NCBI RefSeq assembly: GCF_900166655.1
Contig: NZ_FVZB01000006.1
Span: 1,240,001 to 1,304,000, forward strand
DNA: 64,000 nucleotides
Direction of reading: 5' to 3'
DNA from: Halobacillus hunanensis
GTDB taxonomy: Bacteria > Bacillota > Bacilli > Bacillales > Halobacillaceae
Position numbers and translations under genes: made by a program. Below, one piece after another: positions 1 to 64,000 of the stretch (positions are counted from its first letter, which is position 1; every line of letters starts with the position of its first letter). The notes beneath the pieces were generated by a model, which saw only the letters and a program-made list of their open reading frames with translations, was not told the DNA's origin and did no database searches.

Positions 1-268
1 GTTCACCTGCACCAACAGCAAATGTGATTTCTGTGTTACTGGGAATTAACGAAACTATTCGTTCAGGATCTTCCTCCAGGACAACTTCATTACCAGCAGA
101 ATCTTTTACTGTAAGAGGGTAAGCTGTTGCACCTTGGGATTCTTCCGTATTTACAGCATCTTCTTTCTTGTTTTCCTCTGATTGGCCAGAGTTCTCATTG
201 CTTGCACAGCCTGCCAGCAAACTGATCGTCATTAGAAGCATGAATATGTAATTCAATAAACGTTTCAA
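1..268 (-). CDS. btuF: BtuF-like cobalamin/corrinoid-binding ABC lipoprotein (partial, 3' end outside window)
   Basis: Only the N-terminal 89 codons are present; the gene runs off the left edge. A TTG start at 268 follows a GGGGAGAG ribosome binding site by about 7 nt. The product has a lipoprotein signal with lipobox L-L-A-G-C (Cys21), a Glu/Asn/Ser-rich linker, then the PLTVKDSAGNEVVL...PERIVSLIPSNTEI pattern typical of the start of BtuF/FepB-type periplasmic-binding domains. A cobalamin riboswitch directly upstream makes vitamin B12 or a corrinoid the probable ligand. The protein would be anchored outside the membrane and deliver ligand to a BtuCD permease expected just outside the window. 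The family is clear; ligand assignment rests on the riboswitch. Confidence 0.8.
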   Translation of the reverse strand, partial: MKRLLNYIFMLLMTISLLAGCASNENSGQSEENKKEDAVNTEESQGATAYPLTVKDSAGNEVVLEEDPERIVSLIPSNTEITFAVGAGE

Positions 269-305
269 ATTAATCTCTCCCCTGTAATGAATCTATTTTT
301 GAGCA

Positions 306-336
306 TAAAAAAACACATCTCGCAATGAAGATGTGT
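306..336 (-). terminator. Rho-independent terminator of the cobalamin riboswitch expression platform
   Basis: On the minus strand ACACATCT and AGATGTGT form an 8-bp stem with an 8-nt loop followed by seven T residues. It lies between the riboswitch aptamer and the btuF start, so it probably acts as the ligand-controlled attenuator. Confidence 0.75.
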
Positions 337-429
337 ACATTCAAGGATTTGCAATTCCACTGAATGGACATATAAGCAGAACTCCTTTTTTACTAAACAC
401 CTCCTATCCGCGTAGGTTATTGGTGAGAA

Positions 430-600
430 AAACAGGTAGGTCTCCTGGCTTATGGTCATGGCTTCCTGCTCCTTCCCATGTTTAACACACAGTGGATCTG
501 CAGGCTGCTCGCAATTACAGTGGCGGGACCGCGTTGGATTTTGAACCAACTTCCCTTTTAAGTGATGAGTAACATCACGCCTGTTTTCTTCGCCTATTCA
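430..600 (-). promoter_or_regulatory. Cobalamin (B12) riboswitch
   Basis: The minus strand carries the conserved cobalamin aptamer blocks in order: GGGAA...GGTTCAAAATCC, GCGGTCCCGCCACTGTAA, and AGCCAGGAGACCTACCTG (the B12 box). It precedes the BtuF-like gene and is followed by an intrinsic terminator. By analogy with known B12 riboswitches, ligand binding should favour termination and switch off transporter expression. Confidence 0.92.
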
Positions 601-780
601 ATTAACTACTATTCTACTAAAGATTATGAAAAAATGCTTGTATTTTAGAGTTTTTTGTCAAAGATTCTCCTGGTGGCGTGTTGCTGAATATATCATTTAA
701 AACTTGTCCAAGATTAATAGTATGATCCACTACCTTTCATAGAAAAAAACTGCATTATTAATAGTCGGGAGGAGTTATGT

Positions 781-1686
781 ATGAATTTGAAAACACGTTC
801 CATCATGGTCATTCTATTGTTTGTGCTGACAGTTACATTTGCGCTGGCGATCACCCCGCCAGTAAAAGCAGCACAAACGGGCGAAGTTGATACCCAATTG
901 TCATTAAATGTTCGGGAAGCGCCTAGTTTGAATGCTACGGTGATCGGAAGTCTTTTACCAGGGCAACAAGTTGAGTATATTGATCTTGAGAATGGCTGGG
1001 GGCAAATCACTTATCAAGGACAGTTAGGATTTGTAAGCACCGCCTTTCTATCAGAAGGCGCTTGGGAGCGAGTTGAGGAAGAAAAACACGTTGAAGAGAA
1101 GCACGCGAGAAAACCAGACGAGTCCAGGGAGGAAAATCCTGATCAATCTGAGAGACAGGAGATCGAACGCATTATTCTCGACCCTGGTCATGGGGGTAAA
1201 GACCCTGGAGCCATCGGAAATTCTCTCCAGGAAAAAGACGTGATTCTAGAAATCGCTAAGCTCGTTGAATTTAAACTGCGTGCAAAAGGTTATGATGTTT
1301 TAATGACGCGAACAGATGATACCTTTGTTACCCTTGAAGATCGTGTAAAGCTGGCCAATACCTGGGGAGTCGATCTCTTTGTCAGTATTCATGCCAACGG
1401 ATACTATGACTCTAGCGCTAAAGGTATTGAAACCTTTTATAATGCAGGGAGTTGGGAGGCAAAAGATATTGCGGATTTAGTCCAAGAAAATGTTATCTCT
1501 GAAACTAGTAACCTGAGTCGCGGGGTGTTTAAAGCGGATTATTATGTTTTGCGTCATACTGATATGCCAGCAATTCTTGTAGAAACCGGGTTTGTCTCGA
1601 ATAAAAAAGATGCGAAGTTATTAAAAAGCAAAGATTACCGCGAGCAAGTGGCAAAAGGCATTGTCAAAGGCATAGAGAAGTATTAG
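781..1686 (+). CDS. Secreted N-acetylmuramoyl-L-alanine amidase with SH3 domain
   Basis: The 301-residue product cleaves the amide bond between MurNAc and the stem peptide of peptidoglycan. Residues 1-31 form a Sec signal peptide ending KAA. Residues 33-94 are a bacterial SH3 wall-binding domain (NVREAPSLNATVIGSL, GQLGFVSTAFL). A charged Glu/Lys linker follows to about 128, and residues 129-300 are an Amidase_3 domain. The zinc and catalytic residues are visible: DPGHGGKDPGA (H137), E151, SIHANG (H204) and LVETGF (E268). The start is supported by GGGAGGAG 6 nt upstream. The gene appears monocistronic. It is a CwlC/CwlD-class enzyme; whether it serves vegetative autolysis or sporulation cannot be told. 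Confidence 0.9.
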   Translation: MNLKTRSIMVILLFVLTVTFALAITPPVKAAQTGEVDTQLSLNVREAPSLNATVIGSLLPGQQVEYIDLENGWGQITYQGQLGFVSTAFLSEGAWERVEEEKHVEEKHARKPDESREENPDQSERQEIERIILDPGHGGKDPGAIGNSLQEKDVILEIAKLVEFKLRAKGYDVLMTRTDDTFVTLEDRVKLANTWGVDLFVSIHANGYYDSSAKGIETFYNAGSWEAKDIADLVQENVISETSNLSRGVFKADYYVLRHTDMPAILVETGFVSNKKDAKLLKSKDYREQVAKGIVKGIEKY

Positions 1687-1734
1687 TTAACTTGAAAACG
1701 CAGATCATTAACGTAGTCAAAATGATAAGCCTCC

Positions 1735-1885
1735 TGCGAAAACAGCACGAGCTAAGATTCCACAGGAAAGCGACATTTGCTTTCCTAGGAAGTTCGACTA
1801 AGATCGGCACGTCCCCTGCCAACACCGAACGACCCCACGTCCTGTGGGGCCGCGGAAAGCGAAGTATTCTTACGAATCGATGGTA
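1735..1885 (+). repeat. Degenerate copy of the dispersed GC-rich repeat family
   Basis: This stretch shares blocks with the copy at 34.2-34.5 kb: GGAAGTTCGACTAAG, TCGGCACGTCC, GAACGACCCCACGTC and GGGGCCGCGGAAAGCGAAGTA. It lacks the terminal GAGGCTGGGACA repeats. The gene-free gap 1687-1989 holds only this remnant. Confidence 0.7.
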
Positions 1886-1989
1886 GTAATCTTTCCAGGT
1901 GTACAGCCCGAACTGATATTAATAGAATGATATAACTTTTATGTTATGTCTAAGCCTTGCTTATAACGTGAGTGTTCTGCTTCTGTCTA

Positions 1990-3216
1990 TTACGGAAGAG
2001 GGGGGTTGTTCTGTTGAAAGACTGTCTGGTTCCTCCCTGCTCCTAAACCAGCTGTTACCATTACAATAATAATGGCGATGAACAAGAGTATTGGAATTGT
2101 CACCGATGCGGTAATATCCAGGATTATACCGATCAATACCGGTCCCACAGCAGCGAGTGAATATCCAATCGATTGAGACATTCCTGACAGTGCAGCACTT
2201 TGCTGAGCATTATCTGCACGAAGCCCAAGCAAGGTAAGCGCCAAACTGATAGAAGAGGCTTGGCCTATCCCGATCAGCATGACACTTAGAATCAATAAGG
2301 GGATGCCTTCTGCGAACAATACCCCTAACAAGCCTGTTGTATAAAGGCAGCCAATCATTCCCACAATTCCTCTTTGATTAGTAAACCGGGAAGCCAGTAC
2401 TGGTGTCAGGAACGTCATCGGCAGCCCCGTTAACTGCATGACTGATACCATCCATCCTGCTGTTGATATACTAATCCCCCTGCCATTGAGGATTTCAGGC
2501 AGCCACGCAATCATAGAATAAAATAAAAATGATTGTAATCCCATAAAAATGGTAACTTGCCAGGCGATTTTCGAACGCCATATCGAACTACCCTGCAGTG
2601 CAGGTGTTTTTACATCATCTGCTCTAGCTGGTTTTCGTAGTTGTGACATCCAGATTATTGCAGCTGGAATAGCTAACACACCCCAACACAAGAGTGCTTT
2701 TTCCCAGCCGAGCCCAAATCCTTCAGCTAAAGGAATACTAAGCCCAGTGCCGACCGCTGAAAAGACAGACATGCAAGTGGTATAAACAGCTGTTACTAAG
2801 CCAACCTTTAGAGGATATTTTTCCTTTACAATCCCAGGTAAAAGCACATTGGATATCGCAATACCAATACCTATCAAAGCGGTTCCTGCAAATAAGGTAA
2901 ATGTCATTGAAATAAACCGGATCAAAATTCCTGCTATTAATGTTAGTAAACCCGCAAACACTACTCGTTCTAATCCAAACCTCTGACCAAACTTTGGTGC
3001 CAGAAAAGAAAATGCCGCAAACGCTATCAGGGGCAGTGTTGTAATAAACCCTGCAGCAGCATTGGATAGACCTATGTCTGCCTTGATTGAACTGATTAGT
3101 GGACCAACAGAAGTAATAGCTGGACGTAAATTAAAGGCAACAAATATAATTCCCAAAATAGATAAAGCTTTCTTTTTGTCTATCATTTGATGTTTAGACT
3201 GTGCCTCAACTCCCAT
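1990..3216 (-). CDS. MFS transporter, CynX/NimT (YycB-like) family
   Basis: A 408-residue integral membrane protein with about 12 hydrophobic segments. The N-terminal motif NLRPAITSVGPLISSIKADI and the following GFITTLPLIAFA are characteristic of the CynX/NimT branch of the major facilitator superfamily, which includes cyanate and 2-nitroimidazole transporters. The first ATG is preceded by GGGAG. The substrate cannot be deduced. The gene stands alone between the amidase and a nucleoside hydrolase on the same strand, with about 95 bp to the latter. Confidence 0.8.
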   Translation of the reverse strand: MGVEAQSKHQMIDKKKALSILGIIFVAFNLRPAITSVGPLISSIKADIGLSNAAAGFITTLPLIAFAAFSFLAPKFGQRFGLERVVFAGLLTLIAGILIRFISMTFTLFAGTALIGIGIAISNVLLPGIVKEKYPLKVGLVTAVYTTCMSVFSAVGTGLSIPLAEGFGLGWEKALLCWGVLAIPAAIIWMSQLRKPARADDVKTPALQGSSIWRSKIAWQVTIFMGLQSFLFYSMIAWLPEILNGRGISISTAGWMVSVMQLTGLPMTFLTPVLASRFTNQRGIVGMIGCLYTTGLLGVLFAEGIPLLILSVMLIGIGQASSISLALTLLGLRADNAQQSAALSGMSQSIGYSLAAVGPVLIGIILDITASVTIPILLFIAIIIVMVTAGLGAGRNQTVFQQNNPPLP

Positions 3217-3313
3217 AATGTATGACTCCCATCTCCATTGACTAACTCATTGCTTTTGAAAGCTCTTGGTATATAGTCTACTCGATGGTTTATACACCAT
3301 TCAATTAGTTTTT

Positions 3314-4303
3314 CTATGAAACGTCAAAGGACACCCCTTTTTGGGCATTCACATTAGTCATAATCCGGAAAAAGGAGTCTATAAATTTCGGGTAATAAAA
3401 TTGCGTAGCGACTTTATGATGTGGATAGTTTGCCTTATCCTCAATTTTCCTAAAATCTCCTATGCTTTCACCAAAGGCATCACCAGTATTAACTACAATC
3501 GTAGTGGGGATCTCTGCATAATCGATGATCGAATCTTCCTGAATTGCCCACATCGTTAAAACGTCATGCAAAGGGCTGCCCCTAATGGTGGGGTCCCTTT
3601 CTTTATAAAATTGGTAATAGTAATCGACCATAGGTTTGACTAATAAGCCCACATCACTATTGACAGATTGATAGAAGTGATCTAATCGATTGATCATCTC
3701 AGGTGTAATCAAGGCATACTGAGTGACATCAAGGGGAATAATGTGAAGTTGTTTTGGGGCAAATTCAAGGATGATATTAGTGGCATACGGGTCTCCGTAA
3801 AAGTTAGCTTCTGCTACGGGAGTCACATTACCCGGCACCGTAAAAGCTCCCCCCATAATATAAAAGTCAGTAATTTTCGCCATCCATGAAGGATATAAAA
3901 TAAATGCAGTAGCAAGCGAAGACAGCCTGCCTAGGTTTAGAATGGTAAGGTTCCCCTCATATTTTTCTATTATTTTTTTAATCTCATCAAAATTTTCAAA
4001 TGGGTCATTACCAATGTCTATTTCCGGTGTTAGTGGGCCAAGCCCTCCAATACCGTGTATATCTGGATAAAGTTGAGGGTCTCGCCCGGTTAAAGGAATC
4101 TCTGCTCCTCCAAAAACAGGTATGTCTTCTCTGCCAGTGACTTTCTGAAAATAAGCTGCATTTCTTACAGCCGTGCTTTTTGACACATTTCCATAGTCAG
4201 CTACAACTCCTACAATTTCTATTTCCTCATTGAAATAAGCGTATATGACTGCCACAAAATCATCAATTCCGAAATCACTAAAGACAAGCACATTCTTCTT
4301 CAC
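3314..4303 (-). CDS. Inosine/uridine-preferring nucleoside hydrolase family protein
   Basis: The 329-residue product belongs to the IunH family, which hydrolyses the N-glycosidic bond of nucleosides. The N-terminal calcium-binding signature is present as VLVFSDFGIDDFVAVIYA. A GTG start at 4303 is chosen because GAGGTGG lies 5 nt upstream and the family motif begins immediately; a longer frame up to 4390 adds about 29 residues unlike the family. The first acidic residue of the usual DxDxGxDD motif reads Ser here (FSDFGIDD), a small departure also seen in divergent members. No transporter is adjacent, so the substrate is open. Confidence 0.8.
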   Translation of the reverse strand: MKKNVLVFSDFGIDDFVAVIYAYFNEEIEIVGVVADYGNVSKSTAVRNAAYFQKVTGREDIPVFGGAEIPLTGRDPQLYPDIHGIGGLGPLTPEIDIGNDPFENFDEIKKIIEKYEGNLTILNLGRLSSLATAFILYPSWMAKITDFYIMGGAFTVPGNVTPVAEANFYGDPYATNIILEFAPKQLHIIPLDVTQYALITPEMINRLDHFYQSVNSDVGLLVKPMVDYYYQFYKERDPTIRGSPLHDVLTMWAIQEDSIIDYAEIPTTIVVNTGDAFGESIGDFRKIEDKANYPHHKVATQFYYPKFIDSFFRIMTNVNAQKGVSFDVS

Positions 4304-4432
4304 AGCTACCACCTCAGTTATAAAGTATGATAGGCAGCTGTGCCTGTGCTTGAACATCCTATATGTATTCATACAACAAGCGAATTGCATCTAAAAAATC
4401 CTTCTGTCGTGAGTATCTATAAAATTGTGAAA

Positions 4433-5581
4433 TCACAGTCCTTTCACAGATTCAAATAAAGTTGCAAGTCCCATTCCGCCGCCAATACCAAGCGTAGCGA
4501 CTCCTCGATTTACGCTGCTCCCCCTGGCTAACTCAGACATTAACCGCGTCACGAGTATGGCTCCTGACGCCCCATAAGGATGCCCTAAAGCCAGTGCGCC
4601 ACCGGATTGATTCACTTTTTCGTATGGAATTTCCAGGCTATTTAATGAAGCTATAACCTGAGAAGCGAATGCCTCATTGAATTCCACAAGATCAATATCT
4701 TTTGAGCGTAATCCCTGGCGCTTCCACAATTTCTTCACAGCAGGAATCGGGCCAATTCCGAGCAAGTGAGGATCTACGCCGGCTGTCGTACTATCAATAA
4801 ACCGGGCTAGCGGCTTTAGACCAAGCGTGCGGCACTTTTCCAGGGACATCACTAGAACGGCAGCCGCCCCATCATTCATTGGACAGGCATTTCCTGCGGT
4901 TACCGTGCCACCATGCTTAAAAACGGGTGTAAGAGTAGATAATTTTGCAAGGGACGTATTTGGCCGTGGACATTCATCTTGATGTACTCCATCTATTGCA
5001 ACGATCTCCTCCTTAAATCTGTTTTCATGTTGGGCCTCAACAGCCTTCATATGACTTAGATAAGCCCATTCATCTTGTTTTTCACGCGTGATACCATAAT
5101 GTTCTGCCACATTTTCAGCCGCTTCTCCCATCTCAGGATCTCCTATTGATTCAGGGGAGAAACGTGCTCGCGTATAGAGTTCAGGCCCCATTGGATCATG
5201 AATAGAGACAGGTTTCTTCACTTTCCACGGTGCCATACTCGTACTCTCAACCCCTCCAGCGATAAAAATGTCTCCAGCACCTGACTGAACTAAGCGTGCT
5301 GCTAGATTAATCGCTTCTAGACCGGATCCGCACTGCCTGTCTATCGTTACACCAGGAATAGTCAAGGGTAAGCCGGCTTCTAATGAGGACAGCCGTGCGA
5401 TATTCCCTCCAGGCCCTACAACATTCCCCAGGATCACATCATCGATTTCAGCAGGGTCGATCTCTTCTGTTAAATTCTTTAAAATAGGGTTGATGAGTTT
5501 TTCAGGTGGAAGACGGGAGAGTAATCCCCCGATCTTACCTATCGGTGTACGCTTCGCCTTGACTATGACTGCTTCCTTCAT
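4433..5581 (-). CDS. yhfS: Thiolase-family acetyl-CoA acetyltransferase (YhfS-like), second catalytic Cys replaced
   Basis: The 382-residue protein has the thiolase fold signatures: nucleophile C84 in DRQCGSGLEA, NEAF at 302-305 and GHPYGASG with H334. The C-terminal CxGGG motif, which carries the acid/base cysteine of classical thiolases, reads LGIGGGMG, so Gly365 stands where Cys is expected. Reverse thiolysis chemistry may therefore be altered. The ATG directly abuts the TAG of the acyl-CoA ligase gene (GGAG site inside its end), which implies coupled translation. The order bioY-ligase-thiolase matches B. subtilis yhfU-yhfT-yhfS. The role is probably acyl-CoA metabolism linked to biotin; this is inferred from context. 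Confidence 0.8.
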   Translation of the reverse strand: MKEAVIVKAKRTPIGKIGGLLSRLPPEKLINPILKNLTEEIDPAEIDDVILGNVVGPGGNIARLSSLEAGLPLTIPGVTIDRQCGSGLEAINLAARLVQSGAGDIFIAGGVESTSMAPWKVKKPVSIHDPMGPELYTRARFSPESIGDPEMGEAAENVAEHYGITREKQDEWAYLSHMKAVEAQHENRFKEEIVAIDGVHQDECPRPNTSLAKLSTLTPVFKHGGTVTAGNACPMNDGAAAVLVMSLEKCRTLGLKPLARFIDSTTAGVDPHLLGIGPIPAVKKLWKRQGLRSKDIDLVEFNEAFASQVIASLNSLEIPYEKVNQSGGALALGHPYGASGAILVTRLMSELARGSSVNRGVATLGIGGGMGLATLFESVKGL

Positions 5582-7051
5582 CTAACCGCTCCTTATTGGG
5601 ATTTGAAGTTTCTTCCTCGCTATTTTTCCACTGCCGGTATAAGGGAACTCATGTAACTGGATCCATTCTTTTGGGCATTTATATTTAGGCAAAAACTTCG
5701 CCATGTAAGCATTCACCTCATCCATAACTAGTTTCCGGCCCCCTGCACAGGTAACAAAAGCCACCACCTTCTGACCCCAATACTCATCCTCCACACCCAG
5801 CACAGCAGCTTCTTCAATAGCCGAATGTCTTCGGATCACCTGTTCCACCTCTTCAGGGTAAATATTAAGGCCACCGCTAATGATCATATTCTGCTTCCGA
5901 CCTTTTAGGATGATATGACCTTCTTCATTAACAAATGCCAGATCATCAACCGTGGCCCAATCACCATGAAAAACCTTTGCCGTTTCCTCAGGTCGATTTA
6001 CATATCCATTGAACAACCACGGACTCTTCACAAACAGAGTACCAACTTCCCCTTGGGGTACAGGTTGTCCGCTGTCCGAGAGAATTGAAATCTCTACACT
6101 CGGGAAAGGCTTCCCGATCGAACCTTCAGGCAGGGTGTCGTCATTCACCTTACGAAAGCTAACGAAACTTAATTCAGAAGCTCCGTAAAATTCATAAACA
6201 GAGGCTTGCGGAAATACTTTGCTAACTTTCTGCTTAGACCGTTCTCTCCACTTTGCCCCGGAAGAAATTAATGTAGTTAAATGATTGCTCACCTCACTGC
6301 CACTTGTTTTGGTCAATGCTTCAAACATAGTCGGCACCATATACATTACCGTAATGGACCTTGTATGAAGAAGTTCCCAAACTTCGTCCGCAGAGAAAGA
6401 GGAACACAGATGTAAGGTGGATCCTATATGTAAACACTGCACAGCAGCATACAGAAAATGTGAATGAACCAGGGGGCCAGGACATAGAATCTTGTCTTCT
6501 TCTGTTAAGGAAAAAGCCTGACGTCCCAGGGAGAAACAATCAGCCCAGGATGCATGACTTCTTATAAACCCCTTCGGCTGACCTGTGGTACCTGAAGTAT
6601 ACCCTATATAAAATGGGTCCTGACTGGAGAAGTCACCCCCCACCTCACCAGTTGGAGAAAGCAGCTCTAAAGCTTCTATCGTAAAGGTTTTAACTGTATT
6701 TATACCTTCAAATTGATGAGCAAAAGCCTGATCATAGACCACTAGATCTGGTTCAGCATCTTTTATAACCTCGGATAACTGGAGGGGACTCCATTTAGGA
6801 TCGAATGGAATTGCGATCCCTCCCATTGAACTGATGGCTATAAATAGTTCTATCCATTTTGGTTCGTTAGGAAGCAAGTACCCAATCTTTTTTCCCTTGC
6901 CTTTAGGAAATAAAAATGTAAGTTTACGCTGAAGGAGTTGAGTAGACTGATAGAACTCCTTATAGCTGATTTGCTCCCTCCAAGTTTCTATAGCTATCCG
7001 CTCAGGATATCTCTTAGCTATTTCTCTTATGCTCGTACCGATAACAGACAC
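5582..7051 (-). CDS. yhfT: Acyl-CoA ligase, AMP-binding (YhfT-like)
   Basis: The 489-residue product belongs to the ANL adenylating superfamily and would activate a carboxylic acid to its CoA thioester. The P-loop-like motif YIGYTSGTTGQPKGF, the YEFYGASE motif, the GDWATVDD motif and the C-terminal GSGKIARKKL lysine motif are all present. A GTG start at 7051 is preferred because GAGGTG sits 8 nt upstream; a start three codons earlier is possible. It lies between bioY and the thiolase in one transcription unit controlled by a BirA box. A fatty acid or biotin-precursor-like acid is a plausible substrate, but none is proven. Confidence 0.85.
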   Translation of the reverse strand: MSVIGTSIREIAKRYPERIAIETWREQISYKEFYQSTQLLQRKLTFLFPKGKGKKIGYLLPNEPKWIELFIAISSMGGIAIPFDPKWSPLQLSEVIKDAEPDLVVYDQAFAHQFEGINTVKTFTIEALELLSPTGEVGGDFSSQDPFYIGYTSGTTGQPKGFIRSHASWADCFSLGRQAFSLTEEDKILCPGPLVHSHFLYAAVQCLHIGSTLHLCSSFSADEVWELLHTRSITVMYMVPTMFEALTKTSGSEVSNHLTTLISSGAKWRERSKQKVSKVFPQASVYEFYGASELSFVSFRKVNDDTLPEGSIGKPFPSVEISILSDSGQPVPQGEVGTLFVKSPWLFNGYVNRPEETAKVFHGDWATVDDLAFVNEEGHIILKGRKQNMIISGGLNIYPEEVEQVIRRHSAIEEAAVLGVEDEYWGQKVVAFVTCAGGRKLVMDEVNAYMAKFLPKYKCPKEWIQLHEFPYTGSGKIARKKLQIPIRSG

Positions 7052-7117
7052 TCTGCACACCTCACTCTACTTTTATGTCTTAAAAAAGGTTTGCCCCGAA
7101 TAAGGCAAACCTTCTTC

Positions 7118-7693
7118 TTAGGCCGCTTTAGATGTTTTTTGAACACGTCTGTCCATTTCAATTAATGGATAGACGCGATTAATTTGTTTGGCTAATAAGG
7201 AGGCTGCAACAACCTTTACAAGGTCACCTGGGATAAAAACCAATGCCGCCCATGCCGCCTTTGTCCAAGGCGTTTCTGTCATAATGGAAAGGTAGGTTAC
7301 CCCAAATGCGTAAACCAGGATAATCCCCCCTGCCACATTAATAGCTATATAGAGGCCTATATTGAGCTTTTTCCAAAAAAGTTCTACAAGGAACCCAATT
7401 GAAAAAGCCGCAATTGGCCAAGCCATAATGTAGCCGCCGGAAGGACCGAAAAGCACCCCGAGTCCTCCTCTACCTCCTGAAAGCAATGGTACACCGATTG
7501 AAATGAGTAAAACAAAGACTAATAGACTTAAACCGCCTCGTTTGGCACCTAATATAGAGCCTGCCAGCATTACACCTAGAGTTTGAGCTGTTATAGGTAC
7601 TGGCGTAAAAGGTGTAACAATAGGCGGAAGCAACCCCAGCGCCCCAATTATTGCTGCAAATAAAGATGCATAAATCATTGTTCTGAGCTTCAC
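7118..7693 (-). CDS. bioY: Biotin transporter BioY (ECF S component)
   Basis: The 191-residue integral membrane protein has six hydrophobic segments and the BioY signatures PPIVTPFTPVPITAQTLGVMLAG, GPSGGYIMAWPIAAF and FIPGDLVKV. BioY binds biotin and can work with the shared ECF EcfAA'T module, which is not encoded here. A GTG start at 7693 has AGGTG upstream; a GTG three codons earlier is the alternative. The BirA operator and a sigma-A promoter upstream make biotin repression the likely control. Confidence 0.92.
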   Translation of the reverse strand: MKLRTMIYASLFAAIIGALGLLPPIVTPFTPVPITAQTLGVMLAGSILGAKRGGLSLLVFVLLISIGVPLLSGGRGGLGVLFGPSGGYIMAWPIAAFSIGFLVELFWKKLNIGLYIAINVAGGIILVYAFGVTYLSIMTETPWTKAAWAALVFIPGDLVKVVAASLLAKQINRVYPLIEMDRRVQKTSKAA

Positions 7694-7727
7694 GATCAAC
7701 ACCTGCTTTTCATTATGTATGTAGTGA

Positions 7728-7780
7728 AGAGTATCTTATTCACAACAAATTGTCAACTTGATTACATTTATGGTTAACCT
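7728..7780 (-). promoter_or_regulatory. BirA operator overlapping the bioY promoter
   Basis: TTGTCAAC (7750-7757) and GTTAACCT (7773-7780) are separated by 15 bp, as in the BirA consensus TTGTTAAC-N15-GTTAACAA. On the minus strand TTGACA (7751-7756) and TACTCT (7728-7733) with a 17-bp spacer form the promoter, so bound BirA-biotinyl-AMP would cover the -35 box. Confidence 0.85.
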
Positions 7781-7820
7781 ATGATGAACGAACGATTCTA
7801 TAACTCCAAGTTAACAAAAC

Positions 7821-7980
7821 AAAAAGAGGCTGGGACATAACTAAATATTTTAAGTGAAAAGACGAACGACATGCAGTTGGAGCGAAGTATATTTTCGTAG
7901 CGGTTTAAATGCACTAATCATAATTTCTACTTAGTTCGGATTTTCATCTGATAAAAACACTTTTGTCCCAGCCTCTTTTA
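7821..7980. repeat. Dispersed repeat, short complete copy with terminal inverted repeats
   Basis: The element starts AAAAAGAGGCTGGGACA and ends TTTTGTCCCAGCCTCTTTT, giving about 15-bp terminal inverted repeats. The interior contains AAAGACGAACGA, GCGAAGTATATTTTCG and TTCGGATTTTCA blocks shared with the copies at 28.8 and 34.2 kb. No coding sequence is visible. As RNA the ends could pair and act as a terminator for the converging transcript. Confidence 0.85.
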
Positions 7981-8072
7981 AATGTTTATAATACATACTC
8001 GGCAAGGCTTCTTTGTACTTCTTGAATCGGGCTGTCTTTCTTAAACGTTTTTCCAATTGGTTCACATTCCGC

Positions 8073-9992
8073 CTAATTCAAACGCCTGAGCAGTACACTT
8101 TCACAAGGTTCAAGTGTAATCGTCAATTCATTTTGTTTCACGTGAAACATTTGGTTTTTGTTAATCAAGTGCTGCCATTTTCCTTTTCGTGCTGGCAAGG
8201 TCACTTGTCTTTCCTGACTAACATTACGATTCATTATATATAATAAATGCTCGTCGGCTGATGGATCCCCAAAATGATCAACCCCGTGTTCAATTAAACG
8301 TTCATAGCCATAGACATCTTCGTGTGGAGTGAGCGAGTTCCAACTTCCTGTTCTAAGTGATGGATGTTTCTTTCTTATGTTTCCGATCGTTTTATACCAC
8401 GAAATCAGATGTTGATCCTCCCTGCCCCACGGGTAAGGTTTACGATTATCAGGGTCTTCTCCCCCAGTTAAACCAGCTTCATCTCCATAATATAAAGAGG
8501 GGACGCCAGGGAAGGTATAGAGCCAGAGGCTTAGCGCCTGTATCTGTTTACGAACTAATTCAGCTCTCTTATTACTATCCAAATCCTCTGGCAAAAATTC
8601 GGCTAGCAGTGTTTTAATTCGCTCAACATCATGAGTGGACAACATATTCATGAGAGAATAAAAGAATTGTTTGGGATAATGCTCACTTAGAGTCAGAAGA
8701 CGACGATCAAGGTAATAAGCATCTACATCGCCTTTTATAAAACCAAGCATTACATCACGTAAAGGATAATTCATGGCAGAATCCAACACTCCGCCTAAGA
8801 AATAGTCCCTTCGTTTTCCATAGGCTGTTTTATTGGATGCATCCTCCCATACTTCACCTAATAGTACACTCGACGAATCGTACTTCTTAAGCTGACGATT
8901 GATCTGCTTAATCAAATCATCCGTCAGTTCATCTGCCACATCTAGACGCCAATGCTTCACACCGGATCGCTGCCACGTCTTTATCACACTGCTATCTTCG
9001 TGAATCAGGAAATTCCGATAGCTTTCATCCTCTTTATTTAAGGTCGGCAGCGTCCCAATTCCCCACCATGCTTTATAATGATCAGGATAATCATAAAAGG
9101 TGTACCACGAATAATAGGGAGATTTCACAGATTGATAGGCTCCAACTGTTTCATACTGATCTCTCTGGTTAAAGTATTTGCTATTACTTCCTGTATGGCT
9201 GAACACACCATCAAGCATGACTTCAATCCCCAACTCGGCTGCCTTTCTAATTAGTTGCTCGAACTCTTCCTTCGTACCTAGAAGAGGATCTATCTTGTGG
9301 TAATCACCTGTGTCATAACGATGATTGCTTTCGGCCTCAAAGACAGGATTCAAATAAATGACCGTAACTCCTAACGATTGTATATAGTCAAGTTTTTTAA
9401 TAATTCCATTTATATTCCCACCAAAAAAATCCCAACGAACCACTTCTTCTTGATCGTTTCGAATATAAAAGGGATCGTTATCCCAATGGGTATGCATTAA
9501 ACTTGACTTAGGAGCGTCCCCAATCCTTACTTTTCCCGATACATTGAATCGATCAGGGAAAATTTGGTACATTGTTGCATGTTTCCACCATGAAGGAGTC
9601 TCATAACTAGGATCGTACACTGTAATTTGCCAGGAGGGGGGAACCTCTTTATAAATTTCTCCTTCCCCGCTTTCCTCATTATTCAATCGACCATAATAAA
9701 GGACTTCCTCCTCTATTTTCACCTCAAAGAAATACCAAACGAGCTGAGGTTTCTCCGGCATCATTATACTAGCTTCAAAGGAGCTGCTCGGGTGCTTCTC
9801 ACTCACTCGATCCATTTCGATTGTTGCTTCTCGATCTAATTTATCGTAAATATAATGCAGTATCACACATGAAACAGGATGTCGGTGATTAATATCGATC
9901 GTTAACGTAACAGAGGAGCCATTTGGAGCTGCGCCAAATGGCTCCCTGTACGTAAGGTCAAAACTATTATGATAAATATCCTGAGCCTTCAC
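8073..9992 (-). CDS. GH13 alpha-glycosidase (neopullulanase/maltogenic-amylase type)
   Basis: The 639-residue cytoplasmic enzyme has no signal peptide. Residues about 1-130 form an N-terminal beta domain like CBM34. The GH13 barrel follows with MYQIFPDRF, DGVFSHTG, the nucleophile region WRLDVADEL, the acid/base GEVWED and the third carboxylate in MLSTHDVERI. Such enzymes cleave alpha-1,4 (and often alpha-1,6) bonds in maltodextrins. The gene ends the glycogen cluster, 22 bp after glgP, and probably processes limit dextrins left by the phosphorylase. The frame stays open for 28 codons after its TAG, which looks coincidental. Confidence 0.88.
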   Translation of the reverse strand: MKAQDIYHNSFDLTYREPFGAAPNGSSVTLTIDINHRHPVSCVILHYIYDKLDREATIEMDRVSEKHPSSSFEASIMMPEKPQLVWYFFEVKIEEEVLYYGRLNNEESGEGEIYKEVPPSWQITVYDPSYETPSWWKHATMYQIFPDRFNVSGKVRIGDAPKSSLMHTHWDNDPFYIRNDQEEVVRWDFFGGNINGIIKKLDYIQSLGVTVIYLNPVFEAESNHRYDTGDYHKIDPLLGTKEEFEQLIRKAAELGIEVMLDGVFSHTGSNSKYFNQRDQYETVGAYQSVKSPYYSWYTFYDYPDHYKAWWGIGTLPTLNKEDESYRNFLIHEDSSVIKTWQRSGVKHWRLDVADELTDDLIKQINRQLKKYDSSSVLLGEVWEDASNKTAYGKRRDYFLGGVLDSAMNYPLRDVMLGFIKGDVDAYYLDRRLLTLSEHYPKQFFYSLMNMLSTHDVERIKTLLAEFLPEDLDSNKRAELVRKQIQALSLWLYTFPGVPSLYYGDEAGLTGGEDPDNRKPYPWGREDQHLISWYKTIGNIRKKHPSLRTGSWNSLTPHEDVYGYERLIEHGVDHFGDPSADEHLLYIMNRNVSQERQVTLPARKGKWQHLINKNQMFHVKQNELTITLEPCESVLLRRLN

Positions 9993-10014
9993 AATAGACC
10001 CTTCCTTCCCGGTT

Positions 10015-12453
10015 TTACCTTAATATTTTCACAGGCTGTATATTCCATATTTGTGATGCATATTTTTGTATGGTAAGGTCACTGGAAAACCTCCCGGAAC
10101 AGGCAATGTTTTTTAAGCTCTTCACATTCCAGTTTCGCTTTTGATGATAATCATAACCAATTCTCTGCTGGGCAGCTATATAACTTGAAAAATCCTTGAG
10201 AACAAAATATTCATCATTGTGCATGAGCAGCGAATCATAAAGATCCTGAAATTCAGTTTCACCTTTTGAAAATGGACTATAATGAACGAGTTGATCTACT
10301 GTCCTGCGAACACGTTCATCGGTCTCATACACTCCACTGGAACAGTAACCGCCATGGTGTGCATAATGAAGTACCTCTTCGGAACTAAGGCCAAACGTAT
10401 AAATCGCGTCATCTCCAACTAATTCATGAATCTCAACATTGGCTCCATCCATTGTGCCCAGCGTCAACGCCCCGTTCATCATGAGTTTCATATTTCCGGT
10501 CCCGGATGCCTCTTTACTCGCCGTTGAAATTTGTTCACTAACATCCGTCGCCGGAATAATTTGTTCAGCCAGAGACACTGAATAATTTGGCAGAAAGACT
10601 ATTTTCATTAGCCCTTGTACGTCCGAATCATTGTTCACCACATCTGCAATCGTCGTAATGAGTTTGATTACCTTCTTAGCAAAGTGATAGCTAGGAGCTG
10701 CTTTTGCGGCAAAAATAAAGGTTCGAGGTGTCATTTCAAAGGATGGATTTGATTTCAATTCATGATAAAGGTACATAATGTGAAGGGCATTTAGCAGTTG
10801 GCGTTTATAGCCATGGAGCCGTTTGATATGAACATCAAACAGAGACTGCGGGTCGACGGTAATATCGGTAACATCCTTAATAAATGCAGCCAGCTTGTTT
10901 TTATTTTGCTGTTTAACCTTTTCTAATTGATCTAAAAAAGCTGAGTCCTCTTTCTTTGCAAGTAAATCCAATAACCGTTCGGGTTGAGCAGCCCAACGGT
11001 TTCCAATCGCTCTCGTAATATGGTCCGCCAGCGATGGATTAGCGTGCAGAAGCCAGCGGCGGTGAGTAATACCGTTTGTTTTATTATTAAAACGCTCTGG
11101 AAAAACATCATAGAACTTCTTCATTTCCCGTGTTTTTAAAATCTCCGTGTGCAGTTTGGCTACCCCATTGACACTGTGACTTCCCACGATCGCCAGGTGA
11201 GCCATCTTTACCTGACCGTCAGCAATGATTGCAAGCTGTGCAATTCGTTCAAAGTCACCCGGGCCCTGCGTCCAAAGTTTTTGGCAAAATCGCTCGTTAA
11301 TTTCTTCAATAATCATATAGAGCCTTGGAAACAGTTCGCGTACTAAGTCAATCGGCCACGTCTCCAGTGCTTCACGTAATGTAGTGTGGTTCGTATAAGA
11401 CACGGACGATTGTGTAATCTCCCACGCGTCCTCCCAAGTTAACCCTTTTTCATCAATGAGGATTCGCATTAATTCAGGAATAACGAGAACAGGATGAGTA
11501 TCATTAATATGAAGGGCAATTTTTTCGGGAAAGGAAGAAAGCGGAAGCTCTAAACGCTCAAATGAACGTAGCACACTTTGCACACCAGCTGAAACGAGGA
11601 AGTACTCCTGCTTCAATCGCAGCCTCTTACCCTCTTCATGGGAATCGTCAGGATAAAGAAAATCAGAAATCTCTTCTAGAGATCGCTTTTGAGTAAGAAA
11701 ATTACCAAATTTAGTTTGCTTCGAAGCTTGGGCCAGTGTGTCCTCATGTGTCGCCTCAGCTGACCATAAACGTAGTGTATGAACGGTCTCATTCTGATAA
11801 CCCACGACAGGCATGTCATATGGAACAGCTCTCACTTGTTCATAGTCTCTATGCTCAAAAGTCAAAAGGCCTTCAGGAGTTATACCTGCATCTACATAAC
11901 CACCAAATCGAACTTCAACAGCTTCTTCAGGACGGCGCACTTCCCAGATATACGAATCAGAAAGCCATGGATCAGGCAATTCAACTTGATAGCCATCGAT
12001 CAATTTTTGATCAAACATGCCATATTTGTAACGGATTCCATATCCATGTCCAGGCAATCCCATAGAAGCTAAGGAATCCAAAAAGCAAGCGGCTAACCTG
12101 CCGAGTCCACCGTTGCCGAGTCCTGCATCATTTTCTGCCTCTTCAAGATCCGCCAGAGAGAAGCCCAAATCCGTCAGACCTTCTCTTACTAGTGACAGCA
12201 CCTGTAAATTCAACAAATTATTGCTTAACAGACGTCCCATTAAAAATTCCATCGAAAAATAATACACTTGCTTAGGCTGTTCTTTTTCATATTGCTGCTT
12301 CGTCTGCAGCCAATACTTATTGATATGATCTTTAACTAACGCACCAAGGGATCGATACGCATCTTGTTCTGTCGCTGTTTCTACTTCTTTTCCGATTGTA
12401 GTTCTCAGCTTTTCAGAAAAGGCCTGTATGAACTCCTCTTTGCTGTTAAACAT
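10015..12453 (-). CDS. glgP: Glycogen/maltodextrin phosphorylase
   Basis: The 812-residue product releases glucose-1-phosphate from the non-reducing ends of glycogen. Family motifs are complete: YFSMEFLMGR near the N terminus, ENDAGLGNGGLGRLAACFLDS, HINDTHP, and the PLP-lysine motif EASGTGNMKLMMNGALTLGT near the C terminus. The ATG follows GGAGG. It is 18 bp downstream of glgA, so both lie in the glg operon. Length agrees with bacterial GlgP. Confidence 0.96.
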   Translation of the reverse strand: MFNSKEEFIQAFSEKLRTTIGKEVETATEQDAYRSLGALVKDHINKYWLQTKQQYEKEQPKQVYYFSMEFLMGRLLSNNLLNLQVLSLVREGLTDLGFSLADLEEAENDAGLGNGGLGRLAACFLDSLASMGLPGHGYGIRYKYGMFDQKLIDGYQVELPDPWLSDSYIWEVRRPEEAVEVRFGGYVDAGITPEGLLTFEHRDYEQVRAVPYDMPVVGYQNETVHTLRLWSAEATHEDTLAQASKQTKFGNFLTQKRSLEEISDFLYPDDSHEEGKRLRLKQEYFLVSAGVQSVLRSFERLELPLSSFPEKIALHINDTHPVLVIPELMRILIDEKGLTWEDAWEITQSSVSYTNHTTLREALETWPIDLVRELFPRLYMIIEEINERFCQKLWTQGPGDFERIAQLAIIADGQVKMAHLAIVGSHSVNGVAKLHTEILKTREMKKFYDVFPERFNNKTNGITHRRWLLHANPSLADHITRAIGNRWAAQPERLLDLLAKKEDSAFLDQLEKVKQQNKNKLAAFIKDVTDITVDPQSLFDVHIKRLHGYKRQLLNALHIMYLYHELKSNPSFEMTPRTFIFAAKAAPSYHFAKKVIKLITTIADVVNNDSDVQGLMKIVFLPNYSVSLAEQIIPATDVSEQISTASKEASGTGNMKLMMNGALTLGTMDGANVEIHELVGDDAIYTFGLSSEEVLHYAHHGGYCSSGVYETDERVRRTVDQLVHYSPFSKGETEFQDLYDSLLMHNDEYFVLKDFSSYIAAQQRIGYDYHQKRNWNVKSLKNIACSGRFSSDLTIQKYASQIWNIQPVKILR

Positions 12454-12471
12454 ATCGCTTCCTCCATTCGT

Positions 12472-13908
12472 TCACTGCTTTTGAAACGTCGATTGATATA
12501 CCTCACTATACCGACGCGCGGAATATTTCCACGGGAATTGAGTTTTCACCATATTTTTTACAAGCTTCTTCCACACATCTTCTCTGTGGTAAAGCTCAAG
12601 TGCACGGCGGATCGTAAACAACATATCGTGCGCATTATAATTGGTGAAGGTGAATCCATTTCCCTCTTCTGTGTTTTCATTAAACGGCTTGACGGTGTCC
12701 ATGAGCCCGCCTGTTTCCCTGACAATAGGTGCAGCTAAATAACGCAATGCGATCAACTGGCCAATTCCGCACGGCTCAAAACGGGAAGGCATGAGGAACA
12801 TATCACTCGCTGCATACACCTGCCTGGATAGCGATTCACTAAACATAATATTCGCAGATACCTTCTCTGGATACTTTACCTGGGCCCATTCAAACATTTT
12901 CTCGTAATCGTATTCACCTGTACCCAGAAGTACCAACTGAATATCCTCGTGATATAAAAGCTCGTCCATAACTCTGGCAACAAGGTCAAATCCCTTTTGC
13001 TCAACAAGCCTGGAAACAATCCCAATCATAGGAACATCTCCACGCACAGGCAGCTGCAGCTTTTCCTGTAACCACATTTTATTTTGAACCTTTTTCGCTA
13101 AAGAACTGCGAAATGGGAATGCCAGAGATTCATCACTTAGCGGATTGTAATCTTTTGTATTAATTCCATTTACAATCCCAGCTAACCGTTCCGATTGTTT
13201 TCTAAGTACTCCGTCTAAGTTTTCCCCATAATAAGGGGTTTGAATCTCTTTTGCATAAGTTTCACTTACTGTTGTGATCGCATCCGCATAATTTAAGGCG
13301 CCCTTCATAAAATTAATATCTCCGAAAAACTCTAACCGATCCTCTGTCATCATCTGTTCGTCCAAATCCATCAGGTCGTGCAGGACTGAATCGGCAAAGA
13401 CCCCCTGATACTTCAAATTATGAATCGTAAACAATGTTTTCATACCGTTTAATCCCTCATCATCTTGATAGTGAGTATGTAGAAACACAGGGATCAAGCC
13501 TGTCTGCCAATCGTGACAATGCAGAATCTCAGGAATCCAGTCAAGTGATCGTACCATCTCAAGCACTGCTTTATTAAAAAATACAAATCGTTCCGCTTCA
13601 TCCTCATATCCATATAAATTGGAGCGTTTAAAATAATACTCATTATCGATAAAGTACACAGAAATTCCGTCATACTCCAAATACTCCACTCCCGCATACT
13701 GATTCCTCCAGCCAATTTGTACATTCAGTTTATGTAACAATGTCAGCCGCTCTTTCCACTCATCAGCCATATCTTCATACTTAGGCAGCACAACTCGAAC
13801 TTGATGCCCCTGTTCCTCAAGCGCTTGAGGCAAGGACCCAAGCACATCTGCCAGACCACCCGTTTTAATAAAAGGTGTACACTCTGATCCAACCATCAAC
13901 ACGTTCAT
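12472..13908 (-). CDS. glgA: Glycogen synthase (ADP-glucose starch/glycogen glucosyltransferase)
   Basis: The 478-residue GT5 enzyme extends alpha-1,4-glucan chains from ADP-glucose. The N-terminal ADP-glucose-binding motif FIKTGGLADVLGSLPQAL and the C-terminal acceptor motif MPSRFEPCGIGQL are intact. It is preceded by an intrinsic-terminator-like hairpin that separates it from glgD, suggesting reduced readthrough. Downstream glgP follows closely. Confidence 0.96.
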   Translation of the reverse strand: MNVLMVGSECTPFIKTGGLADVLGSLPQALEEQGHQVRVVLPKYEDMADEWKERLTLLHKLNVQIGWRNQYAGVEYLEYDGISVYFIDNEYYFKRSNLYGYEDEAERFVFFNKAVLEMVRSLDWIPEILHCHDWQTGLIPVFLHTHYQDDEGLNGMKTLFTIHNLKYQGVFADSVLHDLMDLDEQMMTEDRLEFFGDINFMKGALNYADAITTVSETYAKEIQTPYYGENLDGVLRKQSERLAGIVNGINTKDYNPLSDESLAFPFRSSLAKKVQNKMWLQEKLQLPVRGDVPMIGIVSRLVEQKGFDLVARVMDELLYHEDIQLVLLGTGEYDYEKMFEWAQVKYPEKVSANIMFSESLSRQVYAASDMFLMPSRFEPCGIGQLIALRYLAAPIVRETGGLMDTVKPFNENTEEGNGFTFTNYNAHDMLFTIRRALELYHREDVWKKLVKNMVKTQFPWKYSARRYSEVYQSTFQKQ

Positions 13909-13942
13909 CTAGATCCACTCCTCGGTTTTCATTATGATGTAA

Positions 13943-13981
13943 AAGGGAACTGCCAGAATAGTAGCTTCAGACAGTTCCCTT
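13943..13981 (-). terminator. Intra-operon terminator-like hairpin between glgD and glgA
   Basis: AAGGGAACTG and CAGTTCCCTT form a perfect 10-bp stem with a 19-nt loop; on the minus strand the stem is followed by TTTTAC. It sits in the middle of the glg operon and may set the ratio of upstream to downstream products. Confidence 0.6.
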
Positions 13982-13989
13982 CTGGAAAT

Positions 13990-15096
13990 CTACATGGTTT
14001 TACGTTTCGCTAACACAAAGGGTTTTTCTGGTGCACCAATTAACGTACGTCCTTGCGATATTTTGCAATCTTTATCTAAAATGACATTTTCAAGTACTGC
14101 TCCACTGCCAATTTCACAGCGCTGCATGATGATCGAATTTTTCACAACAGCCCCTTCTTCTATCTTGACTCCACGAAATAGAATACTGTCTTCTACCTCG
14201 CCATCCACTATACATCCATTCGCCACAAGTGTATTCGTGACGTTTGATTGCGGGGAATACTTCGATGGTGCTTCGTTTTTTACTTTTGTAAAAATAGGAG
14301 AATCTTCCTTAAATAGTTCATTATGCCGCGCTTCATTAAGCAAGTTCGCACTATGGCGGTAATAACTTTCTACTGAATTAATCAAAGCATGAACCCCTTT
14401 ATACTCATAGGCGTGAATGTGAATATCCGGAAGCTTACCTTTGATTCCATCCAAGAAAAAGTGTGAGCTTCCGTGGGCAATCCCCTCTTCAATCAATTCG
14501 TGCAGAAAGTTTTTATCAATGACATACATATCCATATAAACATTTGTACTCTGTTTGTCATTATGAATCGCTGTAACCCTTTGGTTCTCATCAAAGCTGA
14601 GTTTATGAGCCAGATTATGTTCTGGATATAACTCTTCTACATTTTTATAAATAACCGTAACTTCTGCGTTCGATTCCTTGTGCGCTTCAAGAACGTCCTG
14701 ATAGTTAATATTACAAATGTTTTGCGAGCCAGACACAAGAATATAGTCGGCATACGTACGATGAATAAAGTCAATGTTGTTATGAAAGTGCTGAAGGTCA
14801 CCCCGGGAAATATCAGTCGGGTCGTTCCAATCAGGGGGTAAAATAAACAATCCGCCGCGCTTCCGATCTAATTCCCATGCCTTCCCCTGCTCTAGATGGT
14901 CCATTAGAGAACGATATTTGCGACGCGTGAATACGGCTACCGATTCAATCCTTGAATTCGTCATATTCGAAATGGCAAAGTCAATCATTCGATAACGCCC
15001 CGCAAAGGGAACTGCTGCTCCACACCTGAAATAAGTGAGTTCATCCAGTACATCTTGTTCATGATCTAAGTTTATAATGCCGGCCATACGATCCAT
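13990..15096 (-). CDS. glgD: Glucose-1-phosphate adenylyltransferase subunit GlgD
   Basis: The 368-residue protein is the non-catalytic or regulatory partner of GlgC. It has the nucleotidyltransferase fold with FAGRYRMIDFAISNMTNS and a C-terminal left-handed beta-helix (EDSILFRGVKIEEGAVVKNS), but lacks the GGxGTRL nucleotide loop of GlgC. The ATG at 15096 is chosen because AAGGAGGAG precedes it; upstream in-frame codons fall within the end of glgC. It lies 13 bp after glgC. Confidence 0.9.
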   Translation of the reverse strand: MDRMAGIINLDHEQDVLDELTYFRCGAAVPFAGRYRMIDFAISNMTNSRIESVAVFTRRKYRSLMDHLEQGKAWELDRKRGGLFILPPDWNDPTDISRGDLQHFHNNIDFIHRTYADYILVSGSQNICNINYQDVLEAHKESNAEVTVIYKNVEELYPEHNLAHKLSFDENQRVTAIHNDKQSTNVYMDMYVIDKNFLHELIEEGIAHGSSHFFLDGIKGKLPDIHIHAYEYKGVHALINSVESYYRHSANLLNEARHNELFKEDSPIFTKVKNEAPSKYSPQSNVTNTLVANGCIVDGEVEDSILFRGVKIEEGAVVKNSIIMQRCEIGSGAVLENVILDKDCKISQGRTLIGAPEKPFVLAKRKTM

Positions 15097-15109
15097 GAGA
15101 TTCTCCTCC

Positions 15110-16270
15110 TTAATGATTGGCTGCATAACTGGTTGCCATGACACTCCCTTCATCTGCAATTAATGTGATATCACTCTCAGGGGATGGGTTGCCGATTACA
15201 GCATTATCCTCAATCACACTACCTTCTGCAATAATAGACCGATAGATTCTAACATTTTTACCTATTTTCACATTAGGCATTATCACTGAATCTTTCACAA
15301 TCGATCCTTCATTCACATGCACTCCGTAAAATATGATCGACATGTCCACCTGGCCGTAAATACGACACCCTTCATTGATAAGAGCTCCGCGTACAGAAGC
15401 TGCAGGAGAAATATACTGGGCAGGCTGGTTTGGATTCTTTGAGTAGATTCTCCACGTTTGGTCATTCAAATTGAGCTCAGGTTCTGCTTTTAAAAGGTCC
15501 ATATTGGCCTGCCACAGGCTTTCGACTGTACCGACGTCTTTCCAATAGCCTTCAAAGGTGTAGGCCATTAGCTTCTTCTGATCAGCAAGCAAGGCAGGGA
15601 TAATATCCTTTCCAAAATCATGAGAAGAATGACCTTTCTGTTCATCATCGATTAGATACCTTTTCAAAACGTCCCAGCGAAAAATGTACACTCCCATGGA
15701 AGCAAGGTTGCTCATTGGATATTCTGGCTTCTCATCAAATTCTGTAATCCGTCCCTGGCCATCTGTGTTCATAATGCCGAAGCGGCTGGCTTCGTTCCAG
15801 GGTACTTCAATAACAGAGATGGTCGCATCTGCTCCACTGCCACGGTGGTAATCTAGCATTTCTCCATAATCCATTTTATAAATATGATCTCCGGACAGGA
15901 TCAGGACGTGTTCAGGTTCATATTGGTTTAAAAAATCGATATTTCGATAGATGGCGTTGGCTGTTCCTGTGTACCAGCCGCCTCCCTCTGACTGCATATA
16001 GGGAGGGAGAACCGACACCCCGCCGAATTTACGGTCTAAATCCCAGGAAGAGCCAATGCCAATATAATTATTTAATATCAGCGGTTCATACTGTGTCAGA
16101 ACCCCAACGGTATCGATTCCAGAATTGGTACAGTTGCTTAACGGAAAATCGATAATTCGATACTTTCCGCCGAAATAAACGGCAGGTTTAGCGATCTTCT
16201 TAGTGAGTGATTTTAACCTCGTACCTTGACCACCAGCTAGCAGCATAGCGACGCATTCTTTACCTTTCAT
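15110..16270 (-). CDS. glgC: Glucose-1-phosphate adenylyltransferase, catalytic subunit
   Basis: The 386-residue enzyme makes ADP-glucose from ATP and glucose-1-phosphate, the committed step of glycogen synthesis. It carries [23 protein letters not shown], the [11 protein letters not shown] motif, [12 protein letters not shown] and [11 protein letters not shown]. Its start overlaps the end of glgB by 11 bp, consistent with coupled translation. Confidence 0.96.
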
Positions 16271-18179
16271 GGGACTCCTCCTTTGATTTCGATATACACT
16301 TCAGAAAACTTACCGCTAAGGGCGGAATCGTCATGTGAATATGGTGATCCTGTCCTTGCCACGACTGCTTTGTCGTTTCTAGCTTAAGGCCATTCGTTTG
16401 GCCTGATCCTCCAAAATGAATCGCATCACTAGTAAAAACCTCTTTATACATACCACTTTTAGGTACGCCGACCTTATAGTCGCGATAAACTTCCGGAGTA
16501 AAATTACAAACAACCACAAGCTGATCGTTAGGTGAGCGGCTATTGCGCACAAAAGATAAAATACTCTGCTCATTATTGTGCGGATCTATCCAGGAGAACC
16601 CCTCCTGCTCATGATCAAGCTCCCAAAGAGCAGGCATTTCCTGATACAACTGATGCAGCTGCTGCATAAAATTAAAGATTGACTTGTGGGACTCATAATC
16701 CAAAAGTTCCCAGTCCAGGTCATCCATATCCTTCCATTCGTCAAAATGTCCGAATTCACTTCCCATGAACAGGAGCTTTTTGCCTGGATGGGCATACATA
16801 TAAGCGAGAAATAATCGTAAGTTAGCAAACTTTTGCCAATAATCACCAGGCATTTTATTGAGCAGTGACTTCTTTCCATGAACAACCTCATCATGAGAGA
16901 TAGGGAGCACAAAGTTCTCAGAAAAAGCATAATAAAGCGAGAAGGTCATTAAATGATGATGATGCTTTCGGTGAATCGGATCCAATTGCATATATTGGAG
17001 CATGTCATTCATCCATCCCATATTCCACTTATAATTGAACCCAAGCCCCCCTGTGTATGTAGGTGCACTAACAAGCGGCCACGATGTAGATTCCTCCGCC
17101 ATCATCAACACATGGGGAACCTCTTCAAAGATGGCCTCGTTCATTTTTTTCAGGAAATCGACTGCTTCTAAATTCTCTCTTCCCCCGTACTCATTGACGT
17201 CCCATTCACCGCCTTCTTTTCCAAAATCCAGGTACAACATGCTCGCCACTGCATCGACTCTCAGACCATCCAGATGAAACTCTTTCAGCCAATAAATAGC
17301 GTTTGAGATGAGAAAACTCTGAACCTCATTTCTAGCAAAATCAAATGTTAATGTTCCCCATTGAGGTTTTTCTGCCTTTTTCGTATCAGCATATTCATAC
17401 AAAGCTTCACCATCGAAGCGCCTTAGTCCGTGTTGATCTTTACAAAAATGTCCAGGAACCCAATCGAGGATCACCCCAATTCCATGTTCATGACACTGAT
17501 CCACGAAATACCGGAAATCGTCCGGCGTTCCATATCTCGATGTGACAGCATAGTAGCCAGTGGCCTGGTAACCCCAGGAGCGGTCAAATGGATGCTCCGT
17601 CAAAGGTAAAAGCTCAATGTGTGTGTATCCAAGCTCTTTCACATAAGGAATCACCATCTCTGCATAATCACGATAATTGTAGTAAACTTCCGTCTCAATA
17701 TTTTTCCATGACCCTAAATGAAGTTCATAAATAGACAAGGGAGATTCATAGATATTCATCCCCTCACGCCGCTTCATCCAATGCGCGTCGTTCCAATGAT
17801 AATCATCAAGAGGATGCACAACCGAAGCTGTATGAGGACGAAGCTCACTTGCAAAGGCATAAGGGTCTGCCTTTAACTGCAAATGCCCATGAGCTGTCAA
17901 AATCTCATACTTATACAAGATGCCGCTGGCTAAGTCAGGAATAAACAAACACCATAAACCGTTATCGTTCAGTTTCTCCATGGGGTGGCGTCGGCCATCC
18001 CATTCATTAAACATTCCTACAACACTCACCTTTTCAGCATTCGGGGCCCACACTATAAAGCGGACGCCCGCTCTTCCCCCAATTGTCATTAAATGTGCAC
18101 CGAGGAGCTGATAGCTATAACGAAGATTTCCCTGATGAAACAAATAAATATCATGATCAATAGCTGTTTCGTCTATCAC
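16260..18179 (-). CDS. glgB: 1,4-alpha-glucan branching enzyme
   Basis: The 639-residue GH13 enzyme makes alpha-1,6 branches. It has an N-terminal CBM48 domain ([20 protein letters not shown]), then the barrel motifs [20 protein letters not shown] (nucleophile Asp), [10 protein letters not shown] (acid/base Glu) and [15 protein letters not shown]. It is the first gene of the glgBCDAP operon. The upstream gap of 190 bp must contain the operon promoter; I did not find a clear consensus pair. Confidence 0.96.
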
Positions 18180-18320
18180 ATCTACACTCCCCTATTCATA
18201 TGCTAGAATTTCGATAACATAACTTTTTTATGTGTACTATAAGCATAAAAGGTTCTCAGGCCTATTACAATTAAAATTTTCTGAAAACTTTGTCATCTTA
18301 TGATGGATTTTGCCAGTTAT

Positions 18321-18359
18321 AAAAAAAGTGAGGAAAAAGTCTTTGCCTTTTCCTCACTT
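18321..18359 (-). terminator. Rho-independent terminator of the YrhK gene
   Basis: AAGTGAGGAAAA and TTTTCCTCACTT form a 12-bp stem around a short loop, with a run of seven A on the plus strand that reads as U on the minus transcript. Confidence 0.8.
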
Positions 18360-18370
18360 ACACATAACCA

Positions 18371-18682
18371 TTATTGCTGTTTCTCATATTCTTTTTCATA
18401 GTGTTTCTTAAGTTGAAAGCGATGGAATAAACGAATAGTGGGGCGAATTAACATTTGCAAACTTCCTAATACAAATAGTGTCACTCCCCAGTCCTTTAAA
18501 TGTTCAAAATAAAAGAACACACTGCCGATTAAAAACCATATGCCCAACAAGAAATCATTTAGCGTGTACAAACCGTCGTAGCCCTTTTTAACGAACAGAT
18601 CGTGATCACCCATTTTGATATCTACATAATCCTGCTTGCTGTCCGTTTTGGCGTTAGCAGTTTGTTCCTTACGTGTTGGCAT
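18371..18682 (-). CDS. YrhK-domain membrane protein
   Basis: The 103-residue protein has a polar N terminus, then [22 protein letters not shown] and a second hydrophobic segment [22 protein letters not shown]. This two-helix arrangement is the YrhK domain, whose function is unknown. A Lys/Glu-rich tail ends the protein. The ATG follows GGAGCG. It is divergent from the luciferase-like gene. Confidence 0.75.
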
Positions 18683-18829
18683 GGAGATCGCTCCTTTTTT
18701 AACGTCTGTGTTGTATTTTTCCTAATCCATAGCATAATAAACTTTTTAAAAGCAGGATATTTTGAGACACGAATGAACATTGGTAAGATGAAGCTGTATT
18801 TAAGTCTTGAGAAGAAGGAAGATGAGAAC

Positions 18830-19858
18830 ATGTCGGATAAACACGCACAAAATCAAATAAAAAACACACCGTTTTCCGTGCTCGATCTGGCTCCCATCAC
18901 TGTTGGAAATACAGCATCTGATGCTTATAAAAATACGATCGACCTAGCACAGCATGTAGAACAATGGGGATATAACAGATATTGGCTGGCTGAGCATCAT
19001 AACATGCCGTTTATCGCTAGTTCTGCTACCTCTGTTATTATTGGTCACGTTGCAGCCCATACAAAAGCGATGCGTATAGGCTCTGGGGGCATTATGCTGC
19101 CCAACCATGCCCCTCTCGTTATTGCAGAGCAGTTTGGTACACTAGAATCCTTATTCCCAGGAAGAATTGACCTTGGCCTTGGACGTGCACCTGGAACAGA
19201 CCCCGTGACCATTAGGGCTTTAAGGAGGGATTCGAGAAGTGATGGCAATGATTTCCCTCAACAACTGCAGGAATTGCGTGCCTACTTTGATCCTGAACTG
19301 CGATCTGATCATAATCATGTAAGAGCCGTTCCTGGCGATGGCTTGGACCTGCCGATTTGGCTGTTAGGTTCAAGCGGCTTCAGTGCACAGCTGTCAGGTC
19401 AGCTAGGCTTGCCATTCTCATTTGCCAGCCATTTTTCACCAAATAATACGATGGCTGCCCTGGATTTATATCGTCGCAGCTTCAAACCATCAAAGGTCCT
19501 CGATGCTCCTTATGCGATGTTAGGTGTTAATGTTGTAGCAGCAGATACAGATGAGGAAGCTGAGTATTTAGCCACTACTCTCCAACAACAATTTTTAAAT
19601 ATCATTCGAAATCGCGAGACGCCGCTGCAGCCGCCCGTTGAAAACATGGATGAGATTTGGACGGAGTATGAAAAGGCTTCTCTACAGCAACAATTAGGAG
19701 CTACCATCATCGGCAGCAAAGAAACAGTAAAGCGAAAGTTACAGTCGTTCATTGAGGAAACAGCAGCAGATGAATTGATGATCACTTCTCAAATTTACGA
19801 TCACCAGAAACGTCTGCGCTCTTATGAAATTTTATCTGAGATTAAGGAGGAATCATAA
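18830..19858 (+). CDS. LLM-class flavin-dependent oxidoreductase (luciferase-like monooxygenase)
   Basis: The 342-residue product has the bacterial luciferase-like barrel: [76 protein letters not shown]. It probably uses reduced FMN from a separate reductase; the substrate is unknown. The ATG at 18830 is preferred: the family motif starts about 16 residues later and GGAAG lies upstream, whereas longer frames run over the YrhK gene and its promoter. The SDR gene follows 3 bp downstream, so both are co-transcribed. Confidence 0.85.
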
Positions 19859-19861
19859 CAT

Positions 19862-20578
19862 ATGCAATCACTACAAGGAAAAGTTGCTTTAATTACCGGA
19901 GCCGGCCGTGGTATCGGCCGAGCTACTGCCATAGCGTTAGCGGAAGAAGGTGTACATGTTGGACTAGTTGGATTAACGGAAGCGAATATAGAAAACGTTT
20001 CAGCCGAACTTGAACATACCGGAGTAAAAAGATCCATCGCTCAAGGGGATGTGTCTAACATTGACTCTGTAAATCAAGCTGTTAAAAAAGTGTCAAGTGA
20101 ATTAGGCCCTGTTGATATCCTGATTAATAATGCGGGAATTGGTAAATATGGTGGATTCATGGACTTAAACCCTGAGGAATGGGAAAAAGTCATTCAAGTC
20201 AATCTGATGGGAACGTATTATGTTACACGAGCTGTTCTGCCAAGTATGGTAGAAAGAAAAAGCGGAGACATTATCAATATATCGTCTACCTCAGGTCTAA
20301 GAGGCACTCCTACTTCAAGTGCCTATAGTGCTTCAAAATTTGGTGTACTTGGCTTATCTGAATCGTTAATGCAGGAAGTCAGAAAGCACAACATTCGTGT
20401 AAATGCAATAACGCCAAGCCGAGTGGTAACTAATTTTTCCGGTCAACATCAAGAAAATGATGACACAGACCACCTTATGCAGCCAGAGGATTTAGCTGAA
20501 TATATCGTTTCACAACTCAAACTGAACCCTCGAACTTTTGTTAAATCTGCCAGCTTGTGGGCCACGAATCCTTTTTAA
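19862..20578 (+). CDS. Short-chain dehydrogenase/reductase (FabG-like)
   Basis: The 238-residue oxidoreductase has [12 protein letters not shown] (NAD(P) binding), NNAGIGKYG, and the catalytic Ser-Tyr-Lys set in ISSTSG...SAYSASKFG. Its specific substrate is not evident. AAGGAGG at the end of the preceding gene serves as its ribosome binding site. A strong bidirectional terminator follows. Confidence 0.88.
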
Positions 20579-20581
20579 CAG

Positions 20582-20625
20582 AAAAACTCCCTCATGCGGC
20601 AATAAAGCCGCATGAGGGAGTTTTT
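20582..20625. terminator. Bidirectional Rho-independent terminator
   Basis: AAAAACTCCCTCATGCGGC and its exact complement flank a 6-nt AATAAA loop, with A and T runs on both sides. It separates the converging SDR and sugar-ABC genes. Confidence 0.95.
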
Positions 20626-20627
20626 AT

Positions 20628-21473
20628 TTACCCTTTGATTGCCCCTTCTGTCATCCCTTTAGCAATCCTCTGTTGGAAGATCGCGTATAGAATAATAACG
20701 GGAACGATAGCAATCGTTAAACTAGCAAAAAGAGTGCCCCATGCATTCGTATACTGGGCTTCACTGCTAATGAAATCAATCGCCAGTGCTAACGTGTAAT
20801 TTTCTTCTGTTTGAAGAAAGATGAGAGCCATGAAATATTCATTCCAAAATTGAATCGCATTCATAATCGTAACGGTTATGATTCCTGACATGGAAAGAGG
20901 AGTAATAATTTTTAACAGGACCCCATAGGGCGAAAGCCCGTCTATAGCCGCCGATTCCTCCAACGACTTCGGAATGGTACTCATGAAACTCGTTAATACA
21001 AAGATCGTAAAAGGAAGCTGACTGACGGCGTAGACAATGGCAAGTCCATATATATTATCAAGCATGTTAAAACGAGCCAGTAAGAAGAATAATGGAATCC
21101 ACCCTAACACCATTGGGATCATCATGGCCGACACGTACAAGGTAAACAGTAACTGACTACCCCGAAACCGCAATCGTTCGATAGCATAGGCTGTTGGAAT
21201 GGCCAGGAATAGCGTTAACAAAGCGCCTACTACGGTTACAATCAAACTATTAAATACACTGGTGTCAATATTGTATTCTGTCCAGGCTGTAGTGAAATTT
21301 TCCAGATTAAAAGATTTGGGCAAGCCCCACGGATTAGCATAAATTTCACCATTTGATTTAAAAGAGCCAATAAACATCCATATGATTGGATAAAGTACAG
21401 CAAGCGACCATAGAACTAATGGGATACGAATTCCCGTTCTTGTCATGATGTGCCCCACACTATTACGTTTCAC
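20628..21473 (-). CDS. Sugar ABC transporter permease (MalG/AraQ type)
   Basis: The 281-residue inner-membrane permease has six hydrophobic segments and the EAA loop EESAAIDGLSPYGVLLKIITPLS that contacts the ATPase. The GTG start follows GGAGGGGAG. It is the last gene of a binding protein-permease-permease operon that lacks an ATPase gene; such systems in Bacillaceae usually share MsmX, which would be encoded elsewhere. Confidence 0.9.
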   Translation of the reverse strand: MKRNSVGHIMTRTGIRIPLVLWSLAVLYPIIWMFIGSFKSNGEIYANPWGLPKSFNLENFTTAWTEYNIDTSVFNSLIVTVVGALLTLFLAIPTAYAIERLRFRGSQLLFTLYVSAMMIPMVLGWIPLFFLLARFNMLDNIYGLAIVYAVSQLPFTIFVLTSFMSTIPKSLEESAAIDGLSPYGVLLKIITPLSMSGIITVTIMNAIQFWNEYFMALIFLQTEENYTLALAIDFISSEAQYTNAWGTLFASLTIAIVPVIILYAIFQQRIAKGMTEGAIKG

Positions 21474-21500
21474 ATTCTCCCCTCCTTCGGTTCAATCATC

Positions 21501-22394
21501 CTAGTATTCTACTCGCTCACGACGCATAAAGAATTGAAGGATCAATACGGTAATTAGTGACAGGATTAAGATCATAACCCCAATCGTTGCACCATAGCCA
21601 AAGTTGTATTGCACAAAGGCCTGTTCATATAAATAAGATCCCATGACGTGAGTGGAGTTGTTAGGCCCCCCGCCCGTCATAATCTGAACGATAATAAACG
21701 ACCCATTTAGAGTAGTAATCACGATGTAAAGAATAGAGATTTTGATTTGCGGCCAGACAAGCGGCAAGGTAACTTTCCAAAACTGCTGCCATTCATTGGC
21801 TCCGTCTATTTCGGCTGCTTCATAATAACTCTTTGAAACATTAGCAATCCCGCCCATAAGCATCAGCATGAATAAACCAATCCCAGCCCAGACAGATGGC
21901 AGTACCAAACTGGGAAGGGCCCACTTTTCGCTCCCTAACCATGGCCGCGCCCAGTCTTCTAATCCGACAAACTGCAGCCCGGAATTAATCAGTCCCAAGC
22001 TTGGGTTGTAAATGAACGTCCAAAGAATTCCGATGACAACAACTGACATGATATTAGGAAAGAAGAAAACGATACGGTAAAATGGCGCTTCTTTTATCTT
22101 TAATTGGGTCAGGGCAACAGCAAAGAAAAGGGCCAGCACCATAATCCCCAGCACTTTTGCTGCCACGAGAAAATAGTCATGAACAATGGTCATAGGAATG
22201 ATCTCATCATTTATTAATTGTATGTAGTTGCTAAACCCAATAAATTCCTTGTCCTGTGACGCACCAGACCATTCAAAAAAAGAATAGTATAAACCACTGA
22301 ACAATGGATATAGCGTAAAAATAGAAAACATCACAAAAGTTGGAATTAAACAAAAGGCTAAAAACAGATACTTTTGTTTTTTAGACTGTACCAT
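21501..22394 (-). CDS. Sugar ABC transporter permease (MalF/UgpA type)
   Basis: The 297-residue permease has six membrane segments and the EAA motif YYEAAEIDGANEWQQFWKVTLPLVWP. The ATG at 22394 follows AGAGGGG by 5 nt and gives a normal N terminus (MVQSKKQKYLFLAFCLIPTF); the in-frame start 17 codons earlier has no such support. It works with the downstream permease as the membrane heterodimer. Confidence 0.9.
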   Translation of the reverse strand: MVQSKKQKYLFLAFCLIPTFVMFSIFTLYPLFSGLYYSFFEWSGASQDKEFIGFSNYIQLINDEIIPMTIVHDYFLVAAKVLGIMVLALFFAVALTQLKIKEAPFYRIVFFFPNIMSVVVIGILWTFIYNPSLGLINSGLQFVGLEDWARPWLGSEKWALPSLVLPSVWAGIGLFMLMLMGGIANVSKSYYEAAEIDGANEWQQFWKVTLPLVWPQIKISILYIVITTLNGSFIIVQIMTGGGPNNSTHVMGSYLYEQAFVQYNFGYGATIGVMILILSLITVLILQFFMRRERVEY

Positions 22395-22482
22395 CTTATC
22401 CCCTCTTTCTTTGGAGATATAAAGAGGTATGGAATACAAAGACATCAGCCTCTATATTCCATACCGTAAACATCTCACTTGC

Positions 22483-23823
22483 TTACTTGCTGTTTCGATA
22501 CTCAGCAGCAGCTTCTTCTGCCTGCTGACAAAATTCTTCTGCTGTAATATTGCCCAGCATTAACGACACTAATGCGTTACTAATCGGTGTTTCCAAATCG
22601 GCACTCATTGGGTGCGGCTTTTGATAGATTTGGACTTGTTCTGGATCGTTAATCATCGCATTCGCTTCGATTAAGTAATTCGGAACATTTTCATTCTCGG
22701 ACAAATCCACACCATTAATGTTCATAATCGCTCCTGTGTGTTCAGAGAATAAAGTTGCATATTCCTTCGTGAATACAAAGTCTACAAAGGCTTTCGCAGC
22801 TTCGGGGTTATCTGCTTCCTCAGCAATCGCAAGCGGACGCAAATCAGGAACTACAGCGAAAGGTTCACCTGCATCCTGCATAGGGGAAGGAATAAATCCA
22901 TACTTAAAGTCTTCTGGCTTATCTTTTTCCATTTCATTTGGCAGCCAGAACCCTACAGGAATAAAGGCATTCTTATGAAGAAGGAAGTTCATTTGCGATT
23001 GGGTATGATTCAAAGCTCCAAACCCTTTATCGATATAGCCCTCTTTCGCCATTTGTTCCACTTTTTTCATAACTTCAAGAACAGGTTCACTCGTCCAGGC
23101 GCCTTCTTTCCCTGTAATCACGTCCTCAAGGAGTTGATCCCCGCCGGCAGCTCCAAAGGCTGGGTATAACATCCCGCGCAAGAAGTAGTAAGGGTGTTGT
23201 CCAGTTGTCACAAACGGTGCAATATCTTCGCCTTCTTTAATATCTCCCATAGTGCTCATAAAGCTTTCAAAGTCAGTTGGTACTTTATAGCCTTCTTCTT
23301 CAAACCATGCTTCGTCATACCAGGTTCCCCATGTATCAAAGACTAGAGGTAAAGAGTAGATTTCCCCATCATATTTAGCTGGGTCTACAATAAAACTTTC
23401 TAAAATGGGTTTACCATCGACTTCAACATCCTTCACCCAGTCGGTGAGATTCATCAACTGGCCATCCTCAACCATCTGTGTCTCACTAGAGCCGGCACCA
23501 TCGATATAAACAACATCAGGTGGATCGCCTGATACCCAGCGCGATCTCATCTCTTTGTTAATATTAGGTCCAGCATGCTCCGTTACGGTTACATCAGGAT
23601 ATTTCTCTTTGAAGTCGGCGATAACTTCTTTCCACCATGAGTCTCCATATCCGCCAACAAAATACTGAATTTCAAGCTCGCCATTTACTTTCCCATCGTT
23701 CATAAGCTCACTGTTATCCCCTTCAGAAGACGCTTCTTCATCTGAGGAGCAGCCCACAACTAGAATTAAGCTAAGTATCGCTATCCACCCAAACAAAACA
23801 GGACCTTTGAATACCTTCTTCAA
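22483..23823 (-). CDS. Sugar-binding lipoprotein of a CUT1 ABC importer
   Basis: The 446-residue family 1 extracellular binding protein has a lipoprotein signal (ILSLILVVGC, lipobox Cys25) followed by a Ser/Glu-rich linker and a binding domain starting LEIQYFVGGYGDSWWKEVIADFKEKYP. It would be tethered to the outer face of the membrane. A cre-like site and an inverted repeat lie upstream, so CcpA repression is likely. The sugar cannot be assigned because no glycosidase or kinase is adjacent. Confidence 0.9.
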   Translation of the reverse strand: MKKVFKGPVLFGWIAILSLILVVGCSSDEEASSEGDNSELMNDGKVNGELEIQYFVGGYGDSWWKEVIADFKEKYPDVTVTEHAGPNINKEMRSRWVSGDPPDVVYIDGAGSSETQMVEDGQLMNLTDWVKDVEVDGKPILESFIVDPAKYDGEIYSLPLVFDTWGTWYDEAWFEEEGYKVPTDFESFMSTMGDIKEGEDIAPFVTTGQHPYYFLRGMLYPAFGAAGGDQLLEDVITGKEGAWTSEPVLEVMKKVEQMAKEGYIDKGFGALNHTQSQMNFLLHKNAFIPVGFWLPNEMEKDKPEDFKYGFIPSPMQDAGEPFAVVPDLRPLAIAEEADNPEAAKAFVDFVFTKEYATLFSEHTGAIMNINGVDLSENENVPNYLIEANAMINDPEQVQIYQKPHPMSADLETPISNALVSLMLGNITAEEFCQQAEEAAAEYRNSK

Positions 23824-23860
23824 GTTGCTTCCCCCTTTGATTTATTAAATATATGAAACG

Positions 23861-23887
23861 CATTAACCCTTGATGTCGCGGTTAATG
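23861..23887. repeat. Inverted repeat in the leader of the sugar ABC operon
   Basis: CATTAACC (23861-23868) and GGTTAATG (23880-23887) are perfect complements separated by 11 bp, 38 bp upstream of the binding-protein start. It may be an operator for a local regulator or an RNA hairpin. Confidence 0.5.
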
Positions 23888-23974
23888 TTGTTTCTAAACA
23901 ACAACCTAACATTCGTTCACTGCAGAATCAGCCGTCTACTGCTCAGAGAGGAACTGATCTATCACAGTCATTTA

Positions 23975-23988
23975 TTAAAGCGCTTTCA
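23975..23988 (-). promoter_or_regulatory. CcpA cre-like site
   Basis: The minus strand reads TGAAAGCGCTTTAA, close to the cre consensus TGWAARCGYTWNCW, in the promoter region of the sugar ABC operon. The rest of the gene-free gap 23824-24141 is AT-rich and shows nothing else I can name. Confidence 0.7.
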
Positions 23989-24141
23989 TAGTATTTTAAA
24001 AAATTTAAGTTGCTCTAATCATAGTCTTAGTGAACTATTTTGTCAATAAAGTGACTGATAATTAGAAATTTTATTTCAATATAGTTTATTATACGTAGTT
24101 CGATTTTATTACTGAGAGATGATAACATGAGCAATTAGAAT

Positions 24142-24201
24142 AAAAAGCTTCTGTGTAATCCCTCCTCTTTAATGGTAATGGGACTTACATCAGAAGCTTT
24201 T
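24142..24201 (-). terminator. Terminator of the EcsAB-like operon
   Basis: AAAAAGCTTCTG and CAGAAGCTTTT, with TGTAA/TTACA also pairing, flank about 27 nt. On the minus strand the stem overlaps the last codons of the permease gene and ends in a T-rich tract. Confidence 0.7.
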
Positions 24202-25578
24202 ATATTTTCCTATCCAGGGCAGTAAAAAAATAGCTAGCATAAACGGTGCAAAATAGACTCCCAGGCCTAATACTGTATAACCAGCAAGCTGAAGGAGTTC
24301 ATTCTTTCGATAATTGATCCGTTGTACTTTATACATTCGCTCCCTGATTTGTCCGAGAAGTTCATGCACAGCTAGATACACCAATCCAATAATTTGAATG
24401 AATAGGCCTATATTCAGACCGGCAAGAAGCCAACTGGTGATGAAAAAAGTGATAACGAGTAAACTTACTCCTGTCGCCGCCCATTTAATATACGTCGTCC
24501 TCCAGCCTTTTTCCTCGATTGGGAGAAGACGGAGAATCGGCTCCTGATGAAACTGTTCTTCAAACAGACTCGCAGCAACTTCAATATAGATAAACAAAGC
24601 GATTGGAGTTGTAATGAGTAACATCCACTCGACTTGCCCGGGCAGAACCGTGAGAATTACGATACAAGTTACAATAGTGGTCCCGATATATTTAAACTGA
24701 GACTGCAAGTGGTTTCTCCAAAGCCTGTGATAGAGGGAATAAATGTTTGTGAATCGCTGCTTTGCTCGACGACTCCGCAGGTATGTTTGCAAGATACCGT
24801 AACGCTTTGGCGGTTTAATTTCTATTCTCGTCACTTGACTGATTAGCCTAATGTTCCAGACCTTTGCATCGTTAGCGCCAACCACTTTAGCCCAATCGAC
24901 ATGATGTAATGCACGCGGCAGCAAATAGAAGTTAATTCCCGTTAGAACCATACATAGCGCAAAACCCATAGCGAAACCGCTCCAGCCTGCCAATAAAATC
25001 AAATAACGTGAAAACCCAACGACAGCAAAAATCACCAATATGGTGAGAAGTTTTTTCCGCCGCGAAACAGAATACATCTTCCAATGAATGAGCAGTGTAA
25101 GCAAGAAAAACAGCGTGTATAGAGCCGCCACTTTCAAGAGAAACAGGAGGGAAAATGGTGTGATGATTCCTAGTAAACTACTTGCTGTAAACGCCACCGT
25201 GCAATGAACCAGTCCGCGTTCTGCTACCATGAGCCAGAACAACCGATTTCTTGAATGAGGAAGCACACTCAATTTCAATTCAGAAGAGGTAAAGCATATT
25301 CCCGGATGAAAAAAGGATTGACTGCACGCCCGTATTAATACTGCGAAAGGTAGTAACCATAGCCAGGAGGCGCTGGTAGTTTGCCAGGATTCGAACATCG
25401 GTATGAAATCTTGCAGCCACTCAAACATTATCAGCAGCATAACACCAGTATAAATAGCTAAATAGAAGGCGAGTGTCCAATCAAAGTTTAAGCTGAACAC
25501 TTGCTTATACAAATTGCGCTTCTTTCTAGCTCGCTCCCTCCTGACCCATCTGTACACAGACCGAGTTGAGGATTCCAT
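24190..25578 (-). CDS. EcsB-type ABC exporter permease
   Basis: The 462-residue membrane protein has roughly ten hydrophobic segments and the family features: a basic N terminus (VRRERARKKRNLYKQVF), then IRACSQSFFHPGICFTSSELKLSVLPHSR and a central basic loop. It pairs with the ATPase encoded immediately upstream (adjacent codons, no gap). EcsB proteins take part in protein secretion and peptide export in Bacillus; the exact cargo is unknown. No ecsC follows, so a YthPQ-like paralogue is as likely as the true Ecs system. Confidence 0.8.
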   Translation of the reverse strand: MESSTRSVYRWVRRERARKKRNLYKQVFSLNFDWTLAFYLAIYTGVMLLIMFEWLQDFIPMFESWQTTSASWLWLLPFAVLIRACSQSFFHPGICFTSSELKLSVLPHSRNRLFWLMVAERGLVHCTVAFTASSLLGIITPFSLLFLLKVAALYTLFFLLTLLIHWKMYSVSRRKKLLTILVIFAVVGFSRYLILLAGWSGFAMGFALCMVLTGINFYLLPRALHHVDWAKVVGANDAKVWNIRLISQVTRIEIKPPKRYGILQTYLRSRRAKQRFTNIYSLYHRLWRNHLQSQFKYIGTTIVTCIVILTVLPGQVEWMLLITTPIALFIYIEVAASLFEEQFHQEPILRLLPIEEKGWRTTYIKWAATGVSLLVITFFITSWLLAGLNIGLFIQIIGLVYLAVHELLGQIRERMYKVQRINYRKNELLQLAGYTVLGLGVYFAPFMLAIFLLPWIGKYKSF

Positions 25579-26277
25579 TTATGTATGCCTCCGATCGAGC
25601 TCATGAAATTGCTCAACAGCTCCTGAAGAAGATACAGCACCTTCTTTTAACATCACAAATTCATCAGCCAGTTCACGTACTTTGTCCAACTGGTGAGTGG
25701 TTAACAAAATGCTCGTTCCATCATTCTTTCGGTCTGCTAGTAATCTCTCAAGATAAGCGCCCGCATAAACATCAAGCCCCATAAATGGTTCGTCAATTAA
25801 AAGTAATGGAACTTCAGGCAGCAAGGCACAGATTGTTTGCGCCTTCTGTCTCATCCCTTTTGATAATGACTCAGGGTATTCATCCAGTTTATCGGTTAAC
25901 TCAAACGCTTCTGTATATTGATCGACCCTTTGTTTGAATGAGTCATCAGGTATGTTGTAACTCTTTTGATAAAGTTGAAAATGTTGATAGACGGTTAATT
26001 CGCTCATTAACAACGGCTCTTCTGGAATATAACTGAATTGCGGCTTATAAAATGAAAATTGATCATCTTGATCGATTCCCGCAACCGATATTCTCCCAGC
26101 CGACTTTTCCTGTGAGCCAATAATTGCTTTCATCAGAGTGGACTTACCAGCTCCATTATGTCCGACTAATGCGGTAATGGTTCCCCGCAGAGTTCGAAAA
26201 GATACATCAGTAAGAATGTGATGATCCCGTATATAAACATCACAATTGTCAACAGACAGCACGTCTAAATCATTCAT
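25579..26277 (-). CDS. EcsA-type ABC transporter ATP-binding protein
   Basis: The 232-residue ATPase has Walker A GHNGAGKST, a signature motif in the variant form LSKGMRQK, and Walker B PLLLIDEPFMGLD with a TTHQLD switch region. These features are typical of EcsA/YthP. The ATG at 26277 gives better ribosome-binding-site spacing (GGAGG plus 9 nt) than the ATG three codons earlier. It forms an operon with the permease. Confidence 0.88.
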   Translation of the reverse strand: MNDLDVLSVDNCDVYIRDHHILTDVSFRTLRGTITALVGHNGAGKSTLMKAIIGSQEKSAGRISVAGIDQDDQFSFYKPQFSYIPEEPLLMSELTVYQHFQLYQKSYNIPDDSFKQRVDQYTEAFELTDKLDEYPESLSKGMRQKAQTICALLPEVPLLLIDEPFMGLDVYAGAYLERLLADRKNDGTSILLTTHQLDKVRELADEFVMLKEGAVSSSGAVEQFHELDRRHT

Positions 26278-26364
26278 CCTTCTCATCCTCCCAAAGCCAC
26301 TATCTTTTTATTATATACGAACAAGGACATGCTTGGTTTCATTGCAACGGAAAATTCTGGTTGC

Positions 26365-26405
26365 AAAAAAAGCCAGCCGCTTCCCCAAAAGGAGGCGGCT
26401 GGTCT
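26365..26405 (-). terminator. Terminator of the sortase/phosphatase unit
   Basis: AGCCAGCCGCTTCC and GGAGGCGGCTGGTCT form a GC-rich 12-bp stem with one wobble around CCAAAA; AAAAAAA on the plus strand gives the U tract of the minus transcript. Confidence 0.9.
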
Positions 26406-26408
26406 GTT

Positions 26409-27016
26409 TCACTCTTTATCCACTTCGGAGTTACCAATCAAGGCAGCTTGAACAATATATCGATCAGGGGCCGATCCAATATAATCAAACGGGTAACATG
26501 TCGTAAGCGTTAAAGTTGGCGTTTGCTTCGTAACAATCACCGATCGATCATCAGCATTTGTTATCCATGTTTTCCTAATCTGATATTCGTATTTCACGTT
26601 ATCTACCTTTAAATATAGCCGGTCCCCTTCGGATAATTGATCCAAGTGACGAAAGGTCGTATCCCGGTGGCCTGCAAGAGCAGTATGCTGCTTGGATGCT
26701 GGAATATTCGTAAAAGCGGTATCGTACATCCCGACTCCCTTTTTCAGGGTATCGGCATCCGTTCCCCAGAAGACTGGATACACTGTTCCTAACTTAGGAA
26801 TTACGAACTTTCCTACCTTCTCACCACGTTCATAGGCAGGCCTAGTCTGGTGAACTTCCACATTCTTCACTTGTAAAGTAGGTTGTTCAGTTGTTTGGGA
26901 CCATTCTTTACTTACGGACTGTGCCAGCGAAGTATTATGAGTTACCACTGATAACCGTTCCACAGCACTAGCCCAAGTCCGATAATACTTATCAAGACTC
27001 CGATCCTTTTCATCAT
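26409..27016 (-). pseudogene. Class D sortase with a single-nucleotide frameshift near the N terminus
   Basis: The catalytic domain is intact in one frame: TALAGHRDT (active His), LTLTTCYPFDYIGSAPDRYIV (active Cys and Arg), the class D pattern. The membrane anchor lies in another frame: an ATG at 27016 (or 27013) after GGTGAT encodes MMKRIGVLISIIGLGLVLWNG, then reaches TAA after GYQW. Adding one base after GYQW would join it to THNTSLAQ; the span of 608 bp is one short of a multiple of three. It is either a true frameshift or a sequencing error. A GTG start inside would give a protein without anchor. The upstream phosphatase carries a sortase-like tail, so the pair fits substrate and enzyme. 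Confidence 0.75.
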
Positions 27017-27038
27017 AAGATCACCTTTTTACTGAAAA

Positions 27039-28565
27039 TTAGCGGACGGACCTTTTTCGGTAAAGAAGAACACCACCTGCACCTAGGAGAAGTGCTCCGA
27101 GGGCTATGCCAGCAGGGTAATTTGTCGCTGTATCAGCTAGTTCCCCACCTTCACCTTCACTTCCTGAAGGGCTTGCCCCTAAGATTTTGAAAATATTCTC
27201 CGCCTGTTTCGTATTATCAATGCGTCCTGCAAACATGTCCGACCCAGGCCCAAACGCATAAACGGGAACATCCACACCCGTATGGCCACTGGTTGTCCAG
27301 CCAGTCCCAGATCTCTCATTAAATATGTTCTCAATGGCGTTATCTACTTCAAGCAATCGATCTTCTTCAGAGGAAGTTTCCAAAGCTTCTTTAACAGCTT
27401 GAATTTCCTCTTGTTTTAAGTCAAAATCAATGTTCTCGTTCAATGTGGCCTCAACTTCCGCTCCTTCTTCTACGATTTGTTGAGCCATGTAATCAGGAGT
27501 GTGCTGCGCTGCCTTGATGACATCCTTATTCCACTTGTACACTCCCCCTTCTCCGATGGAAAAACCACCAGTAGAATGGTCAGCAGTAGCCACAACTAAA
27601 GTATGTTTGTCCTTCTTAGCAAACTCGATCGCTTCCTGGAAAGCTTTCTCAAAATCCTCCATTTCACTCATAGCAGCCACCACATCATTATCATGACCCG
27701 CCCAATCGATTTGGCTTCCTTCTACCATTAAGAAGAAACCATCCTCATCTTGACTCAACGTTTCCAATGCCTCTGAGGTCATTTGCTGCAGAGAAGGTTG
27801 CTTTTCAGGTCGATCAATTGCTTTATCAAGGCCAACAGGGGCAAACAATCCTAACAACTGATCACTGTCGTTGCTCATTAATTCCTCAGTAGAAGTTACA
27901 TAGTTATAACCATCCCCTTGAAATTCTTTCGCAAGGTTACGGTCATCACGAACGAAATAGTCGGTACCGCCCCCAAGGAGAACGTCTACTTTATGCTTTC
28001 CATTAATTAAATCATCATAATAATCATCTGCAATTTTATTATAGCTTTGACGAGAATTTTCATGTGAACCAAAGGCTGCTGGTGTAGCGTGTGTAATTTG
28101 TGAAGTTGCAACAAGTCCGGTAGCCTTTCCTTTTTTCTTTGCTACCTCAAGCACTGTTTGTGTATTTTCCTGTTGTAAGTCCACAGCTATTGCACCGTTA
28201 TATGTTTTCACTCCGGAAGACATAGAGGTTGCCGTAGCAGCAGAGTCAGGGATATTTTCTTTTTCATCGTCAGGACCGCCATCAAAGTGAGGATCATATG
28301 AATATGTTGATTGCATGCCTACCAAATGTGGGTCGAAGGCAGTCGGCTCCATTTTCTTCGTGTCTGGATCATCTTTTAAGTATCGATAAGCTGTCGTATA
28401 GGCTGGACCCATACCATCCCCAATTAAAAAAATAACGTTCTTAATCTCAGGGCTCTGTCCTTCTTCCGCCTTAACTGGCTTAGCAGACATACCAGTGGTT
28501 GTCCCAAAGATCATCGATGATAACACCGTCATCGACAATATCTTTCTCCAAATACTCTTTTTCAT
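27039..28565 (-). CDS. Cell-wall-anchored alkaline phosphatase
   Basis: The 508-residue PhoA-family enzyme hydrolyses phosphomonoesters outside the cell. It has a long signal peptide (KILSMTVLSSMIFGTTTGMSAKPVKA), the metal site NVIFLIGDGMG, the nucleophile motif DSAATATSMSSGVKT, and VATADHSTGG and TSGHTGVDVP histidine motifs. The C terminus has a GSEGEGG linker, then LADTA-TNYP, a hydrophobic stretch and the basic tail YRKRSVR, which resembles a class D sortase signal (usually LPxTA) with Ala in place of Pro. The ATG at 28565 follows GGGAGGGAG. The sortase gene lies 22 bp downstream. Confidence 0.88.
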   Translation of the reverse strand: MKKSIWRKILSMTVLSSMIFGTTTGMSAKPVKAEEGQSPEIKNVIFLIGDGMGPAYTTAYRYLKDDPDTKKMEPTAFDPHLVGMQSTYSYDPHFDGGPDDEKENIPDSAATATSMSSGVKTYNGAIAVDLQQENTQTVLEVAKKKGKATGLVATSQITHATPAAFGSHENSRQSYNKIADDYYDDLINGKHKVDVLLGGGTDYFVRDDRNLAKEFQGDGYNYVTSTEELMSNDSDQLLGLFAPVGLDKAIDRPEKQPSLQQMTSEALETLSQDEDGFFLMVEGSQIDWAGHDNDVVAAMSEMEDFEKAFQEAIEFAKKDKHTLVVATADHSTGGFSIGEGGVYKWNKDVIKAAQHTPDYMAQQIVEEGAEVEATLNENIDFDLKQEEIQAVKEALETSSEEDRLLEVDNAIENIFNERSGTGWTTSGHTGVDVPVYAFGPGSDMFAGRIDNTKQAENIFKILGASPSGSEGEGGELADTATNYPAGIALGALLLGAGGVLLYRKRSVR

Positions 28566-28805
28566 CGTTTCTCCCTCCCAATGATATGATCTAACCACAT
28601 CTAACGTATCACTCATTTGTAAACTGGAGAATAAGAAACAGTTAAAAATTTACTAATCGTTATTTTGTTACGGTATAATTGTTTCAATATTCAGTTAAGC
28701 AAAATCATTATTTAGGAAGATTGACCCAAATATTATACAATTTCCCAGACGAATCATTTTCATAATAGCTTCTATTAAAATTCAGGTGTTTTTCTAAAAG
28801 TTCTT

Positions 28806-28935
28806 GCTATAAACCGCAGTTGAAATACACTTCGCTTTCCATAGCCACACGCGTTGTGAGGCCGCGGAAAGCAATGTATATTTTCGTAGGTTTAAATGCA
28901 CTTAGTTCGGATTTTCAGCTGATAAAAACGCTCAT
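28806..28935 (+). repeat. Partial copy of the dispersed repeat family
   Basis: It shares GAGGCCGCGGAAAGC, GTATATTTTCGTAGG, TTTAAATGCACTTAG and TTCGGATTTTCAGCTGATAAAAAC with the other copies but lacks the GAGGCTGGGACA ends. Upstream, 28566-28805 is AT-rich with nothing else recognised. Confidence 0.7.
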
Positions 28936-28936
28936 G

Positions 28937-30256
<1,320 letters not shown>

Positions 30257-30380
30257 TTATCTCTTATATCGGCCAAAGTCCCTATCTATTTAATGAGTTA
30301 ATAAAAGGAAGAGTGAAACGGCATGACAAGCTCTGATATAATCTACGTAACAGCTGGGCTTTAAGAATTGAGGTGATTCG

Positions 30381-31049
30381 ATGATCAAAATACTCGTCGT
30401 TGACGACGACCCCCATTTGCGTAAACTTGTACACGTACACTTAGAACAGAATGGATACAACGTTCTTGAAGCGGCTGATGGAGCAGATGCCTCCTTCAAG
30501 CTCGAGAACCATAAGATCGATTTAGCCATCGTTGATTTGATGATGCCGAATAAAGACGGCTTTCAACTGTCAAAAGAGATCAGAGAGGTTTATGATATTC
30601 CGATCATTATTTTGACAGCGAAGGACAGTCTTGATGATAAAGCGAAAAGCTATAAAGCAGGTACAGATGATTATATGGTAAAACCGTTTGAAGAGGATGA
30701 GCTGCTTTTTCGTGTACAAGCCATTCTTAGAAGATTTAACCGCGTCAGTTCAAAAGTGATTGAGCTAAACCGAACAAAACTCGACAAACGTTCCTATGAG
30801 GTAAAACAAGGTTCAAAGATTACCGTACTCCCTCTGAAAGAGTTTGAACTCCTTTATCAACTCGCAAGCTTTCCGAACCGAACCTTTACAAGAGAAGAGC
30901 TCATCGAAAAGGTTTGGGGACTTGAATTTGCAGGGGACGACCGCACCGTTGATGTCCACATCAAACGACTGCGTCAAAGATTCAAAGACTCTGATGACTT
31001 TTCGATCAAAACGGTTCGTGGAGTTGGCTACAAGTTGGAGGAATCGTAA
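30381..31049 (+). CDS. hssR: Heme response regulator HssR
   Basis: The 222-residue OmpR-type regulator has a receiver domain (VVDDD at 7-10, phosphoacceptor D52, Lys in MVKPFEED) and a winged-helix domain ending RTVDVHIKRLRQRF. Identity as HssR rests on the gene order with a HssS-like kinase and HrtBA transporter and on the GTTCAT direct repeat upstream of hrtB. Phosphorylated HssR activates hrtBA when heme is toxic. Confidence 0.85.
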   Translation: MIKILVVDDDPHLRKLVHVHLEQNGYNVLEAADGADASFKLENHKIDLAIVDLMMPNKDGFQLSKEIREVYDIPIIILTAKDSLDDKAKSYKAGTDDYMVKPFEEDELLFRVQAILRRFNRVSSKVIELNRTKLDKRSYEVKQGSKITVLPLKEFELLYQLASFPNRTFTREELIEKVWGLEFAGDDRTVDVHIKRLRQRFKDSDDFSIKTVRGVGYKLEES

Positions 31050-31050
31050 A

Positions 31051-32421
31051 ATGAAGACATTATACTTACGAATTGTCGTTGTTACGTTAGTTATTATGGT
31101 GGTAAGCAGTGTGATCGCCTTTATCGGGGCAAACATTTACTACCAGCAGATTCTCAAGCCTGCCAATGACGCTAAAAACACTGAAATTGCAAAAGACATT
31201 GTTCAGCTTTACAACGATACTAATTTGGGACCAGATACCTTTTTTAAACAAACCGCTGAACTCAGCTACCAATTTTATTTAACGGATGGAGAAGGGAGCG
31301 GCACCTTTTACGGAGCTCCTTTTCGTGATCAATCGCTATCTGCTCAAGCTGTTAACAAGGTTCTCAGCGGAGAAACGTACCACGGGATGGAGAATTATCC
31401 TGGCCAAACCTTCGTTACTGGATTTTTTTCTAACGAATTAACGAACAGCATTGGGGTGCCGGTCGAGATCAATGGTGAGAGGCATGCTTTATTTATGAGA
31501 CCGGACATTGAGCAGCAGTTCAATGAAATTCACATATTACTTGCCGTGCTGCTCGTATTTACGATTCTGTTGAGTATGATTCTTGTGTTGTTCAGTACCC
31601 GTTACATTGTTCGTCCTATGAAAAACTTAACGGATGCGACGGAGAAGATTGCAAACGGACAGTATTCAATTCAATTAAAGCAGAATCGTAAAGATGAGAT
31701 TGGCACTCTTGCGAAATCGTTTAACTCTATGAGCCGCAAGCTAAAACGTGTAGAAAATATGCGTCAGGAGTTTGTCTCAAATGTTTCGCATGAAATCCGT
31801 ACGCCCCTTTCATCCATGAAAGGCTATGCGAAATTACTGCGCTCGTCCTCTCTATCAGCGGAAGATCGAGATCATTACTTACAGATCATCGAGTCGGAAA
31901 GCACACGGCTGTCGAAATTGAGCAGACAGCTGCTCACACTGGCTGCGCTAGATAAAGATACGAGCATCGATCAGCATGAATCTTTCAAGGCAGCTCCATT
32001 ATTGCAGCAACTACTAAAGCAAACACGGTGGCTGTGGGAATCCAAAGGGATCGCCGTCAGTATTGAGGCTGACGATGTGTCTTACAACGGGAACGAAGAA
32101 TTGCTTTACCAGGCCTTCGAAAACCTTTTAACAAACAGCATCAAGTACACATCAGAAGCAGGCGAAATAACGATGACCTTAACCAAGTATAAAGAAGTAC
32201 TTCAATTTACCATTGAAGATAACGGCATAGGTATCTCGCCTGAAGATCAAGAAAAAATGTTTGATCGCTTTTATAAAGCTGATGCATCACGCAGCCAGGA
32301 AAAAGACAGCAGTGGACTCGGCCTGTCCATTGTGAAACAGATTATCACCCTACATGATGGTGACATTACAGTCAAAAGCCTCCTTCATAAAGGAACGTTT
32401 ATTACTGTGACCCTTCCTTAA
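31051..32421 (+). CDS. hssS: Heme sensor histidine kinase HssS
   Basis: The 456-residue kinase has two membrane helices (about 7-28 and 162-183) around a 130-residue extracellular sensor loop, a HAMP domain (RYIVRPMKNLTDATEKI), the H box FVSNVSHEIRTPLSSM with H247, and an ATPase domain (NSIKYT, DNGIGIS, GLGLSIVKQI). The ATG one base after the hssR stop follows GGAGGAA; longer frames run through hssR. It senses heme-induced membrane stress. Confidence 0.87.
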   Translation: MKTLYLRIVVVTLVIMVVSSVIAFIGANIYYQQILKPANDAKNTEIAKDIVQLYNDTNLGPDTFFKQTAELSYQFYLTDGEGSGTFYGAPFRDQSLSAQAVNKVLSGETYHGMENYPGQTFVTGFFSNELTNSIGVPVEINGERHALFMRPDIEQQFNEIHILLAVLLVFTILLSMILVLFSTRYIVRPMKNLTDATEKIANGQYSIQLKQNRKDEIGTLAKSFNSMSRKLKRVENMRQEFVSNVSHEIRTPLSSMKGYAKLLRSSSLSAEDRDHYLQIIESESTRLSKLSRQLLTLAALDKDTSIDQHESFKAAPLLQQLLKQTRWLWESKGIAVSIEADDVSYNGNEELLYQAFENLLTNSIKYTSEAGEITMTLTKYKEVLQFTIEDNGIGISPEDQEKMFDRFYKADASRSQEKDSSGLGLSIVKQIITLHDGDITVKSLLHKGTFITVTLP

Positions 32422-32427
32422 TGACTT

Positions 32428-32460
32428 GTTCATCTTCCGTTCATACTTCTCTTTTATGAT
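32428..32460 (+). promoter_or_regulatory. HssR-binding direct repeat and hrtBA promoter
   Basis: GTTCATCTT-CC-GTTCATACTT matches the HssR direct repeat GTTCATATT-NN-GTTCATATT known from staphylococci. A -10-like TATGAT lies at 32455-32460, so the repeat takes the place of the -35 box. An AT-rich inverted repeat (32445-32472) overlaps the -10 and transcript start. Confidence 0.8.
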
Positions 32461-32495
32461 AAAAGAGAAGTTATGAAAAGGAAGGTGACTTTTTT

Positions 32496-33527
32496 ATGTT
32501 TCTAGCATGGAAAGAAATGCGCTATGCGAAACTCAGATATGTATTAATTATCGGCATTATTACGCTTATTACAGCCCTTGTTCTCTCGATCTCAGGACTT
32601 GCCAATGGCCTGGCTGTCGATAATGCCTCAGCCATAAAAAATATGCCAACTGAGACTTATGTGGTTGAGGCTGATGACAAACACCAGCTGGAACGATCAC
32701 AACTGACCGAAGCGGATGTTGAAGCCATTCAAGGTGGTTCCCCGCTCGGCATGCAGATGGTCGAAATTACGCACAATGGTGAACCTTTGAACATCAGCTT
32801 ATTTGCCTTCGATCAATCGAGTAAATTCATGCCCGCATCCAACGATGTTGCTCATTTAGAACCCTACGAAGTGCTGGCAGACCCCAGCCTCAAGCAACAG
32901 GGACTAACGATAGGTGATTCATTCCGTTACAACGACACAACCTGGACAGTGAAAGGCTTTACGGACGAACGATACAGCTACGGACATACACCCGCACTGA
33001 TCACGGGATTAAACACCTGGCATTCACTAACCGACACGTATCAGGCAGTCTTGTTTTCAGAAAAGGATACAGCCATCGATCCTCCCTCATCACTCGACGT
33101 TGTCCAAAAAGGAGATATCCTATCTAATGTCCCTGGCTATTCAGCTGAACAAGGATCATTGACGATGATGGTAACATTTTTACTCATCATTGCAGCTATC
33201 GTCCTTGCCACCTTTTTCTATGTGATGACCTTGCAGAAGCTTCATCAATACGGTGTGCTGAAAGCGATCGGAACTAAAGTACGAATCCTGCTTGGTGCAC
33301 TTTTTGCTCAAATATCTTTATTGTCAGTGCTTGGAATTGCTGCAGGTGTCGCTCTTACCTATGGGTTAACCGTAGTTATCCCAGGCGGCGTACCGTTTGA
33401 GTTGTCGGTTGGAATGATTTTGTTCAATAGTGGACTCATTTTAATAATGGCTTGGATTGGATCTCTTTTATCCTTTAGAAGCATCGTTTCCGTTGATCCG
33501 CTAGAAGCTATCGGGAGTGTGAAATAA
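32496..33527 (+). CDS. hrtB: Heme efflux permease HrtB
   Basis: The 343-residue FtsX-family permease has an N-terminal helix (MFLAWKEMRYAKLRYVLIIGIITLITALVL), a large extracellular domain and three C-terminal helices, the MacB-like layout. With HrtA it removes excess heme from the membrane. GGAAGGTGA precedes the ATG. hrtA starts 1 bp after its stop, so the order is hrtBA. Confidence 0.88.
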   Translation: MFLAWKEMRYAKLRYVLIIGIITLITALVLSISGLANGLAVDNASAIKNMPTETYVVEADDKHQLERSQLTEADVEAIQGGSPLGMQMVEITHNGEPLNISLFAFDQSSKFMPASNDVAHLEPYEVLADPSLKQQGLTIGDSFRYNDTTWTVKGFTDERYSYGHTPALITGLNTWHSLTDTYQAVLFSEKDTAIDPPSSLDVVQKGDILSNVPGYSAEQGSLTMMVTFLLIIAAIVLATFFYVMTLQKLHQYGVLKAIGTKVRILLGALFAQISLLSVLGIAAGVALTYGLTVVIPGGVPFELSVGMILFNSGLILIMAWIGSLLSFRSIVSVDPLEAIGSVK

Positions 33528-33528
33528 T

Positions 33529-34179
33529 ATGAAGAACATCTTAGAACTGGAGAATATAAATAAGAAATATGAACAGGGAAGCGAAACCATTACAGTATTG
33601 GATGATGTGTCTATGAGTGTGAAGCCAGGTGAATTCGGGGCCATTTTAGGACCGTCGGGATCTGGTAAAAGTACACTGTTGTCGATCATAGGAGCGTTAA
33701 CAAACCCCACAGCCGGCGAAGTGAGATTAAACGGGCGAAATGTCCATTACCTTTCAAAAAAGGAACAAACCAATTTGCGCCTTGAGGAAATTGGCTTTAT
33801 TTTTCAAGGTGCGAACTTAGTTCCTTTCCTTACCGTGGAAGAGCAACTGCAGCTCATTGGAAAACTCATTCATCAGAAAAATCAAATCACAAAATATGCG
33901 GAAGACTTGCTGGCACACCTTGGATTAACCGACCGCAGCAGTCATTACCCTGAGCAGCTATCAGGAGGAGAACAACAGAGAGTCGCTATCGCTCGTGCTT
34001 TGATGAACCAGCCTAACCTTATTCTGGCAGATGAACCGACCGCAAGCCTCGACCGTGATCGAGGGAAATCAGTCGTCAACTTGCTTGCTAATGAAACAAG
34101 GAAACGTAACATCGCTGCCATTATGGTGACCCATGATGAAGCCATGATTGAGAATTGTGATTGGGTTTACCAGATGTAA
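33529..34179 (+). CDS. hrtA: Heme efflux ATPase HrtA
   Basis: The 216-residue LolD/MacB-type ATPase has Walker [10 protein letters not shown], signature LSGGEQQR, Walker [13 protein letters not shown] and the H-loop MVTHDE. It powers HrtB. Length and order fit the HrtAB family. Confidence 0.88.
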
Positions 34180-34208
34180 ATTTCTTGATGATGAATCAAA
34201 AATTCAAA

Positions 34209-34520
34209 AGAAGAGGCTGGGACATAATTGAATATCTAAAGTAAAAAGACGAACGAAGTGCTGTTTAAGCGGAGAAAATATACGGAGAATCCCGCGGGAG
34301 GAAAGACCTAGGTGAGACCTCGCAGTGCGTCAGCACAAGAAGGCAGTAAAAGGAAGTTCGACTAAGTTCGGCACGTCCTGTGCCAACGTCGAACGACCCC
34401 ACGTCGTTTGGGGCCGCGGAAAGCGAAGTATATTTTCGCAGCGGTTATATGCACCAATTACAGTTTTACTTACGTTCGGATTTTCAATTGATAAAAATAC
34501 TTTTGTCCCAACCTCTTTTT
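34209..34520. repeat. Dispersed repeat, long complete copy
   Basis: It begins AAGAGGCTGGGACATAA and ends TTTTGTCCCAACCTCTTTTT, the same termini as the 7.8 kb copy, but carries about 150 bp more GC-rich interior (CGCGGGAGGAAAGACCTAGG, GGAAGTTCGACTAAG, CCCCACGTCGTTTGGGG). No open reading frame looks real. The remainder of the gap to 34767 is AT-rich with no feature I can name. Confidence 0.88.
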
Positions 34521-34767
34521 CTTAACTTGTCCTTAACCACAAAAATGATCCATAAGTAACATCATCTTCGTTCCCGCTTCTATTATGTAAAGTTTTCCAA
34601 ATCTATTGTCTTACCTATTCGACATATCCTTATGAACCTCTACAACCAAATTTAGGAAAAATTACACACGTCCAGGCTGAACCCTCTCTTTTCATGGATT
34701 TGCCAAATTTTGAAAAAATGGAATAATGACAGTAATAGATGTTCCATTACATAAAGGAGGAGTTACG

Positions 34768-36141
34768 GTGTCACGAAAAATACTTACGTTTGTATTAGCT
34801 GCCGGGCTGGTAGCAAGTTCAGTACCTTTAACGGCAACTGCTGATAACCACACACCCAACGAGAATGCTGATCACGCTTTTGACAACAAGGTGATTAAAA
34901 AAATTGATGCGGACCGAATGTACAACCATATTGCCTTACTTTCGGAAAACCCACGCGAAGCAGGCACACAGGGCGAATATAAAGCTGTTCAATACATTAA
35001 GAATGAATTCGAGAGTTATGGATACGATACGGAATTACAGCCTTTTACATTCCAAGAATGGGATGGAGGCACCTCCACTCTCTCATTTAACGATCAGGCG
35101 TTTTCAGGTGATCCTCATACGTTCAATGGTTCTGTAAATGCCAGTGTACAAGCCCCTCTTGAGTATGTAGGTTTAGGGTCTTCTGAAGAAGTGGGAAGCG
35201 ATGTCGAGGGGAAAATAGCGTTAATCGAAAGAGGATCTTATACTTTTTATGACAAAGTACAAAATGTAATGGATAAAGGTGCTGTCGGTGTCATCATGTT
35301 TAATGGCGAGAACCAATCAGGGAACCACTTCGGCTATACTTATGATGAACAAGACATCCCAGCTGTCGCGATTACCCGGGAAGCAGGTCTCAAACTTGTC
35401 GAAAGGTTGAAAACGGAACAGGTAACCACAACCTTAACTGTGAAAAATGCAGGAACGATCGATAAAACGTCATACAATGTGATTGCAACGAAAGAACCTC
35501 ATAAGAAAAAAGATAACGGCCAGATTGTGATGATCGGGTCACACCATGACTCTGTAGCAGGCGGGCCGGGAGCCAATGATGATGCATCAGGTGTATCCGC
35601 CGTTTTAGAACTTGCCAAAATTATGGCTAAAACGCCAACAGACACAGAACTTCGTTTTATGACATTCGGAGCGGAGGAAAAGGGCCTTGTCGGTTCTTAT
35701 CACTATGCGAATTCCCTTAGTCAAGAAGAAGTCGATCGCACGGTAGCCCAGTTCCAAATGGATATGGTGGGAAGCCGTGATGCAGGCGACTTAATCATGT
35801 TTACACCTGATGGACAGAAGAACCTTGTTACAGACTTAGGCGCTGCAGCCGGAGCCAGAGTTGCAGAAGTCGTGGAATACGGCCAGCTCGGACGAAGCGA
35901 CCATGTTCCATTCTTCCAGCGTGGGATTCCAGCAGCTCTATTCATTCATGCACCACTTGAACCATGGTATCATTCTCCACAAGATACTTTAGATAAAATT
36001 AGTAAAGAAAAACTTAAAGAAACAACGGAAATTGTCGGCGCCGCTGTTTATCAAATTGCTCGGCCAAATACACCCGCACTGGAAAATGCCGAGGTAGCAC
36101 CCGGACCCGTTCATTATGAATTCGATGACCGGCCTCTATAA
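34768..36141 (+). CDS. Secreted M28 family aminopeptidase with PA domain
   Basis: The 457-residue zinc peptidase resembles B. subtilis YwaD. The GTG start follows AAAGGAGGAG. Residues 1-25 are a signal peptide (ILTFVLAAGLVASSVPLTATA). A protease-associated domain lies at about 120-215, inserted before the catalytic residues IGSHHDSVAGGPGANDDASGVSA, FGAEEKGLVGS and the final His in PFFQRGIP/APLEPWYHSPQDT. It would release N-terminal amino acids from extracellular peptides. Confidence 0.88.
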   Translation: MSRKILTFVLAAGLVASSVPLTATADNHTPNENADHAFDNKVIKKIDADRMYNHIALLSENPREAGTQGEYKAVQYIKNEFESYGYDTELQPFTFQEWDGGTSTLSFNDQAFSGDPHTFNGSVNASVQAPLEYVGLGSSEEVGSDVEGKIALIERGSYTFYDKVQNVMDKGAVGVIMFNGENQSGNHFGYTYDEQDIPAVAITREAGLKLVERLKTEQVTTTLTVKNAGTIDKTSYNVIATKEPHKKKDNGQIVMIGSHHDSVAGGPGANDDASGVSAVLELAKIMAKTPTDTELRFMTFGAEEKGLVGSYHYANSLSQEEVDRTVAQFQMDMVGSRDAGDLIMFTPDGQKNLVTDLGAAAGARVAEVVEYGQLGRSDHVPFFQRGIPAALFIHAPLEPWYHSPQDTLDKISKEKLKETTEIVGAAVYQIARPNTPALENAEVAPGPVHYEFDDRPL

Positions 36142-36150
36142 CAATTAACG

Positions 36151-36182
36151 AGCCAATCTTCCTGCTTGGGAGATTGGCTTTT
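36151..36182 (+). terminator. Terminator of the aminopeptidase gene
   Basis: AGCCAATCT and AGATTGGCT form a 9-bp stem followed by TTTT. Confidence 0.85.
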
Positions 36183-36203
36183 CACATGACAAAAGGGTGG
36201 ATA

Positions 36204-36665
36204 TTATTCACTACCCACCCACTTCCTTACTATGATTTTTATTAGAAATCCGATTGTCACTCCAGGAACCACAGAAAGGATAGGCAGCCAGATCGGTCCC
36301 CACAACACTCCTAGAACTCTTGTCCCTGAAAACATTAATCCGACCGTAACAAAGTATGCTGCAAATACAAAGGGGAAAAAGGAGAAGGACGTTCTGCCGC
36401 CTCCCGCATCCTTATAGGCATCCCACATTGCAAAAAAGTATAAACAAGGATAGAACATCAGCCACCCGTAATTGGCTTGCTCTATCGCCTGTTGAATTTG
36501 GCCGCGGAAACTTAACAGAATCACTTGGTTAAAATTAGCTTGCACATTAATGATAAACTCAAGGGCTATGAAGAGAATCCCCTTTACATATTTTCCATTT
36601 AGCAGTTGACCAAACCCAGGCAAGGCAATACTCCAGAATAGTTTTTCAATAGAATTTTTCCCCAT
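36204..36665 (-). CDS. Small multi-pass membrane protein of unknown function
   Basis: A 153-residue protein with about four hydrophobic segments. The start MGKNSIEKLFWSIALPGFGQLLNGKYVKGILFIALEF shows the PGxGQ...G-Y-x-KG pattern seen in TM2-like membrane proteins, but I do not recognise the family with certainty. The end VPGVTIGFLIKIIVRKWVGSE is basic and cytoplasmic. It is monocistronic. Confidence 0.65.
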   Translation of the reverse strand: MGKNSIEKLFWSIALPGFGQLLNGKYVKGILFIALEFIINVQANFNQVILLSFRGQIQQAIEQANYGWLMFYPCLYFFAMWDAYKDAGGGRTSFSFFPFVFAAYFVTVGLMFSGTRVLGVLWGPIWLPILSVVPGVTIGFLIKIIVRKWVGSE

Positions 36666-36891
36666 TCATAAGCATCCTCCCTCGTCATTCATTCCCCTTC
36701 TTATAATCCCCCTCCATTACATATCTTATAACTTAGCCAATAAAGACAAGTCGTTACACAACTGTGAGTCTCAAGAGTATGTTCAGATTAAAACTCCCGT
36801 CGCTATCCCCAAACCATACTGACGATACAATTCAAGATATTTATAGTCTGCTGCAACCTAGAAAGATTTATTCTCAGGTTTAACCCATATT

Positions 36892-36913
36892 AAAAAGGCC
36901 CTTGTATAAGGAC
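36892..36913 (-). terminator. Terminator of the TDT-like membrane gene
   Basis: On the minus strand GGTCCTT and AAGGGCC form a short stem followed by five T residues. Confidence 0.65.
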
Positions 36914-36935
36914 CCTAAGTCAAATAATTGGAAGT

Positions 36936-37973
36936 TTAAATCGCCTTTTCTTTTATTTTTTCATTAAAAATATCCCACTTTGAATCAGCCCAGAGGACCA
37001 TTTCTATGATGAGAGCAATTAAGACAATCCATGCCCAAATGGCTAAAAATGACTCGTGGAAATTATACATAGCATTCATATAATGGGGATTATGATGCAT
37101 CGTCATAGAAAAGGCGTAGAACATACCAAATGTAAAGTTTCTGGACCATTGACTAATATTGTACGTAAACAAACCTTTTCTCCAGCCTAATTGGCGAATT
37201 CGCTTTACCGCCCGTATTAATTCCACCGATTCCACTACAATAAGAAGGAGAAACACAACTAACCAAAAGATCATCAAAAACACGGAAGTCCCGATATTAG
37301 CAGAGACAAGAGCCAGGCCTGTAATGGATAGTGCCCCATGAATGATACAATTCGTATTCGTCCAATGATCAGCTAACGTCCATTCCACTTCATTTCCATA
37401 ACGAACAACAATTAACACTACACCGCACATATAAAAAATAAACCCAAGCCCAATCACTACACTAATTAAGGACTGCGGCATAAAAGGATACAAGTTAATC
37501 CAGGCAATGACAACCGACTGGGTAGCCACTGTTGATAATAGCACAACACCATGAATAGCATGCTTCGTAGGACGAGCCATTAATTCTTTAAAATTTAAGG
37601 CGCAGCTTAGGAGAAAAACGACCCATAGTAGAGTGTTCACAGCTGCGATCGTTTGCACGACAAGGATCGTTGCGGGGTAATACTTCTCAATCACATTACA
37701 TAGGACTGATACCCCTGCGATCCACGTTCCCATCGTAAAAGAGTTTATCGGGTTCCTCAAAAAAGGAATCAAGAAACGCCGATCAAAAAACTGCCTCGTC
37801 AAACCCTGATAAATGGTAATCCCTACTACTCCAAGTCCTGCTGCAAGTATCCCTCCAAGCACTTGATGTAAAAAAGGAAAAGCATTGATGGGGGCAAACA
37901 AGAAGATCCCGACCGCCATGACAATTGCCCCAGATGCCGGATTTATTGTTTTAAAATTATTTCTGCGAACCAT
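36936..37973 (-). CDS. Ten-helix membrane protein, possibly TDT/TehA-like
   Basis: The 345-residue protein has about ten hydrophobic segments and few charges. The repeated hairpin layout and the start NPASGAIVMAVGIFLFAP resemble TehA/SLAC1-type tellurite-resistance/dicarboxylate transporters, but the similarity is general. An HH-rich loop (FSMTMHHNPHYMNAMYNFHES) near residue 310 is unusual for that family and could bind metal or heme. The function is open. Confidence 0.5.
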   Translation of the reverse strand: MVRRNNFKTINPASGAIVMAVGIFLFAPINAFPFLHQVLGGILAAGLGVVGITIYQGLTRQFFDRRFLIPFLRNPINSFTMGTWIAGVSVLCNVIEKYYPATILVVQTIAAVNTLLWVVFLLSCALNFKELMARPTKHAIHGVVLLSTVATQSVVIAWINLYPFMPQSLISVVIGLGFIFYMCGVVLIVVRYGNEVEWTLADHWTNTNCIIHGALSITGLALVSANIGTSVFLMIFWLVVFLLLIVVESVELIRAVKRIRQLGWRKGLFTYNISQWSRNFTFGMFYAFSMTMHHNPHYMNAMYNFHESFLAIWAWIVLIALIIEMVLWADSKWDIFNEKIKEKAI

Positions 37974-38375
37974 GACCGTTACACCCGCTTCTGTCTTTAA
38001 TCCATTTCTATATTATACGCCTTTTTTCACAAGGAAAAAAGCTGTATTCTTTCCCAGGTTATAACGCGAGCTATCTCTTGTGTTTATCAGCGCTCACTCT
38101 TCGAAAAGGCCAAATTGGCCTTTTCACCATCGTTCGCCCTACCTTCCACAATAGGATGCCTGACTTAGAGATGTTCTAAAGAATATTTCCCCATAATCCT
38201 AAAAGGTTCAAGAGTTCATTTTTGCAAATTTGACTAATACAAATTTTGAACAATGAAATCACTTACATATTTGGGTTAAAGGCATTACAATAACAGCATA
38301 CGATGATCATCTATTTACCTAAAGTATAATTTTGCAAATTTAAAATAGGAAATTACCGGTAAAGGGGAGAATTCC
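37974..38375. other. Divergent intergenic region with a palindrome and spaced direct repeats
   Basis: A perfect palindrome AAAAGGCCAA-A-TTGGCCTTTT lies at 38104-38124. The 12-mer TTTTGCAAATTT occurs at 38220-38231 and again at 38330-38341, exactly 110 bp apart; the second copy abuts a TATAAT -10 box (38325-38330). The repeats are candidate operators for the downstream PTS regulator. Confidence 0.55.
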
Positions 38376-40487
38376 ATGGTCCTGGATAAAAGGCGTGCAC
38401 ACTTGTTATCCATCATTCGACAATCCACGACTCCCATTCCAACTAAAAATTTGGTTGATAAACTGAAAGTGTCTCAAAGAACCATTTATTATGATCTTGA
38501 TCATATAAATAGCTGGCTTGATGACCAGGGGTTGGATCCAATTGAAAATAAGCATGGCAAGGGAGTTTTTCTACCTGAAACTTCTAAAAACAAAATTATC
38601 ATTTCTAACGAAGAAAGTTTTGATGTTTGGCAATACCAACTATCCAAGCCTGAACGCGAACTCATCATTAAAGCTAAAATCTTATTAGAAGAAGACAATG
38701 CTTCCATGAAAACATTCATGGAAATTACAGGGATGAGCCGGGGAACTATAGCTAAGGCTCTTCGGATTATCAAACAAGAGTTTGAGCAGCACGGATTAAT
38801 TCTGCATTATAAAAAAGCGGAGGGCTACCATCTGACTGGAGCAGAGGAAGTAAAGAGAAAAATACTTTCAGATCTCTTGTCGACCATATTCTCAAATGAG
38901 GAGTGGCATAATGCCCGTCATGAGATTTATAAGATGGTTCAGCCCGATTCTAACGACTCTTCTCAAAAAACAGATCGAAGAGACAATGTAAAGAGCCTGC
39001 TGTATGAGGCAGAAAAAGAAATGGGTTTAACACTCACAGATGAGATGGTTGAAATGCTGTCTCTGCAAATTTTGATTATCACTCGACGAATTCAGTCAGA
39101 GAGTTTTATCCATGTAGACCCAGAGGAAAAAGGAATCCTGAAGCAAACAGAAGCCTACCAAGCTTCTTTGCTTATCACTCAAAAACTTGAATATTTATGG
39201 AATTTATTATTCCCAGACGATGAAGTTTGTTTCATTACGATGAACATTCTGGGGTCGAAGGTACAACATGACGACTTTAGTAGATATACCAAACAAGAAA
39301 TGACGGGACTAAGACACGTTGTTCAACGTATGATCTCGGATTTTCAAACCTATTCCTGTGTGATCTTTGACGATAGGAAAGGACTCGAAGAGAATCTGAT
39401 CTCCCATATTAAACCAACTTACTATCGTTTGAAATACGGCGTACAGATTGCAAATGAGCTCGCAGATAGTATTCAGGAGAACTACCAGGATATTTACCAC
39501 TTAACGAAGCGTGTCATGATGCACTTAGAATATTATGTCGGTGAACCAATTCCAGACGAAGAAGTCGCCTATATCACCCTACACTTTGGCGGCTGGCTTA
39601 CAAAAGAAAAGAAGAAAGTAGAAACGAAATTCAAAGCCATTATAGTCTGTGAAAATGGGATAGGTACTTCTAACATGCTGAAATCTCAATTAGAAAATTT
39701 AATTGCAGGACTGGATGTAACAGCCACGCTTTCTATGAGGGAGTATCAGTCAGGCCACTATCAGTCGGATATTATATTTTCTACAAACTTTATTAAACCG
39801 AAGGACACCCCTGTTATACATGTTCCAGCTATTTTGACGAATCTGGAAAAGGAGCATGTCATGCAGAGGATGAATGAGCTTTTCTATTCTAAAGGTCTCC
39901 CTAAAAATTCAACTGATCATTTAATGGATGTTATAGAACTTCATGCAACTGTACATGAAAAAGATGGACTTAGGAGAGCTTTACACCAGTTATTGGATAA
40001 CAAAACCCCCGGGACAAAGGAGTTACGAAAACCAATGCTCAACGAATTATTAACAGATCAGACCATTCAATTTAAAGACTCTGTGGCGAATTGGGAAGAA
40101 GCAATTACCTTTGCTGCTCAACCATTGATTGATCAGCATTCCATACACTCCCATTATGTTGATGCAATGATTGAAAATGTAAAGGAGTTAGGACCTTATA
40201 TCGTAATTGCTCCAAGAATTGCAATTCCACATGCCCGCCCAGAAACAGGTGTGGAACGTTTAGGGATGAGCTTACTTCGGCTGAAAGAACCCGTCTATTT
40301 TTCCGAAAAAGAAAAACATTTCGCACAGTTGATTATTGTACTGGCAGCAATCGATAACCAAACTCATCTGAAAGCACTAGCACAGCTCACAGAAGTTTTA
40401 TCAAATGAAGAAAATGTTGATCATTTAATTGCAGCGAATGACAGCGATAGTGTAATTCAGTTAATCAATCAATATGTTCAAGCGTAA
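38376..40487 (+). CDS. BglG/MtlR-type transcriptional activator with PRD, EIIB and EIIA domains
   Basis: The 703-residue regulator has an N-terminal helix-turn-helix (VDKLKVSQRTIYYDLDHIN), a second HTH-like part, two PRD domains (about 190-410), an EIIB-like domain with the Cys in AIIVCENGIGTSNM, and a C-terminal EIIA domain with the phospho-His in IAIPHARPETG. Activity would be set by phosphorylation from the PTS. It sits 23 bp before the EIIB gene and very likely activates that operon. Confidence 0.88.
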   Translation: MVLDKRRAHLLSIIRQSTTPIPTKNLVDKLKVSQRTIYYDLDHINSWLDDQGLDPIENKHGKGVFLPETSKNKIIISNEESFDVWQYQLSKPERELIIKAKILLEEDNASMKTFMEITGMSRGTIAKALRIIKQEFEQHGLILHYKKAEGYHLTGAEEVKRKILSDLLSTIFSNEEWHNARHEIYKMVQPDSNDSSQKTDRRDNVKSLLYEAEKEMGLTLTDEMVEMLSLQILIITRRIQSESFIHVDPEEKGILKQTEAYQASLLITQKLEYLWNLLFPDDEVCFITMNILGSKVQHDDFSRYTKQEMTGLRHVVQRMISDFQTYSCVIFDDRKGLEENLISHIKPTYYRLKYGVQIANELADSIQENYQDIYHLTKRVMMHLEYYVGEPIPDEEVAYITLHFGGWLTKEKKKVETKFKAIIVCENGIGTSNMLKSQLENLIAGLDVTATLSMREYQSGHYQSDIIFSTNFIKPKDTPVIHVPAILTNLEKEHVMQRMNELFYSKGLPKNSTDHLMDVIELHATVHEKDGLRRALHQLLDNKTPGTKELRKPMLNELLTDQTIQFKDSVANWEEAITFAAQPLIDQHSIHSHYVDAMIENVKELGPYIVIAPRIAIPHARPETGVERLGMSLLRLKEPVYFSEKEKHFAQLIIVLAAIDNQTHLKALAQLTEVLSNEENVDHLIAANDSDSVIQLINQYVQA

Positions 40488-40510
40488 AAAATAAAAGGAG
40501 GAATTTGAAA

Positions 40511-40777
40511 ATGAAAAAAGTATTAGTGGTATGCGGAAATGGATTAGGAAGCAGCATGATCGTTGAAATGAACGTAAAGGCAGCATTACAAGACATGGGT
40601 AAGGAGGCTGATGTATCTCATACTGACCTCACAACAGCCAAAACGGAACAAGCTGACTTATTTTTAGGTTCAGAGGACATTGTTGAAAGCCTTGAAGATG
40701 GAAACAAAAATGTGGTCAAGCTCAAAAACTTAATGGATAAGAACGAACTCCGCGAGGCATTAGAAAACAATTTGTAA
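40511..40777 (+). CDS. PTS ascorbate-type EIIB component
   Basis: The 88-residue phosphocarrier starts MKKVLVVCGNGLGSSMIVE, with the phosphorylated Cys8 and the P-loop of SgaB/UlaB. The ATG at 40511 is preferred over a TTG two codons earlier because GGAGG lies 9 nt upstream. Confidence 0.88.
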   Translation: MKKVLVVCGNGLGSSMIVEMNVKAALQDMGKEADVSHTDLTTAKTEQADLFLGSEDIVESLEDGNKNVVKLKNLMDKNELREALENNL

Positions 40778-40805
40778 TCAAATTTGTACTAAAGGGGCGC
40801 TATAA

Positions 40806-42173
40806 ATGGTTGATTTAATCATGAAAGATATCTTAGGTACTCCCGCCATCCTAGTCGGTCTATTCGCATTAATAGGACTGCTTGTTCAACGCAAGAACTC
40901 AGGAGATGTCGTTTCAGGAACACTTAAAACAGTGATGGGTTTCGTCATTCTTAATGCAGGTGCTAATGTACTCGTTCAATCCCTGGGTCAATTCAGCAGT
41001 ATGTTTGATGAAGCATTCGCTGTCGAAGGCGTCATTCCAAATAATGAGGCAATCGTCGCCCTAGCACAAGAAAACTTTGGAACAGAGACGGCAATGATTA
41101 TGCTCTTCGGTATGATCGTTAATATTCTCTTAGCGCGATTCAGTCCTTTCAAATATATCTTCCTAACGGGACATCATACAATGTTTATGGCATGTCTAAT
41201 TGCCGTTATCTTAACGACGGGCGGATTTTCCGGAGCCTCTATAATCATTCTGGGTTCCATTATTTTAGGAGCTTTAATGGTGCTTTCACCAGCTATGCTT
41301 CAGCCTTTCACACGTAAAGTGACAGGTTCTGATGATTTTGCAGTTGGACATTTCGGCTCTATTGGATATTTTGTATCAGCAGTTGTTGGAAAATCAGTAG
41401 GGAAAGACTCTAAATCTACAGAGGAAATTAAGGTTCCAAAATCGTTAGGATTCTTACGTGATACATCAGTATCCGTATCCTTAACAATGGTTATCCTATT
41501 TTTCGTAGTTGCAGGGTTTGCAGGACCTTCATTCGTTGAAACAGAATTAAGCGGAGGGCAAAACTTCCTTGTGTTTGCTTTTATGCAAGGTCTTACTTTC
41601 GCAGCAGGGGTGTATATTATTCTAGCTGGTGTTCGTATGCTATTAGGGGAAATTGTACCGGCCTTTAAAGGAATTGCCGATAAAGTTGTCCCTAATGCTA
41701 AACCTGCTCTTGATGCCCCGGCTATCTTTCCCTTTGCTGGAAACGCTGTGATTATTGGGTTTCTATGCAGCTTTATTGCAGGACTTATTAGTATGCTATT
41801 CCTCCCACTATTAGGGTTAAGCGTAATTGTTCCCGGGCTGGTTCCTCACTTCTTCACAGGTGCGGCAGCGGGAGTCTTCGGAAATGCAACAGGAGGACGG
41901 CGAGGAGCTGTTTTTGGTTCCATGGCAAATGGTATCATGATTAGTTTCTTACCAGCATTATTACTTCCTGTACTTGGTTCCCTCGGTTTCCAAGGAACAA
42001 CCTTTGGAGATGCTGACTTTGGTGTCGTAGGTATTGTACTCGGCAATATCATTCGATTAATTGAGTCAAACTTGATTGTTGGTCTCGCTATACTAGGATT
42101 ACTTGTTCTCTTATTTTTATTAGGTTGGAAAACCAAAGCAAATGATAATAAGAATGACGTCAATGCAGCTTAG
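40806..42173 (+). CDS. PTS ascorbate-type EIIC component (UlaA/SgaT family)
   Basis: The 455-residue permease has about eleven hydrophobic segments and UlaA-family motifs such as FKYIFLTGHHTMFMACL and LVPHFFTGAAAGVFGNATGGRRG. With the EIIB gene and the EIIA domain of the regulator it makes a complete PTS. No ascorbate catabolic gene (UlaD/E/F/G type) follows, so the real substrate is uncertain. Confidence 0.88.
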   Translation: MVDLIMKDILGTPAILVGLFALIGLLVQRKNSGDVVSGTLKTVMGFVILNAGANVLVQSLGQFSSMFDEAFAVEGVIPNNEAIVALAQENFGTETAMIMLFGMIVNILLARFSPFKYIFLTGHHTMFMACLIAVILTTGGFSGASIIILGSIILGALMVLSPAMLQPFTRKVTGSDDFAVGHFGSIGYFVSAVVGKSVGKDSKSTEEIKVPKSLGFLRDTSVSVSLTMVILFFVVAGFAGPSFVETELSGGQNFLVFAFMQGLTFAAGVYIILAGVRMLLGEIVPAFKGIADKVVPNAKPALDAPAIFPFAGNAVIIGFLCSFIAGLISMLFLPLLGLSVIVPGLVPHFFTGAAAGVFGNATGGRRGAVFGSMANGIMISFLPALLLPVLGSLGFQGTTFGDADFGVVGIVLGNIIRLIESNLIVGLAILGLLVLLFLLGWKTKANDNKNDVNAA

Positions 42174-42183
42174 ATGGAATTGA

Positions 42184-42225
42184 GGAGATTCGGACCCTGT
42201 TCAGGATTCGAAATCTCCTTCTTTA
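42184..42225 (+). terminator. Terminator of the PTS operon
   Basis: GGAGATTCGGA and TTCGAAATCTCC form an imperfect stem around CCCTGTTCAGG, followed by TTCTTTAAT. Confidence 0.6.
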
Positions 42226-42295
42226 ATAGAGTGTTTATACCATTTTCCAGAAGGGAAAAGTTCATCATGTCTAAAGAGTAGAAAGGTGGCTTCCA

Positions 42296-43075
42296 ATGGA
42301 ATTATGGCTTGAATACGGATGGGCACTTCTCGTAATCATTGCTCTCGAAGGGCTGCTATCCGCTGATAACGCCCTAGTCATGGGGGTGCTCGTTAAAAAC
42401 CTCCCGGAGAAAAAACGAAAAAAAGCATTATTCTATGGAATCTTCGGGGCGTATATTTTTAGATTCGCGGCCTTATTTGCTATATCCTTCGTGGTGAATA
42501 TATGGCAAATCCAAGCAATTGGGGCAGCTTACTTAATATATTTAGGTGTCAAAAATGTGGTACAGAAGAAGAAAGAGGATCAAGAGAATTCTAAATCCAA
42601 TTCGCATTTCGATAGCAGTCAAAGTCTGTGGAAGGTTATTGCTAAAGTAGAGTTTACAGATATCGCTTTTGCTATCGATTCGATTCTTGCAGCCGTAGCT
42701 ATCGCAGTGGCCCTGCCAAACACACCGCTCCCAGGATTTGGAGGTATGGATGGCGGGAAGTTCTTAGTTGTTTTCATTGGGATGGCTATTGGACTGGCTT
42801 TCATTCGTTTCGCTGCAAACCACGTTGTTAAATATATGAAGAAATATCCCGTGTTAGAAAAGGCCGCATTCATTATTGTGGCATGGGTAGGAGTGAAACT
42901 TGCTATTCATACTTTGGGTCACCCTGATGTTCAATGGGGATTGATACCAGAAGGATTCACCCATCACACATGGTGGAAAATCACTTTTTGGGGTGTAATG
43001 GCTCTGATTGTCATTATTGCAATTATATTTTCCAAAAAGGGATCGAATAAAGAGGGAGAGGCTAGTACTTCCTAG
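42296..43075 (+). CDS. TerC family integral membrane protein
   Basis: The 259-residue protein has seven to eight membrane segments and the acidic TerC signatures LEGLLSADNALVMGVLVKNLP and KVEFTDIAFAIDSILAAVAIA. Family members export metal ions, notably manganese in Bacillus, and support metalation of exported proteins. GAAAGGTGG precedes the ATG. I saw no manganese riboswitch upstream. Confidence 0.88.
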   Translation: MELWLEYGWALLVIIALEGLLSADNALVMGVLVKNLPEKKRKKALFYGIFGAYIFRFAALFAISFVVNIWQIQAIGAAYLIYLGVKNVVQKKKEDQENSKSNSHFDSSQSLWKVIAKVEFTDIAFAIDSILAAVAIAVALPNTPLPGFGGMDGGKFLVVFIGMAIGLAFIRFAANHVVKYMKKYPVLEKAAFIIVAWVGVKLAIHTLGHPDVQWGLIPEGFTHHTWWKITFWGVMALIVIIAIIFSKKGSNKEGEASTS

Positions 43076-43101
43076 TTATCATTTAAATCAAACAAATTTA
43101 C

Positions 43102-43138
43102 AAAGTGTCTGACCTACTATTAGGGGCAGACACTTTTT
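43102..43138 (+). terminator. Terminator of terC
   Basis: AAAGTGTCTG and CAGACACTTTTT form a 10-bp stem ending in a T run. Confidence 0.9.
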
Positions 43139-43146
43139 CTCTATAC

Positions 43147-43184
43147 ATGACATTTGTCATATATCTTACCTGACGTTTATGTCT
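43147..43184 (+). promoter_or_regulatory. DesR operator upstream of the desaturase gene
   Basis: ATGACATTTGTCAT (43147-43160) is a near-perfect palindrome like the RA half of the B. subtilis des operator. A weaker second motif TGACGTTTATGTCT (43171-43184) matches the RB half. Cold-activated DesR would bind here. Confidence 0.75.
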
Positions 43185-43261
43185 TACAATACTCCTTTGT
43201 TTTTTCTATGATTAATGGAGATTAATATAATTAAAAGTTTGTACCACTAAGGAGTAATCCC

Positions 43262-44314
43262 ATGAGTATGCAAAAACAGAAAGAGTTAAAAAAGAATGTA
43301 GCCTCTTTTGCTAAACCAGATACGATAGCCGGAGTCCGTCAATTGATTAACACCCTCCTGCCTTTTTTCTTACTCTGGTTTCTTGCCTATCAGAGTTTGG
43401 CCGTCTCCCTTTGGCTGGCGATTCCGATTGCCATGATAGCCGGAGTATTCGTCATTAGAATCTTTATCATTTTTCATGATTGTACACACCAGTCATTTTT
43501 TAAAAATAAAAAAGCCAATCGCGTGATTGGCACCATTACCGGAATCCTTACTCTGTTCCCTTTCGAGAAATGGAAACGAGATCATTCCATTCACCACGCA
43601 ACGAGTAGTAACTTAGATAAACGCGGTACGGGTGATGTTTGGGTAATGACAGTAGACGAATATGTTGCCGCAACGTTCTGGGGTCGACTGGCCTATCGTC
43701 TCTACCGCAATCCAATTGTGATGTTTGGGTTAGGACCGATCTATCTGTTCTTGATCTCAAACCGCTTTAATCGTAAAGGAGCGAAACGTAAGGAGCGACT
43801 GAACACGTATGTAACGAATGCATCAGTAGCTATCCTTTACAGCCTTTTAATTTGGGCAATTGGATGGCAGGCGTTTCTAATCATCCAAGTTCCGATCCTT
43901 TATGTATCAGGTACACTTGGAATCTGGCTGTTTTATGTTCAGCACCAATTCGAAGATTCTTATTTTGAAGAAGAAGACCAATGGGATTTTGTTAAAGCAG
44001 CTGTTGACGGAAGCTCCTACTACAAGCTTCCGAAAATCCTGCAATGGGTGTCAGGGAGTATCGGGTTCCACCATGTTCACCATTTAAGTCCTAGAGTTCC
44101 TAATTATAAATTGGAAGAGGCCCATGATGCCACGCCTCCTCTTCAAAAAGCTACAACGATTACACTTCTTTCTAGTTTGAAATCGATTCGGTTTCGTCTA
44201 TATGATACAAACAACAAAACATTTATCAGCTTTAAAGAGGTTAAACCTCTTCTGCGAAACCCAAAGTCAGGAAATACGCTCCCAAATAAACAACCTAGTT
44301 TGCAAGAAAAATAA
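43262..44314 (+). CDS. des: Membrane phospholipid fatty acid desaturase
   Basis: The 350-residue integral membrane di-iron enzyme introduces a double bond into acyl chains of existing phospholipids. The three histidine boxes are present: HDCTHQSF, HSIHHATS and HHVHHLSP. Four membrane helices surround them. The DesKR system directly downstream and the operator upstream show the standard cold-response design. Confidence 0.93.
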   Translation: MSMQKQKELKKNVASFAKPDTIAGVRQLINTLLPFFLLWFLAYQSLAVSLWLAIPIAMIAGVFVIRIFIIFHDCTHQSFFKNKKANRVIGTITGILTLFPFEKWKRDHSIHHATSSNLDKRGTGDVWVMTVDEYVAATFWGRLAYRLYRNPIVMFGLGPIYLFLISNRFNRKGAKRKERLNTYVTNASVAILYSLLIWAIGWQAFLIIQVPILYVSGTLGIWLFYVQHQFEDSYFEEEDQWDFVKAAVDGSSYYKLPKILQWVSGSIGFHHVHHLSPRVPNYKLEEAHDATPPLQKATTITLLSSLKSIRFRLYDTNNKTFISFKEVKPLLRNPKSGNTLPNKQPSLQEK

Positions 44315-44324
44315 GATCCATGCG

Positions 44325-44359
44325 AAAATCCCATCCCCCACGTACTGGATGGGATTTTT
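44325..44359 (+). terminator. Terminator between des and desK
   Basis: AAAATCCCATCC and GGATGGGATTTTT form a 12-bp stem around a 10-nt loop with a T run. Confidence 0.9.
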
Positions 44360-44470
44360 CGTTGTTTATATAAAGGCTCACTATGTAGTAACATGAGTAT
44401 AATAGATCGAGCATCATTGGTGTACTATTGTGGGAAGCACCTTCTATTGAAAACACTGGAGGAGACAGTT

Positions 44471-45604
44471 ATGCAGCATTGGTATCACATTATCCCGAAA
44501 AACACGGGGTTAAGTTCGTATATTTGGATTATTTTCTGCGGACTGCCTTTCTTTTTCATTTTCCGATCGTCATCCATGGTCGAATTTATTTTTGGCATTT
44601 TTATGATCCTATTATTTTTCCTTTCCTATCGTCTATCTTTTATTTCAAATAGCGGAATTGTTTATTTATGGGTTAGCATTGAAATGGCCATCAGTATGAT
44701 TATGACGATGTTTTTCGGCTACATTTACTTTTCATTGTTTATTGCCTTTTTTATCGGAAATATCAAAAGTAAAGCCGGCTTTCTTACGTTATACGTCATT
44801 CATCTTGTTACTACAATTGCGGTAACTACACTTGTCTTTTTTACAAAAAGCACAGTACTATCTGCTCAATTACCTTTTATCATTATTAGTGTGATCGGTG
44901 TGATCCTGCTTCCTTTCACGATATACAACCGTAACAAGCGGTTAAAGCTGGAAGGTCAATTAGAGGATGCTAATAAGCGTATTTCCCAATTAAGAGTTAT
45001 TGAGGAAAGAGAGCGCATTGCTCGGGACCTGCATGATACTTTAGGCCAGAAACTTTCTCTCATAGGATTAAAAAGTGATTTGGCCGGTAAATTAGTAGAG
45101 GCCAAACCTGACGCAGCAAGAAATGAAATTCACGATATCCACCAGACGGCACGGACAGCGCTAAAAGAAGTACGAGAGATGGTTTCCAACATGAAAGGAG
45201 CCAAACTTGAAGATGAAATGATCCGTGTGCAACAGATTTTAGAAGCTGCACAAATAGAATTTCATGTTGAAGGGGACCCAGAGCTTACTCACACCCCTTT
45301 ATTAGTTGAAAACGTACTAAGTATGAGTCTGAAGGAAGCCGTAACCAACGTGGTTAAACACAGTAAGGCTACTTCCTGCAGCGTGACAGTTACACAAAAC
45401 CCCAAGGAAACAGTGATTGCTGTCAAAGACAATGGCGTAGGGGTTTCAACTAAGAAAAGCGGTTCTAAGGGGCATGGACTTCAAGGGATGAAAGAGCGTC
45501 TTGAATTTGTAAATGGCAGCCTGGAGTTGTCATCATCAAATGGAACAACGCTTCATATTCGTGTTCCTAACGTTATTAAACAAACTAAACAGGAGGGGTT
45601 GTAA
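44471..45604 (+). CDS. desK: Membrane-thickness sensor histidine kinase DesK
   Basis: The 377-residue kinase has four to five membrane helices (residues about 15-155), the coiled linker and the HisKA_3 motif ERIARDLHDTLGQKLSL with the phosphoacceptor at H188, the same residue number as in B. subtilis DesK. The ATPase domain has NVVKHSKA and DNGVGV. The ATG at 44471 follows GGAGGAG; a longer frame begins at 44393. Cold-thickened membrane switches it from phosphatase to kinase. Confidence 0.92.
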   Translation: MQHWYHIIPKNTGLSSYIWIIFCGLPFFFIFRSSSMVEFIFGIFMILLFFLSYRLSFISNSGIVYLWVSIEMAISMIMTMFFGYIYFSLFIAFFIGNIKSKAGFLTLYVIHLVTTIAVTTLVFFTKSTVLSAQLPFIIISVIGVILLPFTIYNRNKRLKLEGQLEDANKRISQLRVIEERERIARDLHDTLGQKLSLIGLKSDLAGKLVEAKPDAARNEIHDIHQTARTALKEVREMVSNMKGAKLEDEMIRVQQILEAAQIEFHVEGDPELTHTPLLVENVLSMSLKEAVTNVVKHSKATSCSVTVTQNPKETVIAVKDNGVGVSTKKSGSKGHGLQGMKERLEFVNGSLELSSSNGTTLHIRVPNVIKQTKQEGL

Positions 45605-46204
45605 TTGATTCGCATTGTTATTGCCGAAGACCAGCAAATGCTGTTAGGGGCTCTAGGCTCTCTTCTGGATCTAGAAGAAAATATGCAAATTGTAGGAATG
45701 GCCAAGAACGGTGAGGAAGCATGTACTCTAGTAAAAAAACACAACCCCGATATCTGTATTATGGACATAGAAATGCCATTAAAGAGTGGCCTTGATGCCG
45801 CAGAAGAACTGAAAGAGCACCCTTGTAAAGTAATTATTTTAACCACCTTTGCCCGTGCAGGGTATTTTTCTCGAGCTCGACAGGCCGGTGTCAGTGGTTA
45901 TCTATTAAAAGACAGCCCCAGTGAGGAACTGGCAAACTCTATTCGAATCATAATGGAAGGTAAACGTATTTTTGCCCCAGAGCTGGTTGATATGGCGTTT
46001 GGTGATGAAAATCCATTAACTGAACGTGAAAAGCAAGTCATTCAACTGATGGCTGATGGCAAAAATACAAAGGAAATTTCGAGTCAGCTTTATATTACAC
46101 CTGGTACTGTACGGAATTATATTTCGGTCATTCTTGATAAGCTTGAGGTAAGTAATCGAATTGAAGCCATTTCTCGTTTTAAGGAAAAAGGATGGTTTAA
46201 ATAA
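45605..46204 (+). CDS. desR: Cold response regulator DesR
   Basis: The 199-residue NarL/FixJ-type regulator has a receiver with phosphoacceptor D54 (CIMDIEMP), again as in B. subtilis, and a C-terminal LuxR-type HTH (LTEREKQVIQLMADGKNTKEIS). The TTG start directly follows the desK stop, with AGGAGGGG inside desK. It activates des. Confidence 0.92.
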   Translation: MIRIVIAEDQQMLLGALGSLLDLEENMQIVGMAKNGEEACTLVKKHNPDICIMDIEMPLKSGLDAAEELKEHPCKVIILTTFARAGYFSRARQAGVSGYLLKDSPSEELANSIRIIMEGKRIFAPELVDMAFGDENPLTEREKQVIQLMADGKNTKEISSQLYITPGTVRNYISVILDKLEVSNRIEAISRFKEKGWFK

Positions 46205-46341
46205 TTTTTCTGAGAAAACTTCAGAGTTCATTAGCTCTTTAGCTGTACACTAATTCACACATATTTAGTATGTTTGCTTTGCTTTAGTGGAGGGAAGGTA
46301 TCCATTTAAGAGAAGTTTGCTATGCACTGGAGGATTTCATC

Positions 46342-46536
46342 ATGATTGTTTCAGGTACCATTCGTTACAACCATAATCATGTAGATTTTGAGGTGAAGCT
46401 CCCTCATGAAGAGGTGAGTAATGAATCTAACCCTGACCCTGAATCTAAAAAAGCCATTATCGACGCAGTTAATCGAAAGTACCGGGTGAAATATCCCTCT
46501 ACAAGTACGTTAGATTCTTTGCGTATCAGAAATTAA
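46342..46536 (+). CDS. Small hypothetical protein
   Basis: A 64-residue basic/acidic soluble protein (MIVSGTIRYNHNHVDFEVKLPHEEV...RVKYPSTSTLDSLRIRN) that I do not recognise. GGAGG lies 8-10 nt before the ATG and a clear terminator follows, which support a real gene. No helix for membrane insertion or signal is visible. Confidence 0.55.
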   Translation: MIVSGTIRYNHNHVDFEVKLPHEEVSNESNPDPESKKAIIDAVNRKYRVKYPSTSTLDSLRIRN

Positions 46537-46552
46537 AGGTTCCTGTTTATAA

Positions 46553-46597
46553 GCCTGTTTGGTGTTTCGATTGAAGCACTTCAAACAGGCATTTTTC
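46553..46597 (+). terminator. Terminator of the small hypothetical gene
   Basis: GCCTGTTTG and CAAACAGGC form a perfect stem with an inner GAAG/CTTC pair, followed by ATTTTTC. Confidence 0.88.
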
Positions 46598-46662
46598 TTG
46601 TCCATTCCCCTCAAAAATGAGTAGATAATAGAAAATACATATCTGAAAAGGAGCGCGTAAAA

Positions 46663-47124
46663 GTGAAGGAAATCATTGAAGCAAAAACAGAGGATGCACG
46701 AGAGATCCTGCGCATACAGCAGCTAGCATACAGAAGTGAAGCTGAACTTTATAACGACTATAATATCCAACCATTACAACAAACTCTATCAAGTGTCGAA
46801 CAAGATTTTGAGAACAATTTCATTTTAAAATATGTACTCGATGGCAAAATTGTCGGTTCAGTCAGGGCTTTGGAGGAGAATGGAACGTGCCACATCGGTA
46901 AGTTAATGGTCGATCCAGAATTTCAGGGAAGAGGAATTGCTAAAGAGTTGATGCATGAAATGGAAAGCTTGTATAGCAATGTTCGCTTTGAGCTGTTTAC
47001 AGGAAGTAAAAGCACCAAAAATATAACTTTATATGAAAGATTGGGATATTCAGGTTATAAAACCGAGCAATTACCACGTGAAGACACCGTATTTCTGTTT
47101 ATGGAAAAAACTCCGGTAAGATAA
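46663..47124 (+). CDS. GNAT family N-acetyltransferase
   Basis: The 153-residue acetyltransferase has the acetyl-CoA binding motif GKLMVDPEFQGRGIAKELM and a C-terminal LYERLGYSGYKTEQL. The acceptor substrate is unknown. AAAGGAGCG precedes the GTG start. It lies immediately outside the selenium island, separated from selA by the long palindrome. Confidence 0.85.
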   Translation: MKEIIEAKTEDAREILRIQQLAYRSEAELYNDYNIQPLQQTLSSVEQDFENNFILKYVLDGKIVGSVRALEENGTCHIGKLMVDPEFQGRGIAKELMHEMESLYSNVRFELFTGSKSTKNITLYERLGYSGYKTEQLPREDTVFLFMEKTPVR

Positions 47125-47137
47125 AATGGAACCCCCC

Positions 47138-47180
47138 TTCCACCTCAGGTCATCCAGAAACTGGATGACCTGAGGTGGAA
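47138..47180. repeat. Long perfect palindrome, left flank of the selenium island
   Basis: TTCCACCTCAGGTCATCCAG and its exact complement form a 20-bp stem around AAA. The 17-nt core CCACCTCAGGTCATCCA recurs in the palindrome at 56987-57035 and was not noticed elsewhere in the window. No T run follows, so it is not a classical terminator, though it lies between converging genes. Confidence 0.9.
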
Positions 47181-47217
47181 ATAAAGTGGAAATGAATAGA
47201 ATGTGCAAAATTTAGGT

Positions 47218-48621
47218 TTATTTCTCTATAGCAGCGAATCCTTCGATAAGCTCTGACATTTCTTCTTCTACAATGGTTCGAAAGTCAACACATACTCGTT
47301 CATTTTGAATTCGAGTAACGATGACAGGTGTATGTGCTCTTAATTTAGCGGCCAGTTCGTGAGCAGAAAGAGAATCATGCTGGAGAGCGGCGATAAAGGT
47401 AGGAAGATGGACACCAGGCATTGTTCCCCCTCCTACTTGGGACGTGCTTTCTCGAATATCTACTTGATAGGAGGATGTTCTCGCTTGAAGCTCATTAAAA
47501 AAAACTTCCGCTTGCTTTCTTATTTCCTCAGCCTTCCTTGTAACATCCCGCACGGTCGGGAGTTCATTGGTCGCCGAATTTCCTGATACATAGGCCTTTA
47601 ACGTTTGCTCTAATGCAGCAAACGTCATTTTATCTACCCGCAAAACCCTCGCTAATTGGTGTTTTTTCAACTTTTGAATGATGTCTTTCTTTCCTGCGAT
47701 AATTCCTGCCTGTGGTCCACCTAACAATTTATCGCCACTAAAAGAAATCACATCAACACCCGAGTTCATCACTTCCTTCACAACAGGTTCGTCACCTATT
47801 CCGTGCTCTTTAAAGTCAAAAAGCGAACCGCTTCCTAAATCCTCATAGAAAACGAAGTCATGCTCATCTTTTAAGGCCAATATATCTTCAGTAGCTACAC
47901 TTTCTGTAAAACCAACTGTCGTAAAATTACTCGTGTGAACTTTCATAATCATTGCCGTTTCTTCATGTATGGCTTCTTCATAATCGAACAAATGGGTTTT
48001 ATTCGTTGTGCCTACTTCTACCAAGCGAGCCCCGCTCTCTTCCATAATCGAGGAGACACGAAATGATCCGCCGATTTCCACGAGCTGGCCGCGGGAAACA
48101 ATGACTTCCCGTTCTTTAGCTAACGCACTTAATACGAGGAAGACGGCAGCAGCATTGTTATTTACCACCATGGCCGCCTCTGCCCCCGTTACCTCTTTGA
48201 GCAAATCTTCAATAATATCATGCCGAGATCCTCGCTTGCCTGCCTCTACCTGATATTCGAGATTAGAATAATTACGAGCTACGTCCGCTACATGCTGCAC
48301 CGCCTTTTCACTAAGTCGGGATCGACCTAAGTTCGTATGTAACACTGTACCCGTCCCATTGATAACCCGTGTCAAACGATCCTTCGTCCATTGATCTGCT
48401 CTTTTTTCGACATTACGAAAAATAACGTTCTCCATATCCTCATTAAAGAATTCTTCTGACAAATGGCCGTCTAATACCTTTTGTCTTATGTCATTAATTT
48501 CTTGTTGAACAAATGCTGTCATTTGTTCCTTCGTTATGGCAAAAGAAGATAGAAGGCTCTCAAACCGTTCATCCTTTTGCAATTCGTGAACAGGCGGCAA
48601 CTGCCTTAAATAGTGATTCAT
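47218..48621 (-). CDS. selA: L-seryl-tRNA(Sec) selenium transferase SelA
   Basis: The 467-residue PLP enzyme converts seryl-tRNA(Sec) to selenocysteinyl-tRNA(Sec) with selenophosphate. Family motifs are visible: NGTGTVLHTNLGRSRLS, TGAEAAMVVNNNAAAVFL, and the PLP lysine in FSGDKLLGGPQAGI. The ATG at 48621 starts MNHYLRQLPPVHEL, the usual SelA N terminus, with GGAGG 10 nt upstream. It is last in the selB-selW-selA block, but a terminator lies between selW and selA, so expression may depend on readthrough. Confidence 0.96.
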   Translation of the reverse strand: MNHYLRQLPPVHELQKDERFESLLSSFAITKEQMTAFVQQEINDIRQKVLDGHLSEEFFNEDMENVIFRNVEKRADQWTKDRLTRVINGTGTVLHTNLGRSRLSEKAVQHVADVARNYSNLEYQVEAGKRGSRHDIIEDLLKEVTGAEAAMVVNNNAAAVFLVLSALAKEREVIVSRGQLVEIGGSFRVSSIMEESGARLVEVGTTNKTHLFDYEEAIHEETAMIMKVHTSNFTTVGFTESVATEDILALKDEHDFVFYEDLGSGSLFDFKEHGIGDEPVVKEVMNSGVDVISFSGDKLLGGPQAGIIAGKKDIIQKLKKHQLARVLRVDKMTFAALEQTLKAYVSGNSATNELPTVRDVTRKAEEIRKQAEVFFNELQARTSSYQVDIRESTSQVGGGTMPGVHLPTFIAALQHDSLSAHELAAKLRAHTPVIVTRIQNERVCVDFRTIVEEEMSELIEGFAAIEK

Positions 48622-48663
48622 ATTTTTCTGGCCTCCAGTAAACATTCCCGAGAACCAAAATCT

Positions 48664-48702
48664 AAAAAAAGATGCCCCAAACTAGTCTTCATGAGGCACC
48701 TT
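48664..48702 (-). terminator. Terminator-like hairpin between selW and selA
   Basis: On the minus strand AAGGTGCC and GGCATCTT form an 8-bp stem with one wobble around an 18-nt loop, followed by seven T. It starts 8 nt after the selW stop. Confidence 0.75.
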
Positions 48703-48710
48703 GTTGACGG

Positions 48711-48950
48711 TTATGCTTGCTTCTCCATCATTTCTATCATTTGATTAACTTCAGGATATTCTTTCGTTTCAAGCTTTGAATGAATCTTTTCGCCATTAAC
48801 GGTAATTTCAAAAGCCCCACCCGAACTTGGGATCAGCTCCATTGAAGTAATGTCAGTGCGAAAATGAGTAAACAATTGTTCCGCAAAACTTGCGGCTTTT
48901 GGTGAGTAGTTTCACTGCATGCAAAATTCTATCGTAACCTTGTAACTCAT
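48711..48950 (-). CDS. selW: SelW/Rdx-family selenoprotein (in-frame UGA = selenocysteine)
   Basis: The 79-residue product needs readthrough of TGA at 48914-48912. It reads MSYKVTIEFCMQ-U13-NYSPKAASFAEQL and ends GGAFEITVNGEKIHSKLETKEYPEV..., the Rdx thioredoxin-like fold with the redox motif C10-x-x-U13 of SelW. The ATG overlaps the TGA of selB (ATGA), so translation is coupled. A CCGCAA-GTT-TTGCGG hairpin starts 16 nt after the UGA. Without recoding only 12 codons could be made, and codons after the UGA match the family. The role is probably thiol/selenol redox. Confidence 0.92.
48881..48895 (-). promoter_or_regulatory. SECIS element of selW
   Basis: CCGCAA-GTT-TTGCGG makes a perfect 6-bp stem with a 3-nt loop beginning with G, 22 nt between UGA and loop. 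This satisfies the bacterial SECIS pattern of a short stem-loop downstream of UGA with G in the first two loop positions. Confidence 0.85.
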
Positions 48951-50851
48951 GATTTTCCCTCCATCCATTTTCGTTCATTATCTTGACGGGTTGTTATTTT
49001 CAACTGATCAAGCAGTTCTAAAAATGGGATTAAATATTTCCTCGATACATCGAGAGTATCTTTTGCTTCTTTTAAATCGAAGGTCTCTCCCGTTTGCCGC
49101 TTCAATTTTGATAAAGCCGCGTCGAGTGCTGATCGATGGATAAGCCTATCATCCAGAATTCGAAAAGCTTGTTTGGTTTGCACAAGATACACAGCAAACT
49201 CGTTTGCATCATGCTTCGAGAACGGGGTATTAGTTAGATAATCCTCCCACTTCTTTACGGTCAGCCCATCTTTTTTAAGGCTGTGGATCACCTCAAGCAT
49301 TCTTTGTTTCCATTGTTTAGGCAAATGCGGATGAAACTCTGCCGAGGAAACAAATTGGTCTTTCTTTTCCAGGTTACCCTTTTTAACTAATTGATCTAAA
49401 CTATACTCAACCAACACCTTTGAGTACATTCCGCTTAACATTTGGAGAATCTCTGCCTTACTAATGCCTAATCTCATAGGGTAATCCTGATGATAGTTTT
49501 CAAGCTGGGATATGATTTCGTCTTTAACCTTATTAAATGTTTTCGTTACCCCATATGTTTGCCTATTAACCTCGAATAAATACCCCTCTTCCAACCCTTC
49601 AGCAACCGTACGCTTTACAACATGTTCATCAAGCGACGTATACTGGATCAGCTGTTTCACATCTAGTAAAGTATGCGTGCTTAGTACATCCTCAATTAAA
49701 TCTTCAGGGGTGCTTTGCTTCTTGTTTTGCAGCCTATCAATGGTTGCTTTGCCAAAACGATATTTGCCGCCCTCAGGCTGAATGACCCAGCCTCCTCCGA
49801 TCGTTTCTACAGGAGTCGGCCGCCTCAAGATGAAACGATCGCCGCGTCGAACAACCACTTCTTCATCCAGTTGAATTTGGCAGAGAACTTCTCCATCCGT
49901 CTGTTTCACTTCATTTCTGTCAAAGAATACAATTCTCCCCATAACCTCTGACGTTCCTACATGAATTTTGACCGGCATGCGTTGTTTAACCGGAACACGC
50001 AATGCCTCTACAAACTGAAGAGCCACATCAATCGTTTTTGTTACGAGGAAGTGATCTGAGGCGACTAGCACATCTCCGCGATGAACGTCCTCTTTATCCA
50101 CTCCACTAAGGTTGATTGCCGTTCTCTGTCCAGCTCGCGCCACGTTCTGGTCTTCATGATGAACCTGTATTTGTCGAGCTCTTACCTTGTGATCCTTAGG
50201 AAGCAGCCTTAATTGACTTCCCTGTTGAACAATCCCTTCATAGATCGTCCCCCTGACAATTGTACCTTGTCCCTGTACGGTAAAGACTTGATCAACGGGC
50301 AGCCGAAATGAGCCGTAAGCATCCCGACTCTCGACCAATTTTAATTCACTGATAATCTTTTGATTCAGGTTATCTATCCCTTTACCTGAAATACCATCCA
50401 CATAAACGAAAGGAGCTTTATGAAAAATTGTCCCTGTAAGCCCATCTTTAATGTCTTCAGTGACGAACTCCAACATCTCATCGTCCACACGATCCACTTT
50501 TGATATAGCCACAATACAATGCTCAATACCAAGGAACTCCAGTATTTCTAAATGCTCTTTTGTCTGCGGCATAACTCCTTCATCTGCTGCAATCACGAGT
50601 ACGACTAGATCAATACCAGCAACACCCGCAATCATTTGCCGGATAAACCGCTCGTGTCCCGGAACATCAACGATTGAAATGTTTATCCCCTCTTCAATTC
50701 GTAAGGGAGCATAGCCAAGTTCGATCGAAATACTCCGTTCCTTTTCTTCCTTTAAACGGTCTGTGTCTATGTGACTTAATGCTTTGGTCAATGTCGTTTT
50801 TCCATGGTCAATATGCCCTGCCATGCCAATCGTAAAATACGTGTCACTCAT
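48947..50851 (-). CDS. selB: Selenocysteine-specific elongation factor SelB
   Basis: The 634-residue GTPase delivers Sec-tRNA(Sec) to ribosomes at UGA codons with a SECIS hairpin. G motifs are complete: GHIDHGKTTL, the Sec-specific switch region EEKERSISIELGYAPL, DVPGHERFIRQMIAG and SKVD. Domains II and III follow, then C-terminal winged helices (from about 390) that bind the SECIS. The ATG at 50851 is preferred to a GTG three codons earlier. selB is divergent from tRNA-Sec across about 150 bp. Confidence 0.96.
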   Translation of the reverse strand: MSDTYFTIGMAGHIDHGKTTLTKALSHIDTDRLKEEKERSISIELGYAPLRIEEGINISIVDVPGHERFIRQMIAGVAGIDLVVLVIAADEGVMPQTKEHLEILEFLGIEHCIVAISKVDRVDDEMLEFVTEDIKDGLTGTIFHKAPFVYVDGISGKGIDNLNQKIISELKLVESRDAYGSFRLPVDQVFTVQGQGTIVRGTIYEGIVQQGSQLRLLPKDHKVRARQIQVHHEDQNVARAGQRTAINLSGVDKEDVHRGDVLVASDHFLVTKTIDVALQFVEALRVPVKQRMPVKIHVGTSEVMGRIVFFDRNEVKQTDGEVLCQIQLDEEVVVRRGDRFILRRPTPVETIGGGWVIQPEGGKYRFGKATIDRLQNKKQSTPEDLIEDVLSTHTLLDVKQLIQYTSLDEHVVKRTVAEGLEEGYLFEVNRQTYGVTKTFNKVKDEIISQLENYHQDYPMRLGISKAEILQMLSGMYSKVLVEYSLDQLVKKGNLEKKDQFVSSAEFHPHLPKQWKQRMLEVIHSLKKDGLTVKKWEDYLTNTPFSKHDANEFAVYLVQTKQAFRILDDRLIHRSALDAALSKLKRQTGETFDLKEAKDTLDVSRKYLIPFLELLDQLKITTRQDNERKWMEGKS

Positions 50852-50962
50852 CTGCGTCACCCGTTTCTGTATTTACCTAATAATTCTATCTTAATAAGGA
50901 ACGCCCACGGGTTCAAGTTCTTCGATTTGTGTTACCAATTCCTGCACCCTCAGACCATTTTC

Positions 50963-50992
50963 TTGAATTCTAAAGGGATCTCTATGTATAAT
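50963..50992 (+). promoter_or_regulatory. Promoter of tRNA-Sec
   Basis: TTGAAT (50963-50968) and TATAAT (50987-50992) are separated by 18 bp; transcription would start about 5-7 nt before the mature tRNA. Confidence 0.7.
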
Positions 50993-51003
50993 GTGGTTTA
51001 TAT

Positions 51004-51100
51004 GGGGTTGGATGGGTGACTGGTGTTCCCCTGGGTCTTCAAAACCCTGAGGGAGGCGCGTGCCGTCTCCGGTGGGTTCGATTCCCACACAGTCCCGCCA
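51004..51100 (+). tRNA. selC: Selenocysteine tRNA, anticodon UCA
   Basis: The 97-nt gene includes an encoded CCA end and discriminator G51097. The anticodon loop CTTCAAA carries TCA (51039-51041). The T arm GTGGG-TTCGATT-CCCAC (51072-51088) and a long variable arm (about 51050-51071) are clear, as expected of tRNA-Sec. The D arm has GGTG in its loop, with a bulged U in the stem. The acceptor stem pairs GGGGTTG with CAGTCCC including two G-U pairs; the eighth pair expected in bacterial tRNA-Sec is a G-A mismatch, which is unusual. Confidence 0.93.
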
Positions 51101-51114
51101 TACATAACAAAATG

Positions 51115-51140
51115 GATCGTCACGCAGGCGATCTTTTTTT
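51115..51140 (+). terminator. Terminator of tRNA-Sec
   Basis: GATCGTC and GGCGATC pair around ACGCA, followed by seven T. Confidence 0.8.
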
Positions 51141-51200
51141 ATGATCTAAGGAAAGATAAAAGAGGACTGATTTTCTTCAAAAGACTAAAGGATGATACAC

Positions 51201-52190
51201 GTGAAAATCTTGCTGGCATCGCCAAATTTTCATCAACCCCGGGGCAACACCGTAACCGTTCAGAGAATTGCCAACAGTTTAGAGAAACTAGCCATTGATA
51301 CAGAGATCATTTCAACAACCGAGAAGGAATGGACAACCCTCCCGACAGCTGATCTTGTCCACGGCTTCCACGCTTATCACTTTTACAAGTTTATGCAAAA
51401 ATTAGACCATAAACCGGATCCGTATATGGTGACGATTACGGGCACTGATCTTAATCATGATTTGTTTGATGAAAAAAAGCGGAAAGATGTGTTTGCATCA
51501 TTAAGAGGGGCTGAGGCCATCCACGTATTTGATGACAAAGCAAAAAGCATTATCATTAATGAATTACCAGAAATAGAGGATAAAATTTTTACCATTGCCC
51601 AAGGAAACAGTGATTTTCCTGGCGAGACTCCTCCTGTCGAGAAAGCAGAAGACACATTTCTGTTTGTGCTGCCGGCAGGAATTAGAAAGGTTAAAAATGT
51701 GCCTGCGGCTATTCATATGATGCAGGAACTTCACGATAAGTTTCCGAGGGTGAGGCTTTGGCTAGTTGGGCCGATAATTGAGGAGGAAGAAGGGAAAACT
51801 GTACAAGAACTCGTTTGCCAATATGATTGGGTTCAATACTTGGGCCAAGTACCTCACTCAACTATGGGCTCCATTTATCAACGTGCAGATGTCGTGATCA
51901 ACACTTCCCACTCAGAAGGCCAGCCATCTTCCCTTATAGAAGCAATGGGATATAGTCTTCCTGTTTTAGTCTCGAACAATCCGGGGAACCAAAGTATTGT
52001 CTCACATCTAGAAACGGGTTTTGTTTATAACGACCCAAACGAATTCCTTGATTATAGTGAGCAAATCATTAATAATAACGAGATAAAACAAAAGATTGGG
52101 CAGCAAGCTAAACAGTATATTATCAAACATCATTCAAACACAAATGAAGCTAACGCTTTCGTGAAAATTTATAAAAATATTATCGAATAG
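51201..52190 (+). CDS. GT4 glycosyltransferase, SenB-like (possible selenosugar synthase)
   Basis: The 329-residue GT-B enzyme has the N-terminal pattern MKILLASPNF...GNTVTVQRIANSL, a TITGTDLNHDLF motif near residue 80, and the C-terminal donor site SEGQPSSLIEAMGYSLPVLVSNNPGN. This layout recalls SenB, which makes a seleno-sugar from UDP-sugar and selenophosphate in selenoneine synthesis. It lies between tRNA-Sec and selD, 48 bp before selD and in the same direction. No SenA-like enzyme is present. The GTG at 51201 is chosen because AAAGGA precedes it; an ATG three codons earlier is possible. Glycosyltransferase class is secure, SenB function is inferred. Confidence 0.75.
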   Translation: MKILLASPNFHQPRGNTVTVQRIANSLEKLAIDTEIISTTEKEWTTLPTADLVHGFHAYHFYKFMQKLDHKPDPYMVTITGTDLNHDLFDEKKRKDVFASLRGAEAIHVFDDKAKSIIINELPEIEDKIFTIAQGNSDFPGETPPVEKAEDTFLFVLPAGIRKVKNVPAAIHMMQELHDKFPRVRLWLVGPIIEEEEGKTVQELVCQYDWVQYLGQVPHSTMGSIYQRADVVINTSHSEGQPSSLIEAMGYSLPVLVSNNPGNQSIVSHLETGFVYNDPNEFLDYSEQIINNNEIKQKIGQQAKQYIIKHHSNTNEANAFVKIYKNIIE

Positions 52191-52238
52191 AGCAACATGC
52201 CCATCTTTGTTCACTTATATGGGAAAGGAGCGTGTACA

Positions 52239-53288
52239 ATGGCTGGACAAGAAAACGTAAAACTAACTTCTTTATCTAGTAAAGGTGGCTGAGGCTGCAA
52301 AATTGGTCCTGAAGACCTGACGCAAGTTTTGCGTCACTTACCAAAATCTGTAGCTGATCCTAATTTACTTGTTGGACTTGAAACATCCGATGACGCAGGC
52401 GTATATAAAATAAATGAGGAAACGGCCTTAGTTCAAACTTTAGACTATTTCACTCCTATAGTAGATGACCCATATATGTTTGGCCAAATTGGAGCAGCTA
52501 ATGCACTTAGTGATGTTTACGCAATGGGCGGAAAGCCGATCACTGTCATGAACATCGTTGGATTCCCTATCAACACGTTAGATAAAAGTATTTTAGCTGA
52601 TATTCTGGCTGGAGCTGCTGACAAAGTAAGAGAATCTGGAGCCGTCTTAGTCGGTGGACACTCTATAGACGATCAGGAACCAAAGTTTGGTCTATCCGTT
52701 ACCGGAACCGTTCATCCAGAACGTGTACGGGCCAATGCTGGGGCTCAGCCAGGCGACCGTCTTATTTTAACCAAGCCGATCGGTGTAGGGATTTTAACTA
52801 CTGCCATAAAGAAAGATTTACTGAACAATGATGAATTGAATGAAGTGATGAACGTCATGGCAGAGTTAAACAAAAAAGCTGCCGAGAGCATGGAAGGCTA
52901 TACTGTACATGCTTGTACAGATGTTACTGGTTTTGGACTGCTCGGCCACACGCTTGAAATCGCCAAAGGAAGCCGGGTTGGAGTCACTGTCTCAAGTAAG
53001 GATGTTCCTGTTTTGTCCAAGACAAGAGAGCTTGCTGAACAAAATATCATCCCCGGCGGTACTCGGAAGAATCACCAATGGCTTGCTGAGAGTATTGATT
53101 ATGAGCCATCTGTCAGTGAAATCGATCAGCTGATTCTTTGTGATGCTGTAACATCCGGCGGTCTCCTTATTTCCGTACCTGAAGGCGAAGCTGAATCATT
53201 ACAACAAGAATTAAAAGATAACCACGTCCAGTCCGCCATTATTGGGGAAGTGACTAGTGAAAAAAAAGGAAGAATCCATGTTATTTAA
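52239..53288 (+). CDS. selD: Selenide, water dikinase SelD, itself a selenoprotein
   Basis: The 349-residue enzyme makes selenophosphate from selenide and ATP. The ATG after GGAAAGGAG is followed by TGA at 52290-52292 in frame, giving SSKGG-U18-GCKIGPEDL, the exact context of the catalytic Cys/Sec and Lys of SelD. The AIRS fold follows with [40 protein letters not shown]-like sequence and GGHSIDDQEPKFGLSV. A start after the UGA would remove the active site. A hairpin begins 25 nt after the UGA. It is followed by a terminator. Confidence 0.95.
52318..52336 (+). promoter_or_regulatory. SECIS element of selD
   Basis: TGACGCAA-GTT-TTGCGTCA is a perfect 8-bp stem with a GTT loop, 33 nt after the UGA. 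The 13-mer CGCAAGTTTTGCG is identical to the core of the selW hairpin. A weaker GGTC/GACC stem lies between UGA and this hairpin. Confidence 0.78.
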
Positions 53289-53318
53289 AATAAGGACTCA
53301 CATCGAGTCCTTATTTTA
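53285..53318 (+). terminator. Terminator of selD
   Basis: AAAATAAGGACTC and GAGTCCTTATTTT form a 13-bp stem around ACATC with T-rich end. Confidence 0.8.
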
Positions 53319-53368
53319 AAATGCAGAATTTCAATCAGAACTTATTTCTACTTAGTGAGGTGAACAGA

Positions 53369-54277
53369 ATGAAAAAATGGATTATGGCAGTTCTCTTAAT
53401 TAGTCTAGTGCTGCTCATAACCGCATGTGGTGAGAACAGCGACCAAACCAGCCAAGATCAATCTGAAGAAAATCAGTCTGGAAAGACCTTTACGATCGGT
53501 GTTATTCCTGCCCAGACAGAAGGGGCAATGGATAATGCTATGAATAAGCTTCAATCCCTGTTAAATGAGAAATTAAATCGTGAGGTAAATATTGAAGTTT
53601 ACCCCGACTATAACGGTGTCGTGGAAGCCATGAACTACGATAAAATTGATATGGCTTATCTAGGGCCGTTAACGTATGTCATTGCCCATGAAAAGAGCGG
53701 TGCAAAGGCCATTATTACTCAACTAATTGACGGAGAGCCTTTTTACCATTCCTATATCATCACACATAGCGACCATCCATGGAATTCCTTAGATGAAATG
53801 CTGCAAAATCCTGAAGAAGTCGCCTTTGCCTTTGGTGACCCAAATTCAACATCTGGCTCCTTAATCCCATCTATTGAATTAGAGCAGCGAGGGGTTTATC
53901 AAAGCATGGAAAAAAATCAATTTAAATCTGTTCGTTACACAGGTTCGCATGATGCATCTGCTCTAGCTGTCCAAAACAAGCAAGTAGACGCTGCTGCTAT
54001 AGATAGCGCCATTTTCCATCAGTTGGTTGAATCAGGGAAAATAAACGATAAACAGCTCCGAGTCATTTGGGAATCCGACAAGATCTTCCAATACCCTTGG
54101 GCTGTCCATAAGAATACAGATCAAGAAACGATCAAGAAGCTCCAAGAAGCTTTTCTCTCCATAGAGGATCAAGAGATTCTTGACGCATTCGGTGCCACTG
54201 GTTTTACTAAAGCAAGCAATGACGATTATAAGAACATCAGGCAAGCTGCCCTTAAACAAGGAATTATTGAAGAGTAG
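53369..54277 (+). CDS. PhnD-like oxyanion-binding lipoprotein
   Basis: The 302-residue phosphate/phosphonate/phosphite-type binding protein has a lipoprotein signal (VLLITACGENS) and the family patterns FTIGVIPAQTEGAMDNA, VEAMNYDKIDMAYLGPLTYV and FAFGDPNSTSGSLIPS. It starts the phnD-E-C-like operon just after selD. The family binds XO3-type anions; the location inside a selenium island suggests selenite or another selenium oxyanion, which is inference. The ATG at 53369 follows GTGAGGTG. Confidence 0.85.
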   Translation: MKKWIMAVLLISLVLLITACGENSDQTSQDQSEENQSGKTFTIGVIPAQTEGAMDNAMNKLQSLLNEKLNREVNIEVYPDYNGVVEAMNYDKIDMAYLGPLTYVIAHEKSGAKAIITQLIDGEPFYHSYIITHSDHPWNSLDEMLQNPEEVAFAFGDPNSTSGSLIPSIELEQRGVYQSMEKNQFKSVRYTGSHDASALAVQNKQVDAAAIDSAIFHQLVESGKINDKQLRVIWESDKIFQYPWAVHKNTDQETIKKLQEAFLSIEDQEILDAFGATGFTKASNDDYKNIRQAALKQGIIEE

Positions 54278-54288
54278 AGTTGATCATC

Positions 54289-55044
54289 ATGTGGTTTAAA
54301 AAACGCAACATCCTAACCATTATACTTCTTAGTATATTTATTTATTTCAGTATGAAGCTGACAGAATTTGATATTACCAAATTTAGAGACTTCCGTAATA
54401 TGATTGATTTCATGGCACAATGGTTTCCGATTAACTTTTCGAACCTATCTGGAATAGTAATGGATACATTGCAAACCTTAGCTATGGCATTTCTAGGTAG
54501 TTTATTGGGTTTATTAATTGCCTTGCCTATAAGCTTCATAGCGGCCCGTAACACATCACCCTCTCCTATTATTTATCACTTTTGGCGGGTATTCTTAAGT
54601 TTCATTCGGTCTATACCTGAAATTGTGTTTGGACTGATTTTATTGACAGCGCTTGGACTGGGACCTTTCCCCGCTGTTATTGCTATCATGCTTCATAACA
54701 TCGGTGTATTAGGGAAGCTCATTTCAGAATTAATCGAAGCCGCTGACCCTGGTCCCCAGGAAGCTATGAAGGCCGTGGGAGCAAAGGGGTGGATTGTTTC
54801 ACTCTTCAGCATCTTGCCGCAAATTTGGCCTAATGTGTTATCCCATTATTTCTACCGATTTGAAGTCGCCATCCGCACGTCACTCATTTTAGGGTTTATT
54901 GGCGGTGGAGGGATTGGTCAACGTTTATTTAACGATTTTAAGACCTTTCAATACCAATCCGTTTCCCTTGATGTGCTGATCATCATGATTATGGTGATCA
55001 TCGTTGATTTCTTTGGAGGGTACATTAGAAACAAGGTTATTTAA
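54289..55044 (+). CDS. PhnE-like ABC permease
   Basis: The 251-residue permease has six membrane segments and the EAA loop EAADPGPQEAMKAVGAKGWIVSL. It forms the channel with the PhnD-like and PhnC-like proteins. An ATG at 54289 or a TTG three codons earlier could start it; no strong ribosome binding site separates them. Confidence 0.87.
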   Translation: MWFKKRNILTIILLSIFIYFSMKLTEFDITKFRDFRNMIDFMAQWFPINFSNLSGIVMDTLQTLAMAFLGSLLGLLIALPISFIAARNTSPSPIIYHFWRVFLSFIRSIPEIVFGLILLTALGLGPFPAVIAIMLHNIGVLGKLISELIEAADPGPQEAMKAVGAKGWIVSLFSILPQIWPNVLSHYFYRFEVAIRTSLILGFIGGGGIGQRLFNDFKTFQYQSVSLDVLIIMIMVIIVDFFGGYIRNKVI

Positions 55045-55106
55045 AGAATTACCTGCTCATTATGATAGTTAGATGGGTACGGTCTATTTAGAGAGGAGGC
55101 CGGCTA

Positions 55107-55862
55107 ATGATTGAGATGAATAACGTTTCCGTCCGCTATCCAGGAGCTAAGCATGATGCACTTTCAGATATTGATCTAACCTTTGAAAAAGGAGACTTTA
55201 TCTGCATCCTTGGTAAGAGCGGCGCTGGGAAGTCTACGTTCATTCGTTGCATAAATGGATTACAGGAGCTTACACAGGGTGAAGTTAAGTTAGATGGAAA
55301 GCAGATATCCAATATGAGTGAAGAACAATTGCGTCAGGTAAGGTTGGAAATGGGGATGGTTTTTCAACATTTTAACCTGATCCCGCGCATGAGCGTCATC
55401 CAAAATGTCTTAACCGGAATCTTTGGATACCGCAGTAATGTTAAGAACCTGCTCGGGCTATTTTCAGCTGACGAACTAGAACAAGCCAAACGTGTCATTT
55501 CCGAAGTCGGACTCTCTGACATGATGGACCGAAGGGTAGAACGATTAAGCGGCGGCCAGAAACAAAGGGTAGGTATTGCTCGTGCGATCGTGCAGCGGCC
55601 AAGAATTTTACTAGGGGATGAGCCTGTAGCCAGTCTGGATCCTGGCACATCTAATCACATTTTCACATTGCTGAAAGAGATGCATCAACGGCTTGGTTTA
55701 CTCACCATCATAAACGTACATGATATTGGCCTGGCCAAGCGGTATGCGACAAGGCTTTTAGCACTTAAAGATGGGAAGCTTATTTTCGATGGCAATCCTG
55801 AGGAATTTACTGAGAGTTACTATGAGGAAACATACGAATCACCAGATAACCTTTTAACATGA
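55107..55862 (+). CDS. PhnC-like ABC ATPase
   Basis: The 251-residue ATPase has Walker A GKSGAGKSTFIRCINGL, Q-loop MVFQHFNLIPRMSV, signature LSGGQKQRVGIARAI and Walker B ILLGDEPVASLDP. AGAGAGGAGG precedes the ATG. It is followed 30 bp later by the selenocysteine-containing deacetylase, likely in the same transcript. Confidence 0.9.
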   Translation: MIEMNNVSVRYPGAKHDALSDIDLTFEKGDFICILGKSGAGKSTFIRCINGLQELTQGEVKLDGKQISNMSEEQLRQVRLEMGMVFQHFNLIPRMSVIQNVLTGIFGYRSNVKNLLGLFSADELEQAKRVISEVGLSDMMDRRVERLSGGQKQRVGIARAIVQRPRILLGDEPVASLDPGTSNHIFTLLKEMHQRLGLLTIINVHDIGLAKRYATRLLALKDGKLIFDGNPEEFTESYYEETYESPDNLLT

Positions 55863-55892
55863 TAACGATTTATACAAAAGGAGGACCAATCT

Positions 55893-56528
55893 ATGATTAA
55901 GAGTCCATGAGTAGTCGACTGTTCAAGGGTCGTGTACGACTCTCAAGATACAGATGTTATCACCTCTGTCCGAAGTAAAGCTGAAAAGTCAGTGGTGTTA
56001 ACCTTTGATGATGGTCCAAGCAAAGTATTGACACAAATACTTGATATCCTAGAGGCCGAAGACGTGCCAGCAACTTTCTTCTGGCAATCTCGTCTCCTTT
56101 ATTCAGAAAGGCCCTGGAAACGAGTGTTACAGGATGGACATATGATTGGATCCCATACTACAAAGCACCCTAATTTGGTTAAGCTCCCTTATGAAAAGCA
56201 ATTTGAAGAAATTCAAAACAGTATAACAAAGATTGAGCGGATTACAGGGAGTAAAATCGAGTACTTTCGCCCGCCGTTCGGCCAATATAACGCTGATACG
56301 ATTGAAGCCGCCAAGCAGTTGAACGTAACACCAGTGATGTGGAGAATTGCTTCAATTGATTGGGAACTAAAAGAAGACCCTCAGCAAATCATGACAAACG
56401 TCATCGATCATCTCGAAGACGGAGCAGTTCTTCTTATGCATGAGCTAAAACAAACGGTTGAAGTTTTACCGGAATTGATCAAGGCGATAAAAGAAAAGGG
56501 ATACACTTTTATCTTGCTAGATCATTGA
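55893..56528 (+). CDS. Polysaccharide deacetylase (NodB/CE4) family selenoprotein with N-terminal Sec
   Basis: Read through the TGA at 55908-55910, the frame encodes 211 residues: MIKSP-U6-VVD-C10-SRVVYDSQ.... AAAAGGAGGACC lies 7 nt before the ATG, far better than any site before the internal GTG at 55932 (AAGGG only 3 nt away). The CE4 motifs are complete: TFDDGPS (D39, D40), SHTTKH (H88, H92), RPPFG (R126), IDW (D156) and LLMHE (H183). There is no signal peptide, so it is probably cytoplasmic, unusual for CE4 enzymes. U6 and C10 could form a redox pair. A SECIS-like hairpin starts 15 nt after the UGA. The substrate is unknown; a selenosugar or an amino sugar is possible. Recoding is inferred from sequence. 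Confidence 0.8.
55926..55943 (+). promoter_or_regulatory. SECIS-like hairpin of the deacetylase gene
   Basis: AGGGTCG-TGTA-CGACTCT forms a 7-bp stem (one G-U) with a 4-nt loop whose second base is G; 22 nt separate UGA and loop, as in selW. Confidence 0.75.
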
Positions 56529-56537
56529 AAGGAAACG

Positions 56538-56581
56538 AAAAAGCAGGCACCCCCAAGTAGGAATGGGGGTGTCTGCTTTTT
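56538..56581. terminator. Bidirectional terminator
   Basis: AAAAAGCAGGCACCCCC and GGGGGTGTCTGCTTTTT form a long stem (one G-T) between the converging deacetylase and thioredoxin genes. Confidence 0.93.
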
Positions 56582-56588
56582 ACCTTTA

Positions 56589-56897
56589 TTAAGAATGAGC
56601 GAACTCTTTTACCTGTTCTTCCGGGGCAAAACCGACTGAACGGTCCACTTCTTCTCCATCTTTAATCAATATTAAGGTTGGAATACTTTGTACTCCAAAC
56701 TGTCCAGCTAGATCTGATGCTTGATCTACATCCACGTAGTAAAAGTCAACATCATCGAGCTGTTCAGATACGCTTGAGACCACCGGCCCCAATTGACGAC
56801 AGCCTGGTCACCAATCCGCACCAAATTCAAGTACAATCGGCTGGCTCATGTTTTTAGTGAGTTCTGCATACTCTTCGGCATTAATTGCTTTAGCCAT
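56589..56897 (-). CDS. Thioredoxin-like selenoprotein with U-P-G-C active site
   Basis: The 102-residue thioredoxin fold protein requires readthrough of TGA at 56810-56808. It reads VLEFGADW-U30-PGC33-RQLGPVV, so the usual WCGPC becomes WUPGC. The cis-Pro motif QSIPTLILIKDG and the strand FYYVDVDQ are typical. AAGGAGG precedes the ATG. The codons after the UGA alone would lack the first beta-alpha unit and the active site. A hairpin starts 15 nt after the UGA. It probably reduces or recycles selenium or disulfide intermediates. Confidence 0.92.
56774..56792 (-). promoter_or_regulatory. SECIS element of the selenothioredoxin
   Basis: TTGGGGCC-GGT-GGTCTCAA is an 8-bp stem with two G-U pairs and a GGT loop, 23 nt after the UGA. 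Confidence 0.8.
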
Positions 56898-56986
56898 TAA
56901 TAAAACCTCCTTAGTAGTATTATTTCATTTTAGATCAATTAACATCCTGCTATCAAACTTACTGATTTATGCTGATCTTTGGATAA

Positions 56987-57035
56987 TACTGCCACCTCAG
57001 GTCATCCAAATATTGGATGACCTGAGGTGGCAGTA
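56987..57035. repeat. Long perfect palindrome, right flank of the selenium island
   Basis: The arms beginning TACTGCCACCTCAGGTCATC are exact complements over 23 bp around ATA. The core matches the left palindrome at 47138-47180. It lies between the divergent thioredoxin and AraC-type genes, so it cannot simply be a terminator of a gene end. Confidence 0.9.
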
Positions 57036-57108
57036 ATTTCCATAGATGTGAATATAGCTGAGATGCGTTAAAATGGGGATGCAGTAGATTGGAAAGGCGG
57101 CGTTCTCT

Positions 57109-58566
57109 ATGTACAAACTGCTCATTGCAGATCGAGACAGGCAAGAACTTGTTGGGTTAGAATGGCTGATTACTAAATATTCCTTCCCTATTACAGATAC
57201 TAAATTAGCCGGTCAGCTGACAGATGTATTAAACACATTAGAGAATCAACAGCCTGATCTATTTTGTCTGGAGCTTGATATGATTCCAGAAGATAAGTGG
57301 GAAATGGTTAAAGCATTTATCGAACGGTATGCAGAACGGGTCGTTGCTGTAACTGCCGAACCTACTTTTGAACGGGCCATGCAGGCAATGGAAATCGCCG
57401 CAGTAGACCTATGGGTGAAACCGTTGTCTCCATCACAAGTGAAACATTCACTGCAACAGGCTTTCCGGAACCTTTCCAGACCAACTTCGCAATCAACTGA
57501 CACTGAATTAAAAAAGGCTGTTCGTTACGAATCATTATTCATTGATGAAAACCTTCCATTTCATCATCCTGTTTATTTAATTAAGCCAGAGTACATGTCT
57601 GACTTAGCTGATTTACGAATATTCATTGAACAATTCGACTTTTTTTATGAACCATCTGTATTTTCGACGAGTGAACAAATTGCCCTCGTTTTCCGTGAGA
57701 CTTTACCGGAACCTATCGAGCAGGCGCAACGCTTTTTACGAGAATGGGATCTCTTCGCCGGTAAGCCGCTAGTGATCGCTGTCCACTCAGAACAAGGCTC
57801 AGAATCTCTTCATCAAATCTATATGAAGCTGCGAAAAATCATGGAAACTACCTTTTTCACAGGTTACCAACAAGTATTAAGTTCCTTCCATCATGATTGG
57901 CGGGATATGGACCCTTTCCTCACCATGGAAGAGCAGCGAAATTGGGTATATATGCTTGACGAAGGGTACAGAGATGAAATCAAAAGATGGATGTACGATC
58001 AATTCTTTGATATGGAACCACCTTTCCCTGATCCTGGACTGCTGCGGACGCGTTTAACAAGCATACTCGCTCAAGTACGCCGCTTTATGATCCGAAAAGG
58101 AATTACGGACTCTGTTAGCGAGCAAAAATACAGACAAGTGTTTGATATTATTTTATACAGTCCGGTCCTTTATCGAATTGTTCAGGATATGATCTTATTT
58201 ATAAATGACTTAATACAATCCATGTCAGAAAAATCGTTAACGACAAATGTTGATGTTGTTGAAGAAGCGATTAATTATATGGAAGACCACTTTGATAATC
58301 CTTCCCTTTCTCTAACAGAGGTTGCGAAGCACGTTCATCGCAGTCCTTCTTATTTCAGCCATATTTTATCGAGCAAGTACGGGCGATCTTTCCGAGAGAT
58401 ACTAAGCTATATCCGTATACAAAAGGCGAAAGAAATGCTGGCTTCCTCAGACGATTCTATTCAGCACATTGCTCGGGCAACTGGGTTTACTAATCCAAAT
58501 TATTTTAGTCGAGTATTTAAATCAACTACGGGCCAGACGCCGCGTGAATATCGAAGAATGCATTAA
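57109..58566 (+). CDS. AraC-family regulator with degenerate receiver domain (YesN-like)
   Basis: The 485-residue protein has a receiver-like N terminus (LLIADRDRQE, AVTAEPTFERAM, LWVKP) in which the phosphoacceptor position appears as Glu (PDLFCLELDMIP), so phosphorylation is doubtful. A middle region of about 250 residues has no family I know. The C terminus is an AraC HTH pair (LTEVAKHVHRSPSYFSHILSSKYG, IARATGFTNPNYFSRVFKSTTGQTPREYR). It could control the hut genes that follow, or the sel island; neither is shown. Confidence 0.8.
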   Translation: MYKLLIADRDRQELVGLEWLITKYSFPITDTKLAGQLTDVLNTLENQQPDLFCLELDMIPEDKWEMVKAFIERYAERVVAVTAEPTFERAMQAMEIAAVDLWVKPLSPSQVKHSLQQAFRNLSRPTSQSTDTELKKAVRYESLFIDENLPFHHPVYLIKPEYMSDLADLRIFIEQFDFFYEPSVFSTSEQIALVFRETLPEPIEQAQRFLREWDLFAGKPLVIAVHSEQGSESLHQIYMKLRKIMETTFFTGYQQVLSSFHHDWRDMDPFLTMEEQRNWVYMLDEGYRDEIKRWMYDQFFDMEPPFPDPGLLRTRLTSILAQVRRFMIRKGITDSVSEQKYRQVFDIILYSPVLYRIVQDMILFINDLIQSMSEKSLTTNVDVVEEAINYMEDHFDNPSLSLTEVAKHVHRSPSYFSHILSSKYGRSFREILSYIRIQKAKEMLASSDDSIQHIARATGFTNPNYFSRVFKSTTGQTPREYRRMH

Positions 58567-58599
58567 ATGGCTTCCCCGACATACACAAATTTCTATGAC

Positions 58600-58633
58600 A
58601 AAGACTCCTCAGCCTCGTGGAGTCTTTGTTTTG
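58600..58633 (+). terminator. Terminator of the AraC-type gene
   Basis: AAAGACTCC and GGAGTCTTT form a 9-bp stem around a 10-nt loop, followed by GTTTTG. Confidence 0.85.
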
Positions 58634-58714
58634 TATATTAAATGGATAACGTAAAGCAGCTCTCTTTTACTCAAATCTAATATTTATATAGATTCAAAGA
58701 TATTTATCATTAAA

Positions 58715-58728
58715 TGAAAGCGTTTTAA
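58715..58728 (+). promoter_or_regulatory. CcpA cre-like site upstream of hutU
   Basis: TGAAAGCGTTTTAA matches the cre consensus with one or two deviations, 120 bp before hutU. Carbon catabolite control of hut is known in B. subtilis. Confidence 0.7.
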
Positions 58729-58849
58729 ATAATATCTTTACAATTATCGAATATTATTGCACTAATTCAAAAGGCAGCCACCTATTTTCATACGCAAACT
58801 GTTGGTACCATAAAATTATCAGAAAACTCAAATCGAAAGGATGAAAATT

Positions 58850-60514
58850 ATGTCTGAAACGAAATCAGGAAAGGTAAAACAATATAGCGGAACAGAATTA
58901 CACACAAAAGGCTGGATACAGGAGGCAGCTTTACGCATGCTGAGCAACAACCTGCATCCAGATGTAGCGGAAAAACCAGAAGACCTCGTTGTCTACGGCG
59001 GGATCGGCAAAGCAGCTCGTAACTGGGAATCTTTCGAAGCCATTGTAGACTCTTTGAAGAAGCTCGAGGAAGATGAAACCTTACTGATTCAATCTGGGAA
59101 GCCGGTCGCTGTCTTTCGTTCACATAAAGATGCACCGAAAGTGTTGATTGCGAACTCGAATCTGGTCCCTGCCTGGGCAAATTGGGATCATTTTCACGAA
59201 CTTGATCAAAAAGGGTTAATGATGTATGGCCAAATGACAGCAGGAAGTTGGATTTACATCGGCAGTCAGGGCATCGTGCAAGGTACGTATGAAACCTTTG
59301 CAGAATGCGCTAGACAACACTTCAACGGCAGTTTGCAAGGCACAATAACCTTAACAGCTGGCCTTGGCGGCATGGGCGGTGCACAGCCATTAGCGGTTAC
59401 GTTAAATGGCGGTGTATGTATTGCGATTGAAATCGATCAGCAGCGGATCCAACGGCGATTAGATACAAAGTACTTGGATACGTCCACTGACAACCTAGAT
59501 GAAGCGATCAAACTCGCTGAAGAGGCCCGAGATCAGGGTAAAGCCCTATCCATCGGTCTGCTAGGTAATGCGGCGGAGCTTTTGCCTGAAATGATTGCCA
59601 AAGGATTCATTCCAGATGCCTTAACAGACCAAACCTCAGCCCACGATCCATTGAACGGTTATGTTCCGGTGGATATGGACCTTTCAGCGGCTGATGAACT
59701 GCGTGCCGCTGACACTGCGGAATATATTAAACTGTCAAAACGCAGTATTGCTGCCCATGTTAAGGCTATGCTCGACATGCAAGAACAAGGCGCCATTACG
59801 TTTGACTATGGCAACAACATCCGACAAGTCGCTAAAGATGAAGGAGTAGACAATGCCTTTGATTTCCCAGGTTTCGTCCCAGCTTACATTCGTCCACAAT
59901 TCTGTGAAGGAAAAGGACCTTTCCGCTGGGTAGCCTTATCTGGTGACCCGGAAGATATCTATAAAACGGATGAAGTAATCTTACGAGAATTTAGTGACAA
60001 TGAACATTTATGTAATTGGATTCGAATGGCACGTGAGAAAATCAGCTTCCAGGGACTGCCTTCCCGAATTTGCTGGCTCGGCTACGGGGAGCGTGCTAGA
60101 TTCGGTAAAATTATCAATGACATGGTAGCAAGCGGTGAGTTAAGTGCACCGATTGTAATCGGCCGCGACCACCTTGACTCTGGTTCTGTTGCTTCACCGA
60201 ACAGGGAAACAGAAGCCATGAAAGACGGCAGTGATGCAGTAGCTGACTGGCCCATTTTAAACGCAATGATTAATAGTGTAGGCGGAGCCAGTTGGGTTAG
60301 CGTCCACCATGGCGGGGGTGTCGGTATGGGCTATTCCCTTCACGCTGGAATGGTCATTGTTGCTGATGGAACGAAAGATGCCGAACAGCGTCTGGAACGT
60401 GTCTTAACGACAGACCCAGGCATGGGTGTCGTGCGTCACGTAGATGCTGGCTACGAGCTGGCTGAACAGACCGCTAAGGAAAAAGGCATTCAAGTACCGA
60501 TGCTGAAGAAATAA
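58850..60514 (+). CDS. hutU: Urocanate hydratase
   Basis: The 554-residue NAD-dependent enzyme converts urocanate to imidazolone propionate. Family motifs include [33 protein letters not shown] and [13 protein letters not shown]. The ATG at 58850 has AAAGGATG upstream; an ATG three codons earlier overlaps that site. First gene of the visible hut cluster; no hutH or hutP is within the window. Confidence 0.97.
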
Positions 60515-60533
60515 TCGAAGGGAGATTTTTTAT

Positions 60534-61808
60534 ATGACACAAAAACTGCTTATAACAAAAGCTGCACAATTAATAACCATGGCTGGACACTCCGGACAGC
60601 CAGCACGAAAAGAAGCCATGTCTCAATTAGAGGTGATTGAAAACGGCGCCCTTTATATGGAAGATGGGGTAGTTGTAGAAGCAGGGTCCACCGAGGAAAT
60701 ACACGATAAATATCAGAACTCTGTAAATCCTGATCAACATATTGATGCATCAGGAAAAGTCGTCACACCAGGTTTGATTGATCCTCATACACATCTCGTC
60801 CACGCTGGAACAAGGGAAAATGAATATGCCATGCGCTTAAAAGGTAAGACCTACATGGAAATCATGGAGTCTGGCGGCGGTATTCATGCAACAACTCGTG
60901 CTACGCAGGCGGCAAGTCATGAAGACTTGTATGAACAATCGCGAAAACGGCTTGATCAATTTTTGCTGCACGGAGTTACGACAGTGGAAGCAAAAAGCGG
61001 CTATGGACTGACGCTTGAACATGAATTGAAACAGCTTGAAGTGGCTCAACAACTTGCTGAGAGCCACCCAATGGACCTCGTTTCTACATTTATGGGAGCC
61101 CACGCGATTCCCATGGATGAAAAAGCAAACCCAGAGCCATTTGTCGACCGTGTGATTAATGAAATGATCCCTGAGGTCGCTAAAAAGAATCTCGCCACCT
61201 TTAACGATGTCTTTTGTGAACGTGGAGTTTTTACACCAGAGCAATCTAGACGCATTTTAGAGGCAGGCAAGGAACACGGACTAACTCCTAAAATCCATGC
61301 AGATGAAATTGAACCGTATGGCGGTGCGGAATTAGCTGCGTCCGTTGGGGCAATCTCAGCCGATCACCTTTTGAAAGCGTCTGAACAAGGGATAAAAGAG
61401 ATGGCGGAAGCAGGGGTTGTCGGTGTGCTGCTTCCAGGTACAGCCTTTTTCTTAATGGCAGAATTTGCTCAGGCAAGAAAAATGATTGATGCAGGAGTTG
61501 CTGTCGCCCTTTCAACAGATGCAAACCCTGGCTCATCCCCAACCATTTCCCTGCCTTTCATCATGAACCTGGGCTGCTTGAAAATGGGCATGACACCGGA
61601 AGAAGTGTTAACGGCAACAACGATTAATGCAGCACATGCAATCGGTTGTGCTGACGAGTCAGGAAGTTTAGAAAAAGGGAAAAAGGCAGATGTAACAATC
61701 TTTAATGTACCAAACTACCTTACCCTTTCTTATCAGTACGGCATGAATCACGTAGATACAGTCATTAAAGCTGGGAAACCCCTTGTCGTGGGAGGCCAGT
61801 TGCAATGA
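60534..61808 (+). CDS. hutI: Imidazolonepropionase
   Basis: The 424-residue amidohydrolase opens the imidazolone ring. Metal ligands are visible in DPHTHLVHAG, and KIHADEIEP, ADHLLKAS and ALSTDANPGSSP are typical. It overlaps hutG by 4 bp (ATGA). Confidence 0.97.
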   Translation: MTQKLLITKAAQLITMAGHSGQPARKEAMSQLEVIENGALYMEDGVVVEAGSTEEIHDKYQNSVNPDQHIDASGKVVTPGLIDPHTHLVHAGTRENEYAMRLKGKTYMEIMESGGGIHATTRATQAASHEDLYEQSRKRLDQFLLHGVTTVEAKSGYGLTLEHELKQLEVAQQLAESHPMDLVSTFMGAHAIPMDEKANPEPFVDRVINEMIPEVAKKNLATFNDVFCERGVFTPEQSRRILEAGKEHGLTPKIHADEIEPYGGAELAASVGAISADHLLKASEQGIKEMAEAGVVGVLLPGTAFFLMAEFAQARKMIDAGVAVALSTDANPGSSPTISLPFIMNLGCLKMGMTPEEVLTATTINAAHAIGCADESGSLEKGKKADVTIFNVPNYLTLSYQYGMNHVDTVIKAGKPLVVGGQLQ

Positions 61809-62791
61809 CGGACTACCCTTATCCACTGTTAGACCGGCCCAGCATGATCTGGACGAAGCAAACGGATAAAACAACAGACCTGAAAGTACATGAATGGATT
61901 GAAACAGTTGGGGATTCCCTCCCCAACTGGCAGAATTACGATGTGACAATTCTGGGCGTACCGCTGTCAAAATCATCAATCAGCACATCTGCTGCCAGTG
62001 ATAATCCCGATGCCATGCGTCAAGTATGGAAATCGTTTGGCACGTACAACCTTGATGAGGATATTGATTTAGCCACATTAAAAGCGATTGACCTCGGAAA
62101 TGTGAAGCAGCACGCAACAGATATTTCTTATACTCACCAGCAAATCGGGCAGGCAATGACTGCTATGAGAAAACATCATCCCCATACATTTCCTGTTGTG
62201 ATGGGTGGGGATCATTCAATTACAGCGATGTTGATTAAAGGCTGGAAACAAGCCCATCCGGATGAAACAGTCGGTATTCTACAGCTCGATACCCATTTTG
62301 ATTTGCGTGACTTGAATGTATTTGGTCCAGCAAATGGTACACCAATCCGCAACTTAATCGAAAGTGGTACCGTCGAAGGCCAACACGTTCACAATATTGG
62401 TTTGCATGGATTTTTCAATGCCAAAGAATTGAAGGATTACGCAGATGAGACAGGTGTTCATTATACAACGATGAAACAAACACGGAAAAAAGGAGTAGAC
62501 ACTGTCATCAAACGAGCATTGGAGAAGTTGAATGACCAAGTCGACACGATTTACTTAACAGTCGACATGGATGTTTTGGACATCACTCATAATCCCGCTG
62601 CTCCTGCAGCAACTCCCGGAGGAATGTACACAGAGGAGTTATTTGAAGCGGTGCAAATCGCCGGGGAACATCCAAAGGTGAAGGCAATGGATATGGTCTG
62701 CCTTGACCCGCGTAAAGACGTGGGAGAAATGGCCGTTAAAAGTGCTGTGCATACGATGCTGTCCTTTTTGACAGGCTATTGCAAGCGCTGA
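61805..62791 (+). CDS. hutG: Formimidoylglutamase
   Basis: The 328-residue arginase-family enzyme hydrolyses N-formimino-L-glutamate to glutamate and formamide. Manganese ligands lie in GGDHSITAM, QLDTHFDLRD and TVDMDVLD. It ends the hutUIG unit, followed by a terminator. Confidence 0.96.
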   Translation: MTDYPYPLLDRPSMIWTKQTDKTTDLKVHEWIETVGDSLPNWQNYDVTILGVPLSKSSISTSAASDNPDAMRQVWKSFGTYNLDEDIDLATLKAIDLGNVKQHATDISYTHQQIGQAMTAMRKHHPHTFPVVMGGDHSITAMLIKGWKQAHPDETVGILQLDTHFDLRDLNVFGPANGTPIRNLIESGTVEGQHVHNIGLHGFFNAKELKDYADETGVHYTTMKQTRKKGVDTVIKRALEKLNDQVDTIYLTVDMDVLDITHNPAAPAATPGGMYTEELFEAVQIAGEHPKVKAMDMVCLDPRKDVGEMAVKSAVHTMLSFLTGYCKR

Positions 62792-62817
62792 AGGCGAAGG
62801 TGACTTCGCCTTTTTTT
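62791..62817 (+). terminator. Terminator after hutG
   Basis: AAGGCGAAG and CTTCGCCTT form a 9-bp stem around GTGA with a T7 tail. Confidence 0.93.
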
Positions 62818-62859
62818 AACATCATCTGTCAGAATAATTAAATAATAGGAGGCAGAAGA

Positions 62860-64000
62860 ATGGAGTCTTTACAAAAAGATTTTCACAGCGAATCATCAGG
62901 TCCTTCGAAGGCTCATGTCATTAAGTTTTTTGTATTCAGCCTGATTGGTATTTTCACCTTTTTCATTCCCATTACAATCAATGGTACTTCTTCCATTCCG
63001 CTCGACCATATAGTCACATATATTCAGAGCACCTTTACGTCCCTCGTCCCTTTTTATGCATTCATCGTCATTATTCTCGGGGCTGTCTACCCTTTTATCA
63101 ATCGTACGTGGAATAAAGACGCTGTTACTATCGTTCTATCATTATTTAAAGTGTTCGGTGTCGCTGTGGCTGCCATGCTGATTTTCAATTTTGGCCCTGC
63201 CTGGTTATTCACACCAAACATGGGACCGTTCCTTTTTGACAAACTCGTTATTCCAGTCGGCCTGCTCGTACCGATCGGTGCTGTATTCCTCGCTTTGCTC
63301 GTTGGATATGGGCTGCTGGAATTCATCGGTGTTCTGCTTCAGCCTGTCATGCGTCCGATTTGGAAAACACCGGGGCGTTCAGCGATTGATGCCGTCGCGT
63401 CGTTTGTAGGCAGCTACTCGATCGGACTGTTGATTACGAATCGTGTGTTTAAGGAAGGCAAATATACCGTGAAAGAGGCAACGATTATCGCTACAGGGTT
63501 TTCTACCGTATCCGCGACCTTCATGATTGTCGTAGCGAAGACACTCGGCCTGATGGATCTCTGGAACATCTATTTCTGGGTCACTCTTTTCGTAACCTTT
63601 TTAGTTACCGCCATAACGGTACGCATTTGGCCTTTAAATAAAATTAGCGATGAATATTTTGATGGAGAAGGACAGCCAGAGAAAGTTATCAAGGAAAAAC
63701 GTATTAAAGCAGCTTGGGCACAAGCCATGGAGGCCGCTGAACAATCCCCTTCCTTTGGCAAAAATATATGGATGAACTTAAAAGATGGCTTTATCATGAC
63801 GATGGCCATTCTGCCATCTATCCTCTCCGTTGGTTTGTTAGGGTTAATTCTTGCCGAATTCACACCAGTATTTGATGTCCTGGGCTATATCTTTTATCCA
63901 TTTACTTGGATCATGCAAGTACCCGAACCTATGCTGGCTGCCAAAGCATCAGCCATTGAGATTGCTGAAATGTTCCTGCCTTCCTTATTAGTAGCAGATG
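62860..64000 (+). CDS. YjiH-family membrane protein with nucleoside-recognition (Gate) domain (partial)
   Basis: The gene runs off the right edge after 380 codons. The ATG follows TAGGAGG. The product has about eight hydrophobic segments in this part, and the GRSAIDAVASFVGSYSIGLLITNRVF region typical of YjiH/Gate-domain proteins. Such genes often accompany hut genes in Bacillaceae and may move histidine or an intermediate; this is inferred from position. Confidence 0.8.
   Translation, partial: MESLQKDFHSESSGPSKAHVIKFFVFSLIGIFTFFIPITINGTSSIPLDHIVTYIQSTFTSLVPFYAFIVIILGAVYPFINRTWNKDAVTIVLSLFKVFGVAVAAMLIFNFGPAWLFTPNMGPFLFDKLVIPVGLLVPIGAVFLALLVGYGLLEFIGVLLQPVMRPIWKTPGRSAIDAVASFVGSYSIGLLITNRVFKEGKYTVKEATIIATGFSTVSATFMIVVAKTLGLMDLWNIYFWVTLFVTFLVTAITVRIWPLNKISDEYFDGEGQPEKVIKEKRIKAAWAQAMEAAEQSPSFGKNIWMNLKDGFIMTMAILPSILSVGLLGLILAEFTPVFDVLGYIFYPFTWIMQVPEPMLAAKASAIEIAEMFLPSLLVAD

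Follow-up and report, generated by a model that had tools for sequence, protein, structure and literature searches.

An apparently new selenoprotein family: a CE4 deacetylase with an N-terminal selenocysteine and its possible place in a selenium pathway of Bacilli

We analysed a 64,000-nucleotide stretch of the Halobacillus hunanensis genome (the window in the following), in which a gene for a CE4/NodB-type deacetylase contains an in-frame UGA at its sixth codon. The encoded protein, here called Sec-CE4, is almost certainly a genuine selenoprotein in which the UGA is read as selenocysteine (Sec), and it apparently forms a new family in which Sec is obligate. Such a family had been proposed in a preliminary description of this DNA. 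The proposal is borne out by the UGA being conserved in 77 of 77 homologues, by covariation within the hairpin that follows it and by the presence of the elongation factor SelB in 75 of the 76 genomes concerned. As explanation for the whole we favour, with moderate confidence, that Sec-CE4 is an obligate selenoenzyme acting in a selenosugar pathway together with SelD and a GT4 glycosyltransferase. The features of the locus are collected in Table 1.

Table 1. Features of the selenium locus, with positions counted from the first letter of the window.
Feature	Position	Strand	Evidence
SelA	47218..48621	-	TIGR00474 582 bits, cut-off 267.9
SelW-like selenoprotein (CMQU)	48711..48950	-	TIGR02174 69.9 bits, cut-off 34.2; translation
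SelB elongation factor	48947..50860	-	TIGR00475 366.3 bits, over cut-off
tRNA-Sec (selC)	51004..51096	+	RF01852 62.5 bits, gathering score 47
SenB-like GT4 glycosyltransferase	51192..52190	+	NF038229, TIGR04348; Foldseek; conserved SenB residues
SelD selenophosphate synthetase, itself with Sec (GGUGCK)	52239..53288	+	TIGR00476 427.3 bits, cut-off 125; translation
PhnD-like binding protein	53321..54277	+	TIGR01098 223 bits, cut-off 112
PhnE-type permease	54280..55044	+	TIGR01097 260.8 bits, cut-off 216.7
PhnC-type ABC ATPase	55107..55862	+	TIGR02315 295.6 bits, cut-off 266.1
Shine-Dalgarno sequence AAAAGGAGGACC	55876..55887	+	5 nt between its end and ATG 55893
Sec-CE4/NodB deacetylase, 211 aa, U6	55893..56528	+	Translation with TGA as Sec; PF01522; AF2 and Foldseek; TGA-sharing homologues
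UGA, Sec codon 6	55908..55910	+	TGA in 91/91 parsed loci
bSECIS-like hairpin AGGGUCG-UGUA-CGACUCU, 7 bp	55926..55943	+	Covariation among homologues
Sec-thioredoxin (WUPGC), adjoins CE4	56589..56897	-	PF00085 E 6e-23; TIGR01068 91.5 bits (cut-off 96.8, just missed); translation

The Sec-CE4 frame is open from the TGA onward to the stop at 56526-56528. Its product matches Polysacc_deac_1 (PF01522) above cut-off with an E-value of 2.5e-35, confirming that the CE4 domain is complete as initially stated, and, judged by eye, it indeed has no obvious signal peptide. The predicted enzyme is probably a cytoplasmic, metal-dependent N-deacetylase. In the listed homologues a purine-rich stretch, also judged by eye, mostly lies 5' of the chosen start.

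Homologues were sought in four overlapping samples, the counts of which are not additive: 11 genomes of the genus, 397 of the order, 358 of the class and 309 of the phylum. Within the genus four of the 11 genomes carry Sec-CE4, the window's own included, and the three other proteins are 79-83% identical and all contain the TGA. Within the order a threshold of E<=1e-42 yielded 77 matches in 76 genomes. All 77 have the TGA, 73 by reading of the locus and four by the search table alone (G154, G230, G239, G246). The table had flagged the TGA in 62 matches, 58 of which were also read. For the remaining 15 it gave "none" (14) or only "TAG" (one), because the local alignment ended before the TGA or another stop was flagged; when fetched and read, each of these loci showed TGA at the site. 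Two CE4 genes (G166, G277) contain a TAG within the frame and could be either damaged or wrongly sequenced. For a script-based reading 95 loci, some of them repeat fetches of one genome, were given to a parser. The last in-frame stop before the CE4 domain was TGA in every one of the 91 loci parsed, and the four unparsed loci were read as TGA.

At class level 17 of the 358 genomes match profile A2 at E<=1e-55: 12 are flagged as TGA, G445 and G513 have the TGA upon reading, and G428, G486 and G522, generic long CE4s by the length of their open frames, were left out unread. At phylum level two of the 309 genomes matched, the window's own and G952, which also has the TGA. A search of genome contigs returned at least 80 loci. 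Among the matches listed, all except L206 (Planomicrobium sp. CPCC 101079, 63% identical) resemble generic CE4s, judging by the extent of the alignment and an identity of 29-43%. None of the Sec-CE4 members read has U6 replaced by Cys. For a selenoprotein, Cys homologues at the position of Sec are usual though not required. The preliminary description had expected them in relatives without Sec, an expectation that failed: the 218 SelB-negative genomes of the order contain a single match at E<=1e-42 (G239), which has the TGA form according to the table.

The stem of the hairpin behind the UGA begins 15 nt and its loop 22 nt after this codon. The loop in selW of the window likewise begins 22 nt after the selW UGA, such that the equal spacing described before is correct. 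Taken alone, the window hairpin folds no better than shuffled sequences (z -0.22; synonymous p 0.26), and support for it is thus comparative. In a set of 84 distinct sequences the stems average 6.33 bp compared to 3.94 +/- 0.18 bp (largest value 4.38) for synonymous recodings, with none of 300 recoding sets reaching the observed mean. The loop reads TGTA in 69 of the 84 sequences and starts 22 nt (43 sequences) or 19 nt (35) after the UGA. For six sequences (L072, L073, L079, L087, L123, L234) no hairpin with a 4-nt loop and at least 5 bp was found. Pairing was counted in 49 distinct hairpins, leaving out sequences whose best loop fell outside 16, 19 or 22 nt. In these hairpins 315 of 343 cells (91.8%) are paired compared to 26-46% when the arms are slid, where the unslid value is favoured because each hairpin was chosen as best stem; since the sequences are related and non-independent, this result is a count rather than a probability. 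All seven stem pairs show changes on both sides, and 78 of the 84 sequences have a G at loop position 1 or 2, in agreement with the SECIS-like hairpin proposed at the outset.

SelA, SelB, SelD and tRNA-Sec are all encoded in the window. In the order SelB (TIGR00475) exceeds its cut-off in 179 of the 397 genomes, namely in 75 of the 76 with Sec-CE4 and in 104 of the 321 others (Fisher 1e-29, uncorrected for kinship). The exception, G239, is an assembly of 480 contigs. In the genus SelB is found in exactly the four of 11 genomes that carry Sec-CE4. Judging from these genomes, Sec-CE4 is restricted to organisms that decode Sec. In one CE4-containing genome (G029; L042, L044) selB is split into two pieces.

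The gene order was compared in 60 fetched loci, counting GT4 from 100 bits. In 11 loci we found GT4-SelD-PhnD-PhnE-PhnC-CE4 in the same order and on the same strand, an operon closed by CE4 that occurs in many lineages. One further locus has GT4-SelD-CE4, one is without SelD and PhnD, and in four (L112, L115, L116, L117) GT4 alone lies directly 5' of CE4. The other 43 have no GT4 of at least 100 bits on the fetched stretch. Around these separate CE4 genes no general conserved neighbour was found, and the clusters present in at least six loci are mostly confined to one lineage or belong to generic transporter and enzyme families. Among eight additional loci the full operon order recurs in L206, L237 and L240, and no GT4 was seen in three. 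The two genes are neighbours in L286, from a genome outside the class, divergent in L238 and inverted, CE4 before GT4, in L274. When separate from CE4, GT4 often abuts selB; it does so in 11 of 18 loci examined, nine of these 11 having PhnDEC beside GT4.

Co-occurrence extends beyond the operon. At E<=1e-45 GT4 is found in 81 of the 397 order genomes, including 72 of the 76 with CE4, and the remaining four have a GT4 at the looser E<=1e-30, beside selB in all four. Within the SelB genomes and at the first cut-offs, 71 contain both genes, 4 only CE4, 9 only GT4 and 95 neither. Of the nine genomes with GT4 only, G194 does have a CE4 with TGA, and the other eight gave no CE4 at E<=1e-50. In six of these eight the GT4 gene sits in the sel locus, which implies that GT4 can work alone. 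In G247 and G350 it lies outside the sel locus and may be unrelated. With this pattern of gene content, CE4 quite probably belongs to the same selenium pathway as GT4.

The Phn-type ABC transporter at 53321-55862 stays associated with the sel genes from lineage to lineage, even where CE4 is absent. Its binding protein stays below the cut-offs for PhnD (TIGR03431, 220.8 bits; cut-off 261.1) and for the putative selenate-binding protein (TIGR04553, 170.3 bits; cut-off 250). The selenium locus is bordered by two palindromes, at 47140-47178 and 56992-57030, whose 16-nt arms CCACCTCAGGTCATCC are identical; shuffled sequences give an expectation of none. Near CE4 in G028 (L010) 13 bases of the arm recur. 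Of 284 loci, three contain these bases, namely L010 and, both from the window's own genome, L009 and L222. The window further holds two Bacillaceae-1 RNAs (1782-1848 and 34346-34412) and a cobalamin riboswitch (418-599, minus strand).

The GT4 frame of the window has no in-frame stop and does not encode a selenoprotein. Its best NCBIfam match is the GPMC system family 4 glycosyltransferase (NF038229) with 283.8 bits, yet below the cut-off of 400; our literature search returned no paper that pairs "GPMC system" with "glycosyltransferase". The second match is SenB (TIGR04348) with 78.5 bits. As the cut-off of 300 is missed, we do not file the protein as SenB. All 18 aligned GT4 members match both models (the latter at E<=1e-10). 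Invariant among them are G18, N19, T22, R165, K168, E242 and E250, which align with G19, N20, T23, R155, K158, E231 and E239 of RsSenB (8k5u); the roles of the key SenB residues are described in the accessible text of PMC10891094 and PMC10702425. BshA shares R155/K158 and the E-x7-E pair in the same alignment, and the EGGAHV motif of SenB reads EGQ.. in GT4. The pattern GN..T..R is found in a single GT4, that of the selenium locus, among the six profile-matching ones of the genome, which has eight GT4 loci. The genome's own GT4s served as control here; the unrelated fetched loci held no other GT4. In a Foldseek search with the AF2 model (pLDDT 94.4) the eight best hits by E-value were SenB chains, followed by MshA, RsSenB and BshA. 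TM-scores were 0.73-0.82 for BshA and thus not worse than the 0.68-0.76 for SenB. Most likely GT4 works like SenB, as predicted from these likenesses.

In the CE4 domain itself T37-P42, H88, H92, R126, D156 and H183 are invariant in the 42 aligned CE4 proteins (A2). U6 is invariant alongside these catalytic residues and is the only invariant selenium or sulfur position. Membership in CE4 is described by a catalytic Asp, a His-His-Asp metal triad and motifs MT1-MT5 (accessible text of PMC10967932). By alignment the metal and catalytic centre of Sec-CE4 is intact, and deacetylase activity is predicted. The AF2 model has a pLDDT of 94.0 overall and of 66 for residues 1-10, which carry Sec. In the model Sec is thus located on a low-confidence N-terminal tail just before the CE4 barrel, and this tail is probably mobile.

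The available text of PMC10891094 and PMC10702425 reports that SenB prefers UDP-GlcNAc. Together with the placement of a deacetylase beside a GlcNAc-using GT4, as for bacillithiol and mycothiol, this suggests that SelD, GT4 and CE4 would yield 1-seleno-glucosamine. In such a pathway SelD would make selenophosphate, from which the SenB-like GT4 would join selenium to C1 of GlcNAc, taken from UDP-GlcNAc, to give seleno-GlcNAc. Sec-CE4 would then take off the N-acetyl group, leaving 1-seleno-glucosamine or a compound derived from it. The PhnCDE-like transporter probably serves selenium import and would bring in a selenium compound. For Sec, the tail being of low confidence and probably mobile and a conserved partner Cys being absent, the most likely role would be to react with something outside the tail, be it the selenol (as substrate or product), an oxidised form of it, or the metal. 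As a side effect of the UGA, the enzyme would be made only at plentiful selenium. Substrate, product, transporter cargo and Sec chemistry are what we infer; for seleno-GlcNAc as the substrate of CE4 we consider the chances to be even. More tentatively, many Bacilli may make a low-molecular-weight selenium compound built on 1-seleno-glucosamine, a counterpart of bacillithiol and mycothiol, with the Sec of CE4 holding, reducing or sensing the selenium substrate.

Sec may instead have no chemical role, the UGA acting as a selenium gate that, for example, lets surplus selenophosphate be diverted when charged tRNA-Sec is plentiful. The UGA comes early, at codons 4-9 among the members listed, and is followed by an otherwise complete CE4, the tail is poorly defined in the model, and Cys replacements are missing, all of which would suit a gate. 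The surroundings of Sec are, however, kept at the protein level: in 78 distinct contexts the preceding residue is Pro in 74 (CCA 49, CCT 19, CCG 4, CCC 2), and the following residue is without exception hydrophobic (V, I, A, M or L). In addition, L056, L058 and L066 carry U-x-C at the N terminus, and L085, L087 and L235 contain two in-frame TGAs there, giving U-x-U-G; both arrangements resemble chemistry. We thus regard a pure gate as rather unlikely.

Slightly less probable still is that Sec-CE4 acts on an ordinary substrate, such as cytoplasmic fragments of peptidoglycan or chitin, and owes its place in the operon to the co-regulation of selenoproteins only. A Foldseek search with the CE4 model returned CE4 proteins, the nearest solved folds being CE4s that act on peptidoglycan, chitin and xylan. 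Among NCBIfam models PdaB and PdaA score best, both below cut-off, and the many loci in which GT4 is distant from CE4 also agree with an ordinary substrate. Against it stands the strong co-occurrence of CE4 and GT4 in SelB genomes, as well as the recurrence of their pairing in differing arrangements. Co-regulation of selenoproteins does not predict this pairing, because GT4 is not a selenoprotein.

The preliminary description had further taken U6 and C10 for a selenenylsulfide switch. The window protein and its three relatives in the genus have both residues, but position +4 is Cys in just eight of the 78 contexts and no invariant Cys exists elsewhere, which makes such a switch highly improbable. 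The least probable reading, in which the UGA genuinely ends a short leader, with CE4 translated from the internal GTG at 55932, can draw on this GTG being in frame and on most generic CE4s aligning only from about residue 28, but is contradicted by the frame and TGA shared by the members read, by a Shine-Dalgarno sequence and start before the UGA, by coding conservation on both sides of it, by the restriction to SelB genomes and by at least six members without the GTG (L079, L081, L083, L084, L122, L131), such that the test initially suggested, whether homologues share sequence upstream of the GTG, came out in favour of the upstream start.

A selenoprotein deacetylase was not found in the non-subscription literature searched; the one paper that a search brought up deals with two subjects that have no connection. 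Table 1 of a 2026 review on prokaryotic selenoprotein families (PMC13188914) contains no CE4 deacetylase, and the word "deacetylase" is absent from PMC12013277 (deep-Sep), PMC13188914, PMC9312934 and PMC5029168. According to the accessible text of the same review (PMC13188914), most characterised selenoproteins have a thioredoxin-like fold. Having no Cys version, Sec-CE4 would escape searches that require Sec/Cys pairs, and by inference its gene is mis-started or truncated in annotation.

Compared with known CE4 enzymes (PdaA, PdaB, PgdA, BA3943 and ArCE4A), Sec-CE4 has the fold, the metal triad and the motifs in common. It differs by its Sec-containing N terminus and, judged by eye, by having neither signal nor anchor. 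The motifs FFWQ and RPW are kept in the Sec-CE4 family but did not appear in either of the two solved CE4s whose alignments were inspected.

In the synthesis of bacillithiol (BshA/BshB) and of mycothiol (MshA/MshB) a GT4 acts first and the acetyl group of GlcNAc is removed thereafter. The deacetylases of both pathways are of the LmbE type. The proposed order of GT4 and deacetylation is alike, whereas the deacetylase is here a CE4 enzyme with Sec. A selenium pathway that replaces bacillithiol was considered as well and is ruled out by BshC, which is present in 42 of 42 genomes tested and suggests that bacillithiol is also made.

A further close parallel is the selenoneine pathway SenA/SenB/SenC of Variovorax, in which, in the accessible text of PMC10891094 and PMC10702425, a SelD-type enzyme is likewise found beside a GT-B Se-glycosyltransferase. 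The SenB-like genes reported in the available text of PMC10891094 come mainly from beta-proteobacteria. Sec-CE4, the SenB-like GT4, SelD and the transporter together suggest that Bacilli have a pathway for small selenium molecules. Compared with SenA/SenB/SenC, this pathway would include a CE4 selenoprotein, no SenA equivalent having been noticed, and its GT4, although scoring just 78.5 bits against the SenB model, retains the equivalents of N20, T23, R155, K158 and E231.
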